Assembly: GCA_032027165.1 (NCBI GenBank)
Contig: JAVSMO010000001.1
Location: 2,100,181 to 2,164,180, forward strand
Direction: 5' to 3'
Source of the DNA: Denitratisoma sp.
GTDB lineage: Bacteria > Pseudomonadota > Gammaproteobacteria > Burkholderiales > Rhodocyclaceae
DNA: 64,000 nucleotides
This document shows positions 1 to 64,000 of this stretch, in pieces. Each line of letters begins with the position of its first letter. Within the stretch, counting starts at the first letter, position 1. Made by a program: the position numbers and the translations under genes. A model generated the notes under the pieces. The model did not search any database. It had not been told where the DNA came from and worked only from the letters and a program-made list of their open reading frames with translations.

Positions 1-360
1 CGCGCGCCGCTGCACGCCACCGCCGTCGGCAAGCTGTTCCTCGTCGAGGACGGCCTGCAGAAGCTGCGCGAGTACGCCAAGCGCACCGGCCTGCCCGGCT
101 TCACGCCGACCTCGCTCACCACCCTGCCCTCGCTGGAAAAAGAACTCGATCGCGTGCGACGCCACGGCGTCGCCTTCGACAACGAGGAGATCGAGCAGGG
201 CCTGCGCTGCGTCGCCGCGCCGGTGCGCGACGATTCCGGCGAACTGGTCGCCGGTCTTTCCGTCTCGGCGCCCGCCGAACGCTACGACGCCGAGTGGATC
301 CCGCTCATCAAGCGGGCAGCCGACGACATTTCCCACGCCTTGGGCTACGTCAAAAAATAA
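1..360 (+). CDS. IclR-family transcriptional regulator, C-terminal part (5' end outside window)
   Basis: The reading frame is open from base 1 and ends in TAA at 360, giving the last 119 residues. The segment begins RAPLHATAVGKLFL and continues TGLPGFTPTSLT, which match the effector-binding half of IclR regulators. That half folds as a GAF-like domain that binds a small aromatic or organic acid and controls an upstream winged-helix DNA-binding domain, which is missing here. The last residues (IKRAADDISHALGY) fit the final helix. The effector cannot be told from this fragment. Confidence 0.85.
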   Translation, partial: RAPLHATAVGKLFLVEDGLQKLREYAKRTGLPGFTPTSLTTLPSLEKELDRVRRHGVAFDNEEIEQGLRCVAAPVRDDSGELVAGLSVSAPAERYDAEWIPLIKRAADDISHALGYVKK

Positions 361-377
361 GGCCGGCAGCGCCGGCC
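351..377 (-). terminator. Intrinsic terminator for pbpG
   Basis: A 7-bp stem GGCCGGC/GCCGGCC (361-367/371-377) with a 3-base loop is followed on the minus strand by TTATTTTTTG. The T-run lies over the end of the IclR gene. Only the minus strand has a good T-run, so this mainly ends the pbpG transcript. Confidence 0.7.
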
Positions 378-399
378 TCTGCAATGCGTCGAGAAGCGG

Positions 400-1359
400 T
401 CAGCCGGCCGTACGGCGACCCAGTGCAGCACTCGGCCGGCCGCTGCCGGTCGAAGCATTCTCGATCCAGCGCTTGATGCGGTTGGCGTCGCCTATGCGCG
501 TCAGCCGACCCCAGGAATCCAGCAGCACGATGACCACAGGCCGGTTGCTCAGCCAGGCCTGCATCACGAGGCACTTGCCCGCCTCGCGGATATAGCCGGT
601 CTTCGACACGGCGATTTCCCAGCCCGAGGCCGGGCTGCGCACCAGCGTGTTGGTGTTGTGGAAGGAAATCGGACGTCCGCCCGACCACACCGTGCGCTCG
701 CTGGTGGTGGACAACTCGCGGATAAGGGGGTAATGCGAGGCCGCGGCCACCATCTTGGTGAGGTCGCGCGCACTGGAGACATTGGCTGCCGTCAGCCCGG
801 TGGGATCGGCGAAGTAAGTGTCCTTGAGGCCGATGGCGGCTGCCTTGTGGTTCATGGCCGCGATGAATGCCTCGGCACCGCCCGGATAGTGGCGGGACAG
901 TGCGGAGGCCGCGCGATTCTCGGAAGCCATCAGCGCCAGCAGCAGCATGTCCTCGCGGGTCAGCAGGGTGCCCACCTTCAGACGCGAACGGGTGCCCTTG
1001 AGGGTATCCACGTCCTCCTGGCCGATGCTGAGGGTTTCAGTCAAGGGCAATTGGGCATCGAGCACCACCATCGCCGTCATCAGCTTGGTGATGGAGGCGA
1101 TCGGCAGGACGGCGTCTGAGTTCTTCTCGAACAGAACTTCGCCCGAGGACTGATCCTGCACCACCACGGCAGCAGACTTCAGCAGCAGTTCGTCGGAATC
1201 CTGTACCTCGACACGCCTTTCGACTTTCTTCACCGGCTTGGCCTTGCGCTTGGCTGCCGCCTTCTTGGTCGAAGCCGCTTCAGCCGGCGCGGCATCGCCC
1301 AGCGTGCCAATAGCCAAGGCCGCACAAATTGCCAGCAGAGTCGTCAGCTTGAATTTCAC
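400..1359 (-). CDS. pbpG: D-alanyl-D-alanine endopeptidase / low-molecular-weight penicillin-binding protein (PbpG type)
   Basis: This 319-residue peptidase S11 family protein cleaves D-Ala cross-links or terminal D-Ala in periplasmic peptidoglycan. All three active-site motifs are present: SITK (Ser89-Lys92), SEN (146-148) and KTG (253-255). I chose the GTG at 1359 because GGGGAG lies six bases upstream and the protein then starts directly with a signal peptide (VKFKLTTLLAICAALAIG, cleaved near AEA). An ATG at 1419 would add 20 residues in front of the signal. A Lys/Ala/Arg-rich linker (31-50) follows the signal. The short length, without a long C-terminal domain, fits PbpG better than DacA. 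Confidence 0.88.
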   Translation of the reverse strand: MKFKLTTLLAICAALAIGTLGDAAPAEAASTKKAAAKRKAKPVKKVERRVEVQDSDELLLKSAAVVVQDQSSGEVLFEKNSDAVLPIASITKLMTAMVVLDAQLPLTETLSIGQEDVDTLKGTRSRLKVGTLLTREDMLLLALMASENRAASALSRHYPGGAEAFIAAMNHKAAAIGLKDTYFADPTGLTAANVSSARDLTKMVAAASHYPLIRELSTTSERTVWSGGRPISFHNTNTLVRSPASGWEIAVSKTGYIREAGKCLVMQAWLSNRPVVIVLLDSWGRLTRIGDANRIKRWIENASTGSGRPSAALGRRTAG

Positions 1360-1470
1360 GCAATCTCCCCAGTTGGGACCATGGTTTTTTGAGTTTAGCA
1401 CCAAAAACAGCATTTTCAATAAAAATAGCCTGTTAGGCTGTTTTTTTAAAGTGGCTTCGCGAATTCGGTT

Positions 1471-2637
1471 TCAGGGAATTCTGAGGAAACGACACACTTC
1501 CTCGCGGCGTGCCATCGTATCCGTATAGCCGAGTTCCATCAAGGCGCAGGTATAGGGTTTCTCGAAAAGCAGGTAGCTCGCCAGGGCGGAACCGGTCTTG
1601 TTGGTGGCGCCGATGCCTCGCAGCAGGGCCCGCACTGGCCAAGGCAGGCTTCTGACATGCCGCGCCGCCATGTAGTCCAGGCGCTGCGAAGGCGAAATCA
1701 CCAGTGTCTCGATCTTGCGCAGGGGAAAGCCGGCCTGCGCGCGCACCTCCGGCGGGATGATCGCCACCGTACTGTTGATGCGCTGCAGGCGTTCCAGATC
1801 GACATGCAGGCTATCGAGAAAAATCGACGAGAGGGCATGGCCGGCGATCTGCGCCAGCGGCGGATAGGCATCGCCGCGCCTTGACCGCTTCTCGTCTTCC
1901 ATGCGGCCGGCGCCGACGACCAGGATGCGCTCGGCGCCGAGGTGGATGGCCGGGGAGACCGGCGCCAATTGACGCATCGAACCGTCGCCGAAATACTCGC
2001 GGTGGATTTTGATGGCCGGAAAAATGAAAGGGATGGCACTGGAGGCGAGCAGGTGGTCGACGGTCAGCCTGACACGGGTGCCTCCACGATGGGTGCGCCT
2101 CCAGGTTTCCGCCGCTTCGGCGGCCTGGAAAAAGCTGACACTGTGGCCCGACTGGTAGCCCGAGGCGGTGATCGAGACGGCATACAGGGAACCGCGCCGA
2201 ATGGCCGCGTCGATGTTCCCCAGATCCAGGCTGCGCTCCAGCAGGCATCGCAGGGGAGTATTGTCGAGGAGCGAGCGCGGACTGTGCCTGAAGAGCCAGC
2301 CAAACATGAGGGCGGACAGCCAGTTCAGGCCGCTGGCGCCGATGCCCAGCGCATCGGCGCGATACACCTGCGCGGCATGGAAGTTGCCCCAGATGTCCTG
2401 CAGATAGCCGATGCCCTTGCCGAAATCATCGGCAAGGCAGGCCAGTGCGGCAGCATTGATGGCGCCGGCCGAGGTACCGCAGATGATCGGAAAGGGGTTG
2501 CGGCCGGGCTCCGGCAGCAGCTCGCGGATGGCGCCCAGCACGCCGACCTGATAGGCGGCGCGTGCGCCGCCGCCCGTCAGGATCAACGCCGTCTTGTCGG
2601 GACTGACTTTCATCCCGCAGGGATTTACTTCGGTCAT
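1471..2637 (-). CDS. Patatin-like phospholipase family protein
   Basis: This 388-residue protein has the patatin Ser-Asp dyad. An oxyanion-hole glycine loop GGGARA (22-27) is followed by the nucleophile elbow GTSAG (Ser56) and by DGS (Asp218). The family hydrolyses acyl esters of phospholipids. No signal peptide or clear membrane segment is seen, so it is probably cytoplasmic or membrane-associated. The start at 2637 gives a few residues before the core; an ATG at 2613 is an alternative, and neither has a strong ribosome-binding site. It lies 53 bases after maeB on the same strand. Residues 10-18 are encoded by a copy of the dispersed 24-base motif. Confidence 0.82.
   Translation of the reverse strand: MTEVNPCGMKVSPDKTALILTGGGARAAYQVGVLGAIRELLPEPGRNPFPIICGTSAGAINAAALACLADDFGKGIGYLQDIWGNFHAAQVYRADALGIGASGLNWLSALMFGWLFRHSPRSLLDNTPLRCLLERSLDLGNIDAAIRRGSLYAVSITASGYQSGHSVSFFQAAEAAETWRRTHRGGTRVRLTVDHLLASSAIPFIFPAIKIHREYFGDGSMRQLAPVSPAIHLGAERILVVGAGRMEDEKRSRRGDAYPPLAQIAGHALSSIFLDSLHVDLERLQRINSTVAIIPPEVRAQAGFPLRKIETLVISPSQRLDYMAARHVRSLPWPVRALLRGIGATNKTGSALASYLLFEKPYTCALMELGYTDTMARREEVCRFLRIP
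2587..2610 (-). repeat. Dispersed 24-base motif, copy in patatin gene
   Basis: The left half AAAGTCAGTC and right half ACGGCG are both exact. The copy lies in sense orientation and encodes KVSPDKTA at the start of the patatin-like protein. Confidence 0.75.
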
Positions 2638-2690
2638 GACAACAGTAACGGCCGCCGCGCGGCAGCCTTGAAGACTGTTGCGCCCTCTCC

Positions 2691-4964
2691 TCAGGCTTTG
2701 GCCGCGGCCTCGACGACGGTCACGGCCGTCAGGTTGATGATGCGCCGCACGGTGGCGGTCGGCGTCAGGATGGTCACCGGCGCCCGCGTGCCCAGCAGGA
2801 TCGGTCCGATGGTGACGCCATCGCCGGCAGACTGCTTGAGCAGGTTGAAGGAAATGTTGGCGGCATCCAGCGTCGGCATGATGAGCAGGTTCGCCTCCCC
2901 CTTCAGACGGGAATGGGGGAAGACCTGGCTGCGCACGTCGCCGGAAAGCGCCGCGTCGCCATGCATCTCGCCCTCCACCTCCAGTTCCGGCGCGCGTTCC
3001 CACAGCAACTGCGCGGTACGCTGCATCTTCCTGGCGCTGGGCGTGTCATAGCTGCCGAAACTGGAATGCGACAGCAGCGCCACCTTGGGCGTGAGCCCGA
3101 AGCGGCGCACTTCCTCGGCAGCGAGGATGGTCATCTCGACCAACTGCTCGGCCGTCGGGTCGTAATTGACGTAGGTATCGCTGATGAACACCGTCTGCTT
3201 GGGCAGCATCAGGCCGTTCATGGCGTAGTAGGCGGACACGCCCTCGCGCCGGCCGATCACCTGGTCGACGTATTTCAGGTGCAGGGCATGGGTGCCGAAG
3301 GTGCCGCACAGCATGCCGTCGGCGTCACCTTTGTGGATCATCATGGCGCCGATAAGGGTATGGCGGCGGCGCATCTCGATCTGGGCATAATCCGGTGAGA
3401 CGCCCTTGCGCTCGGTGAGCTGCAGATAGGTCTGCCAGTAATCCTTGTAGCGCGGGTCCTTCTGCGGATTGCACAGTTCAAAATCGACGCCTGGCCGGAT
3501 GCGCAGACCGCACTTCTGGATGCGATGCTCGATCACCTCGGGCCGTCCGATCAGGATGGGCTTCGCCAGGTGCTCATCCACCACCACCTGCACAGCACGC
3601 AGCACGCGTTCGTCCTCGCCCTCGGCATAGACGATGCGCTTGTCGATCTGCTTGGCCGCGGCGAACACTGGCTTCATCAACAGGCCAGAGTGGTAGACGA
3701 ACTGCTGCAACTGCTCACGATAGGCGTCGAAGTCGGCAATCGGCCGCGTCGCGACGCCGGATTCCATTGCCGCCTTCGCCACCGCCGGCGCGATCTTGAC
3801 GATGAGGCGCGGATCGAACGGCTTCGGAATGAGGTATTCCGGCCCGAAGTTCAGGTCGGAGCCGGCATAGGCAGCGGCGACGATGTCGGACTGCTCGGCA
3901 TGCGCCAGTTCCGCGATGGCGCGCACCGTCGCCAGCTCCATTTCCTGCGTGATGGTGGTGGCGCCGACATCCAGCGCGCCGCGGAAAATGAAGGGAAAGC
4001 AGAGGACGTTGTTGACCTGGTTGGGATAGTCCGAGCGCCCCGTGGCAATCACGCAATCCGGCCGCACCGCCTTGGCATCCTCGGGCAGGATCTCCGGGAT
4101 CGGGTTGGCCAGCGCCAGGATGAGCGGCTTGTCCGCCATGGTCTTGACCATCTCCGGCTTGAGCACGCCCGCCGTCGACAGGCCCAGGAAAATGTCGGCG
4201 CCGGCGACCACCTCGCCCAGCGTGGTGGCGGCCGTGTCCTGGGCAAACTGCGCCTTGCTCGGGTCGAGGTCGGCCAGCCGCTTCTTGCTCACCACGCCCT
4301 TGGAGTCGGTCATCCAGACGTTCTCGCGGCGCAGGCCGAGCGCGATCATCAGATCGACGCAGGCGATGGCCGCCGCACCGGCGCCGGAACACACCAGCTT
4401 GACCTCCTCGATCTGCTTGCCGACCACGCGCAGGCCGTTGATTACCGCCGCGGCGGAAATGATGGCCGTGCCGTGCTGGTCGTCGTGGAAGACGGGGATG
4501 CGCATGCGTTCACGCAGCTTCTTCTCGATGTAGAAGCATTCCGGCGCCTTGATGTCCTCGAGGTTGATGCCGCCGAAGGTCGGTTCCAGCGAGGCGATGA
4601 TGTCGATCAGCTTGTCCGGATCGAGTTCATTCACCTCGATATCGAAGACGTCGACGCCTGCGAATTTCTTGAACAGCACGCCCTTGCCTTCCATCACCGG
4701 CTTTCCGGCGAGCGGGCCGATGTTGCCGAGGCCCAGCACCGCCGTGCCGTTGGTGATCACCGCCACCAGATTGCCGCGCGACGTCAGGCTGGAGGCCTCG
4801 GCAGGATTGGCGACGATTTCCTCGCAGGCCGCGGCCACCCCCGGCGAGTAGGCCAGCGCCAAGTCGCGCTGGGTGATCAGCTGCTTGGTCGGCGTGACTG
4901 CGATCTTGCCGGGGCGGGGCTTGCGGTGATATTCGAGGGCTGCCGCGCGGATTGCTTCATCCAT
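2691..4964 (-). CDS. maeB: NADP-dependent malic enzyme with C-terminal phosphotransacetylase-like domain
   Basis: This 757-residue protein has the two-part MaeB layout. The N-terminal half (about 1-410) is the malic enzyme with malic_N and NAD(P)-binding domains, and the C-terminal half (about 430-757) resembles phosphate acetyltransferase but normally acts in regulation (acetyl-CoA inhibition). It decarboxylates malate to pyruvate. Visible landmarks are [25 protein letters not shown] with MEGK, and HDDQHGT. The ATG at 4964 has AAGGA seven bases upstream; the longer frame to 5093 has no such support. It is divergent from pckG across about 210 bases, so the two C4/PEP-node enzymes may share control. 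Confidence 0.95.
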
Positions 4965-5173
4965 CTTGATGTCCTTGTAATTGCCATGCCGGGCACAAAC
5001 GCCCGGGGTACGGGGGGAATAACGGAGTTTATCGGGGTATCGAAGTGTGGCATAATATTGCATTGCACTTTCCGCCTCAAATCGACCCCACACAGAATAT
5101 TCGCCGCCGCCCGCCCTTGCCGGCCCGCGACGCTAATTCATATCCACAAGATCAGTCCTGGAGATTCCGCACC

Positions 5174-7015
5174 ATGAACCAGCGCTTTTCCGATCCTGCC
5201 GCACTCAACGCGCCCGCCTATGTCCGCCACGCCCGCCTCAAGGCCTGGGTCGCCGAAGTGGCCGCACTCACTCAGCCCGACCGCATCGTCTGGGCCGACG
5301 GCTCCGAAGAGGAGTATGACCGCCTGTGCGGCGAGATGGTCGCGGCCGGCAGCCTGATCAAGCTCAACCCGGAAAAGCGGCCGAATTCCTACCTGGCCTG
5401 GTCCGATCCCTCGGACGTGGCACGCGTGGAAGACCGCACCTTCATCTGCTCGCAACACAAGGACGACGCCGGCCCGAACAACAACTGGGAAGACCCGGCA
5501 AAGATGAAGGCCACCCTGACGGGGCTCTTCAACGGCTGCATGCGCGGCCGTACGATGTACGTCATTCCCTTCAGCATGGGCCCGCTCGGCAGCCCGATCG
5601 CCCACATCGGCGTTGAAATTTCCGATTCCCCCTACGTCGTCACCAACATGCGTATCATGACCCGCATGGGCAAGGCGGTGTACGACGTGCTCGGCGAGGA
5701 CGGCGAGTTCGTGCCCTGCCTGCACAGCGTCGGCCATCCCCTGCAGCCCGGCCAGCAGGACGTGCGCTGGCCCTGCAACAAGGACACCAAGTACATCGTG
5801 CATTTCCCCGAGACCCGCGAGATCTGGTCCTACGGCTCCGGTTACGGCGGCAACGCCCTGCTCGGCAAGAAGTGCTTCGCCCTGCGCATCGCCTCGACCA
5901 TGGCGCGCGACCAGGGCTGGCTCGCCGAGCACATGCTGATCCTCGGCGTGGAATCGCCGGATGGTGAAAAGAGCTATGTTGCGGCGGCTTTCCCCAGCGC
6001 CTGCGGCAAGACCAACTTCGCCATGCTGATTCCGCCAAAGACCTTTGGCGGCTGGAAGGTCACCACCGTCGGCGACGATATCGCCTGGATCAAGCCGGGC
6101 AAGGACGGCCGCCTCTACGCCATCAATCCGGAAGCCGGCTACTTCGGCGTCGCCCCCGGCACTTCGGAGAAGTCCAACTACAATGCCATGGCAACGCTGC
6201 ACGCCAACATCATCTACACCAACGTTGCGCTTACCCCCGACGGCGACGTCTGGTGGGAAGGCATGAGCAAGCAGCCGCCCGAGAAGCTCACCGACTGGAC
6301 CGGCAAGGAGTGGACGCCGGGCTGCGGCCGCCCGGCGGCGCATCCCAACGCCCGCTTCACCGCCCCTGCCAGCCAATGCCCCTCGCTCGACGACAAGTGG
6401 GAAGACCCAGCCGGCGTGCCCATTTCCGCCTTCATCTTCGGCGGCCGCCGCTCCACCACCGTGCCGCTGGTGTTCGAGGCCTTCAACTGGAACTACGGCG
6501 TCTATATGGCCGCCACGCTCGGCTCGGAGACCACCGCCGCCGCCGCCGGCAAGATCGGCCAGGTGCGACGCGATCCCTTCGCCATGCTGCCCTTCTGCGG
6601 CTACCACATGGGTGACTACTTCAACCACTGGCTGCGCATGGGCCATGTCATCGACAACCCGCCGCGCATCTTCACGGTTAACTGGTTCCGCCAGGACGAG
6701 AAGGGCAACTTCATGTGGCCCGGCTTCGGCGAGAACATGCGCGTGCTGAAATGGGTCGTCGATCGGGTCAAGGGCCGCGTCGGCGCGCAGCAGACGCCGC
6801 TCGGCTGGATGCCGCGCTTCGAGGACCTCGACTGGACCGGACTTGACGAAGTCAGCAAGGCACAGTTCCAGGAGCTCACCCGCGTCGACACCCAGATGTG
6901 GCAGGAGGAACTCGACCTGCATGGCGAGCTGTTCGACAAGCTGAAGGAGCGCCTGCCCAAGCAGCTGGTGCTCAAGCGCGAGCTCTTCCGCATGAGCTTC
7001 GGCGCCCTGGAGTAA
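5174..7015 (+). CDS. pckG: Phosphoenolpyruvate carboxykinase (GTP)
   Basis: This 613-residue enzyme converts oxaloacetate and GTP to PEP, the first committed step of gluconeogenesis from C4 acids. The GTP-type signature FPSACGKTN carries the active-site Cys (about 277) and P-loop Lys (279), and GDDIAW and [11 protein letters not shown] follow. The ATG at 5174 has TGGAG ten bases upstream; the frame is open further upstream but without family-like sequence. It is divergent from maeB and followed by an intrinsic terminator, so it is probably monocistronic. Confidence 0.96.
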
Positions 7016-7023
7016 CTGACTTT
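7000..7023 (-). repeat. Dispersed 24-base motif, diverged copy at pckG stop codon
   Basis: Left half AAAGTCAGTT is nearly exact, while the right half (GCGCCG) is poor. It spans the pckG stop codon just before the terminator and is the only copy not wholly inside a gene. Confidence 0.4.
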
Positions 7024-7033
7024 TCGTTGCAGC

Positions 7034-7062
7034 AAAGGGCGCCTGCGGGCGCCCTTTTAATT
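7034..7062 (+). terminator. Intrinsic terminator after pckG
   Basis: A perfect 10-bp stem (7034-7043 and 7048-7057) with loop TGCG is followed by a T-rich run. It ends pckG 19 bases after its stop codon. Confidence 0.85.
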
Positions 7063-7076
7063 TATTCTGAGCATCC

Positions 7077-8255
7077 ATGGACAGCAACCATCGGCCTCCT
7101 CGCGTTGCCCGGCGCATGAACGACATCGCGCCCTTCCACGTCATGGAATTGCTCACGCGCGCCCGGGAACTCGAAGCCGCCGGCTGCAGCATCGTCCACA
7201 TGGAAGTGGGCGAACCGGATTTTCCGACACCGCAGCCGGTGATCGAGGCGGCCAATGAATTCGTCCGCAGCGGGCGGGTGTTTTATACGCCGGCCCTCGG
7301 CATACCCGAACTGCGCGAGGCCATATCGCGCTTCTACGCCGAACGCTACGGCGCCGATGTCTCGCCGGACCGCATCGCCGTCACCGCCGGCTCTTCCGGC
7401 GCCCTGCTGCTCGCCCTGGCCGCGCTGCTCGACCCGGGTGACGAACTGCTCCTGCCCGACCCTGGCTATCCCTGCAATCGCCATTTCGTGCGCATGCTGG
7501 AGGGCGTGCCGCGCGCCCTGTTCGTCGGGCCGGAGACCGGCTATCAACCTACCGCAGTGCTGGTCGCACAAAACTGGACGGCACGAACCAGAGGGCTGCT
7601 GGTCGCCTCACCGGCGAATCCGACCGGCACCCTGATCGCACCGTCAAAGATGGCCGGGCTGGCGGCTTGCGTCGCGGAGCGCGGCGGCGCGCTGCTGGTC
7701 GACGAGATCTACCACGGGCTGACCTACGACTGCGATGCCCAGACGGCCCTTTCGCTATCCGACGAAATATTCGTCATCAACAGCTTCTCGAAATACTTCG
7801 GCATGACCGGCTGGCGCCTGGGCTGGCTGGTGGCTCCTTCGCGCTTCATGCGGGACATCGAGAAACTGGCGCAGAACCTGTTCATCTCCCCCTCGACCCC
7901 GGCGCAACACGCCGCCCTCGCGGCCTTCAATCCGGAAACCATTGCCATCCTGGAAGGCCGACGCGCCGAGTTCCGTTCGCGTCGCGATTTTCTGCTGCCG
8001 TCGCTACGCCGCCTGGGATTCCGCATCGGCGCCGAACCCCGCGGCGCCTTTTACCTGTATGCCGATTGCTCGACGATCGCCCCCGACAGCGAGGTCTTGG
8101 CACGTGATTTGATCGAGCAGGCCGGTGTGGCGATCACACCCGGGCTGGACTTCGGCGACAACGCGCCGCAGCGCCACGTGCGCTTTGCCTACACGGTGGC
8201 CCGGGAAAAGCTGGAGGAAGGCGTGGCGCGCCTGGCGCACCACCTGGGAAGGTAG
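7077..8255 (+). CDS. PLP-dependent aminotransferase, class I/II
   Basis: This 392-residue fold-type I aminotransferase moves an amino group between an amino acid and a 2-oxo acid. The PLP lysine is Lys239 in SFSKYFGMTGWRLGW. ASPANPTGT, the LVDEIYHGL aspartate and GEPDFPTP near the N-terminus are also typical. The substrate cannot be fixed from sequence; aspartate-, alanine- or aromatic-type activity is possible. The start is uncertain: the ATG at 7077 directly follows the pckG terminator and lacks a ribosome-binding site, and the ATG at 7113 (MNDIAPFHV) is closer to where relatives tend to start. Confidence 0.85.
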   Translation: MDSNHRPPRVARRMNDIAPFHVMELLTRARELEAAGCSIVHMEVGEPDFPTPQPVIEAANEFVRSGRVFYTPALGIPELREAISRFYAERYGADVSPDRIAVTAGSSGALLLALAALLDPGDELLLPDPGYPCNRHFVRMLEGVPRALFVGPETGYQPTAVLVAQNWTARTRGLLVASPANPTGTLIAPSKMAGLAACVAERGGALLVDEIYHGLTYDCDAQTALSLSDEIFVINSFSKYFGMTGWRLGWLVAPSRFMRDIEKLAQNLFISPSTPAQHAALAAFNPETIAILEGRRAEFRSRRDFLLPSLRRLGFRIGAEPRGAFYLYADCSTIAPDSEVLARDLIEQAGVAITPGLDFGDNAPQRHVRFAYTVAREKLEEGVARLAHHLGR

Positions 8256-8260
8256 GGCTG

Positions 8261-8953
8261 TCAGGCGCTGCCCTGGCGACCGCGTTTGGAAGCGGATTCG
8301 ATTCGCTGTTTCTCAGCCAGCACCTTTGCGGCATAAATACCCTCTTCGTCGCTGGCGGCCCCGGCATACTGTTGCAACCCGGCTTCCAGTGAGCCGGTAC
8401 GCATGATGTATTCCTTCAGCACCATCGCCCCAACCTGGATATTCACGACCGGATCGAGCAAGCTGCTGCTGCCCGACACCGCCTCCAACTTGTCCTGATG
8501 GAAACGCGGGATTACCTGCATCAGACCCTGGGCACCCATCGGGCTTTCGGCAATGGGATTGAATCCGGACTCGATCGCCATGACAGCTACAAGCAGCATC
8601 GGGTCAAGCCCTGTCCGCGCCCCCGCTGTTTGGGCTGCGAGCATGAGCGGTTCGATGGCTGAAGCGGCCACGCGATACTTGCGTGAAAGATATTCCACCG
8701 TGGCAAGCCCCTCCGAGTTCGAAAGAACCAGTTCAGGCGCACGAGACGCAGTATTGGCTTTGAATACCCGCCCCTCTGCGATGATATCGCCCAGTTCCTG
8801 CAACCCACGTTCATGGCTCTCTGCCGACCCGACATGCGCGAACAGTAGAGCTGTGACAAGAATTCCGGCCACCAACAAGCCGCCATGGGCAAAATGAATT
8901 ACAAACGACGCCGCTTCTTTCATGAATTTCTTCAGTTCTGTCGCGCTCATCAT
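8261..8953 (-). CDS. Membrane-anchored lytic transglycosylase (SLT domain)
   Basis: This 230-residue protein has one N-terminal membrane segment (about 17-40) and a C-terminal SLT domain that cleaves the MurNAc-GlcNAc bond of peptidoglycan in the periplasm. The catalytic glutamate is Glu128 in MAIESGFNP, followed by GAQGLMQVIP. I chose the first of two adjacent ATGs (8953) because AAAGGAG lies five to six bases upstream; the frame continues to 9061 without support. It converges with the aminotransferase, five bases away. A consensus-like promoter lies about 210 bases upstream. Confidence 0.85.
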   Translation of the reverse strand: MMSATELKKFMKEAASFVIHFAHGGLLVAGILVTALLFAHVGSAESHERGLQELGDIIAEGRVFKANTASRAPELVLSNSEGLATVEYLSRKYRVAASAIEPLMLAAQTAGARTGLDPMLLVAVMAIESGFNPIAESPMGAQGLMQVIPRFHQDKLEAVSGSSSLLDPVVNIQVGAMVLKEYIMRTGSLEAGLQQYAGAASDEEGIYAAKVLAEKQRIESASKRGRQGSA

Positions 8954-9348
8954 GCTTGCTCCTTTCAGTATCCGGACCATCCATCCCGTAGCGGTCGCCT
9001 GACGCTCGACATCAGTCCTGTCTGGGATCGCTGGGGGATGAAATACGGCGCAGGACTTCACGCGCCTGATCTCGGTGCCGGAAGAACCGATTTGAAATAT
9101 CGTCTTATGGGCAGCAGCCGGAATTATTGGCTCTTACCCTAAAATTGGGCGATGCAACAATTTACATTATCTTGATTTAATGTGATTTTGTCAATAATTT
9201 CAAGTGTAGTTTGTGCGACGCACAGACGACACCCTATTAGGCTCAAAAGGCCGCTTGAGTATGAAACTGCGCTGGAAGGGAAATGACCGCGGACAGGCGG
9301 CTGGATCACATCGTGACCAAGCCGCCCGTCCGGGCGGTCCGCACAAGC
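8954..9348. other. AT-rich intergenic region between lytic transglycosylase and H1-like gene
   Basis: This 395-base stretch contains no convincing gene. Its middle (about 9090-9200) is strikingly AT-rich for this chromosome and holds the transglycosylase promoter. A GC hairpin CCGCCC/GGGCGG (9325-9340 region) just downstream of the H1-like gene lacks a T-run and is a poor terminator. Confidence 0.6.
9166..9194 (-). promoter_or_regulatory. Sigma-70 promoter for the lytic transglycosylase
   Basis: TTGACA (9189-9194) and GATAAT (9166-9171) on the minus strand are separated by exactly 17 bases. Transcription would start near 9160, leaving a leader of about 205 bases before the ATG at 8953. Confidence 0.7.
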
Positions 9349-9912
9349 TCAGGAAGGACGCGAGCCGGTCGGAAAGGGCCAGGCAGCTGCCGGGTTGAGC
9401 GACGACTTCAGGCCGGGGGCTGCAGCAGTTGAAGGCGCAGCAGCGGCTGGTGCGGGGGCTGCTGCCGGCTTCGCAGCGGGCTTCGCAGCTTTCTTTGCCG
9501 CAGGCTTCTTTTTAGCCGCTTTCTTTGCCGCAGGTTTTTTGGCAGCTTTCTTTGCCGCAGGCTTTTTCTTAGCCGCTTTTTTTGCCGCAGGCTTTTTCTT
9601 AGCCGCTTTTTTTGCCGCAGGCTTTTTCTTGGCCGCTTTTTTTGCCGCAGGCTTTTTCTTTGCGACTTTCTTCGCAACCTTCTTCGCCGCCGGCTTCTTC
9701 TTTGCCGCCGGCTTCTTGGCGGCCTTCTTCGCCGCCGGCTTCTTGGCAGCGGCCTTCTTCGCCGCCGGTTTCTTGGCAGCGGCCTTCTTCACTGCCGGCT
9801 TCTTGGCAGCGGCCTTCTTCGCCGCCGGCTTCTTGGCAGCGGCTTTCTTCACCGCCGGTTTCTTGGCGGCGGGCTTCTTGGCTTTAGAAGCGGGTTTCTT
9901 AGCAGTAGCCAT
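9349..9912 (-). CDS. Histone H1-like alanine/lysine/proline-rich DNA-binding protein
   Basis: This 187-residue protein is almost entirely KPAAKKAA-type repeats, with a less repetitive C-terminal tail (about 150-187) ending LNPAAAWPFPTGSRPS. The composition is that of eukaryotic histone H1 tails and of bacterial AlgP/BpH1-type proteins, which bind DNA without sequence preference and affect nucleoid state. AGGAGG lies six bases before the ATG at 9912. The gene is built of two blocks of 30-base tandem repeats with different codon choice (AAA-rich near the 3' end, AAG-rich near the 5' end). A short copy of its first 32 bases is found at 58916-58947. Confidence 0.85.
   Translation of the reverse strand: MATAKKPASKAKKPAAKKPAVKKAAAKKPAAKKAAAKKPAVKKAAAKKPAAKKAAAKKPAAKKAAKKPAAKKKPAAKKVAKKVAKKKPAAKKAAKKKPAAKKAAKKKPAAKKAAKKKPAAKKAAKKPAAKKAAKKKPAAKKAAKPAAKPAAAPAPAAAAPSTAAAPGLKSSLNPAAAWPFPTGSRPS
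9551..9660 (-). repeat. 30-base tandem repeats, AAA-rich block of the H1-like gene
   Basis: Three full 30-base units (9551-9580, 9581-9610, 9611-9640) plus a 20-base partial unit differ by at most one base. Each encodes KKKPAAKKAA and carries runs of seven A on the coding strand, which are slippage-prone. Confidence 0.85.
9721..9870 (-). repeat. 30-base tandem repeats, AAG-rich block of the H1-like gene
   Basis: Five consecutive 30-base units (9721-9750 to 9841-9870) differ by a few bases each and encode AAKKPAAKKA-type decapeptides with mostly AAG and GCC codons. Confidence 0.85.
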
Positions 9913-10496
9913 CTCAAACCTCCTATATGAAGTAACAGGAAAGAAACAACATCAACTACAGTCCGTCTCGACTAGCACGGACTATCCAACAGAGCGGCAA
10001 AGCCGCACCGATTGAATTCCAAATGCCACTAGCCACCGACGCCGCCAACATGTGCGCAAACGGCATTCGACGCACTATCGCCATCAGCTGCGGTTCGTTT
10101 CGGGTGGCTTGGGCGCCGGCAGTGATGCCACTGCGGCTGAAGAAGAGGGGGGATGAAGGTAAGAAAGAAGGGAAAAGGGGAGCGCCGGAACTGGAGGGAG
10201 GTCGCGGCCTGTGGCCGACGAATATCGCAATCTGCATCAAGCGGTCTCCGTACTTCTCCTGCTGCCTGGTTCGTTGAACTGCCTCATTCCCTTTGCGGCC
10301 ACGCTCTGCCGCACATCATTTTGGCACTGCCACAACCCACTAGATCTAGTGCCTTGGCGAATATTTCGACCTAATTCTAGTAGCTTGACTTTTCGGATGC
10401 AAGTGTTTTTTGCATTTTTTGTCATACGCGGCAAATCAGTGTCGCAAAAAATCCGCGCGCGCAGACATCATGAGATCCCGATCAGCAGGCGATCTT
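9913..10496. other. Intergenic region upstream of the H1-like gene
   Basis: No coding gene is supported in these 584 bases. The stretch holds the H1 leader, a purine-rich run (about 10136-10200), a 12-base perfect palindrome ACTAGATCTAGT (10339-10350) inside a larger GGCACT/AGTGCC inverted repeat (10323-10353), and an AT-rich hairpin ATGCAA/TTGCAT (10397-10415) followed on the plus strand by five or more T. The last could end a small plus-strand RNA, but I see no convincing promoter for one. Confidence 0.5.
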
Positions 10497-11051
10497 TCAC
10501 GCCTTGCGGCAGGCGAGAAGTCGATCGAGATGGGCCCAGTCGAAAAGCGGGCCAGGATCCGTCTTGCGACCAGGCGCAATCTCGGCATGACCAACGATGT
10601 CTTCGATGGGGTAGCGCTGTTGAAGGCTGTGAATCAGCCGAACCAGAACCGCATATTGCCGCGGATCGAAAGGTAACTCGTCGCTCCCCTCCAATTCGAT
10701 GCCGATCGAGAAATCATTGCAGCGTTCGACGCCACGCCAGCTCGAGGCGCCTGCATGCCAGGCACGCAAATCGCAGGGCACGAATTGCACGAGCCCGCCA
10801 TCGCGTCGGATCAGGAAATGCGCTGAGACGCGTAGAAACTGGATTTCGCGATAGTAGGGATGCGCCTCGGGATCCAGCGTATTCGTGAAGAGTCGCACGA
10901 TCCCGTCCCCGCCGAATACGCCGGGGGGCAGGGATATGGCGTGAACAACGATCAGTCGCACCGCCTGTCCGGCGGGCCGCTCATCGCAATTGGGGGAAGG
11001 GATGCGCCGCGCACCGATCAGCCAGCCTTCGGCATCAAGCTCGCTATTCAT
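10497..11051 (-). CDS. ampD: 1,6-anhydro-N-acetylmuramyl-L-alanine amidase AmpD
   Basis: This 184-residue cytoplasmic zinc amidase of the N-acetylmuramoyl-L-alanine amidase 2 fold removes the peptide from anhydro-muropeptides during cell-wall recycling. Zinc ligands His37 (VVHAIS), His155 and Asp165 (GHAEIAPGRKTDPG) and catalytic Glu120 line up with the E. coli enzyme, as does Lys163. There is no signal peptide. It overlaps the end of pilR by eight bases and is probably cotranscribed with it. Confidence 0.93.
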   Translation of the reverse strand: MNSELDAEGWLIGARRIPSPNCDERPAGQAVRLIVVHAISLPPGVFGGDGIVRLFTNTLDPEAHPYYREIQFLRVSAHFLIRRDGGLVQFVPCDLRAWHAGASSWRGVERCNDFSIGIELEGSDELPFDPRQYAVLVRLIHSLQQRYPIEDIVGHAEIAPGRKTDPGPLFDWAHLDRLLACRKA

Positions 11052-12420
11052 TCAACCCGAGCCGCTCCATCCGGTAACGCAGGGAACGGAAAGTGACGCC
11101 GAGCAGCTTGGCAGCCGCCGTCCGGTTGAAGCGCGTTTTCTGCAGGGCATCCAGGATCGCCTGTTTCTCGACCCGGTCGAGATGATCCTGGAGCGAGGTG
11201 TCTCCCTTTCCCTCCTGCGAAAGTGGGGGCGCATCCGGTTCCGCCTGTGGAGCCAAATGCAGATCCTCAACTCCAATTTCGCTGCCCCCCATCAAGGCCA
11301 GGGTGCGCTCCAGGATATTCTCCAATTCGCGCACATTGCCCGGAAACGGGTATTCACCCAGAGCCTTGATCGCCTTCTGGCTCAGGCGCGGCATTGGCAT
11401 GCCGGCCTCGCGCGCCAAGCGAGCCAGAATGCTCTCAGCCAGGAGAGGAATGTCCTCGCGGCATTCGCGCAGGGCCGGCATCTTCAGTTCGATCACGTCC
11501 AGCCTATAGAACAGATCCTGGCGAAAACGGGCTGCGGCCACCAGTTGCTTCAGGTTCTGGTGGGTGGCGCTGATGATGCGGACGTCCACGGGATCCTCGG
11601 CTGGAGCGCCAACCTTGCGTACGCGCTTCTCCTGTATGGCGCGCAGCAGCTTGACCTGCATGGTCAGCGGCAAATCGGCCACTTCATCAAGAAACAGGGT
11701 GCCGCCGTGCGCTGCCTGGAAAAAGCCATCACGATCGGCATCGGCTCCAGTGAATGCGCCCTTCTTGTAACCGAAGAACTCGCTTTCCATCAAGTTCTCC
11801 GGGATGGCACCGCAATTGACAGCTATGAAGGGCTGTCCCCGCCGGGCCCCTTGCTCATGGATGAGCCGCGCAGCCAATTCCTTGCCGCTGCCGGATTCGC
11901 CGCTGATATAGACCGGGGCCTGGCTACGCGCAACCTTGCCTATCATGGTACGGGCTTGGCAAATCGCCTGGGATTCGCCGAGCAGCGCCTGCCCCGTCAC
12001 TTCGGGCCGGCTCGCGTCCTGGCTCGGCAGATTGAGCACCGATTTCACGAGGGCCCGCAACTGCTCCAGCGAAACCGGTTTGGGAACGTAATCGAAAGCC
12101 CCTGCCTTCAATGCAGAAACGGCATTTTCCATGCTGCCGTGGGCGGTAATGACTGCCACCGGCAGGTCCCGGCATTGCTCTCCGATGTAGCGCACCAGTT
12201 CCAGCCCGTCGCCGTCTGGCAGACGCATATCCGTCAGGCAAAGTTGATAGGCATTTTCGGCCAGAAACCGGCGTGCCTCCGCCACGTTCGCCGCACAGTC
12301 CGCATACAAGCCCATGCGCGACAGCGTCATGTCGAGCAACTCGCGGATGTCGTCCTCGTCGTCAACGACAAGAACCCGACCTACCCCAGATGCTGTCCTG
12401 CGATCCTGTTTTCCCGCCAC
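11044..12420 (-). CDS. pilR: Sigma-54-dependent response regulator PilR
   Basis: This 458-residue NtrC-type regulator has a receiver domain (about 14-130; acidic pocket Asp20/Asp21, phospho-acceptor Asp64, Lys114), a sigma-54 AAA+ domain (about 145-380; Walker A GESGSGKE at 174-181, GAFTGA loop at 221-226) and a Fis-type helix-turn-helix at the C-terminus (NRTAAAKLLGVTFRSLRYRM). The PilR call rests on pairing with a six-helix PilS kinase; PilR normally activates pilA. I prefer the GTG at 12420, with GGGAG nine bases upstream and a 40-base overlap with pilS. An ATG at 12474 would add 18 residues. Confidence 0.85.
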   Translation of the reverse strand: MAGKQDRRTASGVGRVLVVDDEDDIRELLDMTLSRMGLYADCAANVAEARRFLAENAYQLCLTDMRLPDGDGLELVRYIGEQCRDLPVAVITAHGSMENAVSALKAGAFDYVPKPVSLEQLRALVKSVLNLPSQDASRPEVTGQALLGESQAICQARTMIGKVARSQAPVYISGESGSGKELAARLIHEQGARRGQPFIAVNCGAIPENLMESEFFGYKKGAFTGADADRDGFFQAAHGGTLFLDEVADLPLTMQVKLLRAIQEKRVRKVGAPAEDPVDVRIISATHQNLKQLVAAARFRQDLFYRLDVIELKMPALRECREDIPLLAESILARLAREAGMPMPRLSQKAIKALGEYPFPGNVRELENILERTLALMGGSEIGVEDLHLAPQAEPDAPPLSQEGKGDTSLQDHLDRVEKQAILDALQKTRFNRTAAAKLLGVTFRSLRYRMERLGLNE

Positions 12421-14003
12421 TGCTGGTTTCTCCCGATAATCCGGAAATGCGCGCCAGGCTCGTTGCCGACCCATTCGAGGACCGCATCATTCGCCTCGCA
12501 CAGCTCTCGGGCTATATACAGTCCGAGCCCGGTTCCCTTGCTATGGGTAGTGAAAAAGGGCTCAAATATCTTGCTGCGCGCCTCCTCGCCCACCCCGGTC
12601 CCATCGTCAATGATATGCAATTCGACGCGCTCCGAGGCGGGTAACTCGAGTGCCTCGATTTTCACTGCCCCTGGCCTGCCGCTGCAATAACGTTGTGCAT
12701 TTGACAGCAGATTCCAGAGCACCTGGTTGAGGTGGGCACGGTCAAAGAGAAGCGTCGCATCGGCTCCCGTCTTCAACGCAAAAAGAGGCCTGTCGATCTG
12801 CTCGTGCATGGCCATTTCATCCAGAAAGCTTTCCAGAAAGCCGGCCAGCCGTATCGGCTCAGGCGAGGCCCGGTCGCGCCGCCCCAATTCCAGCACGTCG
12901 CGCACCAGTCGCTCCAGGCGCAGCGCATTGTCGTTAATGATGCGCGACAGTCGCTCATACCCCTCCGCCCGTTTCTCCTCCCGCAGCAACTCGGCAGCGT
13001 GGCTAATGGCAGAAAGCGGATTGCGAATTTCATGGGCGATGTTCGCCGTCAGCCTGCCAAGCGCGGCCAGCTTGATTTGCTGAGCTTGTTGCTGGATGCG
13101 GCCCATGTCCTCGATATAGATGAGGACGTCGCCGCTTTCGCCGGCGCTAAGAAGGCGCACGCGCAGCAACGCCCCGCTGCCCGGCACGCGCAGCGACGCC
13201 ACCCGCTCCTTCGAGTCATTCTTGAAGCTGCGGTATTCGCCGGCAAGCACAACCGAGAAGGAGGCCAGGTCCGGATGGGACGGGGGATGCACCCCAAGCA
13301 GTACTTCTGCCTGCGGATTCCACTGCCGCACTCTCTCACTGGAATCCACGACCATCACCCCATCCTGCATGTCGCGGATGACTCGCTCGCTGACCGACAG
13401 CTGATTGGCCAGATCAATGCCGCGCTGGCGTGCCAGTTCCTCATTGGCAATGACACGCTTGGCGAGGAGCCTGGCGGAAATCGCCGTGGCAAAGAAGCCT
13501 GTGCAAAGGATGCCGGTCTGGACGAAGTCGGCCAGGTCGGCGCCAGACTCGAGCACGCGGGCGCCCTGCTCGAACAGCACTGCAACGGTAGCAAGGGCCG
13601 CATAAAACAAGGTCAGCCGACCTTGGCCGACCAAACCTGCCCCCGCCAGCACGACCAGCAACATGACGGCCACGCCGCTTTTCTCGCCGCCGCTCGCGTA
13701 CATCATCAGGGTGATCGCGAGGATGTCGACCGACACCTGAAGCGTAAGGAGCTTGTTGAATCCGAAACGCAGCTGCTTCAGTGCCCCATAGAAAAAGATC
13801 GCCAACAGCCAGTAGGCCAGGCAGGTCCACACGAACAGCATCAGGTTCTGCGAACCGAGGCCGCTCGTCCTCGGGTAGAAAGCGACGGCGAGCATGAACA
13901 CGCTCGCCACGATCAGGCGATAGATATTGAAATAGTGGAGCGATGTCCAGACCGAAACGGGGCGGCCGGCCGTATAGGGTATGCCAGAACGGCCTTCAGT
14001 CAT
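12381..14003 (-). CDS. pilS: Membrane sensor histidine kinase PilS
   Basis: This 540-residue kinase has six hydrophobic helices in the first ~190 residues, a PAS-like segment, a HisKA domain with phospho-acceptor His324 (NIAHEIRNPLSA) and a HATPase domain (DDGTGVG, KGTGLGLYIARE). It phosphorylates the adjacent PilR. In PilS of other bacteria the membrane helices sense pilin level. The ATG at 14003 overlaps the preceding small gene's stop (ATGACTGA), which suggests translational coupling. The open frame extends to 14087 without support. Confidence 0.87.
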   Translation of the reverse strand: MTEGRSGIPYTAGRPVSVWTSLHYFNIYRLIVASVFMLAVAFYPRTSGLGSQNLMLFVWTCLAYWLLAIFFYGALKQLRFGFNKLLTLQVSVDILAITLMMYASGGEKSGVAVMLLVVLAGAGLVGQGRLTLFYAALATVAVLFEQGARVLESGADLADFVQTGILCTGFFATAISARLLAKRVIANEELARQRGIDLANQLSVSERVIRDMQDGVMVVDSSERVRQWNPQAEVLLGVHPPSHPDLASFSVVLAGEYRSFKNDSKERVASLRVPGSGALLRVRLLSAGESGDVLIYIEDMGRIQQQAQQIKLAALGRLTANIAHEIRNPLSAISHAAELLREEKRAEGYERLSRIINDNALRLERLVRDVLELGRRDRASPEPIRLAGFLESFLDEMAMHEQIDRPLFALKTGADATLLFDRAHLNQVLWNLLSNAQRYCSGRPGAVKIEALELPASERVELHIIDDGTGVGEEARSKIFEPFFTTHSKGTGLGLYIARELCEANDAVLEWVGNEPGAHFRIIGRNQQWRENRIAGQHLG

Positions 14004-14226
14004 GGGCGCCCAAGCGACGGTGCTCTTCGCAGCAGAAGCGCCCGCCATTGCCTTCGAGAGCCTCGCTCTCGGGAAGGTGCACGCCACAGTGCGCGCAGGC
14101 GACCATACGCTCGGACGCTTTAGGCCTGCTCGAATCTCCTGCGCGGCGTGATGTTGCGCGCTGGTAACCTTTGAAAACGAGATAGGCGAGGAAGCCGAGA
14201 AAGAGCAGCAGGATCAGCTTGGACAT
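13996..14226 (-). CDS. PP0621-family small membrane protein with zinc-ribbon-like motif
   Basis: This 76-residue protein has one N-terminal membrane helix (LILLLFLGFLAYLVFKGY) and a cysteine motif CAHCG...CC that should bind a metal. It belongs to a small conserved family of unknown function that is often next to pilS in beta- and gammaproteobacteria. It is the first gene of the probable PP0621-pilS-pilR-ampD transcript. Confidence 0.8.
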   Translation of the reverse strand: MSKLILLLFLGFLAYLVFKGYQRATSRRAGDSSRPKASERMVACAHCGVHLPESEALEGNGGRFCCEEHRRLGAHD

Positions 14227-14270
14227 GCCTGGCTCCGTCGCCGCCCGTCTTAGGCGGGCGATGTTAGGAT

Positions 14271-14347
14271 TGGTCGGGGTGAGAGGATTTGAACCTCCGA
14301 CTCCTGCGTCCCGAACGCAGTACTCTACCAGGCTGAGCTACACCCCG
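14271..14347 (-). tRNA. tRNA-Pro (anticodon CGG)
   Basis: The reverse strand folds as a standard cloverleaf. The acceptor is CGGGGTG/CACCCCG with discriminator A, the anticodon stem is CTGCG/CGCAG with loop TTCGGGA (anticodon CGG), and the T arm is GGAGGTTCAAATCCTC-like. The CCA end is encoded (14271-14273). It lies 67 bases downstream of ispB. Confidence 0.95.
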
Positions 14348-14414
14348 ACGTCTTGGCTGGGCACTATGGGCAACCGCCAGCCGAAACGAATGCAGCCGCG
14401 ACCGCGCCTTCAAA

Positions 14415-15383
14415 TCAGAAGTCGCGTGCGACTGCAAACGATGCCAATTGTACCAGAGAATCCCTGAATGGCGAAGCCGGCAGCGGTACTACGGCCTCTA
14501 GCGCAAGCCTTGCCTCGGCCTCGGCATGACGCCGCGTCTCGTCCAGTGCCCCCGTGGCACGAATCGCCCCCAGCACCCCCGGCAATGACTCGCGCCCGCC
14601 TTCCTCGATGGCGTGGCGCACGCAGGCCGACTGCTCGGCGCTGCCGTGCTTCATGGCGTGGATCAGCGGCAGCGTCGGCTTGCCCTCTGCCAGATCGTCG
14701 CCGAGGTGCTTGCCGGTGGCCGCCTCGTCGCCGGAATAATCCAGTACGTCGTCGACCAGTTGAAAGGCCGTGCCCAGATGCATGCCGTAGCGCGCCATGC
14801 CTTCCTCGATTGCCGCTGGAGCGCCGGAAAGAATGGCGCCCAGGCGCGCCGCCGCCTCAAACAGTTTGGCCGTCTTGTAGCGGATCACCTGCAGGTACTG
14901 CGGGATGTCGACATCGGCGTTATGGCAATTGAGCAGCTGCAGCACTTCGCCTTCGGCGATGGTATTGGTGGCGTCGGCCAGCACCTGCTGGATGCGCATG
15001 CTGCCCACCGATACCATCATCTGGAAGGCACGGGAGTAAAGGAAATCCCCCACCAACACCGAAGCGGCGTTACCGAAAAGGGCATTGGCAGTTTGGTTGC
15101 CGCGGCGCAATTCGGACTCGTCCACCACATCGTCGTGCAGGAGGGTAGCGGTATGAATGAACTCCACCACCGCTGCCAGTTCCTGATGGTGGGTGCCGCG
15201 GTAGCCCAGCGCACCTGCCGAGAAAAGTACCAGAGCCGGGCGAAGCCGCTTGCCGCCGGCGCCGATGATGTATTCGGCCACTTGGCGGATCAGGACAACG
15301 TCGGAGTGCAGCCGGTCGCGGATGACCGCATCCACCGCCCGCATGTCGGCGGCGATCGGCTCGTAAAGGATTTCGAGGCTCAA
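14415..15383 (-). CDS. ispB: Octaprenyl diphosphate synthase (polyprenyl synthetase)
   Basis: This 322-residue trans-isoprenyl diphosphate synthase makes the side chain of ubiquinone from farnesyl diphosphate and isopentenyl diphosphate. Both aspartate-rich motifs are present: HDDVVDE (Asp84, 85, 88) and [10 protein letters not shown] (Asp211, 212, 215). GGKRLRP lies near the N-terminus. No ATG fits the family's N-terminus; I place the start at TTG 15383 ([14 protein letters not shown]), as the frame upstream is not family-like and no good ribosome-binding site is visible. It is divergent from rplU, as in many proteobacteria. Confidence 0.9.
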
Positions 15384-15456
15384 GGCTGGGGCAATTACGG
15401 GAAAAGCGGCATGGTAGGGGGGCGCCCGGGCGGCGTCAAGCAAGGCAAATTTCCTT

Positions 15457-15485
15457 TTGACTCTAACACCTTGCATATGTATAAT
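15457..15485 (+). promoter_or_regulatory. Sigma-70 promoter of rplU-rpmA
   Basis: TTGACT (15457-15462) and TATAAT (15480-15485) are spaced by 17 bases. Transcription would begin near 15492, about 33 bases before rplU. This is among the strongest-looking promoters in the window, as expected for ribosomal proteins. Confidence 0.85.
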
Positions 15486-15524
15486 GCTCGGTCCTGTTGC
15501 AACACGAACCACACGGAGTCCATC

Positions 15525-15836
15525 ATGTATGCGGTCATAAAAACCGGCGGCAAGCAGTATCGCGTCGCGGCCGGCGAAAAACTGAAAATAGAACAGATAC
15601 CGGCAGAAGTGGGCGCTGAAATCACCCTCGACCAGGTCCTCATGGTCGGAGATGGCGAGTCGGTGAAAATCGGCGCGCCGCTGGTGCAAGGCGCTTCTGT
15701 CAAGGCGAAAGTCCTCGCCCAGGGCCGGCACGACAAAGTGAAGATCTTCAAGATGCGCCGGCGCAAGCACTACCAGAAGCACCAGGGCCACCGGCAGAAC
15801 TTCACCGAAATCCAGATTTCCGGCATTTCGGCGTAA
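15525..15836 (+). CDS. rplU: 50S ribosomal protein L21
   Basis: This 103-residue L21 begins [14 protein letters not shown], the family's diagnostic start, and contains the basic [16 protein letters not shown] region that contacts 23S rRNA. GGAG lies six bases before the ATG. It is first in the rplU-rpmA pair under a strong promoter. Confidence 0.97.
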
Positions 15837-15851
15837 GCAAGGAGCAGACAC

Positions 15852-18331
<2,480 letters not shown>

Positions 18332-18374
18332 CGGCATCCCGGCCGGGTCGCCACCCTATTCTTTTTCCGGATTA

Positions 18375-18408
18375 CAAATAAAAAACGGCCGCCCGAAGGC
18401 GGCCGTTT
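18375..18408 (-). terminator. Intrinsic terminator of the porin gene
   Basis: An 11-bp perfect stem (18383-18393 and 18398-18408) with a CGAA loop is followed on the minus strand by TTTATTTG. It sits between the convergent proB and porin genes and may work weakly for proB too. Confidence 0.8.
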
Positions 18409-18438
18409 CGAGACTTGCTAATTGACTCGGAGAGTCGC

Positions 18439-19590
18439 TTAGAAGTTGTGGGCCATGCCGAAGTACCACTGGCGGGAATCCTCGCCACCGGCACCGGACG
18501 TGGCGGTCGCGCCGTTCGCGCCGAGGCCGAACATGTCGTAGGCGCCCATGCTGTTGTTGTTGACCTTGGTGTAGAACACGCCGGCCGAAGTGCGCTTCGA
18601 GAAGGCGTAGTCGTAGCCAAGCATCCACTGATGGGCTTTGTAGTCGCCGCCGGTACCCGCGGCGATGGCGGAGCCGCTGTGGCTGCCGGCACGGGCGTAC
18701 TGGCCGTAGACCTTGTGCGGGCCCCAGGCATAGCTGACCGGGATGGTCCAGGCATTGCGGGCGGCGCGGAAGCTGGCGCCGCCGTTCACGCCGGTGTCGA
18801 GCGAGCTGCGATCCCAGGCGAAGCCGATCTTCAGGCCCATGGCGAAGGTGTAGCCCACCCAGGCACGGGTGCTGCGCTGGTCGTTCTCGGCGGCGCCGTT
18901 GACCTGGCTTTCCGCGTTGGAGTTCCAGTAGCTCAGGCCGGCGGTCCAGGGGCCGTTGTTGTAGCGCACGGCACCGGTCCAGGAACGGCCGGCACCGGGG
19001 TCGCCGTTGGCGCGGTTGGTGTTGCCTTCGGTCGTGCCAGCGCCGGAACCAGTGGTGGAGTAGCCGAGGCGGGCGGTGAAGCCGTTCCAGTTCGGGCTGT
19101 CCCACATCAGCAGGTTCGGGGTACGGGTGCCGTTGCCCATGGTGGCCAGGACAGCGCCGTTCCAGACTTGCGACATGATGCCGTTGCCGACCAGGGTCTG
19201 CAGGGAGCCGGCACGGTTGCCGCCGATGGCGCCGTCGAGTTCGCCGTAGTGCACATCCCAGCGGCCGATGGTGAATTTACCCCAGCTGCCCATGAAGCCG
19301 GCGCCGGTGTTACCGGTCATGCCGATGCCACCCATGTCGTTGCCGTAGCGCATGTCCATCTGCGCCCAGGCCTTCAGACCGCCGCCGAGATCCTCGTTGA
19401 CGTTGAAGATGATGCGGGAGGACTGGTCGGAGACGCGCGATTCGCTGTCGTGGCCGGTGAAGCCGCCGCCGGACAGCTTGTAGCTTTCCCAACCGGTCGC
19501 AACACGGCCGGAAATCGTAACGTTGGTCTGCGCCAGAGCCGGAACGGCGAGCAGGCCGGCCACTGCAGCAGCGATGAGTTTCTTTTGCAT
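18439..19590 (-). CDS. Outer-membrane trimeric porin (betaproteobacterial type)
   Basis: This 383-residue porin has a signal peptide MQKKLIAAAVAGLLAVPALA cleaved before QTNVTISGRV and ends WYFGMAHNF, with the C-terminal Phe used for beta-barrel assembly. Alternating strands such as GLKAWAQMDMRYGND and KRTSAGVFYTKVNN fit a 16-strand barrel of the Burkholderia/Bordetella general porin family. GAGGAG lies seven bases before the ATG at 19590. It has its own terminator and is probably monocistronic and highly expressed. Pore selectivity cannot be told. Confidence 0.92.
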   Translation of the reverse strand: MQKKLIAAAVAGLLAVPALAQTNVTISGRVATGWESYKLSGGGFTGHDSESRVSDQSSRIIFNVNEDLGGGLKAWAQMDMRYGNDMGGIGMTGNTGAGFMGSWGKFTIGRWDVHYGELDGAIGGNRAGSLQTLVGNGIMSQVWNGAVLATMGNGTRTPNLLMWDSPNWNGFTARLGYSTTGSGAGTTEGNTNRANGDPGAGRSWTGAVRYNNGPWTAGLSYWNSNAESQVNGAAENDQRSTRAWVGYTFAMGLKIGFAWDRSSLDTGVNGGASFRAARNAWTIPVSYAWGPHKVYGQYARAGSHSGSAIAAGTGGDYKAHQWMLGYDYAFSKRTSAGVFYTKVNNNSMGAYDMFGLGANGATATSGAGGEDSRQWYFGMAHNF

Positions 19591-19804
19591 TGTGTGAATC
19601 TCCTCTTTGTTTGAGAGTTCGGCAGGTTGCTCCGGCGCCATGTGCACATCCCGTACTGCACCGTTACTCCCCGCCTGCCTTGCTTCCCGCGAATCTGAGA
19701 AGTCGCGGTCATTGTGCCTATCCTGCCCGGGAAGGAGCAAGGAAAAAGGCGCTTTTCAGAGGAGTGTAGGCCAAGGTTGTTGCTTTTTTGCAACAGGGAT
19801 TTTT

Positions 19805-20593
19805 CTACCCAAACAGAGCGGAGAGCGCAGCCCCCGGGTCGTCGGCCCGCATGAACGCCTCTCCAACCAAAAATGCTTTTACATCATTGGCTTGCATGAT
19901 AACCACATCCGCCGGTGCGATGATGCCCGATTCGGTTACGACAGTGCGGCCCGGCGGCATGCGGGCAAGCAGGTCCAAGGTAACCTGCAATGAGACTTCA
20001 AATGTGCGCAGGTTACGGTTGTTGATGCCGATGAGCGGGGTCTTGAGGCGTAGGGCAACATCAAGTTCGGCGGCGTCGTGCACCTCGACCAGCACTGCCA
20101 TGCCCAGTTCATGGGCGAGGGCCTCCAGTTCCAGCAATAGCGGCAATTCCAGCGCCGCCACGATGAGCAGGATGCAGTCGGCTCCCATGGCGCGCGCCTC
20201 GACCACCTGGTAAGGGTCGATGATGAAGTCCTTGCGCAGCACCGGCAGCGCACAGGCTGCACGCGCCTCCTGCAGGTATTCGGGCGCACCCTGGAAGAAC
20301 TGGCGGTCTGTGAGCACCGACAGGCAAGCGGCGCCATGCGCGGCGTAACTGCGCGCGATCTCGCCGGGGCGGAAATCCGACCGGATGACGCCCTTCGAGG
20401 GGCTGGCCTTCTTGATCTCGGCGATCACCGCCGTCTTGCCGAGACTGACTTTTGCGCGGATGGCGCCGACGAAGTCGCGCGGCGGCGACTGCAGGAGCGC
20501 CTCGGCATGCAGCGCCGCCAGCGTCTTCCGTGTCTGCGCGGCGGCGACTTCCTCGCGCTTGACGGCGAGGATCTTCTGCAGGATGTCGCTCAT
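19805..20593 (-). CDS. trpC: Indole-3-glycerol phosphate synthase
   Basis: This 262-residue (beta/alpha)8 enzyme closes the indole ring in tryptophan synthesis. Conserved elements are [12 protein letters not shown] (catalytic Lys), [13 protein letters not shown] and TESGI. Its ATG overlaps the trpD stop (ATGA). It is the last gene of the trpEGDC block; no trpF, trpB or trpA follows. Residues near KVSLGKTAV are encoded by a copy of the dispersed motif. Confidence 0.96.
20429..20452 (-). repeat. Dispersed 24-base motif, copy in trpC
   Basis: Left half AAAGTCAGTC and right half ACGGCG are exact, with TCGGCAAG between them. Sense orientation; encodes KVSLGKTA. Confidence 0.8.
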
Positions 20594-21615
20594 TTGAAGC
20601 GCTGCGTATAGGCGACGAACTGGTCGAGCTTGGCACGCGCCGCGCCGCTTGCGATGGCCTCGCGCGCCCGGGCGATGCCGTCGGCGACCGAGGCAGCAAC
20701 GTTGGCGGCGTAAAGCGCGGCACCGGCGTTGAGGGTGACGATCTCGCGCGGCGTGCCCGGCGTGTCGGCGAGCGCCTCGAGCACCATCTCCTTCGACTCG
20801 GCGGCGCCGGCGACGCGGAGCCCCCGATTGGAGACCATCTGCAGGCCGTAGTCCTCGGGGTGGATCTCGTACTCGGTGATCTCGCCGTTCTTCAGTTCGC
20901 CGACCATGGTGGCGGCGCCGAGCGAGATCTCGTCCATGCCGTCCTTCCCCCACACCACCATGACGTGGTCGGCGCCGAGCTGCTGCATGACGCGCACCTG
21001 GATGCCGACGAGGTCGGGATGGAACACCCCCATCAGGGTGTTGGGCGCGCCGGCCGGGTTGGTCAGCGGCCCGAGGATATTGAAGATGGTGCGCACGCCC
21101 ATCTCGCGCCGCACCGGCGCGACGTTCTTCATGGCCGGGTGGTGGTTGGGGGCGAACATGAAGCCCATGCCGGTGGCCTGGATGCACTCGGCCACCTGCG
21201 GCGCCGTGAGGTCGATCTTCGCGCCGAGCGCCTCCAGCACGTCGGCCGAGCCGGACTTGGAGGAGACGCTGCGGTTGCCGTGCTTGGCCACCGTGGCGCC
21301 GGCCGCGGCGGCGACGAAGGCCGAGGCGGTGGAGATGTTGAAGGTGTGGGCCGAATCGCCGCCGGTGCCGACGATGTCGACGAAATGCGGGTTGTGCGGC
21401 GTCTCGACGCGGGTGCACAGTTCGCGCATCACCTTCGCCGCGGCCGAGATCTCGCCGATGGTCTCCTTCTTCACGCGCAGGCCGGTGAGGATGGCGGCAA
21501 CCATCAGCGGCGTGATCTCGCCGCCCATGATCTGCCGCATCAGGTGCAGCATCTCGTCGTGGAAAATCTCGCGGTGTTCGATGGTGCGCTGCAGGGCTTC
21601 CTGTGGGGTGATCAT
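20590..21615 (-). CDS. trpD: Anthranilate phosphoribosyltransferase
   Basis: This 341-residue enzyme joins anthranilate and PRPP. The PRPP-binding signature GTGGD ([15 protein letters not shown]), [18 protein letters not shown] and [11 protein letters not shown] are all present. It overlaps trpG and trpC by four bases on each side, so all four trp genes are translationally coupled or nearly so. It is a free-standing TrpD without the fused glutaminase seen in enterics. Confidence 0.96.
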
Positions 21616-22181
21616 TTTGCTTGCTCCAGAAAGTTCTTCAATAAACGGTGGCCATGTTCGCTGAGGATGGATTCGGGGTGGAACTGCACGCCCTCGACCT
21701 GAAAATCCTTGTGGCGCACACCCATGATTTCGCCGTCCTCGGTCCAAGCCGTCACTTCGAGGCAGGCGGGCAGCGAGGCGCGGTCGATGGCGAGCGAGTG
21801 GTAGCGCGTGGCCGTGAAGGGGTTGGGCAGGCCGCGGAAGACGCCGGTGTCGGCGTGATGCACCGGCGAAGTCTTGCCGTGCATGAGCTGGCGGGCATGG
21901 ACGATTCTGCCGCCGAAGGCCGCGCCGATGCTCTGGTGGCCAAGGCAGACGCCGAGCAGCGGCACATTGCCGGCGAAAGCCTGGATCGCCGCCACCGAGA
22001 TGCCGGCCTCGGCAGGGGAACAAGGTCCGGGCGAGACGACAAGGCGGTCGGGCTTGAGTGCGGCAATGCCCTCGACCGTGATCTCGTCGTTGCGGAAGAC
22101 GCGCACGTCCTCGCCCAGTTCTCCGAAGTACTGCACGAGGTTGTAGGTGAAGGAGTCGTAGTTATCGATCATCAGCAGCAT
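21612..22181 (-). CDS. trpG: Anthranilate synthase component II (glutamine amidotransferase)
   Basis: This 189-residue class I glutaminase supplies ammonia to TrpE. The catalytic triad is Cys79 (GVCLGHQ), His168 and Glu170 (FHPES). The start [20 protein letters not shown] is the family's; the longer frame upstream overlaps trpE and is not family-like. In related bacteria the same protein can also serve folate synthesis (PabA); no pab gene is in view. Confidence 0.95.
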
Positions 22182-22192
22182 GGCCGTCCCCC

Positions 22193-23668
22193 TCAATCCA
22201 GGCGCGTGTCGAGGCCCGACTCGGCCATCTCGGCGGCGCGCAACTGGGCGCGAGCCTTGTTCTGCGTCTCCTGCCACTCGGAGGCCGGATCGGAGTCGGC
22301 GACGATGCCGGCACCGGCCTGGACGTGGATGCGGCCGTCTTTGATCACCGCGGTGCGAATGGCGATGGCGAGGTCCATGTCGCCGTGGAAGCCGAGGTAG
22401 CCCACCGCGCCGGCGTAGATGCCGCGCTTGACCGGCTCCAACTCGTCGATGATCTCCATCGCCCGCACCTTGGGCGCGCCCGACACCGTTCCGGCCGGGA
22501 AGGTGGCACGCAGCACCGCCAGCGCGTCGAGTTCGGGCTTGAGCCGGCCCTCGACGTTGGAGACGATGTGCATCACGTGCGAGTAGCGCTCGATGACGAA
22601 CTGCTCCGTCACCTTCACGGTGCCGGCCTGCGCCACGCGGCCGACGTCGTTGCGGCCGAGGTCGAGCAGCATGAGGTGCTCGGCGCGTTCCTTCTCGTCG
22701 GCCAGGAGTTCGGCGGCGAGCGCCTCGTCCTCCTCGACTGTTTTGCCCCGCTTGCGCGTGCCGGCGATCGGCCGCAGGGTGACGCTTCCGTCCTCCAGCC
22801 GCACGAGGATCTCCGGCGAGGCGCCGACGACGTGGAAGTCCTCGAAGTCGAAGTAGAACATGTAGGGCGAGGGGTTCAGCGTGCGCAGCGCGCGGTAGAG
22901 CGCCAGCGGCGTCGCGGCATAGGGCTTCGACATGCGCTGCGAGAGCACCACCTGCATGATGTCGCCGTCGACGATGTACTGCTTGGCGCGCGCCACGGCC
23001 TGCTTGAAGGCCTCCTCGCCGAAGGAAGAGACGGCCGCCTGCGGCGAAGCCGGTTGTTCTGCCGGAATCACCGCCGGTTCGCGCAGGCGCGCCAGCAGTT
23101 CCTTCAGGCGCGCCTGGGCGCGCCTGAAGGCGCCGGGCACGCCGGGCTCGGCGTACACCACCAGGGTCAGCTTGCCGGAGAGGTTGTCGACGACGGCGAT
23201 CTCCTCGGAGAGCAGCAGCAGGACGTCGGGCGTGCCGAGCTCGTCCGGTTTCTGTGCTCTCGCGAGCTTCGGCTCGATGTAGCGCACCGTGTCGTAGCCG
23301 AAGCAGCCGACGAGACCGCCGCAGAAACGCGGCAGGCCGGCGCGCGGCGCCAGCCTGAAGCGCGCCATGTATTCGCCGACGAAGGCGAGCGGGTCGCAGT
23401 CGTCGCGCCGCTCGGCGATGCGGTTGCCGGTCAGCACCATGACGTTGCGGCCATAGGCGGCGATGCGCGTCGGCGCGGACAGGCCGATGAAGGAATAGCG
23501 GCCGAAGCGCTCGCCGCCCTGCACGGATTCGAGCAGGTAGGTGTAGGCGCTATCGGCCAGCTTCAGGTAGATCGAGAGGGGTGTATCGAGGTCGGCGAAG
23601 GTTTCCAGGGTCACCGGAATGCGGTTATAGCCCTGGGCGGCCAACTGATTGAATTCGGCTTCGGTCAT
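22193..23668 (-). CDS. trpE: Anthranilate synthase component I
   Basis: This 491-residue enzyme converts chorismate to anthranilate with TrpG. The N-terminal LLES motif (45-48) marks tryptophan feedback control, and the C-terminal chorismate-binding domain carries PIAGTRKRG and [20 protein letters not shown] chose the second of two adjacent ATGs (23668), which sits five bases after GGAG; 23671 is the alternative. The 165-base gap to gph holds a candidate Trp leader peptide and hairpin, so this gene may be under attenuation control. Confidence 0.95.
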
Positions 23669-23708
23669 CATGACTCCACAACTTGAACTGCAGGAACAAC
23701 GCAGGCGC

Positions 23709-23796
23709 AAACACAAAAGGCGCCCGCCGCTTGCGACGATCAGTCAGGCAAGCGACGCCAGGGCCAAGCCTCCCCGCCGACGGCGTATTTCCTCAC
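23709..23796 (-). promoter_or_regulatory. Candidate trp leader peptide and attenuator upstream of trpE
   Basis: A short frame starting at GTG 23796 and ending at TGA 23742-23740 encodes 18 residues, including [11 protein letters not shown], with two Trp codons flanking one Pro. AGGAA lies ten bases before the GTG. Just after the second Trp codon, TCGCTTGC (23755-23748) can pair with GCAAGCGG (23734-23727), followed by CGGGCGCC and then TTTTGTGTTT (23718-23709). This geometry (Trp codons, hairpin, T-rich run) is that of a transcription attenuator. The hairpin and T-run are imperfect and no anti-terminator was established, so this is inference. Confidence 0.45.
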
Positions 23797-23833
23797 GCGT
23801 TTCAAGTTCCTGTGGAGCACGATGCTTGCTGTT

Positions 23834-24508
23834 TCAGATTTCCGTATTCAGGCTCGGAATGCGGCTCGCCGCCTCCTCGAGGGTTGCCACTATAGCATCG
23901 GCGCCGAGATCGCGCACGTCCTCGCCCTCGCTGTAGCCGTAAGGCACGCAGAACACAGGGCAGCCGGCGGCGCGCGCGCCGGCAACGTCGTTGCGCGAAT
24001 CACCGACCACCAGCGCCTCGGCGGGAACGATGCCGAAGCGCTCGCAAAGATGCAGGAAGGGCAGCGGGTGCGGCTTCTTTTCCGCCAGCGTGTCGCCGCT
24101 CACCGTCATGTCTAGCAGCGCTGCCAGACCGGTGGCGGCCAGCAGCTGCTCGGTGAAGGCGGCGGCCTTGTTGGTGACGCAGGCGGTCTTCAGCCCCGCC
24201 CCGCGCATCGCCCGCAGGCCTTCCAGAACGCCCGGATAGATGCGGGTCTTGCGGCCGTTTACGGCGGCGTAGTGGCGCTTGAACACCGCCAGGGCCTCGC
24301 GCACCTCGGGGGCGTCCGATTCGCCCGGGTAGCCAAGGCAGCGGCCGACGAGGTTGGGAATGCCCTTGCCGACGAAATCGCGGATGGTGCCAGCCGGCAA
24401 AGTCAGCCGCCCCAGCTCGGCAAGCATGGCGTTGGCCGCGTCGGCGAGGTCGGGTACGGTGTCGAGCAGGGTGCCGTCGAGGTCGATGAGGACAGCGCGA
24501 ATGGGCAT
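23834..24508 (-). CDS. gph: Phosphoglycolate phosphatase (HAD family)
   Basis: This 224-residue HAD hydrolase has the nucleophile motif DLDGTLLD (Asp9, Asp11), a cap domain, KPHPLPF and the Mg-binding VGDSRNDVAGARAAG. It removes phosphate from 2-phosphoglycolate. Its ATG shares one base with the rpe stop. The order rpe-gph-trpE is the usual betaproteobacterial one. A dispersed-motif copy encodes its GRLTLPAG. Confidence 0.92.
   Translation of the reverse strand: MPIRAVLIDLDGTLLDTVPDLADAANAMLAELGRLTLPAGTIRDFVGKGIPNLVGRCLGYPGESDAPEVREALAVFKRHYAAVNGRKTRIYPGVLEGLRAMRGAGLKTACVTNKAAAFTEQLLAATGLAALLDMTVSGDTLAEKKPHPLPFLHLCERFGIVPAEALVVGDSRNDVAGARAAGCPVFCVPYGYSEGEDVRDLGADAIVATLEEAASRIPSLNTEI
24399..24422 (+). 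repeat. Dispersed 24-base motif, diverged copy in gph
   Basis: Left half AAAGTCAGCC is exact; the right half reads TCGGCA (two mismatches). Antisense to gph; encodes AELGRLTL. Confidence 0.55.
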
Positions 24509-25191
24509 CAGACCTTGGCCAGCTCCGCGCGCAGGGCGGCGATGATGGAGTTGTAGCGATGGGGATCACCGTCCTTGCCGGCACCGAAGACGGCGGAACC
24601 GGCGACGAAGGTGTCGACGCCGGCCTCGGCCACCTCGCGGATATTGGCCGGGCCGACGCCGCCGTCGATTTCCAGGCTGACGTTCAGCTTGCGCGCGTCG
24701 ATCATCTTGCGCACCTGTCGCGCCTTGTCGAGGACGTGGGGAATGAACTTCTGTCCGCCGAAGCCGGGGTTCACCGACATCAGCAGCACCATGTCGAGCT
24801 TGTCGAGCGTCCACTCCAGCACATCGAGCGGCGTTGCCGGGTTGAAGACCAGGCCCGGCTTGCAGCCCGCTTCGCGAATGAGGGCGATGGTGCGGTCGAT
24901 ATGCTCGGACGCCTCCGGGTGGAAGGTGATGAAGGTGGCGCCCGCCTTGGCGAAGTCGGGAATGATGCGATCCACCGGCTTGACCATCAGGTGCACGTCG
25001 ATGGGCGCGGTGACGCCGTGCTTCCTCAACGCCTCGCAGACCAGCGGGCCGATGGTCAGGTTGGGCACGTAATGGTTGTCCATCACGTCGAAGTGCACGA
25101 TGTCGGCGCCGGACTTGAGGACGTTGTCAACCTCCTCGCCCAGCTTGGCGAAGTTGGCGGACAGAATGCTCGGTGCGATGCGGTAGGTCAT
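24508..25191 (-). CDS. rpe: Ribulose-phosphate 3-epimerase
   Basis: This 227-residue TIM-barrel enzyme interconverts ribulose 5-phosphate and xylulose 5-phosphate. It begins [20 protein letters not shown] and carries the metal-binding [12 protein letters not shown] (His33, Asp35), [14 protein letters not shown] and EIDGGV motifs. It is the first gene of the probable rpe-gph-trpEGDC transcript and is divergent from apaG. Confidence 0.96.
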
Positions 25192-25291
25192 GGCGGCTCC
25201 CCTTTTGACCGAATGATTTTAAACGGATTCGAACCGCCCGCCGGCTAAAAGAAATTATGGCAGCCATAAGCCGGCCTCCCTGCCGCGACCC

Positions 25292-25297
25292 TATAAT
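25292..25297 (+). promoter_or_regulatory. -10 element just before apaG
   Basis: A perfect TATAAT ends seven bases before the apaG ATG at 25304, so transcription would start at or within a base or two of the start codon. No good -35 element is visible. Confidence 0.45.
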
Positions 25298-25303
25298 GGC
25301 CGC

Positions 25304-25687
25304 ATGGCAGAAAGCAAGAAGTACGAGATCAGCGTCACGGCGGAAACGCAGTATCTGGCCGACCAGTCCGACCCGGAGGACGGACGCTACGTCTTCGCCT
25401 ACAACATCACTATCCTCAACACCGGCAACATTGCCGCCCAACTGATTTCCCGCCACTGGCTCATCAACGATGCCGAATCCCACGTGCAGGAAGTGCGTGG
25501 CCTCGGCGTGGTCGGCCACCAGCCCCTGCTCAAGCCGGGTGAGCGCTTCGAATACACCAGCGGCTGCGTCCTCACCACGCCCGTCGGCACCATGCGCGGC
25601 AGCTACCAGATGGTGGCGGAAGACGGCACCCAGTTCGAGGCACCGATCGCCGAGTTCACCCTGGCGATGCCGCGCGTCCTGCATTAA
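25304..25687 (+). CDS. apaG: ApaG protein (DUF525 domain)
   Basis: This 127-residue protein is a single ApaG domain, a fibronectin-III-like fold, with YVFAYNITILNTG, SRHWLI and the glycine-rich VVGHQPLLKPGE. It has been tied to Co/Mg efflux and pyrophosphate-nucleotide metabolism in enterics, but the biochemical role is unsettled. There is no ribosome-binding site before the ATG and a -10 box is very close, so the mRNA may be leaderless. Confidence 0.93.
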   Translation: MAESKKYEISVTAETQYLADQSDPEDGRYVFAYNITILNTGNIAAQLISRHWLINDAESHVQEVRGLGVVGHQPLLKPGERFEYTSGCVLTTPVGTMRGSYQMVAEDGTQFEAPIAEFTLAMPRVLH

Positions 25688-25694
25688 GTTCACC

Positions 25695-26291
25695 GTGTCG
25701 CTGAAGCACAGCTACACCATCATCGCCCCCTTCTACGATGCCTTCCTCGACGCCGCCACGCGCGGTGCGCGGCGGAAAAGCCTGTCCCACCTCGCGGCGG
25801 AACCACCACGTGATGTCCTCGTGAATGGAATCGGTACCGGCCTGGATCTACCCCACCTGCCGCCGCAGCACCGCTACACCGGGCTCGATCTGACACGCGC
25901 CATGCTGAAGCAGGCGCTGCCACGGGCCGCAGCGCTGAATTTCTGCCCGGTACAGGGCGATGCCCAGCGGCTGCCTTTCGCGGACGACAGCTTCGACACC
26001 GTCGTGTTGCACCTGATTCTGGCCGTAGTGCCTGTTCCGGCGCGCTGCCTGCAAGAGTCAGCCCGCGTGACACGGCGCGGCGGAAGCCTCCTGGTCTTCG
26101 ACAAGTTCCTCAAACCCGGTGAGCGGGCACGCTGGAAGCGTGCCTTGAATCCGCTCGCGCGGCGCATTGCGACCAGGCTGGACGTGGTGTTCGAGGAAAT
26201 GCTTGCCCAAGCGCCGGCTCTCCTACTGCAGGGGGATGATCCGGCACTGGCAGGCGGATGGTTCAGGCTTATGCGCCTGAAAAAACTTTAA
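25695..26291 (+). CDS. Class I SAM-dependent methyltransferase
   Basis: This 198-residue protein has the SAM-binding motif I loop (VNGIGTGLDLPHLP), an acidic residue after strand 2 (YTGLDLTRAMLKQA), QGDAQRLPFADDSFD and RRGGSLLVFDKF. That is the Methyltransf_11 pattern. Its substrate is unknown; lipid or quinone-type small molecules are usual for the family. I take the GTG at 25695, seven bases after apaG, as the start; the open frame before it runs through apaG in another phase. It probably shares the apaG transcript. Confidence 0.8.
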   Translation: MSLKHSYTIIAPFYDAFLDAATRGARRKSLSHLAAEPPRDVLVNGIGTGLDLPHLPPQHRYTGLDLTRAMLKQALPRAAALNFCPVQGDAQRLPFADDSFDTVVLHLILAVVPVPARCLQESARVTRRGGSLLVFDKFLKPGERARWKRALNPLARRIATRLDVVFEEMLAQAPALLLQGDDPALAGGWFRLMRLKKL

Positions 26292-26294
26292 GTT

Positions 26295-27170
26295 TCAGTA
26301 GGGTCCGGCCAATTCCCGCAGGCGCGAATCATTCGGCCGCTCAGTAGCGGCGTGGCGCCAGTACTTGCGTGCCTCGTCGCGCAGTTCCTTTTGTTCGAGC
26401 CAGGCTGCATAGATGACCTGTTCGGAGAGCGTCGCTCCCACCCCGGGCCGCAGGTTTTCGGCATCCGCTCTCAATTCCAGGCTGGCCAACGTAAATTGAG
26501 CCGAGTTGCTGATGGATTGACCATTGGCCGCCTTGCCCGTGACCAGCCAGCGATAGCGGATACCGGATTTCAAGCGCACATTTCCGGGCAATACAAAGGA
26601 TTCACCACCCACTTCGCGTTCTAGCAGACGCTTTCCCTTGTCGTCGAACAGTTCGAAGCGCACCAGCGTGCCGGCATGCACCCCCTTCCAGCGAAACTCG
26701 GGCCACTCATCCAGCGTCACCGTATCGGCCAGCGTAAGCAGGCGCAGCTTAGCCTGATCCTGCATGCTGCGCATCAGCACCGCCCCCTGATTGATATTGA
26801 TCGGGCTGATGCGAATGGCCTTGCCTCCTCCGAAGCGCGTACTGCGCCGCTCGGGCTGCTCGCCGGAAAGCGCCACGGCCTGGGCGGCACGAATGTGCAC
26901 CAGCGACGGCCCGCGGAAATCAAACTCCTCCCCGGTCTTGAGGAAGACCAGCACCATGCGCGCCCCCGCATCGAGCTTGATACGCTGGTCGGTAGTGATT
27001 TCGTCGAGAATCGATGCGGTTCGCTTTTCGGTAACGAGGGAAGCCTCGCCCACGAGATCGGTGATCATCGCAACCGCGGATGTGGCTGTCTTCGCCGGTT
27101 GCGCGTGAGCAGGCAGCGCACTCGCTACACATGCCAGCAAGACAGCAGCGGCACGAAGTGTCTTCAACAT
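26295..27170 (-). CDS. Exported FecR-like domain protein
   Basis: This 291-residue protein has a signal peptide (MLKTLRAAAVLLACVASALPAHAQ) and a FecR-type domain (about 30-130: TSAVAMITDLVGEASLV, DEITTDQRIKLDAGARMVLVFLKTGEEFDF). Its C-terminal half contains beta-rich WPEFRWKGV and a helical AWLEQKELRDEARKYWRHA end that looks like a TPR. It lies 33 bases after the CHASE2 cyclase on the same strand; FecR and CHASE2 proteins often occur together. It may deliver a periplasmic signal to the cyclase. GGGAG precedes the ATG. Confidence 0.75.
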   Translation of the reverse strand: MLKTLRAAAVLLACVASALPAHAQPAKTATSAVAMITDLVGEASLVTEKRTASILDEITTDQRIKLDAGARMVLVFLKTGEEFDFRGPSLVHIRAAQAVALSGEQPERRSTRFGGGKAIRISPININQGAVLMRSMQDQAKLRLLTLADTVTLDEWPEFRWKGVHAGTLVRFELFDDKGKRLLEREVGGESFVLPGNVRLKSGIRYRWLVTGKAANGQSISNSAQFTLASLELRADAENLRPGVGATLSEQVIYAAWLEQKELRDEARKYWRHAATERPNDSRLRELAGPY

Positions 27171-27203
27171 CTGGATCTCCCTTCCTGTCTAGGTCTTGGA
27201 TTG

Positions 27204-28973
27204 CTAGCCGGAGGACCGCCCCGCCTGCGCCGGCCAGCCATAGACTACCACCGGGGTATGTCCCTTCACCGGCTTTGCCCCCAGATTAACGAATCCCTCG
27301 GAGGAATCAAGCGCCTGCACCACGAACCCCGAACACACCAGCGGATAGCCTACTTCCTTGGTCAGGCTCTCGATTCGGGAGGCCAAGTTCACAGTATCGC
27401 CGATGGCGGTGTATTCGTGTCGCGCCGTCGAACCGACATGACCGACCACGGCATCGCCCGTATGCAATCCGATGCCGATGCGGATCGGCTTCTGTCCCTC
27501 CAGCATCAGCGACTCGTTCAGGCGAGCGAGTCGATTAAGCATTTCCTGCGCGGCCGCGACAGCCGCCGCAGAGGGATTCGGGAGGGACTTGGGCGCGCCA
27601 AAAAACGCCATGATGCCGTCCCCGATAAACTTATCCACCGTGCCTTCATGCTTGTGGATGGCGCCAGTGACTTCCTCGAAATAGCGGTTGAGCAGAGTAA
27701 TCACCGCTTCCGGCGAGAGTGTCTCGCTGCGGGTAGTGAAATCGCGAATATCCGCGAACAGCACGCACAGCCCGCGTCGATCGCCGCCGAGGCTACCGGA
27801 AAGACGCCCGCCAACGATTTCGTCCATGATCTGCGGACTGACGTAAGCGCCAAAGGCCCGACGCAGCCGCAGCCGCTCGAGTGCATTCGCCGCCTGATCC
27901 GCCAGGGACCGGCCGATCAGGGCCAAGGACGCTGTGGCGAGCAGGCCACTCACTGGAAGGAAGTATCCCAGGCGTTGCAGTACCGTGGCGCCTGCAAACA
28001 CTGCGGAAACCAACCCGGCTGTGACGAGGAGCGCCTGCAAGGGCTTGAGCGGCCACAGCCAAAACAAGGCGGCCAGCAGTGCCAGAAACGACGCCAGAAA
28101 TGCCGGCAAGGGTTGAATCAGGGTGCCGCCCAGGATCGAGCGCAAAACCTGGGCGTGCACCAGCACCCCCGGCACGCGTCGATTGCCCGGATCATTCCAT
28201 TTGAAAAGTTCCACCGGCTGCAGCTGTCTGTCCTCGAAGAGCGTGACACTGCCAATCAGCACCGGCTTACCAGCAAAGCTGCGTGCCAGTCTGTCGCTGT
28301 CTCCGGCCTCGATCCAGTCGAGCACCTCATGGAAGGGATGGTAGTCGAATGCTTCGCCACGGCTGAAATCGATCAATCCCCGCTTGGGCTCCACCTTCAT
28401 GAGACGGGCCATCTGTCCCGATAGCGTGGCGACGGCGTGCCCCTCGACATCCAGCGCCTCGTCGAACCAGCGCACCGAGCCGTCTGCATCAAGCCGCCAG
28501 AGCGCATAGCCGGCGCCTTCCTTTCCGGCAGCGGACAAAAATGGCGGGTAGATGGGGCGCGTTGCACCTGTCGGCCCTATGGTCAGCCCGAACACAAGGG
28601 GGACCTGCCGACGGGCGTCGATGATGCCGCCAAGCAACTGACGGTCATAACCCGGAACGATGGTATTGAAGGAACGATCGGGCAGGATGATATCGACGCC
28701 CACTACGGCCGGGCGGGCGTTGGCCACGCCCCGGAGCAGCTTGCCGAGATGAGGGTGCCAAAGGGCGAGGGGTTCCGGCATCCGGGCAACGGTGGCTTCG
28801 TCGATGCCGATCACGACCACTTCCGGCGCGCCTGCCGGAAAATAATTCCTCAATAAACGGAATTGCTGGTCGATGATTTTGAGATCGGCAAGGGCGAATA
28901 GCCCGGACATGGACTGTAGTACGGCAAACAGAGCGATTGCGCCCAGCCCATACCACTTCCACTTCGGCGGCAT
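27204..28973 (-). CDS. CHASE2-domain adenylate/guanylate cyclase
   Basis: This protein of about 589 residues has an N-terminal membrane helix (10-28), a periplasmic CHASE2 sensor (about 30-310; VVVIGIDEATVARMPEP, VVGVDIILPDRSF), three more helices (about 320-390) and a class III cyclase domain (about 400-575). The metal aspartates are in LFADIRDFTTR, with GDGIMAFFG and GDTVNLASRIE also present. It should make cAMP or cGMP in the cytoplasm in response to a periplasmic cue. The start is uncertain: ATG 28973 places the first helix as in the family, while ATG 29105 adds 44 unlike residues and leaves only 32 bases to the divergent caspase gene. Confidence 0.85.
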   Translation of the reverse strand: MPPKWKWYGLGAIALFAVLQSMSGLFALADLKIIDQQFRLLRNYFPAGAPEVVVIGIDEATVARMPEPLALWHPHLGKLLRGVANARPAVVGVDIILPDRSFNTIVPGYDRQLLGGIIDARRQVPLVFGLTIGPTGATRPIYPPFLSAAGKEGAGYALWRLDADGSVRWFDEALDVEGHAVATLSGQMARLMKVEPKRGLIDFSRGEAFDYHPFHEVLDWIEAGDSDRLARSFAGKPVLIGSVTLFEDRQLQPVELFKWNDPGNRRVPGVLVHAQVLRSILGGTLIQPLPAFLASFLALLAALFWLWPLKPLQALLVTAGLVSAVFAGATVLQRLGYFLPVSGLLATASLALIGRSLADQAANALERLRLRRAFGAYVSPQIMDEIVGGRLSGSLGGDRRGLCVLFADIRDFTTRSETLSPEAVITLLNRYFEEVTGAIHKHEGTVDKFIGDGIMAFFGAPKSLPNPSAAAVAAAQEMLNRLARLNESLMLEGQKPIRIGIGLHTGDAVVGHVGSTARHEYTAIGDTVNLASRIESLTKEVGYPLVCSGFVVQALDSSEGFVNLGAKPVKGHTPVVVYGWPAQAGRSSG

Positions 28974-29137
28974 CGGATTGGCGTGCGCGGATTGGCCGTT
29001 GGGGGAAACGTCGTTTCCGGATTGTGTGAAGTGTGAATTATTCAGGAACACCTCCGGGAAACGTGAGCCATTGCACGCATCAACCGGTACGTTTTGTGGC
29101 ATCATAAACCAGCATTCAGGATAGGGGTTCAAATCAG

Positions 29138-31447
29138 ATGGCATTCCTCCGTTCAGCCTTGCTGGCCTTCTTTTGCATGGCCGCGGCATTGGCCGGCCTG
29201 ACGCCGGCATTCGCCCAGCGGAACGCCCCCGAAAACCTGAAGCGCGTGGCGCTTGTCATCGGCAATGGCGCCTACCCGGCTACGCCGCTGAAGAACCCGG
29301 TGAATGACGCTCGCGCCATTTCCCGGGCGCTCAAGGATCTCGGCTTCGACGTCACTCACCGCGAGAACCTGACGCAGAAGGCCATGGCGGACGTCATCCG
29401 CCAATTCGGCGCCCGCCTGACGCCGGGCACGGCTGCCGTCTTCTATTATGCCGGCCATGGCATGCAGGTGCAGGGGCGCAATTTCCTCATCCCGGTGGAC
29501 GCTGACGTGCAGGCAGAGGATGAAGTGCCCTACTCCACCATCGATGTCGGCCTGTTGCTGGGCAAGATGGAGCAGGCCAGAAGTCCGGCCAACATCGTCA
29601 TCCTCGACGCCTGCCGCGACAACCCCTTCGCACGCCGCTTCCGTCCCGCCAATACGGGCCTCGCGCAGATGGATGCACCCATCGGCACCCTGCTGGCCTA
29701 TGCCACCGCACCGGGCTCGGTTGCCCGCGATGGCGGCGGTGAAAACGGCGTCTATACCAAGCACCTGGTCGCCAACCTCAACACCGAAGGCCTCGCGGTG
29801 GAGCAGTTGTTCAAGCGCGTGCGCGTCGCTGTCGCCCAGGAAACGCGGGAAACCCAGGTTCCCTGGGAAAGCTCATCCTTGAAAGGGGAGTTCGTCTTCA
29901 AGGAAGCGCCTCGAAGCAAAGCCACCGCTTCACAGGACCAGATGATCGAGGAGGCCGTGCGTGCGGCAGCCGAGCGTGCGGCAGCCCTCACCGCCGAACG
30001 CATGGCACGCGAGCAGGCAAGCCGCCAGCCGGCACCGCAGCAGGACTCCCAAGTGGCACGCCAGGAAACGGAGCGCCTGGCGGCCGAGCGCGAGGCCTTG
30101 CGTCAGGAGCGCAGGAGCTTTGAGGCCGAGCGCGCAGCACAGCGCAGCGAAGCTGCCCGTGCCGATAACGGAAAGAAAGCGCCCCCGCCTGCGAAGGCGG
30201 CAGCAATCCGGCCACGGCCGGCGCCACAACCCGCCGCGGCGCCCCTGCGGGCCGGCGGCGCCAACCCCGAAGTGGGCGACAGCTGGACCTACCGCTATAC
30301 CGACGGCTACACCAAATCCGGCACCTTCACTGTGCGGATCACCGGCATCTCCGGCGAGGAGATCACGGACGAGGCGCGCATGGGCAACAACCGCCATATC
30401 GGCATCTTCACCCCCGGCCTGGCACTTTCCGGCCGCAGCTTCGGTGACACCAACGTGCGCGAAATCTCGCCCTACCTGCAAAGCCTCGGGCCCAACGAGC
30501 CGACGGCCGAATGGCGCAGCGTGAACATCATCACCGGGGAACAGCCCTTCACGGCCCACCTCGCCGGCACCGAGAGGGTCACGGTACCGGCCGGCACCTT
30601 CGAAGCGCGAAAAATCGTCATCGAGGGGACACAAGTATTGCGCGCCGCCTATGGCAACCCCTCGCGCACCTATACCGTCACTGCCTGGTACGCGCCCGCC
30701 GCCAAGCGCTTCGTCAAGCTGACCTTCTTTGCACCTTCCGCCGCCTATCCGGCCGAACAGGACACGATCGAACTGGTGGAAACCAACTTTGCCATGAACA
30801 TGGCCGCCGCACCCCAGCCGGTCCCTGCCGCCAAGCCGGCCGAGCCGCCGCGCACCGCATTCTTCGGCAGACCAGCAGCCGGGGGCAGCGGCGGGTCGCT
30901 GGACAAGGCCGGCCTGCCCAAGCCAGGCGACAACTGGACCTACCGCTATTCAGACGGTTACGGGAAAGCCGGCACCTTCACTGTGCGTGTCACCGGTGCC
31001 TCGGGCGAGGAAATTTCCGACGAGGCACGCATGGGCAACAACCGCCATGTCGGGAACTTCGCCCCCGGCGTGGCGCTGTCCGGCCGCAGCTTCGGTGGCA
31101 CCACGGTGCGCGAGATCTCGCCCTACCTGCAGAGCCTCGGACCTAACGAGCCGACGGCCGAATGGCGCAACATCAGCATTCTGACCGGCGAACAGCCCTT
31201 CGCGGCCCACCTCGCCGGCAGCGAGACGGTCACGGTGCCGGCCGGTACCTTCGAGACGCGGAAACTCGTCATCCAAGGCACGCAAGTGATGCGCGCCGCC
31301 TACGGCAACCCCTCGCGCACCTTTACCGTCACCGTCTGGTACGCACCGGCCGTTAAGCGCTTCGTCAAGCTGACCTTTTATGCCCCCCACGCCGCTTATC
31401 CAGCCGAACAGGACACGGTAGAACTGGTGGAATTCAAGGTGGATTGA
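29138..31447 (+). CDS. Exported caspase-family protein (peptidase C14) with coiled coil and two repeat domains
   Basis: This 769-residue protein has a signal peptide (to about residue 26, AFA-QRN) and a caspase domain (33-260) with catalytic His107 (YYAGHGMQ) and Cys159 (ILDACRDNPF). A charged Ala/Glu/Arg coiled coil (about 270-345) and a Pro-rich linker follow, then two copies of a ~175-residue domain (about 376-548 and 592-769) that begin GDxWTYRYxDGY and include REISPYLQSLGPNEPTAEW and VTVPAGTFE. The repeat domain is not one I can name. Its paralogue lies downstream and the divergent cyclase upstream. The signal peptide implies periplasmic or surface action. Good ribosome-binding site GGGG before ATG. 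Confidence 0.85.
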   Translation: MAFLRSALLAFFCMAAALAGLTPAFAQRNAPENLKRVALVIGNGAYPATPLKNPVNDARAISRALKDLGFDVTHRENLTQKAMADVIRQFGARLTPGTAAVFYYAGHGMQVQGRNFLIPVDADVQAEDEVPYSTIDVGLLLGKMEQARSPANIVILDACRDNPFARRFRPANTGLAQMDAPIGTLLAYATAPGSVARDGGGENGVYTKHLVANLNTEGLAVEQLFKRVRVAVAQETRETQVPWESSSLKGEFVFKEAPRSKATASQDQMIEEAVRAAAERAAALTAERMAREQASRQPAPQQDSQVARQETERLAAEREALRQERRSFEAERAAQRSEAARADNGKKAPPPAKAAAIRPRPAPQPAAAPLRAGGANPEVGDSWTYRYTDGYTKSGTFTVRITGISGEEITDEARMGNNRHIGIFTPGLALSGRSFGDTNVREISPYLQSLGPNEPTAEWRSVNIITGEQPFTAHLAGTERVTVPAGTFEARKIVIEGTQVLRAAYGNPSRTYTVTAWYAPAAKRFVKLTFFAPSAAYPAEQDTIELVETNFAMNMAAAPQPVPAAKPAEPPRTAFFGRPAAGGSGGSLDKAGLPKPGDNWTYRYSDGYGKAGTFTVRVTGASGEEISDEARMGNNRHVGNFAPGVALSGRSFGGTTVREISPYLQSLGPNEPTAEWRNISILTGEQPFAAHLAGSETVTVPAGTFETRKLVIQGTQVMRAAYGNPSRTFTVTVWYAPAVKRFVKLTFYAPHAAYPAEQDTVELVEFKVD

Positions 31448-31467
31448 TATCGACTTCGGGAGATCCT

Positions 31468-31648
31468 ATGTCCATTCGCCCTGTACAGGATCTTGTTGCC
31501 GGGACTGCTGGCCCTGACGACGATTCAGGTTGCAACATATGGTTCGGAGCACGCGGAAATCGCCGGCAAGGCGAGCCTAAGCAAGTTCATGCACGCTGTC
31601 ATCTTCTGCCCCTTCGCCGGCCACACCGAGTTGTGGAATATCGTCTGA
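31468..31648 (+). pseudogene. Frameshifted small exported protein between the two caspase genes
   Basis: An ATG at 31468 has GGGAG six bases upstream and starts MSIRP. In the next frame, from about 31479, runs LYRILLPGLLALTTIQVA, a plausible signal peptide core, followed by TYGSEHAEIAGKASLSKFMH and AVIFCPFAGHTELWNIV, ending TGA at 31646-31648. Dropping one C in the CCC at 31478-31480 would join the two into a ~59-residue exported protein. The intact ATG frame (62 residues to 31653) is Arg-rich and not protein-like. It is either a recent frameshift or a sequencing error. Family unknown. Confidence 0.45.
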
Positions 31649-31658
31649 CCTGACCTGC

Positions 31659-33905
31659 ATGCGAGGGGCCGCCATGCCGCCGTTCGTAGCCTTCGCAAAC
31701 ATACTGTGCGCCGCCTTCGCCCTGATGGCGGCGCTGCTGCTTTCGGGGCCGGCCGAGGCGGCAACGTTTTCCGGCAAGCGCATCGCCCTGGTAATCGGCA
31801 ACGGGAAATATCCCACTGCGCCCCTGAAGAACCCGGTCAACGACGCACGCGCCATGGCGAAGAGCCTCAAGGAACTCGGCTTCGAGGTGACCTTGCGGGA
31901 AAATTCGAGCCAGCGCGACCTGGCTGCGGCGGTCCGACAGTTCGGCTCCTCCATCACCCCCGGCTCGACCGCCGTGTTCTACTTCGCCGGCCACGGCATG
32001 CAGGTGAAAGGCCGCAACTACCTGGTGCCGACCGACGCCGACATCCAACTCGAGGACGAAGTGCCCTACTCGACCATCGACGTCAGCCTGGTGCTGGACA
32101 AGATGGAAGTCGGCAAGAGCGCCGTCAACATCGTGATTCTCGACGCCTGCCGCAACAACCCCTTTGCGCGCCGCTTCCGCTCCTCCGGCACTGGCCTCGC
32201 CCAGATGGATGCCCCCATCGGCACTCTGATCGCCTTCGCAACTGCCCCAGGCTCGGTCGCCCAGGACGGCACGGGGGAGAATGGTATCTACACCAAGCAT
32301 CTCTTGGAGAGCATCGCCATGCCCGGCCTGCCTGTCGAGCAGATGTTCAAGCGCGTGCGCGTCGGCGTGGCGAGGGACACCAACGAGGCGCAGGTCCCCT
32401 GGGAAAGTTCTTCCATGAAGGGCGATTTCGTCTTCCGCGAAGCCGCACCCCAGCAAACCGCCTCGCAGGACAAGTTGATCGAGGAGGCAGTGCGTGCAGC
32501 CGCCGAGCGCGCTGCCTCGCTCACCGCCGAGCGCATGGCGCGCGAGCAGGCGGAGCGCCAGCCCAGGAACGACCAGGCCAGAGCCGAGCAGGAGGCGCTC
32601 TTCGCCGAGCGAGAAAGGCTGCTGCGCGAGCGCGAGCGCCTAGCTGCGGAAAACGAGGCGCTCCGCCGCCAGGCTGCTCAGGCGCCTGCACCGGTTGCGC
32701 TCACTGCACCGACACCGGCTGTGCAATGGCCCGCAAACGCTCCGAAAACAGCTCCAGGCAACCGCCCCACCGTGGGCGACCGCTGGACCTACCGCTACTC
32801 GGACGGCTACGAAAAGAAGGGCACCTTTACGGTGAGAATAACCACCGCCACCGATTCCTCCATCACCGATGAAGTGGTCATCGGCCGATCAAGACTGAGT
32901 GCCAGCTTCGAACCCGGAATGGAATGGGCGTCCCGCAATCTGGACGGCTATTCCCTGCGAGAAATCTCACCCTACCTGCTGAGCCTCGGGCCCGCAGAGC
33001 CAACGGAGGCCTGGAGCAACATCTCCTTGGGCGGAAACGCTTTCACAGCCCGGCCGGCTGGAACGGAAAGCATCACGGTGCCCGCCGGCAGCTTCGAGGC
33101 ACGCAAAATCGTGCTGAAGGGGGAGCAGGTATACCTTGGTTCGAGAACCCGCCCCCTGACAATTACGATCTGGTATTCCCCTTCCGTCAAGCGCTATGTC
33201 AAGATGAGCTTTCATTCGGAAGACAAGTGGGGCGGAGGCGGGGATCGCGACGAAATCGTGCTGATTGAAACCGGCTTTCCCGTGAGTGCGGGCATGTCAT
33301 CCGCCGTGTCCGGGACAGCAGGTAAGTCTGCAACCGCGTTTGCCAGCTTGGCCCCCACAGGCGGGAGCACCGCTGCCGCTGGTTTTCCCAAGGTTGGCGA
33401 CACATGGACCTACCGCTTCTCGGATATCTACGGCAAGTCGGAAACCTACACGGTGCAGGTCACCGCCGCATCCACCGGCGAGATCACGGATGAAGCACGC
33501 TTGGGCAAAGCGCGCCATGCTGCGTCCTTCGAGCCCGGACTGGAACTTGCCGACCGCAAGCTGGGGAATCTTGCTCTTCGCGAAGTCTCGCCCTATTTGC
33601 TGAGCCACGGGCCCTTGCGAGACAAGCCGGAATGGAAATCATTGAAGATTTTTGACAGCAGCCCGCCATTCACGGCCAAGCTCGCCGGCAAGGAAACGAT
33701 CACTGTGCCGGCCGGCAGCTTCGAGGCAGAGAAATTGGTCATCGAGGGCAACCGATACCGATGGGCAAACAACCCGTCAGGCGGCTCCGATTCTTATAGT
33801 TTGACAGTCTGGTATGCCCCTATTGCCAAGCGGTACGTCAAGATCAGGATCCATGGTCGGAACGACAATGAAACCATCGAGCTTACGGGCATGAAGCTCG
33901 ATTAA
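31659..33905 (+). CDS. Exported caspase-family protein, paralogue of the upstream gene
   Basis: This 748-residue protein has the same layout as its neighbour: signal peptide (to about 35, AEA-ATF), caspase domain with His112 (YFAGHGMQ) and Cys164 (ILDACRNNPF), a coiled coil (about 270-345), and two repeat domains (about 370-550 and 577-748). The caspase part is highly similar to the upstream protein, while the repeat domains have diverged more, so this is an older tandem duplication. Both catalytic residues are kept in both copies. ATG 31674 is an alternative start. It converges with argJ, one base apart. Confidence 0.84.
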   Translation: MRGAAMPPFVAFANILCAAFALMAALLLSGPAEAATFSGKRIALVIGNGKYPTAPLKNPVNDARAMAKSLKELGFEVTLRENSSQRDLAAAVRQFGSSITPGSTAVFYFAGHGMQVKGRNYLVPTDADIQLEDEVPYSTIDVSLVLDKMEVGKSAVNIVILDACRNNPFARRFRSSGTGLAQMDAPIGTLIAFATAPGSVAQDGTGENGIYTKHLLESIAMPGLPVEQMFKRVRVGVARDTNEAQVPWESSSMKGDFVFREAAPQQTASQDKLIEEAVRAAAERAASLTAERMAREQAERQPRNDQARAEQEALFAERERLLRERERLAAENEALRRQAAQAPAPVALTAPTPAVQWPANAPKTAPGNRPTVGDRWTYRYSDGYEKKGTFTVRITTATDSSITDEVVIGRSRLSASFEPGMEWASRNLDGYSLREISPYLLSLGPAEPTEAWSNISLGGNAFTARPAGTESITVPAGSFEARKIVLKGEQVYLGSRTRPLTITIWYSPSVKRYVKMSFHSEDKWGGGGDRDEIVLIETGFPVSAGMSSAVSGTAGKSATAFASLAPTGGSTAAAGFPKVGDTWTYRFSDIYGKSETYTVQVTAASTGEITDEARLGKARHAASFEPGLELADRKLGNLALREVSPYLLSHGPLRDKPEWKSLKIFDSSPPFTAKLAGKETITVPAGSFEAEKLVIEGNRYRWANNPSGGSDSYSLTVWYAPIAKRYVKIRIHGRNDNETIELTGMKLD

Positions 33906-33906
33906 A

Positions 33907-35133
33907 TCAGCTGCGGTAGTCCGCGTTGATTTTTACGTAGTCGTAGGAAAAATCGCAGGTCCACACCGTCGCCTGCGCGTCGCCGCGGGCGAGGTCGACG
34001 CGGACGGCGATTTCGGCCTGTTCCATGACCCGGGCACCATCCTCCTCGCGGTAGCTCGCCGCCCTGCCGCCGTTCTCCGACACCAGCACCTCGTCCAGCC
34101 AAAGCCTGACGCGGGTGACGTCAAGGTCACCGATCCCGGCATTGCCGATGGCGGCGAGAATGCGGCCAAGGTTGGGGTCGGAGGCGAAGAAGGCGGTCTT
34201 CACCAGCGGCGAGTGAGCGATGGCGTAACCGACCGCCTTGCACTCGGCGGAATCGCGCCCGCCGCGCACCTCGATGGTCATGAACTTGGTGGCGCCCTCG
34301 CCGTCGCGCACGATGGCCTGGGCCAGTTCCGCCGCCACGGCGGTGACGGCTTCCTTCAGCGCAGCGTAGTCGGACGAGGCCGCATCGGCGAGCGGCACGT
34401 TGCCGGCCTTGCCCGAGGCGATCAGCACGAAGGAATCGTTGGTCGAAGTGTCGCCGTCGACGGTGACGCAATTGAAGGAGGCGTCGGCCGCTTCGCGCAC
34501 CAGTCGCTGCAGCAAGGCCGGTGCGACCGCCGCATCGGTGGCGACGAAGCCGAGCATGGTGGCCATGTTCGGGCGGATCATGCCGGCGCCCTTGGCGATG
34601 CCGGTGACGGTGACCGCCGTGCCGCCGAGACTGACTTTTCTCGACGCCGCCTTGGGCAGGGTGTCGGTGGTCATGATCGCCTCGGCGGCGGCAGCCCAAT
34701 TGTCCTCGCGGAGATCGGCCGCGCTGGCGGGAAGCCCAGCCTCGATGCGCTCGACCGGCAGCGGCTCCATGATGACGCCGGTGGAAAATGGCAGCACCTG
34801 CGCCGGCGTGCAGCCGAGCAGCCGCGCCGCGGCCGCACAGGTGGCGCGCGCCGCCTGCAGGCCGGGCTCGCCAGTGCCGGCGTTGGCGATGCCGGTGTTG
34901 ACAACGAGGGCGCGGATCATGTCGCCCTGCAGGTGCTCTCGGCAAACGAGCACCGGGGCGGCGCAGAAGCGGTTCTGCGTAAACACGCCAGCCACCGCGG
35001 CACCTTCGTCGAGGCGGATCAGCAGCAAGTCGCGGCGATTGGCCTTGCGGATGCCGGCCTGGGCGATGCCCAGCGCTACGCCGGCAATGGGAAGCAGTTC
35101 TGCGGAAACGGGCGGATTCAGATTGACGGGCAT
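33907..35133 (-). CDS. argJ: Bifunctional glutamate N-acetyltransferase / amino-acid acetyltransferase
   Basis: This 408-residue proenzyme recycles the acetyl group from N-acetylornithine to glutamate in arginine synthesis. It cleaves itself before Thr192 in NMATMLGF, which then becomes the N-terminal nucleophile of the beta chain. Other landmarks are [10 protein letters not shown]-like [12 protein letters not shown] and [12 protein letters not shown]. It lies 19 bases after secA. Residues [11 protein letters not shown] are encoded by a near-perfect copy of the dispersed motif. Confidence 0.96.
34615..34638 (-). repeat. Dispersed 24-base motif, copy in argJ
   Basis: Left half AAAGTCAGTC and right half ACGGCG are exact, with TCGGCGGC between. 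Sense orientation; encodes KVSLGGTA, the same peptide pattern as in TrpC. Confidence 0.8.
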
Positions 35134-35152
35134 GGTCTCGTCGCGCCCAACG

Positions 35153-37864
35153 TCAGCTCAACTTGCCGTGGCAGTGCTTGTACTTCTTGCCCGAACCGCA
35201 GGGGCAGGGGTCGTTGCGGCCGACTTTCTGCACCTGCCGCACCGGCTGAGGCGGTTTTTCCGCTTCGGCCGCGGTGCCGAGGGCTTCGTCGTAGTCGGCG
35301 TGGTGGTACTGCACGTTCTCCACCGCAGGCTGCGGCTCGCTCTCTTCGATCTGGTCCTGGGAGCGGATCTCGACCGTCATGAGCAGCTTGGTAACTTCGT
35401 TGCGGATCGTCTGCAGCAGGCCCTCGAACAGCTCGAAGGCCTCACGCTTGTATTCCTGCTTCGGGTTCTTCTGTGCATAGCCGCGCAGGTGGATGCCCTG
35501 GCGCAGATGGTCTAGCGCCGCCAGATGCTCGCGCCAGTGCGTGTCCAGGCTCTGCAGCATCATGTTGCGCTCGAAGTGGTGGAAGGGCTCACCCCCCACC
35601 AGTTCAACCTTCTCGGCGTAGCGTCTGTCGGCTTCGTCAAGGATGCGGCGGACGATATCGTCATCCGAAAGATTCGGCTCCGCCTTGAGCCACTCGCCGA
35701 TCGGCAGCTGCAACTGGTAGTCGGCGGACAGCGCCGCTTCCGCGCCGGCGATGTCCCACTGCTCCTCGACGCTGTCGGCGGGCACGTAGGTGCGGAAGGT
35801 GTCGTGCAGCACGCCCTGGCGCATGGCCGTGATGGTCTCGGAGATGTCGTCCGTCTCCAGCAGCTCGTTGCGTTGCTGATAGATCACCTTGCGCTGGTCG
35901 TTGGCGACGTCGTCGTACTCCAGGAGCTGCTTGCGGATGTCGAAGTTGCGCTGTTCGACTTTGCGCTGGGCCGATTCGAGCGAGCGCGTTACCAGCGGAT
36001 GCTCGATGGCCTCGCCCTCCGGCATCTTCAGGCGCACCATGATGGCGTTGAGCCGCTCGCCGGCGAAGATGCGCAGCAGCGGGTCCTCCAGCGACAGGTA
36101 GAAGCGGCTGGAGCCGGGGTCGCCTTGGCGGCCGGCACGCCCCCGCAGCTGGTTGTCGATGCGTCGCGACTCATGCCGTTCGGAGCCGATGATGTGCAGG
36201 CCGCCGGCCTTCACCACCTGCTCGTGCAGCGCCTGCCATTCGCTTCTCAGCTGGGCACTGCGGGCTTCCCGCTCAGCCTCGGACAACGCCCCCTCGGCGA
36301 GAAGGGCGTCGACCTGCTTCTCGACGTTGCCGCCGAGCACGATGTCGGTGCCTCGGCCGGCCATGTTGGTGGCGATGGTGATCATGCCGGGCCGGCCGGC
36401 CTGGGCGACGATCAACGCCTCACGGGCGTGCTGCTTGGCGTTGAGCACCTGGTGCGGGAGCCCCTCCTTGGCCAGCATGCCGGCGAGCAGCTCGGAGTTC
36501 TCGATCGAAGTGGTGCCGACCAGCACCGGCTGGCCGCGCTGGTGGCAGTCGCGGATGTCGGCGATGATGGCGCGGTGTTTCTCCGGCGCGGTGCGATAGA
36601 CCTGGTCCATTCGGTCGTCGCGGACCATCGGCTGGTTGGTCGGGATGACCACCGTCTCCAGATTGTAGATCTGATGGAATTCGTAGGCTTCCGTGTCGGC
36701 CGTGCCGGTCATGCCGGCGAGCTTGCCGTACATGCGGAAATAGTTCTGGAAGGTGATCGAGGCGAGCGTCTGGTTCTCGTTCTGGATCGCCACGCCCTCC
36801 TTTGCCTCGACGGCCTGGTGCAGACCGTCGGACCAGCGCCGGCCCGGCATCAGACGACCGGTAAACTCGTCGACGATGACGATTTCGCCGTTCTGGGATA
36901 CGTAATGCTGGTCGCGGTGGAACAGGCTGTGGGCGCGCAATGCGGCATAAAGGTGGTGCATGAGCAGGATGTTGCCCGGCTCGTAAAGGCTGCTGCCCGC
37001 CGGCAGCATGCCCATGCGGGCGAGGATTTCCTCGGCATGCTCGTGGCCGGCTTCCGACAGCAGCACCGAGTGGGCCTTTTCGTCCACCCAGTAGTCCCCT
37101 TCGCCCTTTTCCTCCTTCTGCCGGGTGAGCAGCGGCGCCACCTGGTTCATGCGCACGTAGAGGTCGGTGTGATCCTCGGCCTGGCCGGAGATGATCAGCG
37201 GCGTGCGCGCCTCGTCGATGAGGATGGAGTCGACTTCGTCGACGATGGCGTAGTTGAGCTTTTTCTGCACCCGGTCCTTGACCGAGTAGACCATGTTGTC
37301 GCGAAGGTAGTCGAAGCCGAATTCGTTGTTGGTGCCGTAGGTGATGTCGGCGGCGTAGGCGGTCTGCTTCTCCTCGTGCGGCATCTGCGAGAGGTTGACG
37401 CCGACGCTCATGCCGAGGAAGCGGTAGAGCTTGCCCATCCATTCGGCGTCGCGCGAAGCCAGATAATCGTTCACCGTGACGACGTGCACCCCGGTGCCGG
37501 GCAGCGCATTCAGGTAGGCCGGCAGCGTGGCTACCAGTGTCTTGCCCTCGCCGGTGCGCATCTCGGCGATCTTGCCGTCGTGCAGCACCATGCCGCCGAT
37601 CATCTGGACGTCGAAGTGACGCATGCCGAGGACGCGTTTGCCCGCTTCCCGGACCACGGCAAAGGCCTCCGGCAGCAGGTCGTCGAGTTTCGTGCCGGCA
37701 GCCAGCTTCTGGCGGAACTCGTCGGTCTTGCCGCGCAGCTGATCGTCGGAGAGCGCGCTGATGGCCGGTTCGAGTGCGTTGATGGCGCGCACGGCGTGCC
37801 CATACTGGCGGATCAGCCGGTCGTTGCGGCTGCCGAATATCTTCTTGAGGAGGCCGGGAATCAT
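35153..37864 (-). CDS. secA: Preprotein translocase ATPase SecA
   Basis: This 903-residue motor drives unfolded preproteins through SecYEG. Walker A is in [12 protein letters not shown], the DEAD-type box is [20 protein letters not shown], and the second nucleotide domain has [14 protein letters not shown] and [20 protein letters not shown]. The C-terminal zinc motif [18 protein letters not shown], which binds SecB, is complete. It is downstream of the M23 peptidase and upstream of argJ on the same strand. Confidence 0.98.
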
Positions 37865-37898
37865 GCGGGAACGCGGGGGGCGTCTGGAAAAAAGACAA

Positions 37899-37907
37899 AT
37901 TTTACCA
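37899..37907 (-). promoter_or_regulatory. Extended -10 element upstream of secA
   Basis: TGGTAAAAT fits an extended -10 (TGn plus TAAAAT), about 35 bases before the secA start. The same ATGGTAAAATT string lies upstream of lpxC. No clear -35 is seen. Confidence 0.4.
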
Positions 37908-37945
37908 TGCCGCCTCCGGCCGGGCGGCTGGCCAGGACGGCACCA

Positions 37946-38899
37946 CTACTTGCGACGAGCTGAGGCCAGCTTCTGCTGCTTCTGCTGTTGGGCGTTCTGC
38001 AGGAAGCGGTTGGGATTCTGCGCGGCGCCTTTGAAACGGACCTCGAAATGCAGGTGCGGGCCGGTGGAACGTCCGGTCGAACCCACTTCGGCAACCTTCT
38101 GGCCTCGCTTGACCAGGGCACCCTGCTTCACGAGCAGCCTGGAGGCATGGGCATAGCGGGTGATCAGGTCGTTGCCGTGGTCGATCTCGATCAGGTTGCC
38201 GTACTGGGGATGGCGCTCGGACGTCACTACGATGCCGGCGGCGGCGGCGACAATCGGCGTGCCCGTCTCGGCAATGAAGTCGATGCCTTCGTGCATGGCC
38301 TGTTCGCCGGTGAAGGGGTCGATGCGCCAGCCGAAGCCCGAAGCGTTCCATTGCGCTTCGACCGGCAAGGCCGTCGGCAACTGGTTTCTTTTCACCCGTT
38401 CGTCCATCAGTTCGGACTCGATCAGGCCGAGATAATCGGTCTTCGACTCCAGCTGCCTGGAGAGCTGGTCAAGCTGGCGCTGCAGGTCTTCCGCCGTCAG
38501 CGGCTTGGTCGGCGCGATCAAGGGGCCGCCTTGCCCGGACTTGTCGACCGGCTTGGAATCAAGCATTTTGATGCCGGAAAGCTGGCCCAGCCGCTCGCCG
38601 AGAGTATCCAGGCGCATCAGTTGGGCCTGCATCTGGCCGAGACGGACGGCCATCGCGTTCAGGTTTTCCCGCATGAAGTCCTGTGTCTTCTGGGTTTCCT
38701 GCTCGCGCACGCTCATCAACAGGCTCTGCAGGAAGGGCAAGCGCACCTCCGCCGCATGGCGCACGGTGACGTAGGAAAACAGCGAAGACACGGCCAGCAC
38801 CGTCAGCACGAAGCCAACGACGGCCAGCACAAGGTGCTTGGCGGTAATCGTGATGGTTCTGGCAGTTGCCAGTCGGTCGGAGACGAGAATAATATGCAC
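37946..38899 (-). CDS. M23-family metallopeptidase (LytM domain)
   Basis: This 317-residue inner-membrane protein has a short cytoplasmic start, one membrane helix (about 23-45), a periplasmic coiled-coil region (about 65-165) and a C-terminal M23 domain with zinc/catalytic residues His203 and Asp207 (HEGIDF) and HLH (282-284, STGPHLHFE). It either cuts peptidoglycan cross-links or activates amidases. All metal ligands are present, so it is probably an active enzyme. This gene sits beside secA and the DUF721 gene in many betaproteobacteria. Confidence 0.9.
   Translation of the reverse strand: MHIILVSDRLATARTITITAKHLVLAVVGFVLTVLAVSSLFSYVTVRHAAEVRLPFLQSLLMSVREQETQKTQDFMRENLNAMAVRLGQMQAQLMRLDTLGERLGQLSGIKMLDSKPVDKSGQGGPLIAPTKPLTAEDLQRQLDQLSRQLESKTDYLGLIESELMDERVKRNQLPTALPVEAQWNASGFGWRIDPFTGEQAMHEGIDFIAETGTPIVAAAAGIVVTSERHPQYGNLIEIDHGNDLITRYAHASRLLVKQGALVKRGQKVAEVGSTGRSTGPHLHFEVRFKGAAQNPNRFLQNAQQQKQQKLASARRK
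38866..38893 (+). promoter_or_regulatory. Candidate promoter for the DciA-like gene
   Basis: TTGCCA (38866-38871) and AATAAT (38888-38893) are 16 bases apart, inside the start of the divergent M23 gene. This is needed because only 23 bases separate the two start codons. Confidence 0.45.
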
Positions 38900-38922
38900 G
38901 CCGTCCCTCCAAAAAATCTCAA

Positions 38923-39357
38923 ATGGCAGCGCGTTCTCTAGACGCTTACCTGAATTCCGCCGACGGTCTGGCGCGTCTGTCGGCGCACGCCGGGCGGCTG
39001 GTCAAACTGCAGCGCGTTTTCGAGGAAATCGCGCCTCCCTATCTGGCTACGTCATGCCGCGTAGCCAACTACAAACTGGGGAAGGTTGTTATCCACGCCG
39101 ATTCCGGCGCAGTCGCCGCCAAGCTGAGGCAGATGATCCCGAGCCTTGTCGGCGAATTTTCTTTAGAGGGCTCAGAGGTTACCGAAATACAGGTCAAAGT
39201 GCAACCAAGCCATGCTGCACCGCAACATAACAAGCCCGTTCTGCCCAGTGTCGTCGGGGCATCGGCAAAATCGGATTTGCACCGTCTGGCTGAGCAGCTG
39301 CCGGAGGATTCGCCACTGAAAGCGGCACTGGAACGGCTGGTCAAACGCAGCCGCTGA
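38923..39357 (+). CDS. DUF721/DciA-family protein
   Basis: This 144-residue protein is dominated by a DUF721 domain (about 20-110: LQRVFEEIAPPYLATSCRVANYK, LVIHADSG-like VVIHADSGAVAAKLRQMIP). The family includes DciA, the ancestral loader of the replicative helicase DnaB. This member is shorter and less typical, so a DciA role is only likely, not shown. It is the one plus-strand gene within an otherwise minus-strand run from mraZ to argJ. Confidence 0.72.
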   Translation: MAARSLDAYLNSADGLARLSAHAGRLVKLQRVFEEIAPPYLATSCRVANYKLGKVVIHADSGAVAAKLRQMIPSLVGEFSLEGSEVTEIQVKVQPSHAAPQHNKPVLPSVVGASAKSDLHRLAEQLPEDSPLKAALERLVKRSR

Positions 39358-39364
39358 CGACTGG

Positions 39365-39547
39365 CTACAGAACAATCACCCGTTCGAGGAACATCAGCGC
39401 CAGAACGACCAGGGCAAAAAGCGCGGAATACTTCGCCACCTGCCAGGAAAGGCGCAGGTAGCGTCGGTCACGGGTAAACAGAAAGGCGACGATGCCGGCG
39501 CCGACGGTGATCGCCACCAGGACACCAACGATCCTCAGCAACAGCAT
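39365..39547 (-). CDS. Small two-helix membrane protein, unknown function
   Basis: This 60-residue protein has two hydrophobic helices (LLLRIVGVLVAITVGAGIVAF and KYSALFALVVLALMFLERV) joined by a charged loop (TRDRRYLRLSWQ). I do not recognise a named family beyond short conserved betaproteobacterial proteins next to lpxC. It lies six bases after lpxC and converges with the DciA-like gene. Confidence 0.7.
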   Translation of the reverse strand: MLLLRIVGVLVAITVGAGIVAFLFTRDRRYLRLSWQVAKYSALFALVVLALMFLERVIVL

Positions 39548-39553
39548 AGGGGC

Positions 39554-40468
39554 TTAAGCGGGCTGCGTGAATAGCCGGGCAACCGACGCCGGGGCTTCCT
39601 CGATTCGCTCGAAGCTCACCATCTCCCAGGCCGCCTCGTCTGCCAACAGCGCGCGCAGCAGCTTGTTGTTGAGGGCGTGACCGGACTTATGCGCGGAGAA
39701 GGCGCCGAGCAGCGGGTGTCCGAGCAGGTAAAGGTCGCCCACCGCGTCCAAAACCTTGTGCTTGACGAACTCGTCGCCGTAACGCAGTCCGTCGGAGTTG
39801 AGCACGCGATACTCGTCCATCACGATGGCATTTTCCATGCTGCCGCCGAGCGCAAGGCCCTGCGCGCGCATGTGCTCGACATCCTGCATGAAGCCGAAGG
39901 TGCGGGCACGTGCCACTTCCCGCACGTAGGAATGCTCGGCGAAATCCACGGTCACGCTCGGCTTCGATTTGTCGAAGACCGGATGGCTGAAGACGATGGA
40001 AAAGGTCAGTCGGAAGCCGTCGTAGGGGGCAAGCTCGGCCCATTTGTCGCCGTCCTCGACACGAACTGACTTCTTCACCCGGATGAACTTCTTGGCGGCC
40101 TTCTGCTCCTCGATGCCGGCCGACTGGATGAGGAAGACGAAGGGCGCCGCGCTGCCGTCCATGATGGGGATCTCGGCGGCATCCACGTCCACCCAGGCGT
40201 TGTCGATGCCGAGGCCGGAGAGGGCCGACATGAGGTGCTCCACCGTGGCGACCTTGACGCCGTCACGCTCCAGGCAGGAGGCCAGGCGGGTGTCGCCGAC
40301 GGCGAAGGGGTCGGCGCGCAACTCCACCGGCGGGTCGAGGTCGACGCGGCGGAAGACGATGCCGGTGTCGGGCGCCGCCGGACGCAGGGTCATGGTGACC
40401 TTGACCCCGGAATGGAGCCCGACGCCGGTGGCGCGGATCAGCGATTTCAGCGTGCGCTGCTGCAGCAT
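39554..40468 (-). CDS. lpxC: UDP-3-O-acyl-N-acetylglucosamine deacetylase
   Basis: This 304-residue zinc enzyme carries out the committed step of lipid A synthesis. Zinc ligands are His78 (EHLMSAL), His237 and Asp241 ([10 protein letters not shown]); the catalytic His is in [11 protein letters not shown]. It begins [21 protein letters not shown]. It lies 88 bases downstream of ftsZ and closes the dcw cluster, as in enterics. Confidence 0.97.
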
Positions 40469-40495
40469 GACGGTAACGCTATGACAAAGAGGCGA

Positions 40496-40504
40496 ATTTT
40501 ACCA
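40496..40504 (-). promoter_or_regulatory. Extended -10 element upstream of lpxC
   Basis: TGGTAAAAT about 28 bases before the lpxC ATG. It is identical to the element before secA, which suggests lpxC can be transcribed apart from ftsZ. Confidence 0.4.
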
Positions 40505-40556
40505 TAGCAGGGAGCGCCTGCCGCCACATTGCACACGCTCGCGCCGATCCAACGCA

Positions 40557-41714
40557 TCAGTCCGCCTGCTTCCGGAGGAAAGCGGGAATGTCGAGTTTGT
40601 CCACCCCGCTGGCGGCCATCGCCTCGACGGTGGCGTGGCGGCGACCGCTGCGGATCACCGCCGGCACCTCCAGCTCGCCGTAGTTGATGGTCTCGATGAT
40701 CGCCGCATTGTCGGTGCCGGTCTTCTGCGCCACCACCTCGATGCGCGGCCTGAACTGCTGGGCGGCAGCAGCCGCACCCAGGCCGGTCGCCACCACGGTG
40801 ACGCGCAGGTTGTCCTCCATGGCATCGTCAAAGACGGTGCCGAAGATGATGTGGGCATCTTCTGCGGCATAGGCGCGGATGGTGTTCATCACCTCGCGCA
40901 CTTCCTTCATGCCGAGGTTGCTGTTGGCGGAGATGTTCACCAGCACGCCGCGCGCACCGGACAGCTCGATGCCCTCGAGCAGCGGGCTGGCCACGGCCTG
41001 CTCGGCGGCAAGCCGGGCGCGGTCCATGCCGGAGGCCACCGCCGATCCCATCATGGCCTTGCCCATCTCGCCCATCACCGTGCGCACGTCCTCGAAATCG
41101 ACGTTCACCAGGCCCGGCACGTTGATGATCTCGGCGATGCCGCCGACGGCGTTGCGCAGCACGTTGTCCGCCGTCTTGAAGGCGGCAATCATGCTGATGT
41201 CCTCGCCCAGCACCTCGGTCAGACGCTCGTTGAGGATGACGATGAGGGAATCCACATGGCGCGACAGTTCGGCCAGCCCCTCCTCGGCTACCTTCATGCG
41301 CTTGGCGTTCTCGAACTCGAAGGGCTTGGTCACCACCGCAACGGTGAGGATGCCCAGCTCGCGCGCCACCTCGGCGACGATCGGTGCCGCGCCGGTGCCG
41401 GTGCCGCCGCCCATGCCGGCCGTGATGAAGGCCATGTGGGCGCCGCGCAGGGCGTCGGCGATGCGCTCGCGCTCAACGTCGGCCAGGGCGCGGGCCTTCT
41501 CCGGCTTGCCGCCGGCGCCCAGGCCCGGGCCGAACTGCAGCTTCTGATGCGCATCGCTGCGGTTGAGCGCCTGGGCGTCGGTGTTGGCGCAGATGAACTC
41601 CACGCCCTGCACGCCTTCCCGGATCATGTGGTCGACGGCATTGCCGCCGGCGCCGCCGACGCCGACCACCTTGATGACCGTGCCGTTCGGTTCCTTGTCG
41701 ATGATTTCAAACAT
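40557..41714 (-). CDS. ftsZ: Cell division GTPase FtsZ
   Basis: This 385-residue tubulin homologue forms the Z-ring. The GTP-binding signature GGGTGTGAAP, N-terminal VGVGGAGGNAVDHMI and the T7 loop (FADVR-like NVDFEDVRTVMGEMGKAMMG) are intact. The C-terminal peptide LDIPAFLRKQAD, which binds FtsA and ZipA, is present after a short linker. It lies 42 bases after ftsA with its own ribosome-binding site (AAGGAGGC). Confidence 0.98.
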   Translation of the reverse strand: MFEIIDKEPNGTVIKVVGVGGAGGNAVDHMIREGVQGVEFICANTDAQALNRSDAHQKLQFGPGLGAGGKPEKARALADVERERIADALRGAHMAFITAGMGGGTGTGAAPIVAEVARELGILTVAVVTKPFEFENAKRMKVAEEGLAELSRHVDSLIVILNERLTEVLGEDISMIAAFKTADNVLRNAVGGIAEIINVPGLVNVDFEDVRTVMGEMGKAMMGSAVASGMDRARLAAEQAVASPLLEGIELSGARGVLVNISANSNLGMKEVREVMNTIRAYAAEDAHIIFGTVFDDAMEDNLRVTVVATGLGAAAAAQQFRPRIEVVAQKTGTDNAAIIETINYGELEVPAVIRSGRRHATVEAMAASGVDKLDIPAFLRKQAD

Positions 41715-41756
41715 GCTCGCCTCCTTGTAGTAACGACTGCAAAACGAAAAACAACC

Positions 41757-42989
41757 TCAAAAATTCTTCTCGAACCACGACTTCATGTTGCCCAGCACCT
41801 GCTTGAAGGTGCGCGTCTGGTGCGCCTGGATGCCGCGCTTCTTCTGCGCCATGCCCTCCAGCAGCAGGCCCATGGCGGTGGCGTAGCGCGGATGCTGCAC
41901 CACCTCGGCCAGGCTGCCCGAATACTTCGGGATGCCCAGCCGCACCGGCATGTGGAAAATCTCCTCGCCCAGTTCGACCATGCCGAGCATCACCGAGCTG
42001 CCGCCGGTGAGGACGATGCCCGAGGAGAGCAGTTCCTGGTAGCCGCTGCGCCGCAGCTCGGACTGGATCAGTTCGTAGAGTTCGGTGACGCGCGGCTCGA
42101 TGACGTCGGCCAGCGCCTGCCTTGAGAGGCGGCGCGGCCCGCGCTCGCCGATGCCGGGCACCTCGAACATTTCTTCCGGGTCGGCCAGCTGCTGCAGGGC
42201 GACGCCGTAATGGACCTTGATCTCCTCCGCTTCGGTCGTCGGTGTGCGCAGGGCGTGGGCGATGTCGTTGGTGATCTGGTCGCCGGCGACCGGGATCACC
42301 GCCGTGTGGCGGATGGCCCCCTGGGTAAACACGGCGATGTCGGTGGTGCCGCCGCCGATGTCGACCAGGCAGACGCCCAGTTCCTTCTCGTCCTCGGTCA
42401 GCACGGCATAGCTGGAGGCGAGCGGCTGCAGCACCAGGTCGATCACTTCGAGGCCGCAGCGGCGCACGCACTTGACGATGTTCTGCGCCGCCGACACGGC
42501 GCCGGTGACGATGTGCGTCTTCACCTCGAGTCGCACGCCGCTCATGCCGATCGGCTCGCGCACGCCGTCCTGGCCGTCGACGATGAACTCCTGTGTCAGG
42601 ATGTGCAGGATCTGCTGGTCGGAGGGGATCGGCATGGCACGGGCCGTCTCGATGACGCGGTCGACGTCCATCGGCGAGACTTCCTTGTCCTTGATCGCCA
42701 CCATGCCGTTCGAGTTGAAGCTCTTGATGTGGCTGCCGGCAATGCCGGTATAGACCTCCTTCACCTTGCAGTCGGCCATCAGTTCGACTTCCTGCACCAC
42801 GCGCGAGATGGCATTCACCGTCGCCTCGATGTTGACCACCACGCCCTTCTTCAGGCCGCGCGATTCCTGGTGGCTGCCCAGGCCGAGAATTTCCAGTCGT
42901 CCCTCCGGCGTCAGCTCGGCCACGATGGCGACGATCTTCGAGGTGCCGATGTCGAGTCCGACGATCAGGTTCTTCACTTCCTTGCTCAT
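41757..42989 (-). CDS. ftsA: Cell division protein FtsA
   Basis: This 410-residue actin-like ATPase tethers FtsZ to the membrane. It begins with VGLDIGTSKIVAIVAE and has VDIGGGTTDIAVF and GIVLTGGSSVMLGM for nucleotide binding. The C-terminal amphipathic helix is MKSWFEKNF. Its ATG overlaps the ftsQ stop by four bases. Confidence 0.97.
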   Translation of the reverse strand: MSKEVKNLIVGLDIGTSKIVAIVAELTPEGRLEILGLGSHQESRGLKKGVVVNIEATVNAISRVVQEVELMADCKVKEVYTGIAGSHIKSFNSNGMVAIKDKEVSPMDVDRVIETARAMPIPSDQQILHILTQEFIVDGQDGVREPIGMSGVRLEVKTHIVTGAVSAAQNIVKCVRRCGLEVIDLVLQPLASSYAVLTEDEKELGVCLVDIGGGTTDIAVFTQGAIRHTAVIPVAGDQITNDIAHALRTPTTEAEEIKVHYGVALQQLADPEEMFEVPGIGERGPRRLSRQALADVIEPRVTELYELIQSELRRSGYQELLSSGIVLTGGSSVMLGMVELGEEIFHMPVRLGIPKYSGSLAEVVQHPRYATAMGLLLEGMAQKKRGIQAHQTRTFKQVLGNMKSWFEKNF

Positions 42990-43765
42990 CTCTTCCCTTC
43001 CCCTGCCCTCGCCACCCGCATCGCGAAGCCGTTCGGATAGCGCAAATCGATGACGTCGGCGCGCGCCTTGAGTCGCTCCGTCGCCTGGTGGTAAACCGCG
43101 GTGAAGCGCTGCACCCGCTCATTGACACGCGATTTCGCCTGGTCGCGCCCGAGATCCAGCAGCACGCCGTCGTCGAGCCGCAGCTGCCAGGCCTGGCGCG
43201 GGCTGAGGGCGAGGCTGTGCGGACGTCGTCCGATCGGCTCGAGCAGCGGGATCAGCTCCTGGTAGCGGTCGAGGATTTGCGGTGCCGTCCCCTCCGGGCC
43301 GACGAACAGCGGCAGCCTGGCGTTGCTGGCGGCGGCAAAGACTTCGCCCTCGCGATTGACCAGGCGGGCCTCGGCGCCGTCGGCCTGCTTCCAGCGCGCC
43401 ACGGCGACATGTTCCTCGATGACCAGCTCGAGGTCGTCCGGCCAGCGCCGCCGCACCTCGGCCTTGCGCACCCAGGGCAGCTTCTCGAGGGCGGCGCGCA
43501 CCGCATCGAGGTTCACGGTAAAGAAATTGCCGGCCACCGCATTGCGCGCGGCGTATTCCACCTGTGTCGGCGTCACTTCCTGCAGCGGTCCGGCAACGGT
43601 CACCGCACGCAGCGGGAAGAACGGCAGGCGCGCCACCGCCAGCGTGGCGGCATAGCCCAGCGCCAGCGCAGCGGCGAAGAACAGCAGGTCGGCGATCAGG
43701 TTCATCAGCTGCGGCCTGTCCCAGAATCCGGTGTTGTCATTCGTTTTTCTCTTTGCCTTAGCCAA
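42986..43765 (-). CDS. ftsQ: Cell division protein FtsQ
   Basis: This 259-residue bitopic protein has a cytoplasmic tail, one membrane helix (about 24-46), a POTRA domain ([25 protein letters not shown]) and the FtsQ beta domain with [19 protein letters not shown]. It links early and late divisome proteins through FtsB/FtsL. It overlaps ddlB by eight bases and ftsA by four. Confidence 0.95.
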
Positions 43766-44672
43766 GCGTTGCCTGCTCCAGGATCTTCACGCACAACGTC
43801 TCGAAATCGATGCCGACGGCGCGCGCCGCCATCGGCACCAGCGAATGTCCCGTCATGCCCGGCGAGGTGTTCATCTCCAGCAGCCAGGGCTTGCCGGCGG
43901 CATCCAGGATCAGGTCGGCGCGGCCCCAGCCGCGGCAGTCGAGCAGCTGCGCTGCTTCCATCACCAGGGCCTGGATCGTTTCCTCGGCCGATTCAGGCAG
44001 GCCGCTCGGGCAGAAATATTTCGTCTCGTCGCTGAAATACTTGTTCTGCCAGTCGTAGTTCCCGCCCGGCGCGACGATGCGCACCAGCGGCAGGGCCTGG
44101 TCACCGAGGAAGGCGGCCGTCAGCTCCTCGCCCGCGATGAACTGCTCGGCGATCACCAGCGGGTCGTGTTTCACGGCCGCTTCGTAGGCCGCACACAGGT
44201 CGGCCGCGCGCGTCACCTTGGTGGCGCCGACGCTGGAGCCCTCGCGCGCCGGCTTGACGAACAGCGGCAGGCCCAATTCGTCGGCCACGGCATGCCAGTC
44301 GGTGTCGGCCCTGAGGAGGTGCCAGGCCGGCGTCGGCAGCTGGCTGGCATGCCAGACCATCTTGGTGCGCCACTTGTCCATGGAAAGCGCCGAGGCCATC
44401 ACGCCGCTGCCGGTGTAGGGAATGCCCATCAGTTCGAGTGCGCCCTGCACCGTACCGTCCTCGCCGCCGCGGCCGTGCAGGGCGATGAAGGCGCGCTGGA
44501 AGCCGGCCTCCCTCAGCGTCCACAGCTGCCGCTCGGCCGGATCGAAGGCGTGCGCGTCGACGCCGCGCTTCTGCAATGCCGCCAGCACGGCGCTTCCCGA
44601 CATCAGCGAAATCTCGCGCTCGGCCGACGCGCCGCCCATCAATACCGCCACTTTTCCGAATTGCTTGCTCAC
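43758..44672 (-). CDS. ddlB: D-alanine--D-alanine ligase
   Basis: This 304-residue ATP-grasp ligase makes the D-Ala-D-Ala dipeptide for peptidoglycan. [30 protein letters not shown], and [16 protein letters not shown] are the family motifs. It overlaps murB by four bases. The order murC-murB-ddlB-ftsQ is standard. Confidence 0.97.
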
Positions 44673-45583
44673 GGCCTCTCTCCGACTATCCGCACTTCCC
44701 GCACCAGTTCGATGCCGAATCGCTCCTGCACGCCTGCCTGCACCTTCCCGATCAGCGCCTCGATGTCCGCCGCCGTGGCCCGGCGATCCGGATTCACGAT
44801 GAAATTCGCATGCTTCTCCGACACCCTCGCCCCGCCGACCTGCAGCCCCTTCAGCCCGGCCGCCTCGATCAGTCGCGCCGCATGGTCGCCCGGCGGGTTG
44901 CGGAAGACCGAGCCGGCGTTCGGCTGCTGCAGCGGCTGGCTGGCGATGCGCTTCTCCAGCAGCGCGCGGATGCGCGCGCGCGAGGCCGCACCCTCGCCTG
45001 CAGGCAGGCGGAACCAGGCGGCGGCGAACACCTCGTCGCTCGCGGCGCGCAGGCCGACATGGCGGTAGCCGATCTCGAAATCCTCGGCGCGGCGCTCGCT
45101 CAGCCTGCCGTGCCGATCCAGCATCAGCACGCGATCGACGATGGCCCAGGTCTCGCCGCCGTAGCAGCCGGCGTTCATCGCCAGGGCGCCGCCCACTGTG
45201 CCGGGAATGCCGGCGAGGAACTCCGCGCCGGCGAGGTCGCGGTTGGCGGCAAAGCGCGCCACCTTCGGGCTGGCGACGCCGGCCTCGGCATAGACGAGGC
45301 CATCGGCAAAAGTCAGCCTCCCCAGCACGGCGTGCAGGAACACCACCGTGCCATTGAAGCCGCCATCGCGCACCAGCAGGTTGCTGCCGAGGCCGACGAA
45401 CAGCAGCGGCTCGTCGATGCGGGTGGCGCGCAGGTAGGCGGCCAGATCGTCGAGGTCCGCCGGCAGGTAGGCGCGCGCCGCCGCGCCGCCGGCGCGCCAG
45501 GTGACGTGCCGCGCCATCGGCTCGTTGAACCGCAGTTCGCCGCGCAACCCGCTCTCCAGTCGCTTCAGTTCAGACATGTCCAT
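44669..45583 (-). CDS. murB: UDP-N-acetylenolpyruvoylglucosamine reductase
   Basis: This 304-residue type-I-like flavoenzyme reduces the enolpyruvyl group to give UDP-MurNAc. The FAD-binding segment is [17 protein letters not shown], followed by [20 protein letters not shown] and, near the end, [25 protein letters not shown]. It overlaps murC by 14 bases. The LTF of GRLTFADG is encoded by a dispersed-motif copy. Confidence 0.96.
45309..45332 (+). repeat. Dispersed 24-base motif, copy in murB
   Basis: Left half AAAGTCAGCC and right half ACGGCG with TCCCCAGC between. Antisense to murB; encodes AVLGRLTF. Confidence 0.75.
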
Positions 45584-46961
45584 GCGCCAGCTTTCCCGGC
45601 ACGCCGCCGATCGATCCGGCGCCCATCGTCAGCACCACGTCGCCGTCGCGCGCCACGTTCAGTATCTGCTGCGGCATCTCGCCGATGTCCTCGACGAAGA
45701 TCGGCTCCAGGGCGCCGGTGACGCGGATCGCCCGCACCAGCGAGCGGCCGTCGGCGGCGACGATCGGCGCCTCGCCGGCCGGGTACACCTCGGCCAGCAG
45801 CAACAGGTCGACGGTCGTGAGCACCTTGACGAAATCCTCGAAGCAGTCGCGCGTGCGCGTGTATCGGTGCGGCTGGAAGGCCAGCACCAGGCGCCGGCCC
45901 GGGAAGGCGCCGCGCGCGGCCGCCAGCGTCGCCGCCATCTCCGCCGGATGGTGGCCGTAGTCGTCGATCAGGGTGAAATGGCCGCCGGCCTTGAGCGGAA
46001 TCTCGCCGTAACGCTGGAAGCGCCGGCCGACGCCCTTGAACTCCGCCAGCGCCTTGACGATGGCCGCGTCCGGCACGCCGACCTCGTCGGCCACGGCGAT
46101 CGCGGCCAGGGCGTTCTGCACGTTGTGCACGCCGGGCAGGTTGAGCACGATGTCGAGCTTCGGCGCGGAACCCGGCCGCAGCACCGAGAACTTCATCTGC
46201 GCCCCCTCGTGGCGGATGTTCACCGCGCGGATGTGGGCCGTCTCGGCGAGGCCGTAGCGCACGATCGGCTTGGAGACGGCGGGCATGATCTCGCGCAGGT
46301 TGCGGTCGTCCTCGCAGAGGATGGCGGCGCCGTAGAACGGCAGGTGCTGCAGGAAGTCGACGAAGGCCTGCTTGAGCCGGCCGAAGTCGTGGCCGTAGGT
46401 CTCCATGTGGTCGGCGTCGATGTTGGTCACCACGGCGATCACCGGCGCGAGGTGCAGGAAGGAGGCGTCGGACTCGTCGGCCTCGGCGACGATGAACTCG
46501 CCCGAGCCGAGACGGGCGTGCGCGCCGGCGCTGTTCAGCCGCCCGCCGATGACGAAAGTCGGATCGAAGCCGCCTTCGGCGAGCACGCTCGCCACCAGGC
46601 TGGTGGTGGTGGTCTTGCCGTGGGTGCCGGCCACGGCGATGCCCTGCTTGAGGCGCATCAGTTCGGCCAGCATCAGTGCGCGCGGCACGACGGGGATCTG
46701 CCGCGTGCGCGCCAGCAGCACTTCCGGGTTGTCGTCCTTGACGGCGGTGGACACCACCACGGCGTCGGCCTCGGCGATGTTCTCGCCGCGGTGGCCGATA
46801 TGCACCTGGGCGCCGAGGCCGGCCAGGCGCCGCGTCGCGGCGTTCTCGGCAAGGTCGGAACCGCTCACCTCGTAGCCGAGGTTCACCATCACCTCGGCGA
46901 TGCCGCTCATGCCGGAACCGCCGATGCCGACGAAGTGGATGCGGCGCACTTTATGCTTCAC
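45570..46961 (-). CDS. murC: UDP-N-acetylmuramate--L-alanine ligase
   Basis: This 463-residue Mur ligase adds L-Ala to UDP-MurNAc. It begins with [20 protein letters not shown]; the ATP loop is [12 protein letters not shown], followed by [10 protein letters not shown] and [14 protein letters not shown]. The start is GTG 46961, overlapping the murG stop as GTGA, with GGAGG seven bases upstream. The open frame extends far into murG without family-like sequence. Confidence 0.96.
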
Positions 46962-48016
46962 TTGGCCGCCTCCATGCACACTTCCGCCACGGCCCGGGTC
47001 GCTTCGGGTTTGGCCTGCGCACGCGCCTTCTCGGCCATCGCCGCCAGCCGCTCGCGCGTCAGTTCGCGCAGCAGTCCGGCGAGTTTTTCCGGCGTGAGCT
47101 CCGGCTGCGGCAGCAGGATCGCCGCGCCGGCCTCGGCGAGGAAGCGCGCGTTGCCGGTCTGGTGGTCGTCCACGGCATGCGGGAAGGGCACCAGCACGCT
47201 GGCGACGCCGGCGGCGGACAGCTCGGCGACGGTGAGCGCGCCGGCGCGGCAGACCACCAAGTCGGCGGCGGCATAGCGCGCCGCCATGTCGTCGATGAAG
47301 CCGAGCAGTTCCGCCTCCACCCCGGCCACCGCGTAGGCGGCGCGCAGCGCGTCGATCTGCTTCGCGCCGGACTGGTGCGTCACGCGCGGCCGCTCGCCGG
47401 CGGGAATCAAAGTCAGTGCCCGCGGCACGGCGTCGTTGAGGGCCTGGGCGCCGAGGCTGCCGCCCACCACCAGCACGTTGAGCGGACCGCTGCGGGCGGC
47501 GTAGCGCTGCGCCGGCGCAGGCAGGCCGGCGATCTCGGCGCGTACCGGATTGCCGGTCCACTCGCCCTGCTTCAGCACATTCGGAAAGCCGCTGAGAACT
47601 CGGTCGGCAACGCCGGCCAGCACGCGGTTGGCCAAGCCGGCCACCGAATTCTGCTCATGCACCACCAGCGGCCGCCCGGTCAGCGCCGCCATCATGCCGC
47701 CGGGGAAGGTGACATAGCCGCCCATGCCGAGCACCACGTTCGGCTTGACGCGCGAGAGCTGGCGCAAAGCTTGCCAGAAGGCGCGCAGCAGGCTCACCGG
47801 CAGCAGCAGCTTGCGCAGCAGGCCCTTGCCGCGCAGCGCCTTGATGCGCACCCAGGCCATCTCGTAGCCGCGCGTCGGCACCAGCTTCGCTTCCATGCCC
47901 TCCGGATTGCCCATCCAGACGATGCGCCAGCCGCGCTCATGCAGGTAGTCCGCCACCGCAAGCCCGGGGAACACATGCCCGCCCGTGCCGCCGGCCATGA
48001 CGAGAATCGTCTTCAT
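46958..48016 (-). CDS. murG: Lipid II synthase MurG (GlcNAc transferase)
   Basis: This 352-residue GT28 enzyme adds GlcNAc to lipid I at the inner face of the membrane. [37 protein letters not shown] and [11 protein letters not shown] are the family motifs. It overlaps ftsW (ATGA) and murC (GTGA) by four bases each. Confidence 0.97.
47409..47432 (+). repeat. Dispersed 24-base motif, copy in murG
   Basis: Left half AAAGTCAGTG (one mismatch), right half ACGGCG exact. Antisense to murG; encodes AVPRALTL. Confidence 0.7.
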
Positions 48017-49191
48017 GCCGGTTGCCCCCGCATCAAGGCTCGATTCTCATAGTCGACGCGCAGCAGGATGGCGAGCGCCACGCAATTCGCCAGAATGCCC
48101 GAGCCGCCGAAGCTCATCAGCGGCAGGGTCAGGCCCTTGGTTGGCAGCAGGCCCATGTTGACGCCCATGTTGATGAAGGCCTGCACGCCGATCCAGATGC
48201 CGATGCCCTGCGCCACCAGTCCGCCGTAGGCGCGCTCGAGCAGCAGGGCCTGGCGGCCGATGGCGAAGGCGCGCTGGACAAGGAGGCCGAACAGCACGAT
48301 CACCGCCAGCACGCCGACGAGGCCCAACTCCTCGGCGATCACCGCCAGCAGGAAGTCGGTGTGCGCCTCCGGCAGGTAGAACAGCTTCTCGACGCTCGCT
48401 CCCAACCCGACGCCGAACCACTCGCCGCGGCCGAAGGCGATCAGCGCGTGCGAGAGCTGGTAGCCCTTGCCGTAGGCGTCCGACCACGGGTCCATGAAGC
48501 CGAAGATGCGCTCGCGCCGGTAGGGCGAGGTCCAGATCAGCGCGACGAAGGCCAGGGCCAGGAAGAGGAACAGCAGGGTGAACAGCCGCGCGTTGATGCC
48601 GCCGAGGAAGAGGATGCCCATGGCGATGCAGATGATGACGACGAAGGCGCCGAAATCCGGCTCGCGCAGCAGCAGGCCGCCGACCAGCGCCATGACCAGC
48701 GCCATCGGCACGAAGCCGCGGCGGAAGCTGCCCATGTCGGCGAGCTTGCGCACCGTGTAGTCGGCGGCATACAGTACGGCGAACAGCTTCATCAGCTCGG
48801 AGGGCTGCAGGTTGACCAGGCCGAGCGGCAGCCAGCGCCGCGCGCCGTTGACCTCGCGCCCGATGAACGGCACCAGCACCACCACCAGCAGTGCCACGCC
48901 GAGGAGGAACAGCCAGGGCGCGCCCTGCTGCCAGACGCGCAGCGGCACCTGGAACACCACCACCGCGGCGATCAGTCCGATGACCAGGAAGACGCTGTGG
49001 CGGATCAGGAAATAGGCCGGCTGGTGGCCGGTGAAGCGGCTGCCCTCGGCGGTGGCGATGGAGGCCGAGTACACCATCACCAGCCCGAACAGCAGCAGCG
49101 CCAGGGCCGGCCACAGCAGCATGGGATCCAGCTCCTGCGGCTGGGCCGGGCTGCCGGCGCGATACCGATGCAAGGTCTGGCTGGCGCTCAC
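48013..49191 (-). CDS. ftsW: SEDS peptidoglycan polymerase FtsW
   Basis: This 392-residue integral membrane protein has about ten helices and polymerises septal glycan strands with FtsI. SEDS signatures include [43 protein letters not shown] and [11 protein letters not shown]. Placement between murD and murG favours FtsW over RodA. Four-base overlaps on both sides. Confidence 0.96.
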
Positions 49192-50573
49192 GACGCCTCC
49201 TTCTGCCGTGCCGCGGCCAGCTCGCGCACCGACAGGGCGAAAACTTCGGCGCGGTGCGCATAGTTGCGGAACATGTCGAAGCTGGCACAGGCCGGCGAGA
49301 GCAGCACGGCGTCGCCGGCGCGCGCGGCCACCGCCGCCTTGCGCACGGCCTGGTCCATGTCCTGGGCGTGGATGATGGGAATGCCGCAGCCGGCCACGGT
49401 GGCCTCGATTTTCATGGCATCGCGGCCGATCAGCACCAGAGTGCGGCCATGGGCGGCCAACGCCGGGCCCAGAGGCGAGAAATCCTGCCCCTTGCCGTCC
49501 CCGCCCGCGATCAGCACGATCTTGCGGCCCAGCCCTTCGAGCGCCGCAACGGTGGCACTGACGTTGGTCCCTTTGGAGTCGTCATACCAGGCGACGCCGT
49601 CGATCTCGGCGATGCGCTCGACGCGATGCGGCAGGCCCTGGAAGTCGCGCAGCGCCGGCAGCAGCGGCGCCAGCGGCAAGCCGACGGCGCAGCAGAGGGC
49701 CAGGGCGGCAAGCGCGTTGGCGGCATTGTGCAGGCCGCTCACGGCCAGCTCGTCGGCACGCAGCAGGCGCTCGCCCCCGTGCATCAGCCAGCCGTCGGAC
49801 AGGCCGAAGTCGTCGGCGCCGGCAGGCGCATCCAGGCCGAAAGTCAGCCTGCGCGAGGCGGCGCGCGCCATGGCCATGACGCGGGCGTCCTCGCGGTTGA
49901 GCACCTGCACGCCGCCGCCGGCGAAGATGCGCGCCTTGGCGGCAGCGTAGTCGTCCAGGCCGGCGTAGCGGTCGAGATGGTCGTCGGAAACATTGAGCAC
50001 CGCGGCCGCCTCGGCCGCCAGGCTCACCGTCGTCTCCAGCTGGAAGCTCGACAGCTCGAGCACCCAGACCTCCGGCAGCTTGCCGGCGTCGAGGCAGGTC
50101 ATCAGGGCGGAGAGCGCTGCCGGACTGATGTTCCCGGCCACCGCCGTCACCTTGCCGGCGGCGCGGCAGAGCGCGCCGGCCAGCGCCGTCGTCGTGGTCT
50201 TGCCGTTGGTGCCGGTAATGGCGATCACCTTGCATTGCTCGCGTACGCCCAGCTCGCGCAGTGCACCGGCGAACAGCTCGATCTCGCCGAGAATCGGAAT
50301 GCCTCGCCGGGCGGCCTCCGCCACCACCGGCTCATTGAGCGAGAGTCCGGGCGACAACCCGATCAGCTCGGCGCCGTCGATCAGCTCGTCGTTGAAGGAG
50401 CCGGTCAGCAGTGCCGCGCCGGGGGCGCTGCGCTTCAGCTCGGCGGCAAACGGCGGCTCCTTGCGCGAATCGGCCACGCGCACGCGGGCGCCCTGGCGAG
50501 CGAGCCATTGCGCCATGGCCAAGCCCGACTCGCCGAGCCCCAGCACCAGAACCGTTTTGCCTTGCCAGCTCAT
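49188..50573 (-). CDS. murD: UDP-N-acetylmuramoyl-L-alanine--D-glutamate ligase
   Basis: This 461-residue Mur ligase adds D-Glu. [18 protein letters not shown] forms the UDP-binding start; the ATP loop is [24 protein letters not shown] and [16 protein letters not shown] follow. The ATG at 50573 overlaps the mraY stop (ATGA). A dispersed-motif copy encodes RRLTFGLD. Confidence 0.97.
49840..49863 (+). repeat. Dispersed 24-base motif, copy in murD
   Basis: Left half AAAGTCAGCC, right half GCGGCG (one mismatch). Antisense to murD; encodes AASRRLTF. Confidence 0.6.
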
Positions 50574-51658
50574 CTCAGTTTCAGCGTCGACAATCCGAAC
50601 AGCACCAGCATGATCGTGATGATCCAGAACCGGACGACGACCTGGGTCTCCTTCCAGCCCTTCAATTCGTAGTGGTGGTGCAGCGGCGCCATGAGAAAGA
50701 TGCGCTTGCCGCCGGTGGCCTTGAAGTAGGCGACCTGGATCATCACCGACAGCGTCTCGACGACGAACACGCCGCCCATGATGAACAGCACGATCTCCTG
50801 GCGCACCACCACCGCCACCGTGCCGAGCGCCGCGCCCAGCGCGAGTGCGCCGACGTCGCCCATGAACACCTCCGCCGGGTAGGCGTTGAACCAGAGGAAG
50901 CCGAGGCCGGCCCCGCACAGGGCGCCGAGGAACACCGCCAGCTCGCCGGCACCGGGGATGAAGGGCAGGCCGAGATATTTGGAGAAGCCGGCATGGCCGG
51001 CGACGTAGGCGAAGATGGCCAGCGCGCCGGCCACCATCACCGTCGGCATGATGGCCAGGCCGTCGAGGCCGTCGGTGAGGTTCACCGCGTTGCTGGTGCC
51101 GACGATGACGAAGTAGCTGAGGATGACGAAGCCGACGATGCCCAGCGGATAGGCCACCGTCTTGAAGAAGGGCACGATCAGCTCGGTCTGCGCCGGCAGC
51201 GTCGCCGTCGTGGCCAGGAAGATCGCCGCCGCCGCGCCGATCAGCGACTGCCAGAAGAATTTCGCCCGCGCCGACAGCCCCTTCGGGTTGCGATGCACCA
51301 CCTTGCGCCAGTCGTCCACCCAGCCCACCGCGCCGAAGCCCAGGGTCACCAGCAGCACCACCCAGACGTAGCGGTTGGAGAGATCGCCCCACAGCAGCGT
51401 GGTGACGCCGATGGCGATGAGGATCAGCGCGCCGCCCATGGTCGGCGTGCCGGTCTTGGCAAGATGCGATTGCGGTCCGTCGTCGCGCACCGCCTGGCCG
51501 ATCTTCTTCTCCGCCAGCCAGCGGATCACCGCCGGGCCGAACAGGAAGGAAATCACCAGCGCCGTCATCGCCGCCAGCACCATGCGCAGCGTGATGTAGC
51601 CGAAGACATTGAAGACGCGGAAGTCCTTCGACAGCCATTGCGCCAGCTCAAGCAGCAT
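50570..51658 (-). CDS. mraY: Phospho-N-acetylmuramoyl-pentapeptide transferase
   Basis: This 362-residue ten-helix membrane enzyme makes lipid I from UDP-MurNAc-pentapeptide and undecaprenyl phosphate. [31 protein letters not shown] and [11 protein letters not shown] carry the catalytic Asp and His residues. I chose ATG 51658 ([10 protein letters not shown]), preceded by AAGGAGG, over ATG 51682. It is separated from murF by 147 bases that hold no clear signal, the longest gap within the dcw cluster. Confidence 0.97.
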
Positions 51659-51805
51659 GCCGCCCTCCTTCCGCACCCGCATCGCTGGGGAAACCGGAGG
51701 GCACGGCAGGCGGGGTCAATGGATTATCCAAGCAGCCCCACCGGGTCGCAGCATCAATGCTGGCTCGTCCGCCCATTCCCGCTACCATGCCCTCCGCGTT
51801 CCCCA

Positions 51806-53203
51806 TCAATGCGCTCCGTTTCCCGATTTGCCGTCGTCTGCGACGGCATCCGCCACGCGCTCCATGCGCATGAAGCGCGAGCCCTTCACCAGCACCACCG
51901 TGTCGGCGCCGAGCTGCGGCGCCAGCGCCTCCAGCAGCGCCTCGGCGTCGGCGAAATGCCGGCCGCCGGCGCCGAAGTTGCGCGACGCCAGCTCGCTGTG
52001 CTCGCCCAGGGCGAACAGCTGGTCCACGCCCTGGCTCTTGGCGTAGCCGCCGATCTCGTCGTGGAACTGCCCGGCCTGCCCGCCGATCTCGCCCATGTCG
52101 CCGAGCACGAGGATCTTGCGGCCCGGCGTGGAGGCCAGCACGTCGATGGCCGCACGCACCGAATCCGGGTTGGCGTTGTAGCTGTCGTCGATGAGCACCG
52201 CACCCGCGGCGGCCGGCCGCACCTGCAGTCGCCCCTTCACGCCGGCGAAGGAAGTCAGTCCCGCCGACACGGCGGCGAGCGAGGCGCCCGCCGCCAGCGC
52301 CGCCGCGGTGGCGGCAAGGGCGTTCCTCGCGTTGTGCAGGCCGGGCACGGCGAGCGCCACCTCGATGGCGCCCTGCGGCGTTTCGATCGACAGCAGGCTG
52401 CCGAGCGCCTTCGGCTCCGCGCGCCCGCGCACGTCGGCCGGCTGTTCCAGGCCGAACGTCAGCAGGCGGTGCCCGGCGCTCATTTCCCGCCAGAGGCCGG
52501 CGAAGGCATCGTCGGCATTGATCACCGCCGTGCCGCCGGAGCGCAGCCCGTCGAAAATCTCGCCCTTGGCGCGCGCCACCTCGGCGACGCCGCCCAGCCC
52601 GGCAAGATGCGCGCGCTGGGCGTTGTTCACCAGCGCCACGGTCGGCTGCGCCAGTCGCGTCAGGTAGGCGATCTCGCCCGGATGGTTCATGCCCATCTCG
52701 ATCACCGCGGCGCGATGGCTGCCGTGCAGGCGCAGCAGCATCAGCGGCAGGCCGATGTCGTTGTTCAGGTTGCCCGTGGTCGCCAGCACGGCGAGTTCGG
52801 GATCGTAGCCTTCGCTCAGGGCGCGGGCGCGCAGGATCGCGGCGATCATCTCCTTGACCGTCGTCTTGCCGTTGCTGCCGGTGACGCCGATAAGGGGGAT
52901 GTCGAAGCGGGCGCGCCACGAGGCGCCGAGATAGCCGAACGCCAGGCGCGTGTCGGCCACCGTCAGCAGCGGCAGTCCGGACGAACGGCCTGCCGCCCAG
53001 TCCCGATCGACCATCGCCGCCGCAGCGCCGCGCTCGGCGGCGGCCCCGACGAATTCGTGGCCGTCGAAATTTCCGCCCTTGAGGGCGATGAACAGTTCGC
53101 CGCTGGCGATCGTCCGGGTGTCGGTCGACACGCCCTCGAAGCGCGGATTGCCGTAGAGCGCCGTGCCGCCGGTGGCGAGGGCCGCTTCCATCAGGCTCAT
53201 CAT
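51806..53203 (-). CDS. murF: UDP-N-acetylmuramoyl-tripeptide--D-alanyl-D-alanine ligase
   Basis: This 465-residue Mur ligase adds D-Ala-D-Ala to the tripeptide. VSTDTR, FIALKGGNFDGHEF, GVTGSNGKTTVKEM, IEMGMNHPGEI and LIDDSYNANPDSVRAAI are all in order. The first of two ATGs (53203) overlaps the murE stop as ATGA, with GGAGG nine bases upstream. Confidence 0.96.
   Translation of the reverse strand: MMSLMEAALATGGTALYGNPRFEGVSTDTRTIASGELFIALKGGNFDGHEFVGAAAERGAAAAMVDRDWAAGRSSGLPLLTVADTRLAFGYLGASWRARFDIPLIGVTGSNGKTTVKEMIAAILRARALSEGYDPELAVLATTGNLNNDIGLPLMLLRLHGSHRAAVIEMGMNHPGEIAYLTRLAQPTVALVNNAQRAHLAGLGGVAEVARAKGEIFDGLRSGGTAVINADDAFAGLWREMSAGHRLLTFGLEQPADVRGRAEPKALGSLLSIETPQGAIEVALAVPGLHNARNALAATAAALAAGASLAAVSAGLTSFAGVKGRLQVRPAAAGAVLIDDSYNANPDSVRAAIDVLASTPGRKILVLGDMGEIGGQAGQFHDEIGGYAKSQGVDQLFALGEHSELASRNFGAGGRHFADAEALLEALAPQLGADTVVLVKGSRFMRMERVADAVADDGKSGNGAH
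52251..52274 (+). repeat. Dispersed 24-base motif, copy in murF
   Basis: Left half GAAGTCAGTC (one mismatch), right half ACGGCG exact. Antisense to murF; encodes AVSAGLTS. Confidence 0.7.
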
Positions 53204-54693
53204 CGCGACGGGCCTCCACGGCTGGCGAGCGCGGCCACGGCACAGTCGACGTCGGAGAACGGCTGGCGCCGGCCGGCGATTTCCTGGTAGGCCTCATGGC
53301 CCTTGCCGGCGATCAGCACCACATCCCGGGCATCGGCCTGGGCCAGCGCGGCGCGGATCGCCTCGGCGCGGTCGGCAATCGTGCGTGCCCCCGGCGCCCC
53401 GCGGGCGATGTCGGCAAGAATGGCTTGCGGGTCCTCGTCGCGCGGGTTGTCGCTGGTGAGAATCACCGCATCGGCCCGGCGCGCCGCGACCTCGCCCATT
53501 TGCGGCCGCTTGCCCGGGTCGCGGTTGCCGCCGCAGCCGAAGACGCAGACGAGACGGCCGCCGCGCGCGGCAGCGGTTTCGCGCAGCGCCGCCAGGGCCT
53601 GGTCGAGCGCGTCCGGCGTATGCGCGTAATCGATCACCGCCAGCGGCTGGCCCTCGCCGCCGACGGCCTGCATGCGGCCGGGCGAAGAAGTCAGTCTCCG
53701 CAACACGGCGGCCGCCCGGTCGAGCGCCACGCCGGAAGCCAGCAGCGTGCCCAGCACGGCAAGCAGGTTGGCGACATTGAACTCGCCCACCACCGGAGCC
53801 TCGATGTCGGCGCGGCCCTGCGGCGTGACCGCGGTGAAGCGCAGCCCGCGCGGCGCCGCCGCGATGCCCTCGGCGGCGAGCAGGACATCGACGCCATTCG
53901 CGGTCTCCCCCCGCAGGGTATAACCCGTCACCGGCACGCCGCGGCCGGCAAGGTCGCGGGCGATCTTGCGGCCGAGCGCATCGTCGAGATTGAGCACGGC
54001 CGCCTTCAGTCCGGGCGTGGCGAACAGCTGCTCCTTCGCCGCGCCATAGGCTTCCATGCTGCCGTGGTATTCAAGGTGGTCGCGCGTGAGGTTGGTGAAC
54101 ACCGCGACGTCGAAATGCACGCCATTGACGCGCCCCTGGTGCAGGCCGATCGAGGAGACTTCCATCGCCGCCGCCTGTGCACCCTGCGCGAGGTAGCCGG
54201 CGAAGAGGCGGTGCAGGGTGAGGGCGTCAGGCGTGGTGTTGAGGCTTTCTTCCAAGTGCCCCGGGAAGCCGCAGCCGAGCGTGCCGATCACCGCGCAGCG
54301 GCGCCCGAGCTGCGCGAAGGCCTGGGCGATCCACTGGCTCACCGAGGTCTTGCCATTGGTGCCGGTGACGCCGACCGTCCACAGCTTCTCCGAGGGGCGG
54401 CCGTACACCAGGTGGGCGATCCAGCCGGAGAGCGCCTGCAGCTCGTCCGCCGCCACATTCGGCACGTCGATGGCGGGCGCCTCCACGCCCTGGCGCTCCC
54501 ACAGCACCGCCGCGGCGCCGCGCGCCACCGCATCGGCGATGTAGCGGCGGCCATCGACGCGCGCGCCCGGGAAGGCGACGAACACCTCCCCCGGTGCCAC
54601 CGCGCGGGAATCCGCGCAGAGGGCCGTCGCCGTCACGCCTTGCCTTTGCAGTTCATCGAGCACGCGTTGTGCTTCTCCCAGTTCACGTTTCAC
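53200..54693 (-). CDS. murE: UDP-N-acetylmuramoyl-L-alanyl-D-glutamate--2,6-diaminopimelate ligase
   Basis: This 497-residue Mur ligase adds the third residue of the stem peptide. ADSRAVAPGEVFVAFPG, GVTGTNGKTSVSQWIAQ and AMEVSSIGLHQGRVNGV are typical. SDNPRDEDP matches the DNPR motif for meso-diaminopimelate, so the wall is the usual Gram-negative A1-gamma type. The start is GTG 54693, overlapping the ftsI stop as GTGA, with GGAG five bases upstream. Confidence 0.96.
   Translation of the reverse strand: MKRELGEAQRVLDELQRQGVTATALCADSRAVAPGEVFVAFPGARVDGRRYIADAVARGAAAVLWERQGVEAPAIDVPNVAADELQALSGWIAHLVYGRPSEKLWTVGVTGTNGKTSVSQWIAQAFAQLGRRCAVIGTLGCGFPGHLEESLNTTPDALTLHRLFAGYLAQGAQAAAMEVSSIGLHQGRVNGVHFDVAVFTNLTRDHLEYHGSMEAYGAAKEQLFATPGLKAAVLNLDDALGRKIARDLAGRGVPVTGYTLRGETANGVDVLLAAEGIAAAPRGLRFTAVTPQGRADIEAPVVGEFNVANLLAVLGTLLASGVALDRAAAVLRRLTSSPGRMQAVGGEGQPLAVIDYAHTPDALDQALAALRETAAARGGRLVCVFGCGGNRDPGKRPQMGEVAARRADAVILTSDNPRDEDPQAILADIARGAPGARTIADRAEAIRAALAQADARDVVLIAGKGHEAYQEIAGRRQPFSDVDCAVAALASRGGPSR
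53687..53710 (+). repeat. Dispersed 24-base motif, copy in murE
   Basis: Left half GAAGTCAGTC (one mismatch), right half ACGGCG exact. Antisense to murE; encodes AVLRRLTS. Confidence 0.7.
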
Positions 54694-56417
54694 AGGCTCT
54701 CCGGCACCACCGCCGCATCCCGCGCCACCTGCACGGGCTTCAGCGGTGCGTCCGGCGCCACGCCGAGCGTGCGCAGGCTGCCGGCCATCACCTGGGCGAA
54801 GACCGGCGCCGCCACCTCGCCGCCGTAGTACTTGCCGGCGGAGGGCTCGTCGATCATCACCGCCACCAGCAGGCGCGGGTCCGACACCGGCGCGAAGCCG
54901 ACGAAAGCCGCCACGTAGCGGTCGGCGTACTGGCCGGCCTCCAGCTTGTGCGCCGTGCCGGTCTTGCCGGCGACGCGGTAGCCCGCGATCTGCGCCTTGG
55001 GCGCGGTGCCGCCGGGCAGCACGGCCATCTCGAGCATGGCGCGGACCTCGCGCGCCGTCTGTGCCGAAAAAACGGATTTGCCCGCGATCGGCGGTGATTC
55101 CAGCCGGGTCAGAGACAACGGGATCAGGTCGCCGTCGCGGGCAAATACCAGGTAAGCGCGGGCCAGCTGCATCAGCGTCACCGAGATGCCGTGGCCGTAT
55201 GACATGGTGGCCTGCTCGATCGGCCGCCAGGTCTTGAACGGGCGCAGGCGGCCGCCGACTTCGCCCGGAAAGCCGAGCCGCAGCGGCTGGCCGAAGCCGA
55301 GCGCGTCGAACATCTGCCACATTTCCTCCGGGGAGAACGCGCCGGCGATCTTCGCCGTGCCGACGTTGCTCGACTTCTGGATCACCTGCGCCACCGTCAG
55401 CAGGCCATGCGGATGGGCGTCATGGATGGTGGCGTTGCCGATGGTGAGGCGTCCCGGCGCCGTCTGGATCTGCGAGTCGAAGCGGAAGCGGCCCTTCTCC
55501 AGCGCCAGCGCGGCGGTGAAGGGCTTCATCGTCGAGCCCGGCTCGAACACATCGGTGAGGGCGCGATTGCGCAGCTGCGCCCCGGTCAGCTTGACGCGGT
55601 TGTTCGGGTTGTACGCCGGCAGGTTGGCCAGCGCCAGCACCTCGCCGGTCTTGGCGTCGAGCACGACGACGCCGCCGGCCTTGGCCTTGTGCTCGGCCAG
55701 CGCCTGCTTGAGGTGGGTGAAGGCGAGGTATTGCACCTTGGCGTCGAGGGCCAGCGTGATGTCCTTGCCGTCCTGCGGCGGCTTGATGCTCTCGACATCC
55801 TCGACGATGCGGCCGAGGCGGTCCTTGATGACGCGGCGGCTGCCCGGCTTGCCGGCGAGCTGGGCATCGAGGGCGAGCTCGATGCCTTCCTGCCCCTTGT
55901 CCTCGACGCCGGTGAAGCCGAGCATGTGCGAGGTCACCTCGGCCGCCGGATAGTAGCGGCGATACTCGCGCTGCAGATGGATGCCGGGCAGGTTGAGCGC
56001 GGCGACCTTCTCAGCCGTGTCGGGCGGGATCTGCCGCTTGATGAAGACGAAGTCCTTCTCCGCGGCAAGACGGCGGTTGAGTTCGCGCACGTCCATCTCC
56101 AGCAGGCCCGCCAGTTCGCGCGCCTGCGCCGGCGCCAGCCGGGCGTCCTCGGGAATCGCCCAGACCGACTTCACCGGCGTGGACACAGCCAGCATGTCGC
56201 CGCTGCGGTCGGCGATGCGGCCGCGCGTGGCCGACAGTTCGATCACGCGGGCATAGCGCGACTCGCCCTTCTGCTGCAGGAAGTCGTTGCGCACCACCTG
56301 CAGGTACACCGAGCGTGCCGCCAGGGTGCCGAAGGCCAGCAGGATCAGCGCGGCAACGAAGCGTGCGCGCCAGGCCGGCAGCAGTTGCGACAGCAATGGG
56401 CTGTTGGCGAACTTCAC
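54690..56417 (-). CDS. ftsI: Septal peptidoglycan transpeptidase FtsI (PBP3)
   Basis: This 575-residue class B penicillin-binding protein cross-links septal peptidoglycan. After one N-terminal helix (about 18-38) come the dimerisation domain and the transpeptidase domain with Ser295 in GSTMKPF, SSN (KSSNVGTAK) and KTG (GKTGTAHK). The start is GTG 56417, overlapping the ftsL stop as GTGA, with GGAGGTG upstream. The frame upstream overlaps ftsL and is not family-like. Confidence 0.97.
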   Translation of the reverse strand: MKFANSPLLSQLLPAWRARFVAALILLAFGTLAARSVYLQVVRNDFLQQKGESRYARVIELSATRGRIADRSGDMLAVSTPVKSVWAIPEDARLAPAQARELAGLLEMDVRELNRRLAAEKDFVFIKRQIPPDTAEKVAALNLPGIHLQREYRRYYPAAEVTSHMLGFTGVEDKGQEGIELALDAQLAGKPGSRRVIKDRLGRIVEDVESIKPPQDGKDITLALDAKVQYLAFTHLKQALAEHKAKAGGVVVLDAKTGEVLALANLPAYNPNNRVKLTGAQLRNRALTDVFEPGSTMKPFTAALALEKGRFRFDSQIQTAPGRLTIGNATIHDAHPHGLLTVAQVIQKSSNVGTAKIAGAFSPEEMWQMFDALGFGQPLRLGFPGEVGGRLRPFKTWRPIEQATMSYGHGISVTLMQLARAYLVFARDGDLIPLSLTRLESPPIAGKSVFSAQTAREVRAMLEMAVLPGGTAPKAQIAGYRVAGKTGTAHKLEAGQYADRYVAAFVGFAPVSDPRLLVAVMIDEPSAGKYYGGEVAAPVFAQVMAGSLRTLGVAPDAPLKPVQVARDAAVVPESL

Positions 56418-56680
56418 CGCGGCACCTCCACCGCCAGCACCTGCCCCGCCGCCGGCGGCTTCATGTGCAGCCGCTCGCGGGCGAATTTCTCGACCCGCGA
56501 ATGCGACGCCCAGGTGCTCTGCTCCAACTGCAGCTGGCCCCACTCGACTTCCAGCTGGCGCATGCGCTCCTGCTCGCGCTCCAGGTCGGTGAACAATTTT
56601 CTCGCCTTGTGCTGCGAGGCCACCCCCCCCAGCGCGCTGGCCAGGACAATCGCGATGAGGGCGAGGTTCAGCCGGAGCAC
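56414..56680 (-). CDS. ftsL: Cell division protein FtsL
   Basis: This 88-residue bitopic protein has one membrane helix (about 4-22) and a leucine-zipper-like coiled coil (ARKLFTDLEREQERMRQLEVEW) that pairs with FtsB, then an HSRVEKFARERLHM end typical of FtsL. It lies four bases after rsmH and overlaps ftsI by four. Confidence 0.93.
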   Translation of the reverse strand: MLRLNLALIAIVLASALGGVASQHKARKLFTDLEREQERMRQLEVEWGQLQLEQSTWASHSRVEKFARERLHMKPPAAGQVLAVEVPR

Positions 56681-56684
56681 GGCG

Positions 56685-57605
56685 TCAGGTCCTTTCCGCC
56701 ACGCGCATCACGGCGCTGCGGGCACGCGGATTGGCGCCGACTTCCGCCAGAGAAGGGGTAACCGGCTTGCCGACCAGCTTCAGCCGCGGCGGCGGCAGGT
56801 CGGCGGCGCGCACCGGCAGGCGCGAAGGCAGCTGCGGCGGACGCGATTCGTCGCGCAGGAAGCGCTTGACGATGCGGTCTTCGAGGGAGTGGAAGCTGAT
56901 CACGGCAAGGCGGCCGCCGGACTTGAGTGCTGCAACGGCCTGGGGCAGGACTAGCGACAATTCCTCAAGCTCCTGATTGACGTGAATCCGTATAGCCTGA
57001 AAGCTGCGCGTCGCCGGATGCTGGCCTTGCTCGCGCGTGCGGACGGCCGATGCCACGATCTCGGCAAGTTGTCGTGTGGTTGCGATAGCCCCCCCTGCCC
57101 GAGCAGCAACAATCGCCTTTGCAACCGCATTAGCAAACCGTTCTTCGCCATAATTTTTTATCACCTCCGCGAGTTGCTGCTGGCTCGCCTGCGCCAGCCA
57201 TTCCGCCGCCGTCTGGCCGCGGGTCGTATCCATGCGCATGTCGAGCGGCGCTTCCTGCCGGAAACTGAAGCCGCGCTCCGCCTCGTCCAGCTGCGGGGAG
57301 GACACGCCCAGATCCAGCAATATCCCATCCACCTGCTCAACACCTTCCGCCTTCAGCACTTCGCGCAAGCGGCCGAAGGCGGCATGGATCACTTTCAGGC
57401 GCGTATCGGCAATCTCCCTGCCCGCCGCGACCGCCGCCGGATCCCGATCCAGCGCGATCAGCCGCCCCTGCTCGTTCAGCTGCCCGAGGATCAGCCGGCT
57501 GTGACCGCCGCGGCCGAAGGTCGCATCCACGTATACCCCGCCCGGCTTCACCGCCAGGGCGTCGACCGCCTCCTCCAGCAGCACCGTCTTGTGCTGCGCA
57601 TTCAA
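56685..57605 (-). CDS. rsmH: 16S rRNA (cytosine1402-N4)-methyltransferase
   Basis: This 306-residue MraW-type enzyme methylates C1402 of 16S r[30 protein letters not shown] (SAM loop), [20 protein letters not shown] and [15 protein letters not shown] are diagnostic. I place the start at TTG 57605, since no in-frame ATG or GTG fits the conserved N-terminus. RsmI, which modifies the same nucleotide, is also in this window (62623-63489). Confidence 0.95.
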
Positions 57606-57720
57606 TTCGCCATCCCCCGGCCCCCCTTCCCGCGGAAGGGGGTGACGGTGGTTCGCGGGCCATGCCCGCTCCGTGCTGTTGGCTGCGCCGCCCTTGGGGC
57701 GGCCCGGCGGGCGGCGGCGC

Positions 57721-58167
57721 TCACAGCGTGAGCGTCTCCAGTCCCGGCGGCAGCAGCTTGTCGCCGAGGGCAAAAATCGCTTCCTGCTGCTGCTTCCAGC
57801 CGGCATCCGACCAGAGCTCGAAATGGTTGCCCTGGCCGACCAGCCAGACCTCCTTCTCAAGGCCGGCGTACTGGCGCAACTCCGGTGCGATCAGCACGCG
57901 GCCGGCCGCATCCATCGTCTCTTCGCGGGCGAAGCCGATGAGCAGGCGTTTCAACAGGGCGGATTGCTGTTCGAGGCTGGGGGCCTGGAGCACTTTGTCG
58001 CGGATGGGCTCCCAGGCCGGCAGGGGATAGATCAGGAGGCAGCGGTGGGGATGCGCAGTGAGCACTAACGTGCCATCGGCAGCGGCAGACAGCCCCTCGC
58101 GATGCCGCGACGGCACCGCCAGGCGTCCCTTCGCGTCAAGATACAGCGCCGCAGCCCCCTGGTACAT
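57721..58167 (-). CDS. mraZ: Transcriptional regulator MraZ
   Basis: This 148-residue protein has two AbrB-like MraZ domains ([14 protein letters not shown] and [18 protein letters not shown]). It forms a ring-shaped oligomer that binds repeated boxes in its own promoter and represses the dcw operon. The ATG at 58167 has AAGGAGG upstream; the frame to 58212 is unsupported. It is the first gene of the division cluster. Confidence 0.95.
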
Positions 58168-58203
58168 CCGACCCCCTCCTTTGGCAGGAAACCCTAAATC
58201 CAG

Positions 58204-58233
58204 ATTTCCCACTTTTTTCCACTATTTCCCACT
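58204..58233 (-). promoter_or_regulatory. Three MraZ boxes upstream of mraZ
   Basis: On the minus strand, three direct repeats AGTGGGAAAT, AGTGGAAAAA and AGTGGGAAAT follow at exactly 10-base steps. They match the known TGGGN-type MraZ operator with helical spacing. They overlap the end of the -10 box and the expected start site, which fits autorepression. Confidence 0.9.
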
Positions 58234-58259
58234 TTAGTTGAACTCTAATGCAGGGTCAA
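58231..58259 (-). promoter_or_regulatory. Promoter of mraZ and the dcw cluster
   Basis: TTGACC (58254-58259) and TAAAGT (58231-58236) are 17 bases apart on the minus strand. Transcription would begin near 58224, within the MraZ boxes. Confidence 0.75.
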
Positions 58260-58420
58260 GCGGAAAATTGCGAATTTTTCTAGGCGCAACAAAGACTTAA
58301 AGGGTCGACTTGAGATAAAATCTTGAAAAATTAATCCTTAAAAAACAATATGGATAGAAAGCGAAGTGAAAGTTGAGTGTCAAGAGCGGCAGTCTTGTGC
58401 CGTCATATGAAGCGGGAGTT

Positions 58421-58803
58421 GGAAGTCCGCCGATAAGCCGGGTTCTGTAAGACAGCCGAAGCTGTCCGGCAACCATTCCTCTGGGCGACGCGTTGCCGCG
58501 GCGCTCTAGCAGCCTACCCGGAAGCGACGCGAGCAGCGTCATGGCTTCCCTATTTGGCCTTGCCCCGGATGGGGTTTAGCGTGCCAGCCGTGTTGCCACG
58601 GACTGCGGTGGGCTCTTACCCCGCCATTTCACCCTTGCCTGATCCCCTTGGGGGGGCCATCGGCGGTGTGTTTTCTGTGCCACTTTCCGTCGCCTTGGGT
58701 CTTTCGACTTGCTGCGCCCGGCCGTTAGCCGGCATCCTGCTCTATGGGGCCCGGACTTTCCTCCATGCGCACAAGGCGCACAGCGGCTGCCTGGCGGACT
58801 TCC
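58421..58803 (-). ncRNA. rnpB: RNase P RNA (class A)
   Basis: The minus strand starts GGAAGTCCGCC and ends GGCGGACTTCC, which pair as helix P1 (58793-58803 with 58421-58431). Inside are the universal GGAGGAAAGTCCGGGC (P4/CR-I), GCAGGATGCCGGCTAACGGC and, near the 3' end, ACAGAACCCGGCTTATCG. The length of 383 bases fits the bacterial A type (377 in E. coli). It is the catalytic RNA that matures tRNA 5' ends. A TATAAT lies seven bases upstream. Confidence 0.96.
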
Positions 58804-58809
58804 ATGTTC

Positions 58810-58840
58810 ATTATATCGCGGCTACACCGTTTATTTTCAA
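58810..58840 (-). promoter_or_regulatory. rnpB promoter
   Basis: TATAAT (58810-58815) is placed to start RNA at 58803. TTGAAA (58835-58840) is the best -35, at a long 19-base spacing. A 10-base direct repeat TTTATTTTCA lies in this AT-rich stretch. Confidence 0.6.
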
Positions 58841-58936
58841 TGCCTTACAATTTATTTTCAGGCTCGCCTTGATCTGCCAACGGGGCCGTCCGAAAATAAG
58901 GGGGGAACGGAATAAGGCTTTCTTAGCAGGGGCCAT
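58811..58936 (-). pseudogene. 41-residue frame whose start is a copy of the H1-like gene start
   Basis: The frame begins MAPAKKALFRSPLIFG and ends in TAA within the rnpB -10 box. Its ribosome-binding site and first codons (58947-58916) match the H1-like gene's (9923-9892) at 29 of 32 bases: GGAGGTTTGAGATGGC, then CTGCTAAGAAA. After residue 7 the lysine/alanine pattern is lost. The GGAGG lies in the last codons of the DUF3025 gene, whose TGA is one base before this ATG. It looks like the broken start of a second H1-like gene; translation is possible but no function is suggested. Confidence 0.5.
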
Positions 58937-58937
58937 C

Positions 58938-59783
58938 TCAAACCTCCGCTTCCATTGCAGGCCCCGCTTCGGCGGGGCCTCTTTTTCTTGGGCGGAACTG
59001 GCGCACGTCGTCGTAGTAGGACGGCGCCTCGCTCTCGACCACCACGCCGGGAATGCCGAGCAGCGGCAGCGGCTGAAACGCGCGCGGCTGCGCATACGAG
59101 TCGGGCCGCAAAAAAATTTCGGCGAGACGCGCATCGACATCGGCGACCTGCTGTTCGACCGGTCGCGCCAGCCACGCCGCGCCCGCTTCGAGAAAAACCG
59201 CCTTCGCCGTCAGCCCGACAAAGGGCGCGCGCAACTGGTCCCAGGTAGCGTGGCCGAAAACGAAGAAACGCATGTCGCGCACCAGTTGCGCACGATGCCT
59301 CCAGAACAGTTCCTTCCATTCATGTGCGCGGATCAGGTCGACCAGCGCCGGCGAGGCTGACGCGACGACGATGCCGCACTCGTCGAACTGCGTGACGGCA
59401 TCGCGCATCGCGCCGCGTGCGCCGCTGCCGGCCGCACGCTGCGCCTGGAGGGCGGCATGGTGACGGCCGTTGAGGACGTGCTTGGTGCGCGGATAGGCCA
59501 TCCAGGCCAACGCGTTGAAGAAGTCGTGCCAATTGCCCGGCCGCGTCTCGACTTCGCCTTTCGCGTAGACGCGCTCTTCATAGCCGCCTGAATTCCCTGC
59601 CGGCAGGACAAAGCGCACGGGTGCGCCGCTGGCCGCCCGCGGCGGCTTCGCGAGCATTTCCAGCAAGTCATTCAGCGCATCGACGCCGGGAGGCGTCTCG
59701 CCGCCGAAGAAGCGCAGCCGGTCCGCAATGGACTCGAAAAGGGGGCGCGCCGCCAGCGCCACGAGATCGGTGATAGGGGCCAT
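58938..59783 (-). CDS. DUF3025 domain-containing protein
   Basis: This 281-residue protein matches the DUF3025 family, with RPGNWHDFFNALAWMAYPRTKHVLN as its clearest block and FFVFGHATWDQL further on. Function is unknown. ATG 59783 is preferred; ATG 59798 adds five residues. Its last residues (MEAEV) are encoded by the sequence that also forms the H1-like ribosome-binding site, so the natural C-terminus may have been replaced by recombination. It is divergent from the MFS gene. Confidence 0.78.
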   Translation of the reverse strand: MAPITDLVALAARPLFESIADRLRFFGGETPPGVDALNDLLEMLAKPPRAASGAPVRFVLPAGNSGGYEERVYAKGEVETRPGNWHDFFNALAWMAYPRTKHVLNGRHHAALQAQRAAGSGARGAMRDAVTQFDECGIVVASASPALVDLIRAHEWKELFWRHRAQLVRDMRFFVFGHATWDQLRAPFVGLTAKAVFLEAGAAWLARPVEQQVADVDARLAEIFLRPDSYAQPRAFQPLPLLGIPGVVVESEAPSYYDDVRQFRPRKRGPAEAGPAMEAEV

Positions 59784-59813
59784 AATCCGTCCAATCATTT
59801 TACGCGCCCCGCC

Positions 59814-61151
59814 ATGGCCTACGAGAAACGCTCCCGCACGCTGACCGAGGATGTGAGACCGCGCGAGGCCTGGGCCTGGGCGATGTACGACTTCGCCAAC
59901 TCGGGCTACACGACGGTGGTGATCACCGCCGTTTTCAACGCCTACTTCGTCGCCGTCGTCGCGCAGCGCGCGCCGTGGGCCACGCTGGCGTGGACGGCGA
60001 CGCTGGCCGTCTCCTACGCCCTGATCGTGCTGACCGCGCCGCTGATCGGCGCCTGGGCCGATGCGCGCGCCGCCAAGAAGCGCCTGCTCGCGATCACCAC
60101 CGTCGGCTGCGTGATCTTCACCGCCGCGCTCTACTTCACCGGCCCCGGCACGCTCGCCGTCGCCGTGGCCTGCGTCATCGCCTCCAACTATTTCTTCGGC
60201 ACCGGCGAGAACCTGATCGCCGCCTTCCTGCCGGAACTGGCGAAGAGCCGCGCCATGGGCCGCGTCTCCGGCTGGGGCTGGAGCCTGGGCTACCTCGGCG
60301 GGCTGCTCTCGCTGGGGCTCTGCCTGGCCTGGCTCTCGCAGGCCAAGGCGGCCGGCCGCGAGACGGCGCAGGCGGTGCCGGAGACCCTGCTCATCACCGC
60401 CGCGCTGTTCGCCGTGGCAAGCCTGCCGACCTTCCTCTTCCTGCGCGAGCGCGCCGTGCCGCAGGCGGCGGTCGACGGCATCGTGCACACCGCCTGGTCG
60501 CGCCTGGCGGCGACGCTGCACCACGCGCGGCGCTTCCGCGACCTGTCGCGCTTTCTCGTCTGCACCCTCTTCTACCAGGCCGGCATCGCCGCGGTGATCA
60601 CGCTCGCCGCGATCTACGCCCAGGAGGCGATGAAATTCTCGACGCAGGACACGCTGGTGCTGATCCTGGTGGTGAACCTGACGGCGGCTTTCGGCGCCTT
60701 CGGCTTCGGCTACCTGCAGGACCGCATCGGCCACGTGCGCGCCATCGCGCTGACCTTGTGCGGCTGGATCCTGATGATCGTGCTGGCCTGGCTGGCCGAG
60801 GGCAGGATGCTGTTCTGGGTGGCCGCCAACATCGCCGGCCTGTGCATGGGCGCCTCGCAATCGGCCGGGCGCGCCATGGTCGGCTACCTGGCGCCGCCGT
60901 CGCGGCTGGCGGAATTCTTCGGCCTGTGGGGGCTGGCCGTGAAGCTGGCCTCGATCTTCGGCCCGCTGACCTACGGCCTCGCCAACTGGCTTTCCGGCGG
61001 CGACCACCGCCGGGCCATCCTCATCACCGGCGCCTACTTCATCGCCGGCCTGGCGCTGCTCTCGGGAATCGACGTCCGGCGCGGGCGGCGCTCGGCGTTG
61101 CGCTCGGAACGCGAGGAACGCGCTACTGCGACGCGGCCGGCGGCGGCGTAA
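59814..61151 (+). CDS. MFS transporter, UMF1/Atg22-like family
   Basis: This 445-residue permease has about twelve helices. The start WAWAMYDFANSGYTTVVITAVFNAYF is the signature of the UMF1/Atg22 branch of the major facilitator superfamily, some members of which export amino acids. The substrate is not known. The start codon is 30 bases from the divergent DUF3025 gene, and its 3' end overlaps the convergent lipoprotein gene by 29 bases. Confidence 0.88.
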   Translation: MAYEKRSRTLTEDVRPREAWAWAMYDFANSGYTTVVITAVFNAYFVAVVAQRAPWATLAWTATLAVSYALIVLTAPLIGAWADARAAKKRLLAITTVGCVIFTAALYFTGPGTLAVAVACVIASNYFFGTGENLIAAFLPELAKSRAMGRVSGWGWSLGYLGGLLSLGLCLAWLSQAKAAGRETAQAVPETLLITAALFAVASLPTFLFLRERAVPQAAVDGIVHTAWSRLAATLHHARRFRDLSRFLVCTLFYQAGIAAVITLAAIYAQEAMKFSTQDTLVLILVVNLTAAFGAFGFGYLQDRIGHVRAIALTLCGWILMIVLAWLAEGRMLFWVAANIAGLCMGASQSAGRAMVGYLAPPSRLAEFFGLWGLAVKLASIFGPLTYGLANWLSGGDHRRAILITGAYFIAGLALLSGIDVRRGRRSALRSEREERATATRPAAA

Positions 61152-61572
61152 CGGCGGCAGGCGCGGCGCTGAACTTCAGCCGCTGGCCTTGCATGCGGAA
61201 AGTGCCCAGCAGCGCGCCCGGTTTCTGCGGCGCCGCCTTGAAGGCCTGCAACTCGCAGTTGGCGAGGCCGAGCGCGTAGTGGCGGCGGCCCTGCCTGAGA
61301 ATCAGGATCGGCTCGGCGAATTCGCCTGCCTCGGGACGGAACACCTCGAGCGCGATCTCGGCGGGCATGGCCGCATCGAGCCGGCTGCGGCGCTGGCAGT
61401 CCGGCAGGCGCGACATCACCAGTTCCAGATCCACTCTCTGGTTCCAGAACCAGGGCTGCTTCGCCTGCAGCGTCAGGCTGTGGTCCTTGCCATCCAGGGA
61501 CAGGGTGGCACTTTCATTCATGCAGCCGGCCAGCAGCAGCGCAGCGGGCAGCGCCAGGATCAGCGGCTTCAT
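61123..61572 (-). CDS. Putative lipoprotein, unknown function
   Basis: This 149-residue protein has a lipoprotein signal [17 protein letters not shown] with lipidated Cys17. The rest has two further Cys (PDCQRRS, ANCELQ) that could form a disulfide and a low-complexity Ala/Pro tail. I recognise no family. Its ATG overlaps the pyrC stop by four bases, so the two are cotranscribed; this pairing follows pyrC in other betaproteobacteria. Confidence 0.7.
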
Positions 61573-62603
61573 GCCCGCACGCGCCAGTTCAGGGTTTCGC
61601 CGGCACGCAGCGGCACCAGCGTGTCGTCGCCGAAGGGCAGGCTGTCCGGCACGCGCCAAGCCTCCTGCTCCAGCGTGACCGTCCCCGCGTTGCGCGGCAG
61701 GCCGTAGTAGTCGGCGCCGTGGAAGCTGGCGAAGGCTTCCAGCCGGTCGAGCGCGCCGGCCGCCGCGAAGGCCTCGGCATACAGCTCGAGGGCGTGGAGC
61801 GCCGTGTAGCAGCCAGCGCAGCCGCAGGCGGCCTCCTTGGTGTTGCGCGCGTGCGGCGCCGAATCGGTGCCGAGAAAGAATTTCGGATTGCCCGAGACGG
61901 CGGCCTTCACCAGCGCACGGCGATGCGTCTCGCGCTTGAGCACCGGCAGGCAGTAGTGGTGCGGCCGCACGCCGCCGGCCAGCAGCGCGTTGCGGTTCAT
62001 CAGCAGGTGGTGGGCGGTGAGGGTGCCGGCCACGTTGGAACCCATCGCCTCGACGAACTGCACGCCCTCCAGCGTGGTGATGTGCTCGAGCACCAGGCGC
62101 AGTCTCGGGAAGCGCTGCAACAGCGGCGCCAGCACCCGCTCGATGAAGACGCGCTCGCGATCGAAGATGTCGACCTCGGCGTCCGTCACCTCGCCGTGCA
62201 CCAGCAGCGGCAGACCCAGCTCCTCCATGCGCCCCAGCGCGCCGAAGCATCTGCCGATGTCGGTGACGCCGGAATCCGAGTTGGTGGTGGCGCCCGCCGG
62301 GTAGTACTTGACGGCATGCACGACGCCGGAGGCCTTGGCGCGGTCGATCTCCTGCGCCGGCGTGTTGTCCGTCAGGTACAGCGTCATCAGCGGTGCAAAA
62401 GTCAGTCCCGGCGGCACGGCGGCGAGGATGCGGCTGCGGTAGGCGGCGGCCTGCGCGGCGGTGGTCACCGGCGGCTTCAGGTTCGGCATGACGATGGCGC
62501 GTGCGAACTGCCGCGCCGTGTGCGGCACCACGGTCGCCAGCGCGGCGCCGTCGCGCAGGTGGAGATGCCAGTCGTCGGGGCGGGTGAGGGTCAGGGTTTG
62601 CAT
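61569..62603 (-). CDS. pyrC: Dihydroorotase (class II)
   Basis: This 344-residue amidohydrolase makes dihydroorotate in pyrimidine synthesis. Zinc ligands His13 and His15 (DWHLHLRDG), carboxylated Lys99 ([14 protein letters not shown]), His136 (LLVHGE), the LEHIT histidine and the GTDSAPH aspartate are all present, matching the E. coli-type homodimeric enzyme. A near-perfect dispersed-motif copy encodes AVPPGLTF. Confidence 0.96.
62398..62421 (+). repeat. Dispersed 24-base motif, copy in pyrC
   Basis: Left half AAAGTCAGTC and right half ACGGCG are exact, with CCGGCGGC between. Antisense to pyrC. It differs from the argJ copy at one base in 24. Confidence 0.8.
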
Positions 62604-62622
62604 GGGGTCGGATTATACGCAG

Positions 62623-63489
62623 CTAGCCGGCGTGCTTTTTCTCCAGGGCCAAGTCGTAGAGCGCATTCCTCGACGCGCCGCTGATCTCGGCCGCCAGCTT
62701 CACCGCCTGCTTGAGCGGCAGCTCCGCCAGCAGCAGGTCGAGCATCCGTTCCGCCTCTGCCGGCACGCCCTCCGCCGGCGGCGGCGCCGAGACGGCCAGC
62801 ACGAACTCGCCGCGGCGGCGATCCGCGTCCGCCGCCAGCCAAGCCGGCGCCTCCGCCAGCGGCAGGCTGGCGATGGACTCGAACAGCTTGGTCAGCTCGC
62901 GCGCGATGACCAGGGTGCGCTGCGGCTCCAGCACCGCGGCGAGGTCGGCTACGGTCTCCTCGATGCGGTGCGGCGCCTCGTAGAAGACCAGGGCGCAGGG
63001 CAGCGGCTTCAGTTCGGCGAGGGCCCTGCGGCGGGCCGCCTCCTTCGCCGGCAGGAAGCCGTAGAAGAGGAAGTGCGGATCGGTGAGGCCGGAGGCGGAG
63101 AGCGCGGCGATCGCGGCGTTCGGTCCCGGCACCGGAATTACCTCATGACCGGCCGCGCGCACCGCCGCCACGGCGCGCGCGCCAGGATCCGAGACGGCCG
63201 GCGTGCCGGCGTCCGACACAAGGGCGACGGCACGGCCGTCGCGCAGCAGCCGGAGCAACCGCTCCGCGGACGCTGCCTCGTTGTGCTCGTGCAGGGAGAA
63301 AGTCTCGGCGCGGATGCCGAAGTGGTCGAGCAGCCGGCGCGTGTGGCGCGTGTCCTCGCAGGCGATGGCATCGGCCCCGCGCAGCACCTCGAGCGCGCGC
63401 GCGCCGATGTCGCCGAGGTTTCCCAGCGGCGTGGCCACCACATATAATGCCGGTGTCTTGAGCCCGGCGCCCGTGTCCCGATGCCGCAT
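62623..63489 (-). CDS. rsmI: 16S rRNA (cytidine1402-2'-O)-methyltransferase
   Basis: This 288-residue tetrapyrrole-methylase-fold enzyme 2'-O-methylates C1402. [53 protein letters not shown] and [11 protein letters not shown] are diagnostic. The first ~11 residues before KTPALYVV are not conserved, so a start nearer that point is possible. It is divergent from yraN, the usual arrangement. Confidence 0.95.
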
Positions 63490-63551
63490 CGCAATGCCAT
63501 GATTGGTTTGACTGCCCGCATTGTCGGGCGGCCCGCTCCGGGGCGCAAGCC

Positions 63552-63887
63552 ATGAACGCGCGCGGCAGCGAAGCCGAGGCGCAGGCGGCGGACTACCTGA
63601 TTCGGCAGGGCCTGAAGATCCTGGCGCGCAACTACCGCTGCCGCGGCGGCGAGATCGACCTGGTCTGCCGCGACGGCGCCACCCTGGTCTTCGTCGAGGT
63701 GCGCCTGCGCACGCACCGCGGCTATGGCGGCGCCGCGGCGAGCATCACCCCCGCCAAGCAACGGCGCATCGCGCTGGCCGCCAACCACTACCTCGCCGGC
63801 AAGCCCCTGCCCGCCTGCCGCTTCGATGCAGTGCTGCTCGACGGCACGCGCATCGACTGGATCCGCAATGCCTTCGATGCGGCGTAG
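63552..63887 (+). CDS. yraN: UPF0102/YraN-family endonuclease-like protein
   Basis: This 111-residue protein has the restriction-endonuclease-like fold of the YraN family, with [34 protein letters not shown] and [15 protein letters not shown] (the E...D...ExK-type core, here EVR). The family is near-universal in bacteria, but its role is unproven. It overlaps the next gene by 11 bases. Confidence 0.92.
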
Positions 63888-64000
63888 CCTGCTGGCGCTG
63901 GGCTGCGTCGCCTGCCTTGCCCTGCCGGCGCGGGCGGAGTCGATCAAGGTAATGGTGCAAAGCTCGCCGCTGGCCGGCTTCCAGTTCTACGCCGGACGCG
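63877..64000 (+). CDS. Exported HIRAN-domain protein (3' end outside window)
   Basis: The first 41 residues are visible: a signal peptide [20 protein letters not shown], then [21 protein letters not shown]. The block [10 protein letters not shown] looks like the start of a HIRAN domain, best known from DNA-repair helicases but also found alone in short exported bacterial proteins. The ATG lies inside the end of yraN. The call depends on a short segment. Confidence 0.55.

Follow-up and report, generated by a model that had tools for sequence, protein, structure and literature searches.

Four genes lie between apaG and argJ in the window—the whole stretch of 64,000 nucleotides that was analysed—as the earlier note had described, with a methyltransferase gene additionally following on the apaG side (Table 1). 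The genes encode an exported protein, a membrane-bound nucleotide cyclase with a CHASE2 sensor, and two caspases, the latter on the strand opposite to that of the cyclase. The cyclase gene itself is present as described, but its start is to be placed at about 28973 and not at 29210, because, upstream of this, the window and the sister species G010 differ by indels that break the reading frame. Hence, the divergent promoter region shrinks to about 165 bp. No CRP site near consensus was found in this shared region, and CRP-like matches are fewer in the window than in shuffles.

Table 1. Features of the four-gene locus, in window positions; domain boundaries are given in residues.
Feature	Position	Strand	Description
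Methyltransferase gene	~25.67-26.29 kb	+	sits between apaG and the four-gene set
MtxA/FecR-like exported protein gene	26295..27170	-	291 aa; signal peptide; N-terminal beta domain ~30-117; Ig/FN3-like domain ~138-230; two TPR-like helix pairs ~231-288
CHASE2 receptor and class III nucleotide cyclase gene	27204..28973	-	589 aa
Divergent promoter region	28974..29137		~165 bp; conserved in part in the sister species G010
Caspase 1 gene	29138..31447	+	769 aa; PF00656 141 bits; signal peptide; C14 paracaspase-like domain 35-252; coiled coil ~264-342; two DUF3108-like C-terminal repeats
Caspase 2 gene	31659..33905	+	748 aa; PF00656 141 bits; architecture as in caspase 1

The exported protein had been taken for a FecR-like protein. 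Its export stands as a prediction from the signal peptide, but its membership of the FecR family had to be rejected: the Pfam profile PF04773 gave no match in 11 close members at E 1 and one weak match only, of E 0.024, in 29 members. It is better called MtxA-like. The AlphaFold model of the protein is confident (pLDDT 89, pTM 0.83) and comprises an N-terminal beta domain, an Ig/FN3-like domain and two helical pairs. Its top Foldseek match is MtxA of Magnetospirillum (4z29; E 8.5e-5, TMt 0.56), and the sequence profile reaches MtxA as well, with E 1.5e-5 over residues 27-194. As generic Ig/FN3 folds dominate the VIA-align table, the weight of this assignment rests on the profile match and on the shared operon—a CHASE2 cyclase gene adjoins in the window, and in Magnetospirillum gryphiswaldense the MtxA gene shares its operon with that of a CHASE2 adenylate cyclase (PMC4439547; PDB 4z29). 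The DUF928 profile is touched by 7 of the 29 members, with a best E of 4e-5.

The cyclase matches both CHASE2 (PF05226, 92.5 bits) and the class III catalytic domain (PF00211, 78.9 bits) in this order. Its metal-binding pair (Asp408/Asp452), base-contacting residues (Lys448/Thr522) and transition-state residues (Asn529/Arg533) are present and conserved. By the established rules for class III cyclases, Lys and Thr at the base positions suggest ATP as substrate; since all three groups of residues are kept, the enzyme is predicted to be an adenylate cyclase. From the predicted topology, the CHASE2 sensor would face the periplasm and the cyclase domain the cytoplasm. An output via cAMP and Crp appears plausible, because Crp-family regulators or other cNMP-binding proteins adjoin the cyclase in related loci (L114, L142, L190, L205 and L207) and 13 cNMP-binding domains are encoded in the window's own genome. 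In L207, a cNMP-binding domain fused to GGDEF-EAL lies directly upstream of the CHASE2 cyclase (11935-13578), a possible link from cAMP to c-di-GMP.

Both caspases keep their catalytic dyads exactly as the earlier note had given them—His107/Cys159 in caspase 1 and His112/Cys164 in caspase 2—and match PF00656 above the Pfam cut-off; proteolytic activity is predicted. Both proteins described there as divergent caspases are present; in fact they form a tandem pair with 57% identity. The caspase domain is closest to that of the paracaspase MALT1 (TM 0.80 over 3v4o; phmmer 1.5e-14), by which measures of sequence and modelled fold the caspases are paracaspase-like. Asp57 and Asp157 are invariant among the aligned caspases, and both align with acids of MALT1 that we take to form its S1 pocket; hence, cleavage after Arg or Lys is predicted. 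The AF2 model of caspase 1, with a mean pLDDT of 69, is good for the caspase domain only and leaves the C-terminal repeats uncertain. Clear signal peptides start both caspases, as they do the MtxA-like partner. While the caspase fold and the His-Cys dyad are shared with bacterial C14 homologues and MALT1, the caspases of the window differ from these by their predicted export, their coiled coil and DUF3108-like repeats, and their genetic tie to a cyclase.

This tie was followed across genomes in loci from a GTDB genome scan by cyclase alignment alone, together with loci picked by the exported protein. Loci were counted if each side had 3 kb of flank or more, and a caspase-superfamily gene (C14 or CHAT) was scored within 5 kb; the home-made profiles used may overlook divergent caspases and may accept weak partner matches too readily. 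Such a gene is found in 44 of 59 loci with the pair of cyclase and exported partner vs 1 of 30 related cyclase loci lacking the partner, whereby about a dozen loci (within L089-L108) owe their inclusion to a nearby caspase that was already known, and the signal stems in part from one related cyclase clade, such that Fisher values are inflated and independence is overstated. In the subset chosen by the cyclase (L109-L188), our own count from the locus lists gives 16 of 22 pair loci vs 0 of 29 without the partner. Of 45 low-scoring CHASE2 genes—of the cyclase type where checked—10 have a C14 gene at a distance of up to 6 kb, vs none of 102 high-scoring ones. Matches to the exported protein in 60 relatives nearly all adjoin a CHASE2 gene. 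As a held-out sample served 40 loci of the exported-protein family from other classes of the phylum, fetched regardless of caspases: 29 bear a cyclase, 20 a caspase-like gene and 10 both, and a single locus has neither (39/40 with at least one).

The arrangement can be as tight as in G056, where cyclase, MtxA-like and caspase genes follow each other in this order in an operon-like manner with gaps of about 15-20 bp. The scan also reached two loci with a weak partner match, one Acidobacterial (L158) and one of Desulfobulbaceae (L115). In the Gallionella-type cyclase loci (L121-L125, L153) both partners are absent. The plasmid relatives of the caspase and the cyclase that were examined do not carry the set, and no plasmid match was found for the MtxA-like protein. 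On plasmid p1 of Shinella sp. H4-D48 (L233), genes for a FecR-domain protein and a cyclase immediately precede an NHLP bacteriocin export cluster.

The proposal that these genes recur together could have failed in this neighbourhood search and did not: the grouping of MtxA-like protein, CHASE2 cyclase and caspase-superfamily protease is confirmed not to be a matter of chance. The claims of one functional set and of a cyclic nucleotide linked with proteolysis both gain support from the repeated co-location, from the held-out sample and from switching between protease types. An alternative would be that CHASE2 cyclase and MtxA-like protein form one system, next to which the caspases settled by accident; orthologues of caspase 2 and three other C14 genes of the window's own genome do sit away from any CHASE2 gene. 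This is improbable and strongly disfavoured by the recurrence of the co-location in many families, by the two protease types involved and by the held-out sample.

On the cyclase tree, C14 and CHAT swap at least five times, and the catalytic His-Cys pair is kept throughout the loci (44/44 C14 domains, 26/26 CHAT domains). The protease comes in several architectures: C14 with DUF3108-like repeats in the window and G010 and, by alignment, in L113, L117, L118 and L138; C14 with MORN repeats in G056, L135 and L196; C14 with an FGE domain in L144; and a TPR-CHAT protein in a paralogue at 2.47 Mb of the window's own genome, in G001, in Mariprofundaceae and in others. By a signal-peptide heuristic, 30 of 34 C14 and 20 of 24 CHAT proteins score positive, and most of the others are truncated, mis-started or show a leader by eye; since 39% of all larger ORFs trigger the heuristic too, export is to be read as predicted. 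The own-genome paralogue (L091; G000:C1:2473624-2476212) encodes CHASE2 cyclase, MtxA-like protein and TPR-CHAT protein in this order on one strand, among CoA-transferase, AMP-binding and transporter genes. Its counterpart in the congener G009 has kept the pair and lost the CHAT gene. As 15 of the 59 pair loci also have no recognised caspase-like gene, the protease does not seem to be needed always. A second version of the set (L100, L101, L102, L103, L104, L222 and L224) runs from a CHASE2 cyclase via a short FecR-like protein, an autotransporter-type protein and, in most loci, an alpha/beta hydrolase to a C14 caspase, with a Ser/Thr kinase adjoining in some loci.

The earlier note had regarded the locus as a foreign island, which is not borne out. 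The sister species G010 carries the MtxA-like, cyclase and caspase 1 genes in the corresponding position; of caspase 2 it keeps a 209-aa remnant (L089:4976-5605) with the signal peptide and a DUF3108-like repeat, while the caspase domain is gone. Three congeners bear a single caspase gene, orthologous to caspase 2 and without a cyclase: it is flanked by argJ and apaG in G001 and by argJ in G004, and G006 is the third. In the caspase tree, caspase 2 groups with these congener orphans and caspase 1 with its G010 counterpart (support 91); a tandem duplication of the caspases inside the genus would fit. Between the window and G010, dN/dS values of 0.10 for the MtxA-like protein, 0.11 for the cyclase and 0.17 for caspase 1 mark purifying selection. 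The genes of the set show roughly double the dS of argJ and apaG, for which codon bias or some exchange may account; the GC content of the set is ordinary.

The island claim had also drawn on a gap of about 10 kb in a dispersed motif, GCCGnnnnGnCGRGACTGACTT. The gap is real, with copies in the window at 2601, 20443, 34629, 52252, 53688 and 62399, but it is no sign of foreignness: the motif occurs in 69 exact copies (36 forward, 33 reverse; none for the reversed control) on the 3.41-Mb single contig of the genome, and at this density, with about 49 kb to each copy and other stretches of 14-18 kb in the window likewise free of it, such a gap is expected and uninformative. A foreign island is hence rejected by the synteny with G010, the resident caspase in G001 and G004, the ordinary GC content and the motif density; the locus is resident and selected, not a fresh arrival. 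A separate repeat in the window (9476-9904) consists of a 15-bp unit in 23 overlapping copies; read from the minus strand, it would encode a tail rich in lysine and alanine, like that of histone H1.

This residence also bears on the suggestion of a defence pathway, in which the cyclase would signal infection and the caspases would kill the cell in a Pycsar-like or CHAT-like manner. PADLOC models for Pycsar cyclases and for a caspase do match; these matches, however, reflect shared cyclase and caspase folds only. Pycsar pairs a cytosolic cyclase with a nucleotide-gated effector; here the cyclase is a CHASE2 membrane receptor, and no Pyc effector model matches among the four proteins. The caspases and the associated CHAT proteins carry export signals, so that a direct trigger by a cytoplasmic nucleotide is not to be expected. 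A cytoplasmic effector is absent, phage records gave no match, and the long-resident chromosomal locus is free of mobile genes in the segment read. Anti-phage defence or programmed death is thus highly improbable.

Known systems point rather to signalling. The set resembles the MtxA system in that an exported protein with Ig-like and TPR-like parts is encoded next to a CHASE2 cyclase, and differs in that PMC4439547 mentions no caspase and frames MtxA as a magnetotaxis gene. In S. meliloti, peptidic signals—one of them free ribosomal protein uL2—elicit a response from CyaK and CyaD1/CyaD2 jointly with outer-membrane NsrA, which runs via Clr (PMC7529298, PMC13001267), and CyaD1 lies near a FecR-domain gene, SMc02177, required for the same phenotype (PMC5498481). 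CHASE2 adenylate cyclases, one of them with an exported FecR-domain neighbour, are thus common to both cases, as would be the route from cAMP to a Crp-family regulator, which is proposed here and there answers a peptidic signal; in contrast, the S. meliloti partner is an outer-membrane barrel and no caspase is reported in these papers. The Burkholderia 'BiofilmReg' operon (PMC5192318) likewise pairs a CHASE2 receptor with an exported LysM-FecR partner, but has a histidine kinase output and no caspase. Cyanobacterial CHASE2-caspase fusions link CHASE2 and C14 within a single protein, for which neither a cyclase nor an MtxA-like partner is described (PMC3501461).

The best reading of the set is that of an envelope sensor, which would turn a periplasmic event—with proteolysis as its gate or its sequel—into cAMP. 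We see an about even chance that MtxA-like protein, CHASE2 cyclase and caspase 1 form, at this locus, one copy of a conserved module for envelope signalling via protease-gated cAMP synthesis, caspase 2 being a tandem paralogue. The predicted topology would bring MtxA-like protein, CHASE2 sensor and caspases together in the periplasm and leave only the cyclase domain in the cytoplasm, which upholds the claim that most of the set acts outside the inner membrane. The favoured arrangement is a sensor for an extracellular or periplasmic protein with a receptor gated by proteolysis. Hereby, the periplasmic target of the exported cysteine protease would be either an incoming protein or the receptor complex of MtxA-like protein and CHASE2 cyclase; its action there would change the CHASE2 sensor and switch on cAMP synthesis, and cAMP might then work via Crp-family regulators, in some related loci encoded beside the cyclase. 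The position of the protease upstream of the cyclase is the weakest step. Against the reading as a whole speak the pair loci free of a recognised caspase-like gene, G009 among the congeners, the placement of the window's caspases on the strand opposite to the cyclase, the congeners with a caspase 2 orthologue but no cyclase, and the missing CRP site in the shared promoter. Spelled out in full, the gated receptor would be a bacterial counterpart of protease-gated receptors: an exported paracaspase or CHAT protein would cut either the MtxA-like/CHASE2 complex itself or a basic protein that comes in or is set free by damage, and the cut would turn on cAMP synthesis. This version is rather unlikely; if it held true, protein outside the cell, such as that of lysed neighbours, would be read as a second-messenger signal.

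The main rival places the protease at the other end of the pathway: MtxA-like protein and CHASE2 would sense an envelope or extracellular signal, and cAMP-Crp would induce the caspase or CHAT protein, which processes a surface or secreted protein. Candidates for such substrates are a TPS protein in L132, L141, L145, L190 and L216 and the autotransporter of the L100-type loci; the pair also exists without a protease, and Clr of S. meliloti induces exported proteins, one with a FecR domain (PMC5498481). However, neither the window nor most caspase loci encode a secreted substrate, and the shared promoter has no CRP-like site. The protease as a cAMP-induced output is hence a tentative possibility, short of an even chance.

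In the open-access literature, no description of the three-part set of MtxA-like protein, CHASE2 cyclase and caspase was found, although an existing one may have been missed; CHASE2 together with a caspase appears there in domain lists or fusions only, and nothing was found on CHASE2 together with a CHAT domain. The set is widespread, with a co-location spanning several proteobacterial classes and beyond, and apparently undescribed. As a recurring set, it offers a concrete, testable role for bacterial caspases beyond multicellular or defence settings, in a defined pathway that can be read out as cAMP and for which residues to mutate are predicted. MtxA, an orphan magnetotaxis protein, thereby gains a place in a general signalling family, and the set may account for the sensing of protein signals by CHASE2 cyclases.
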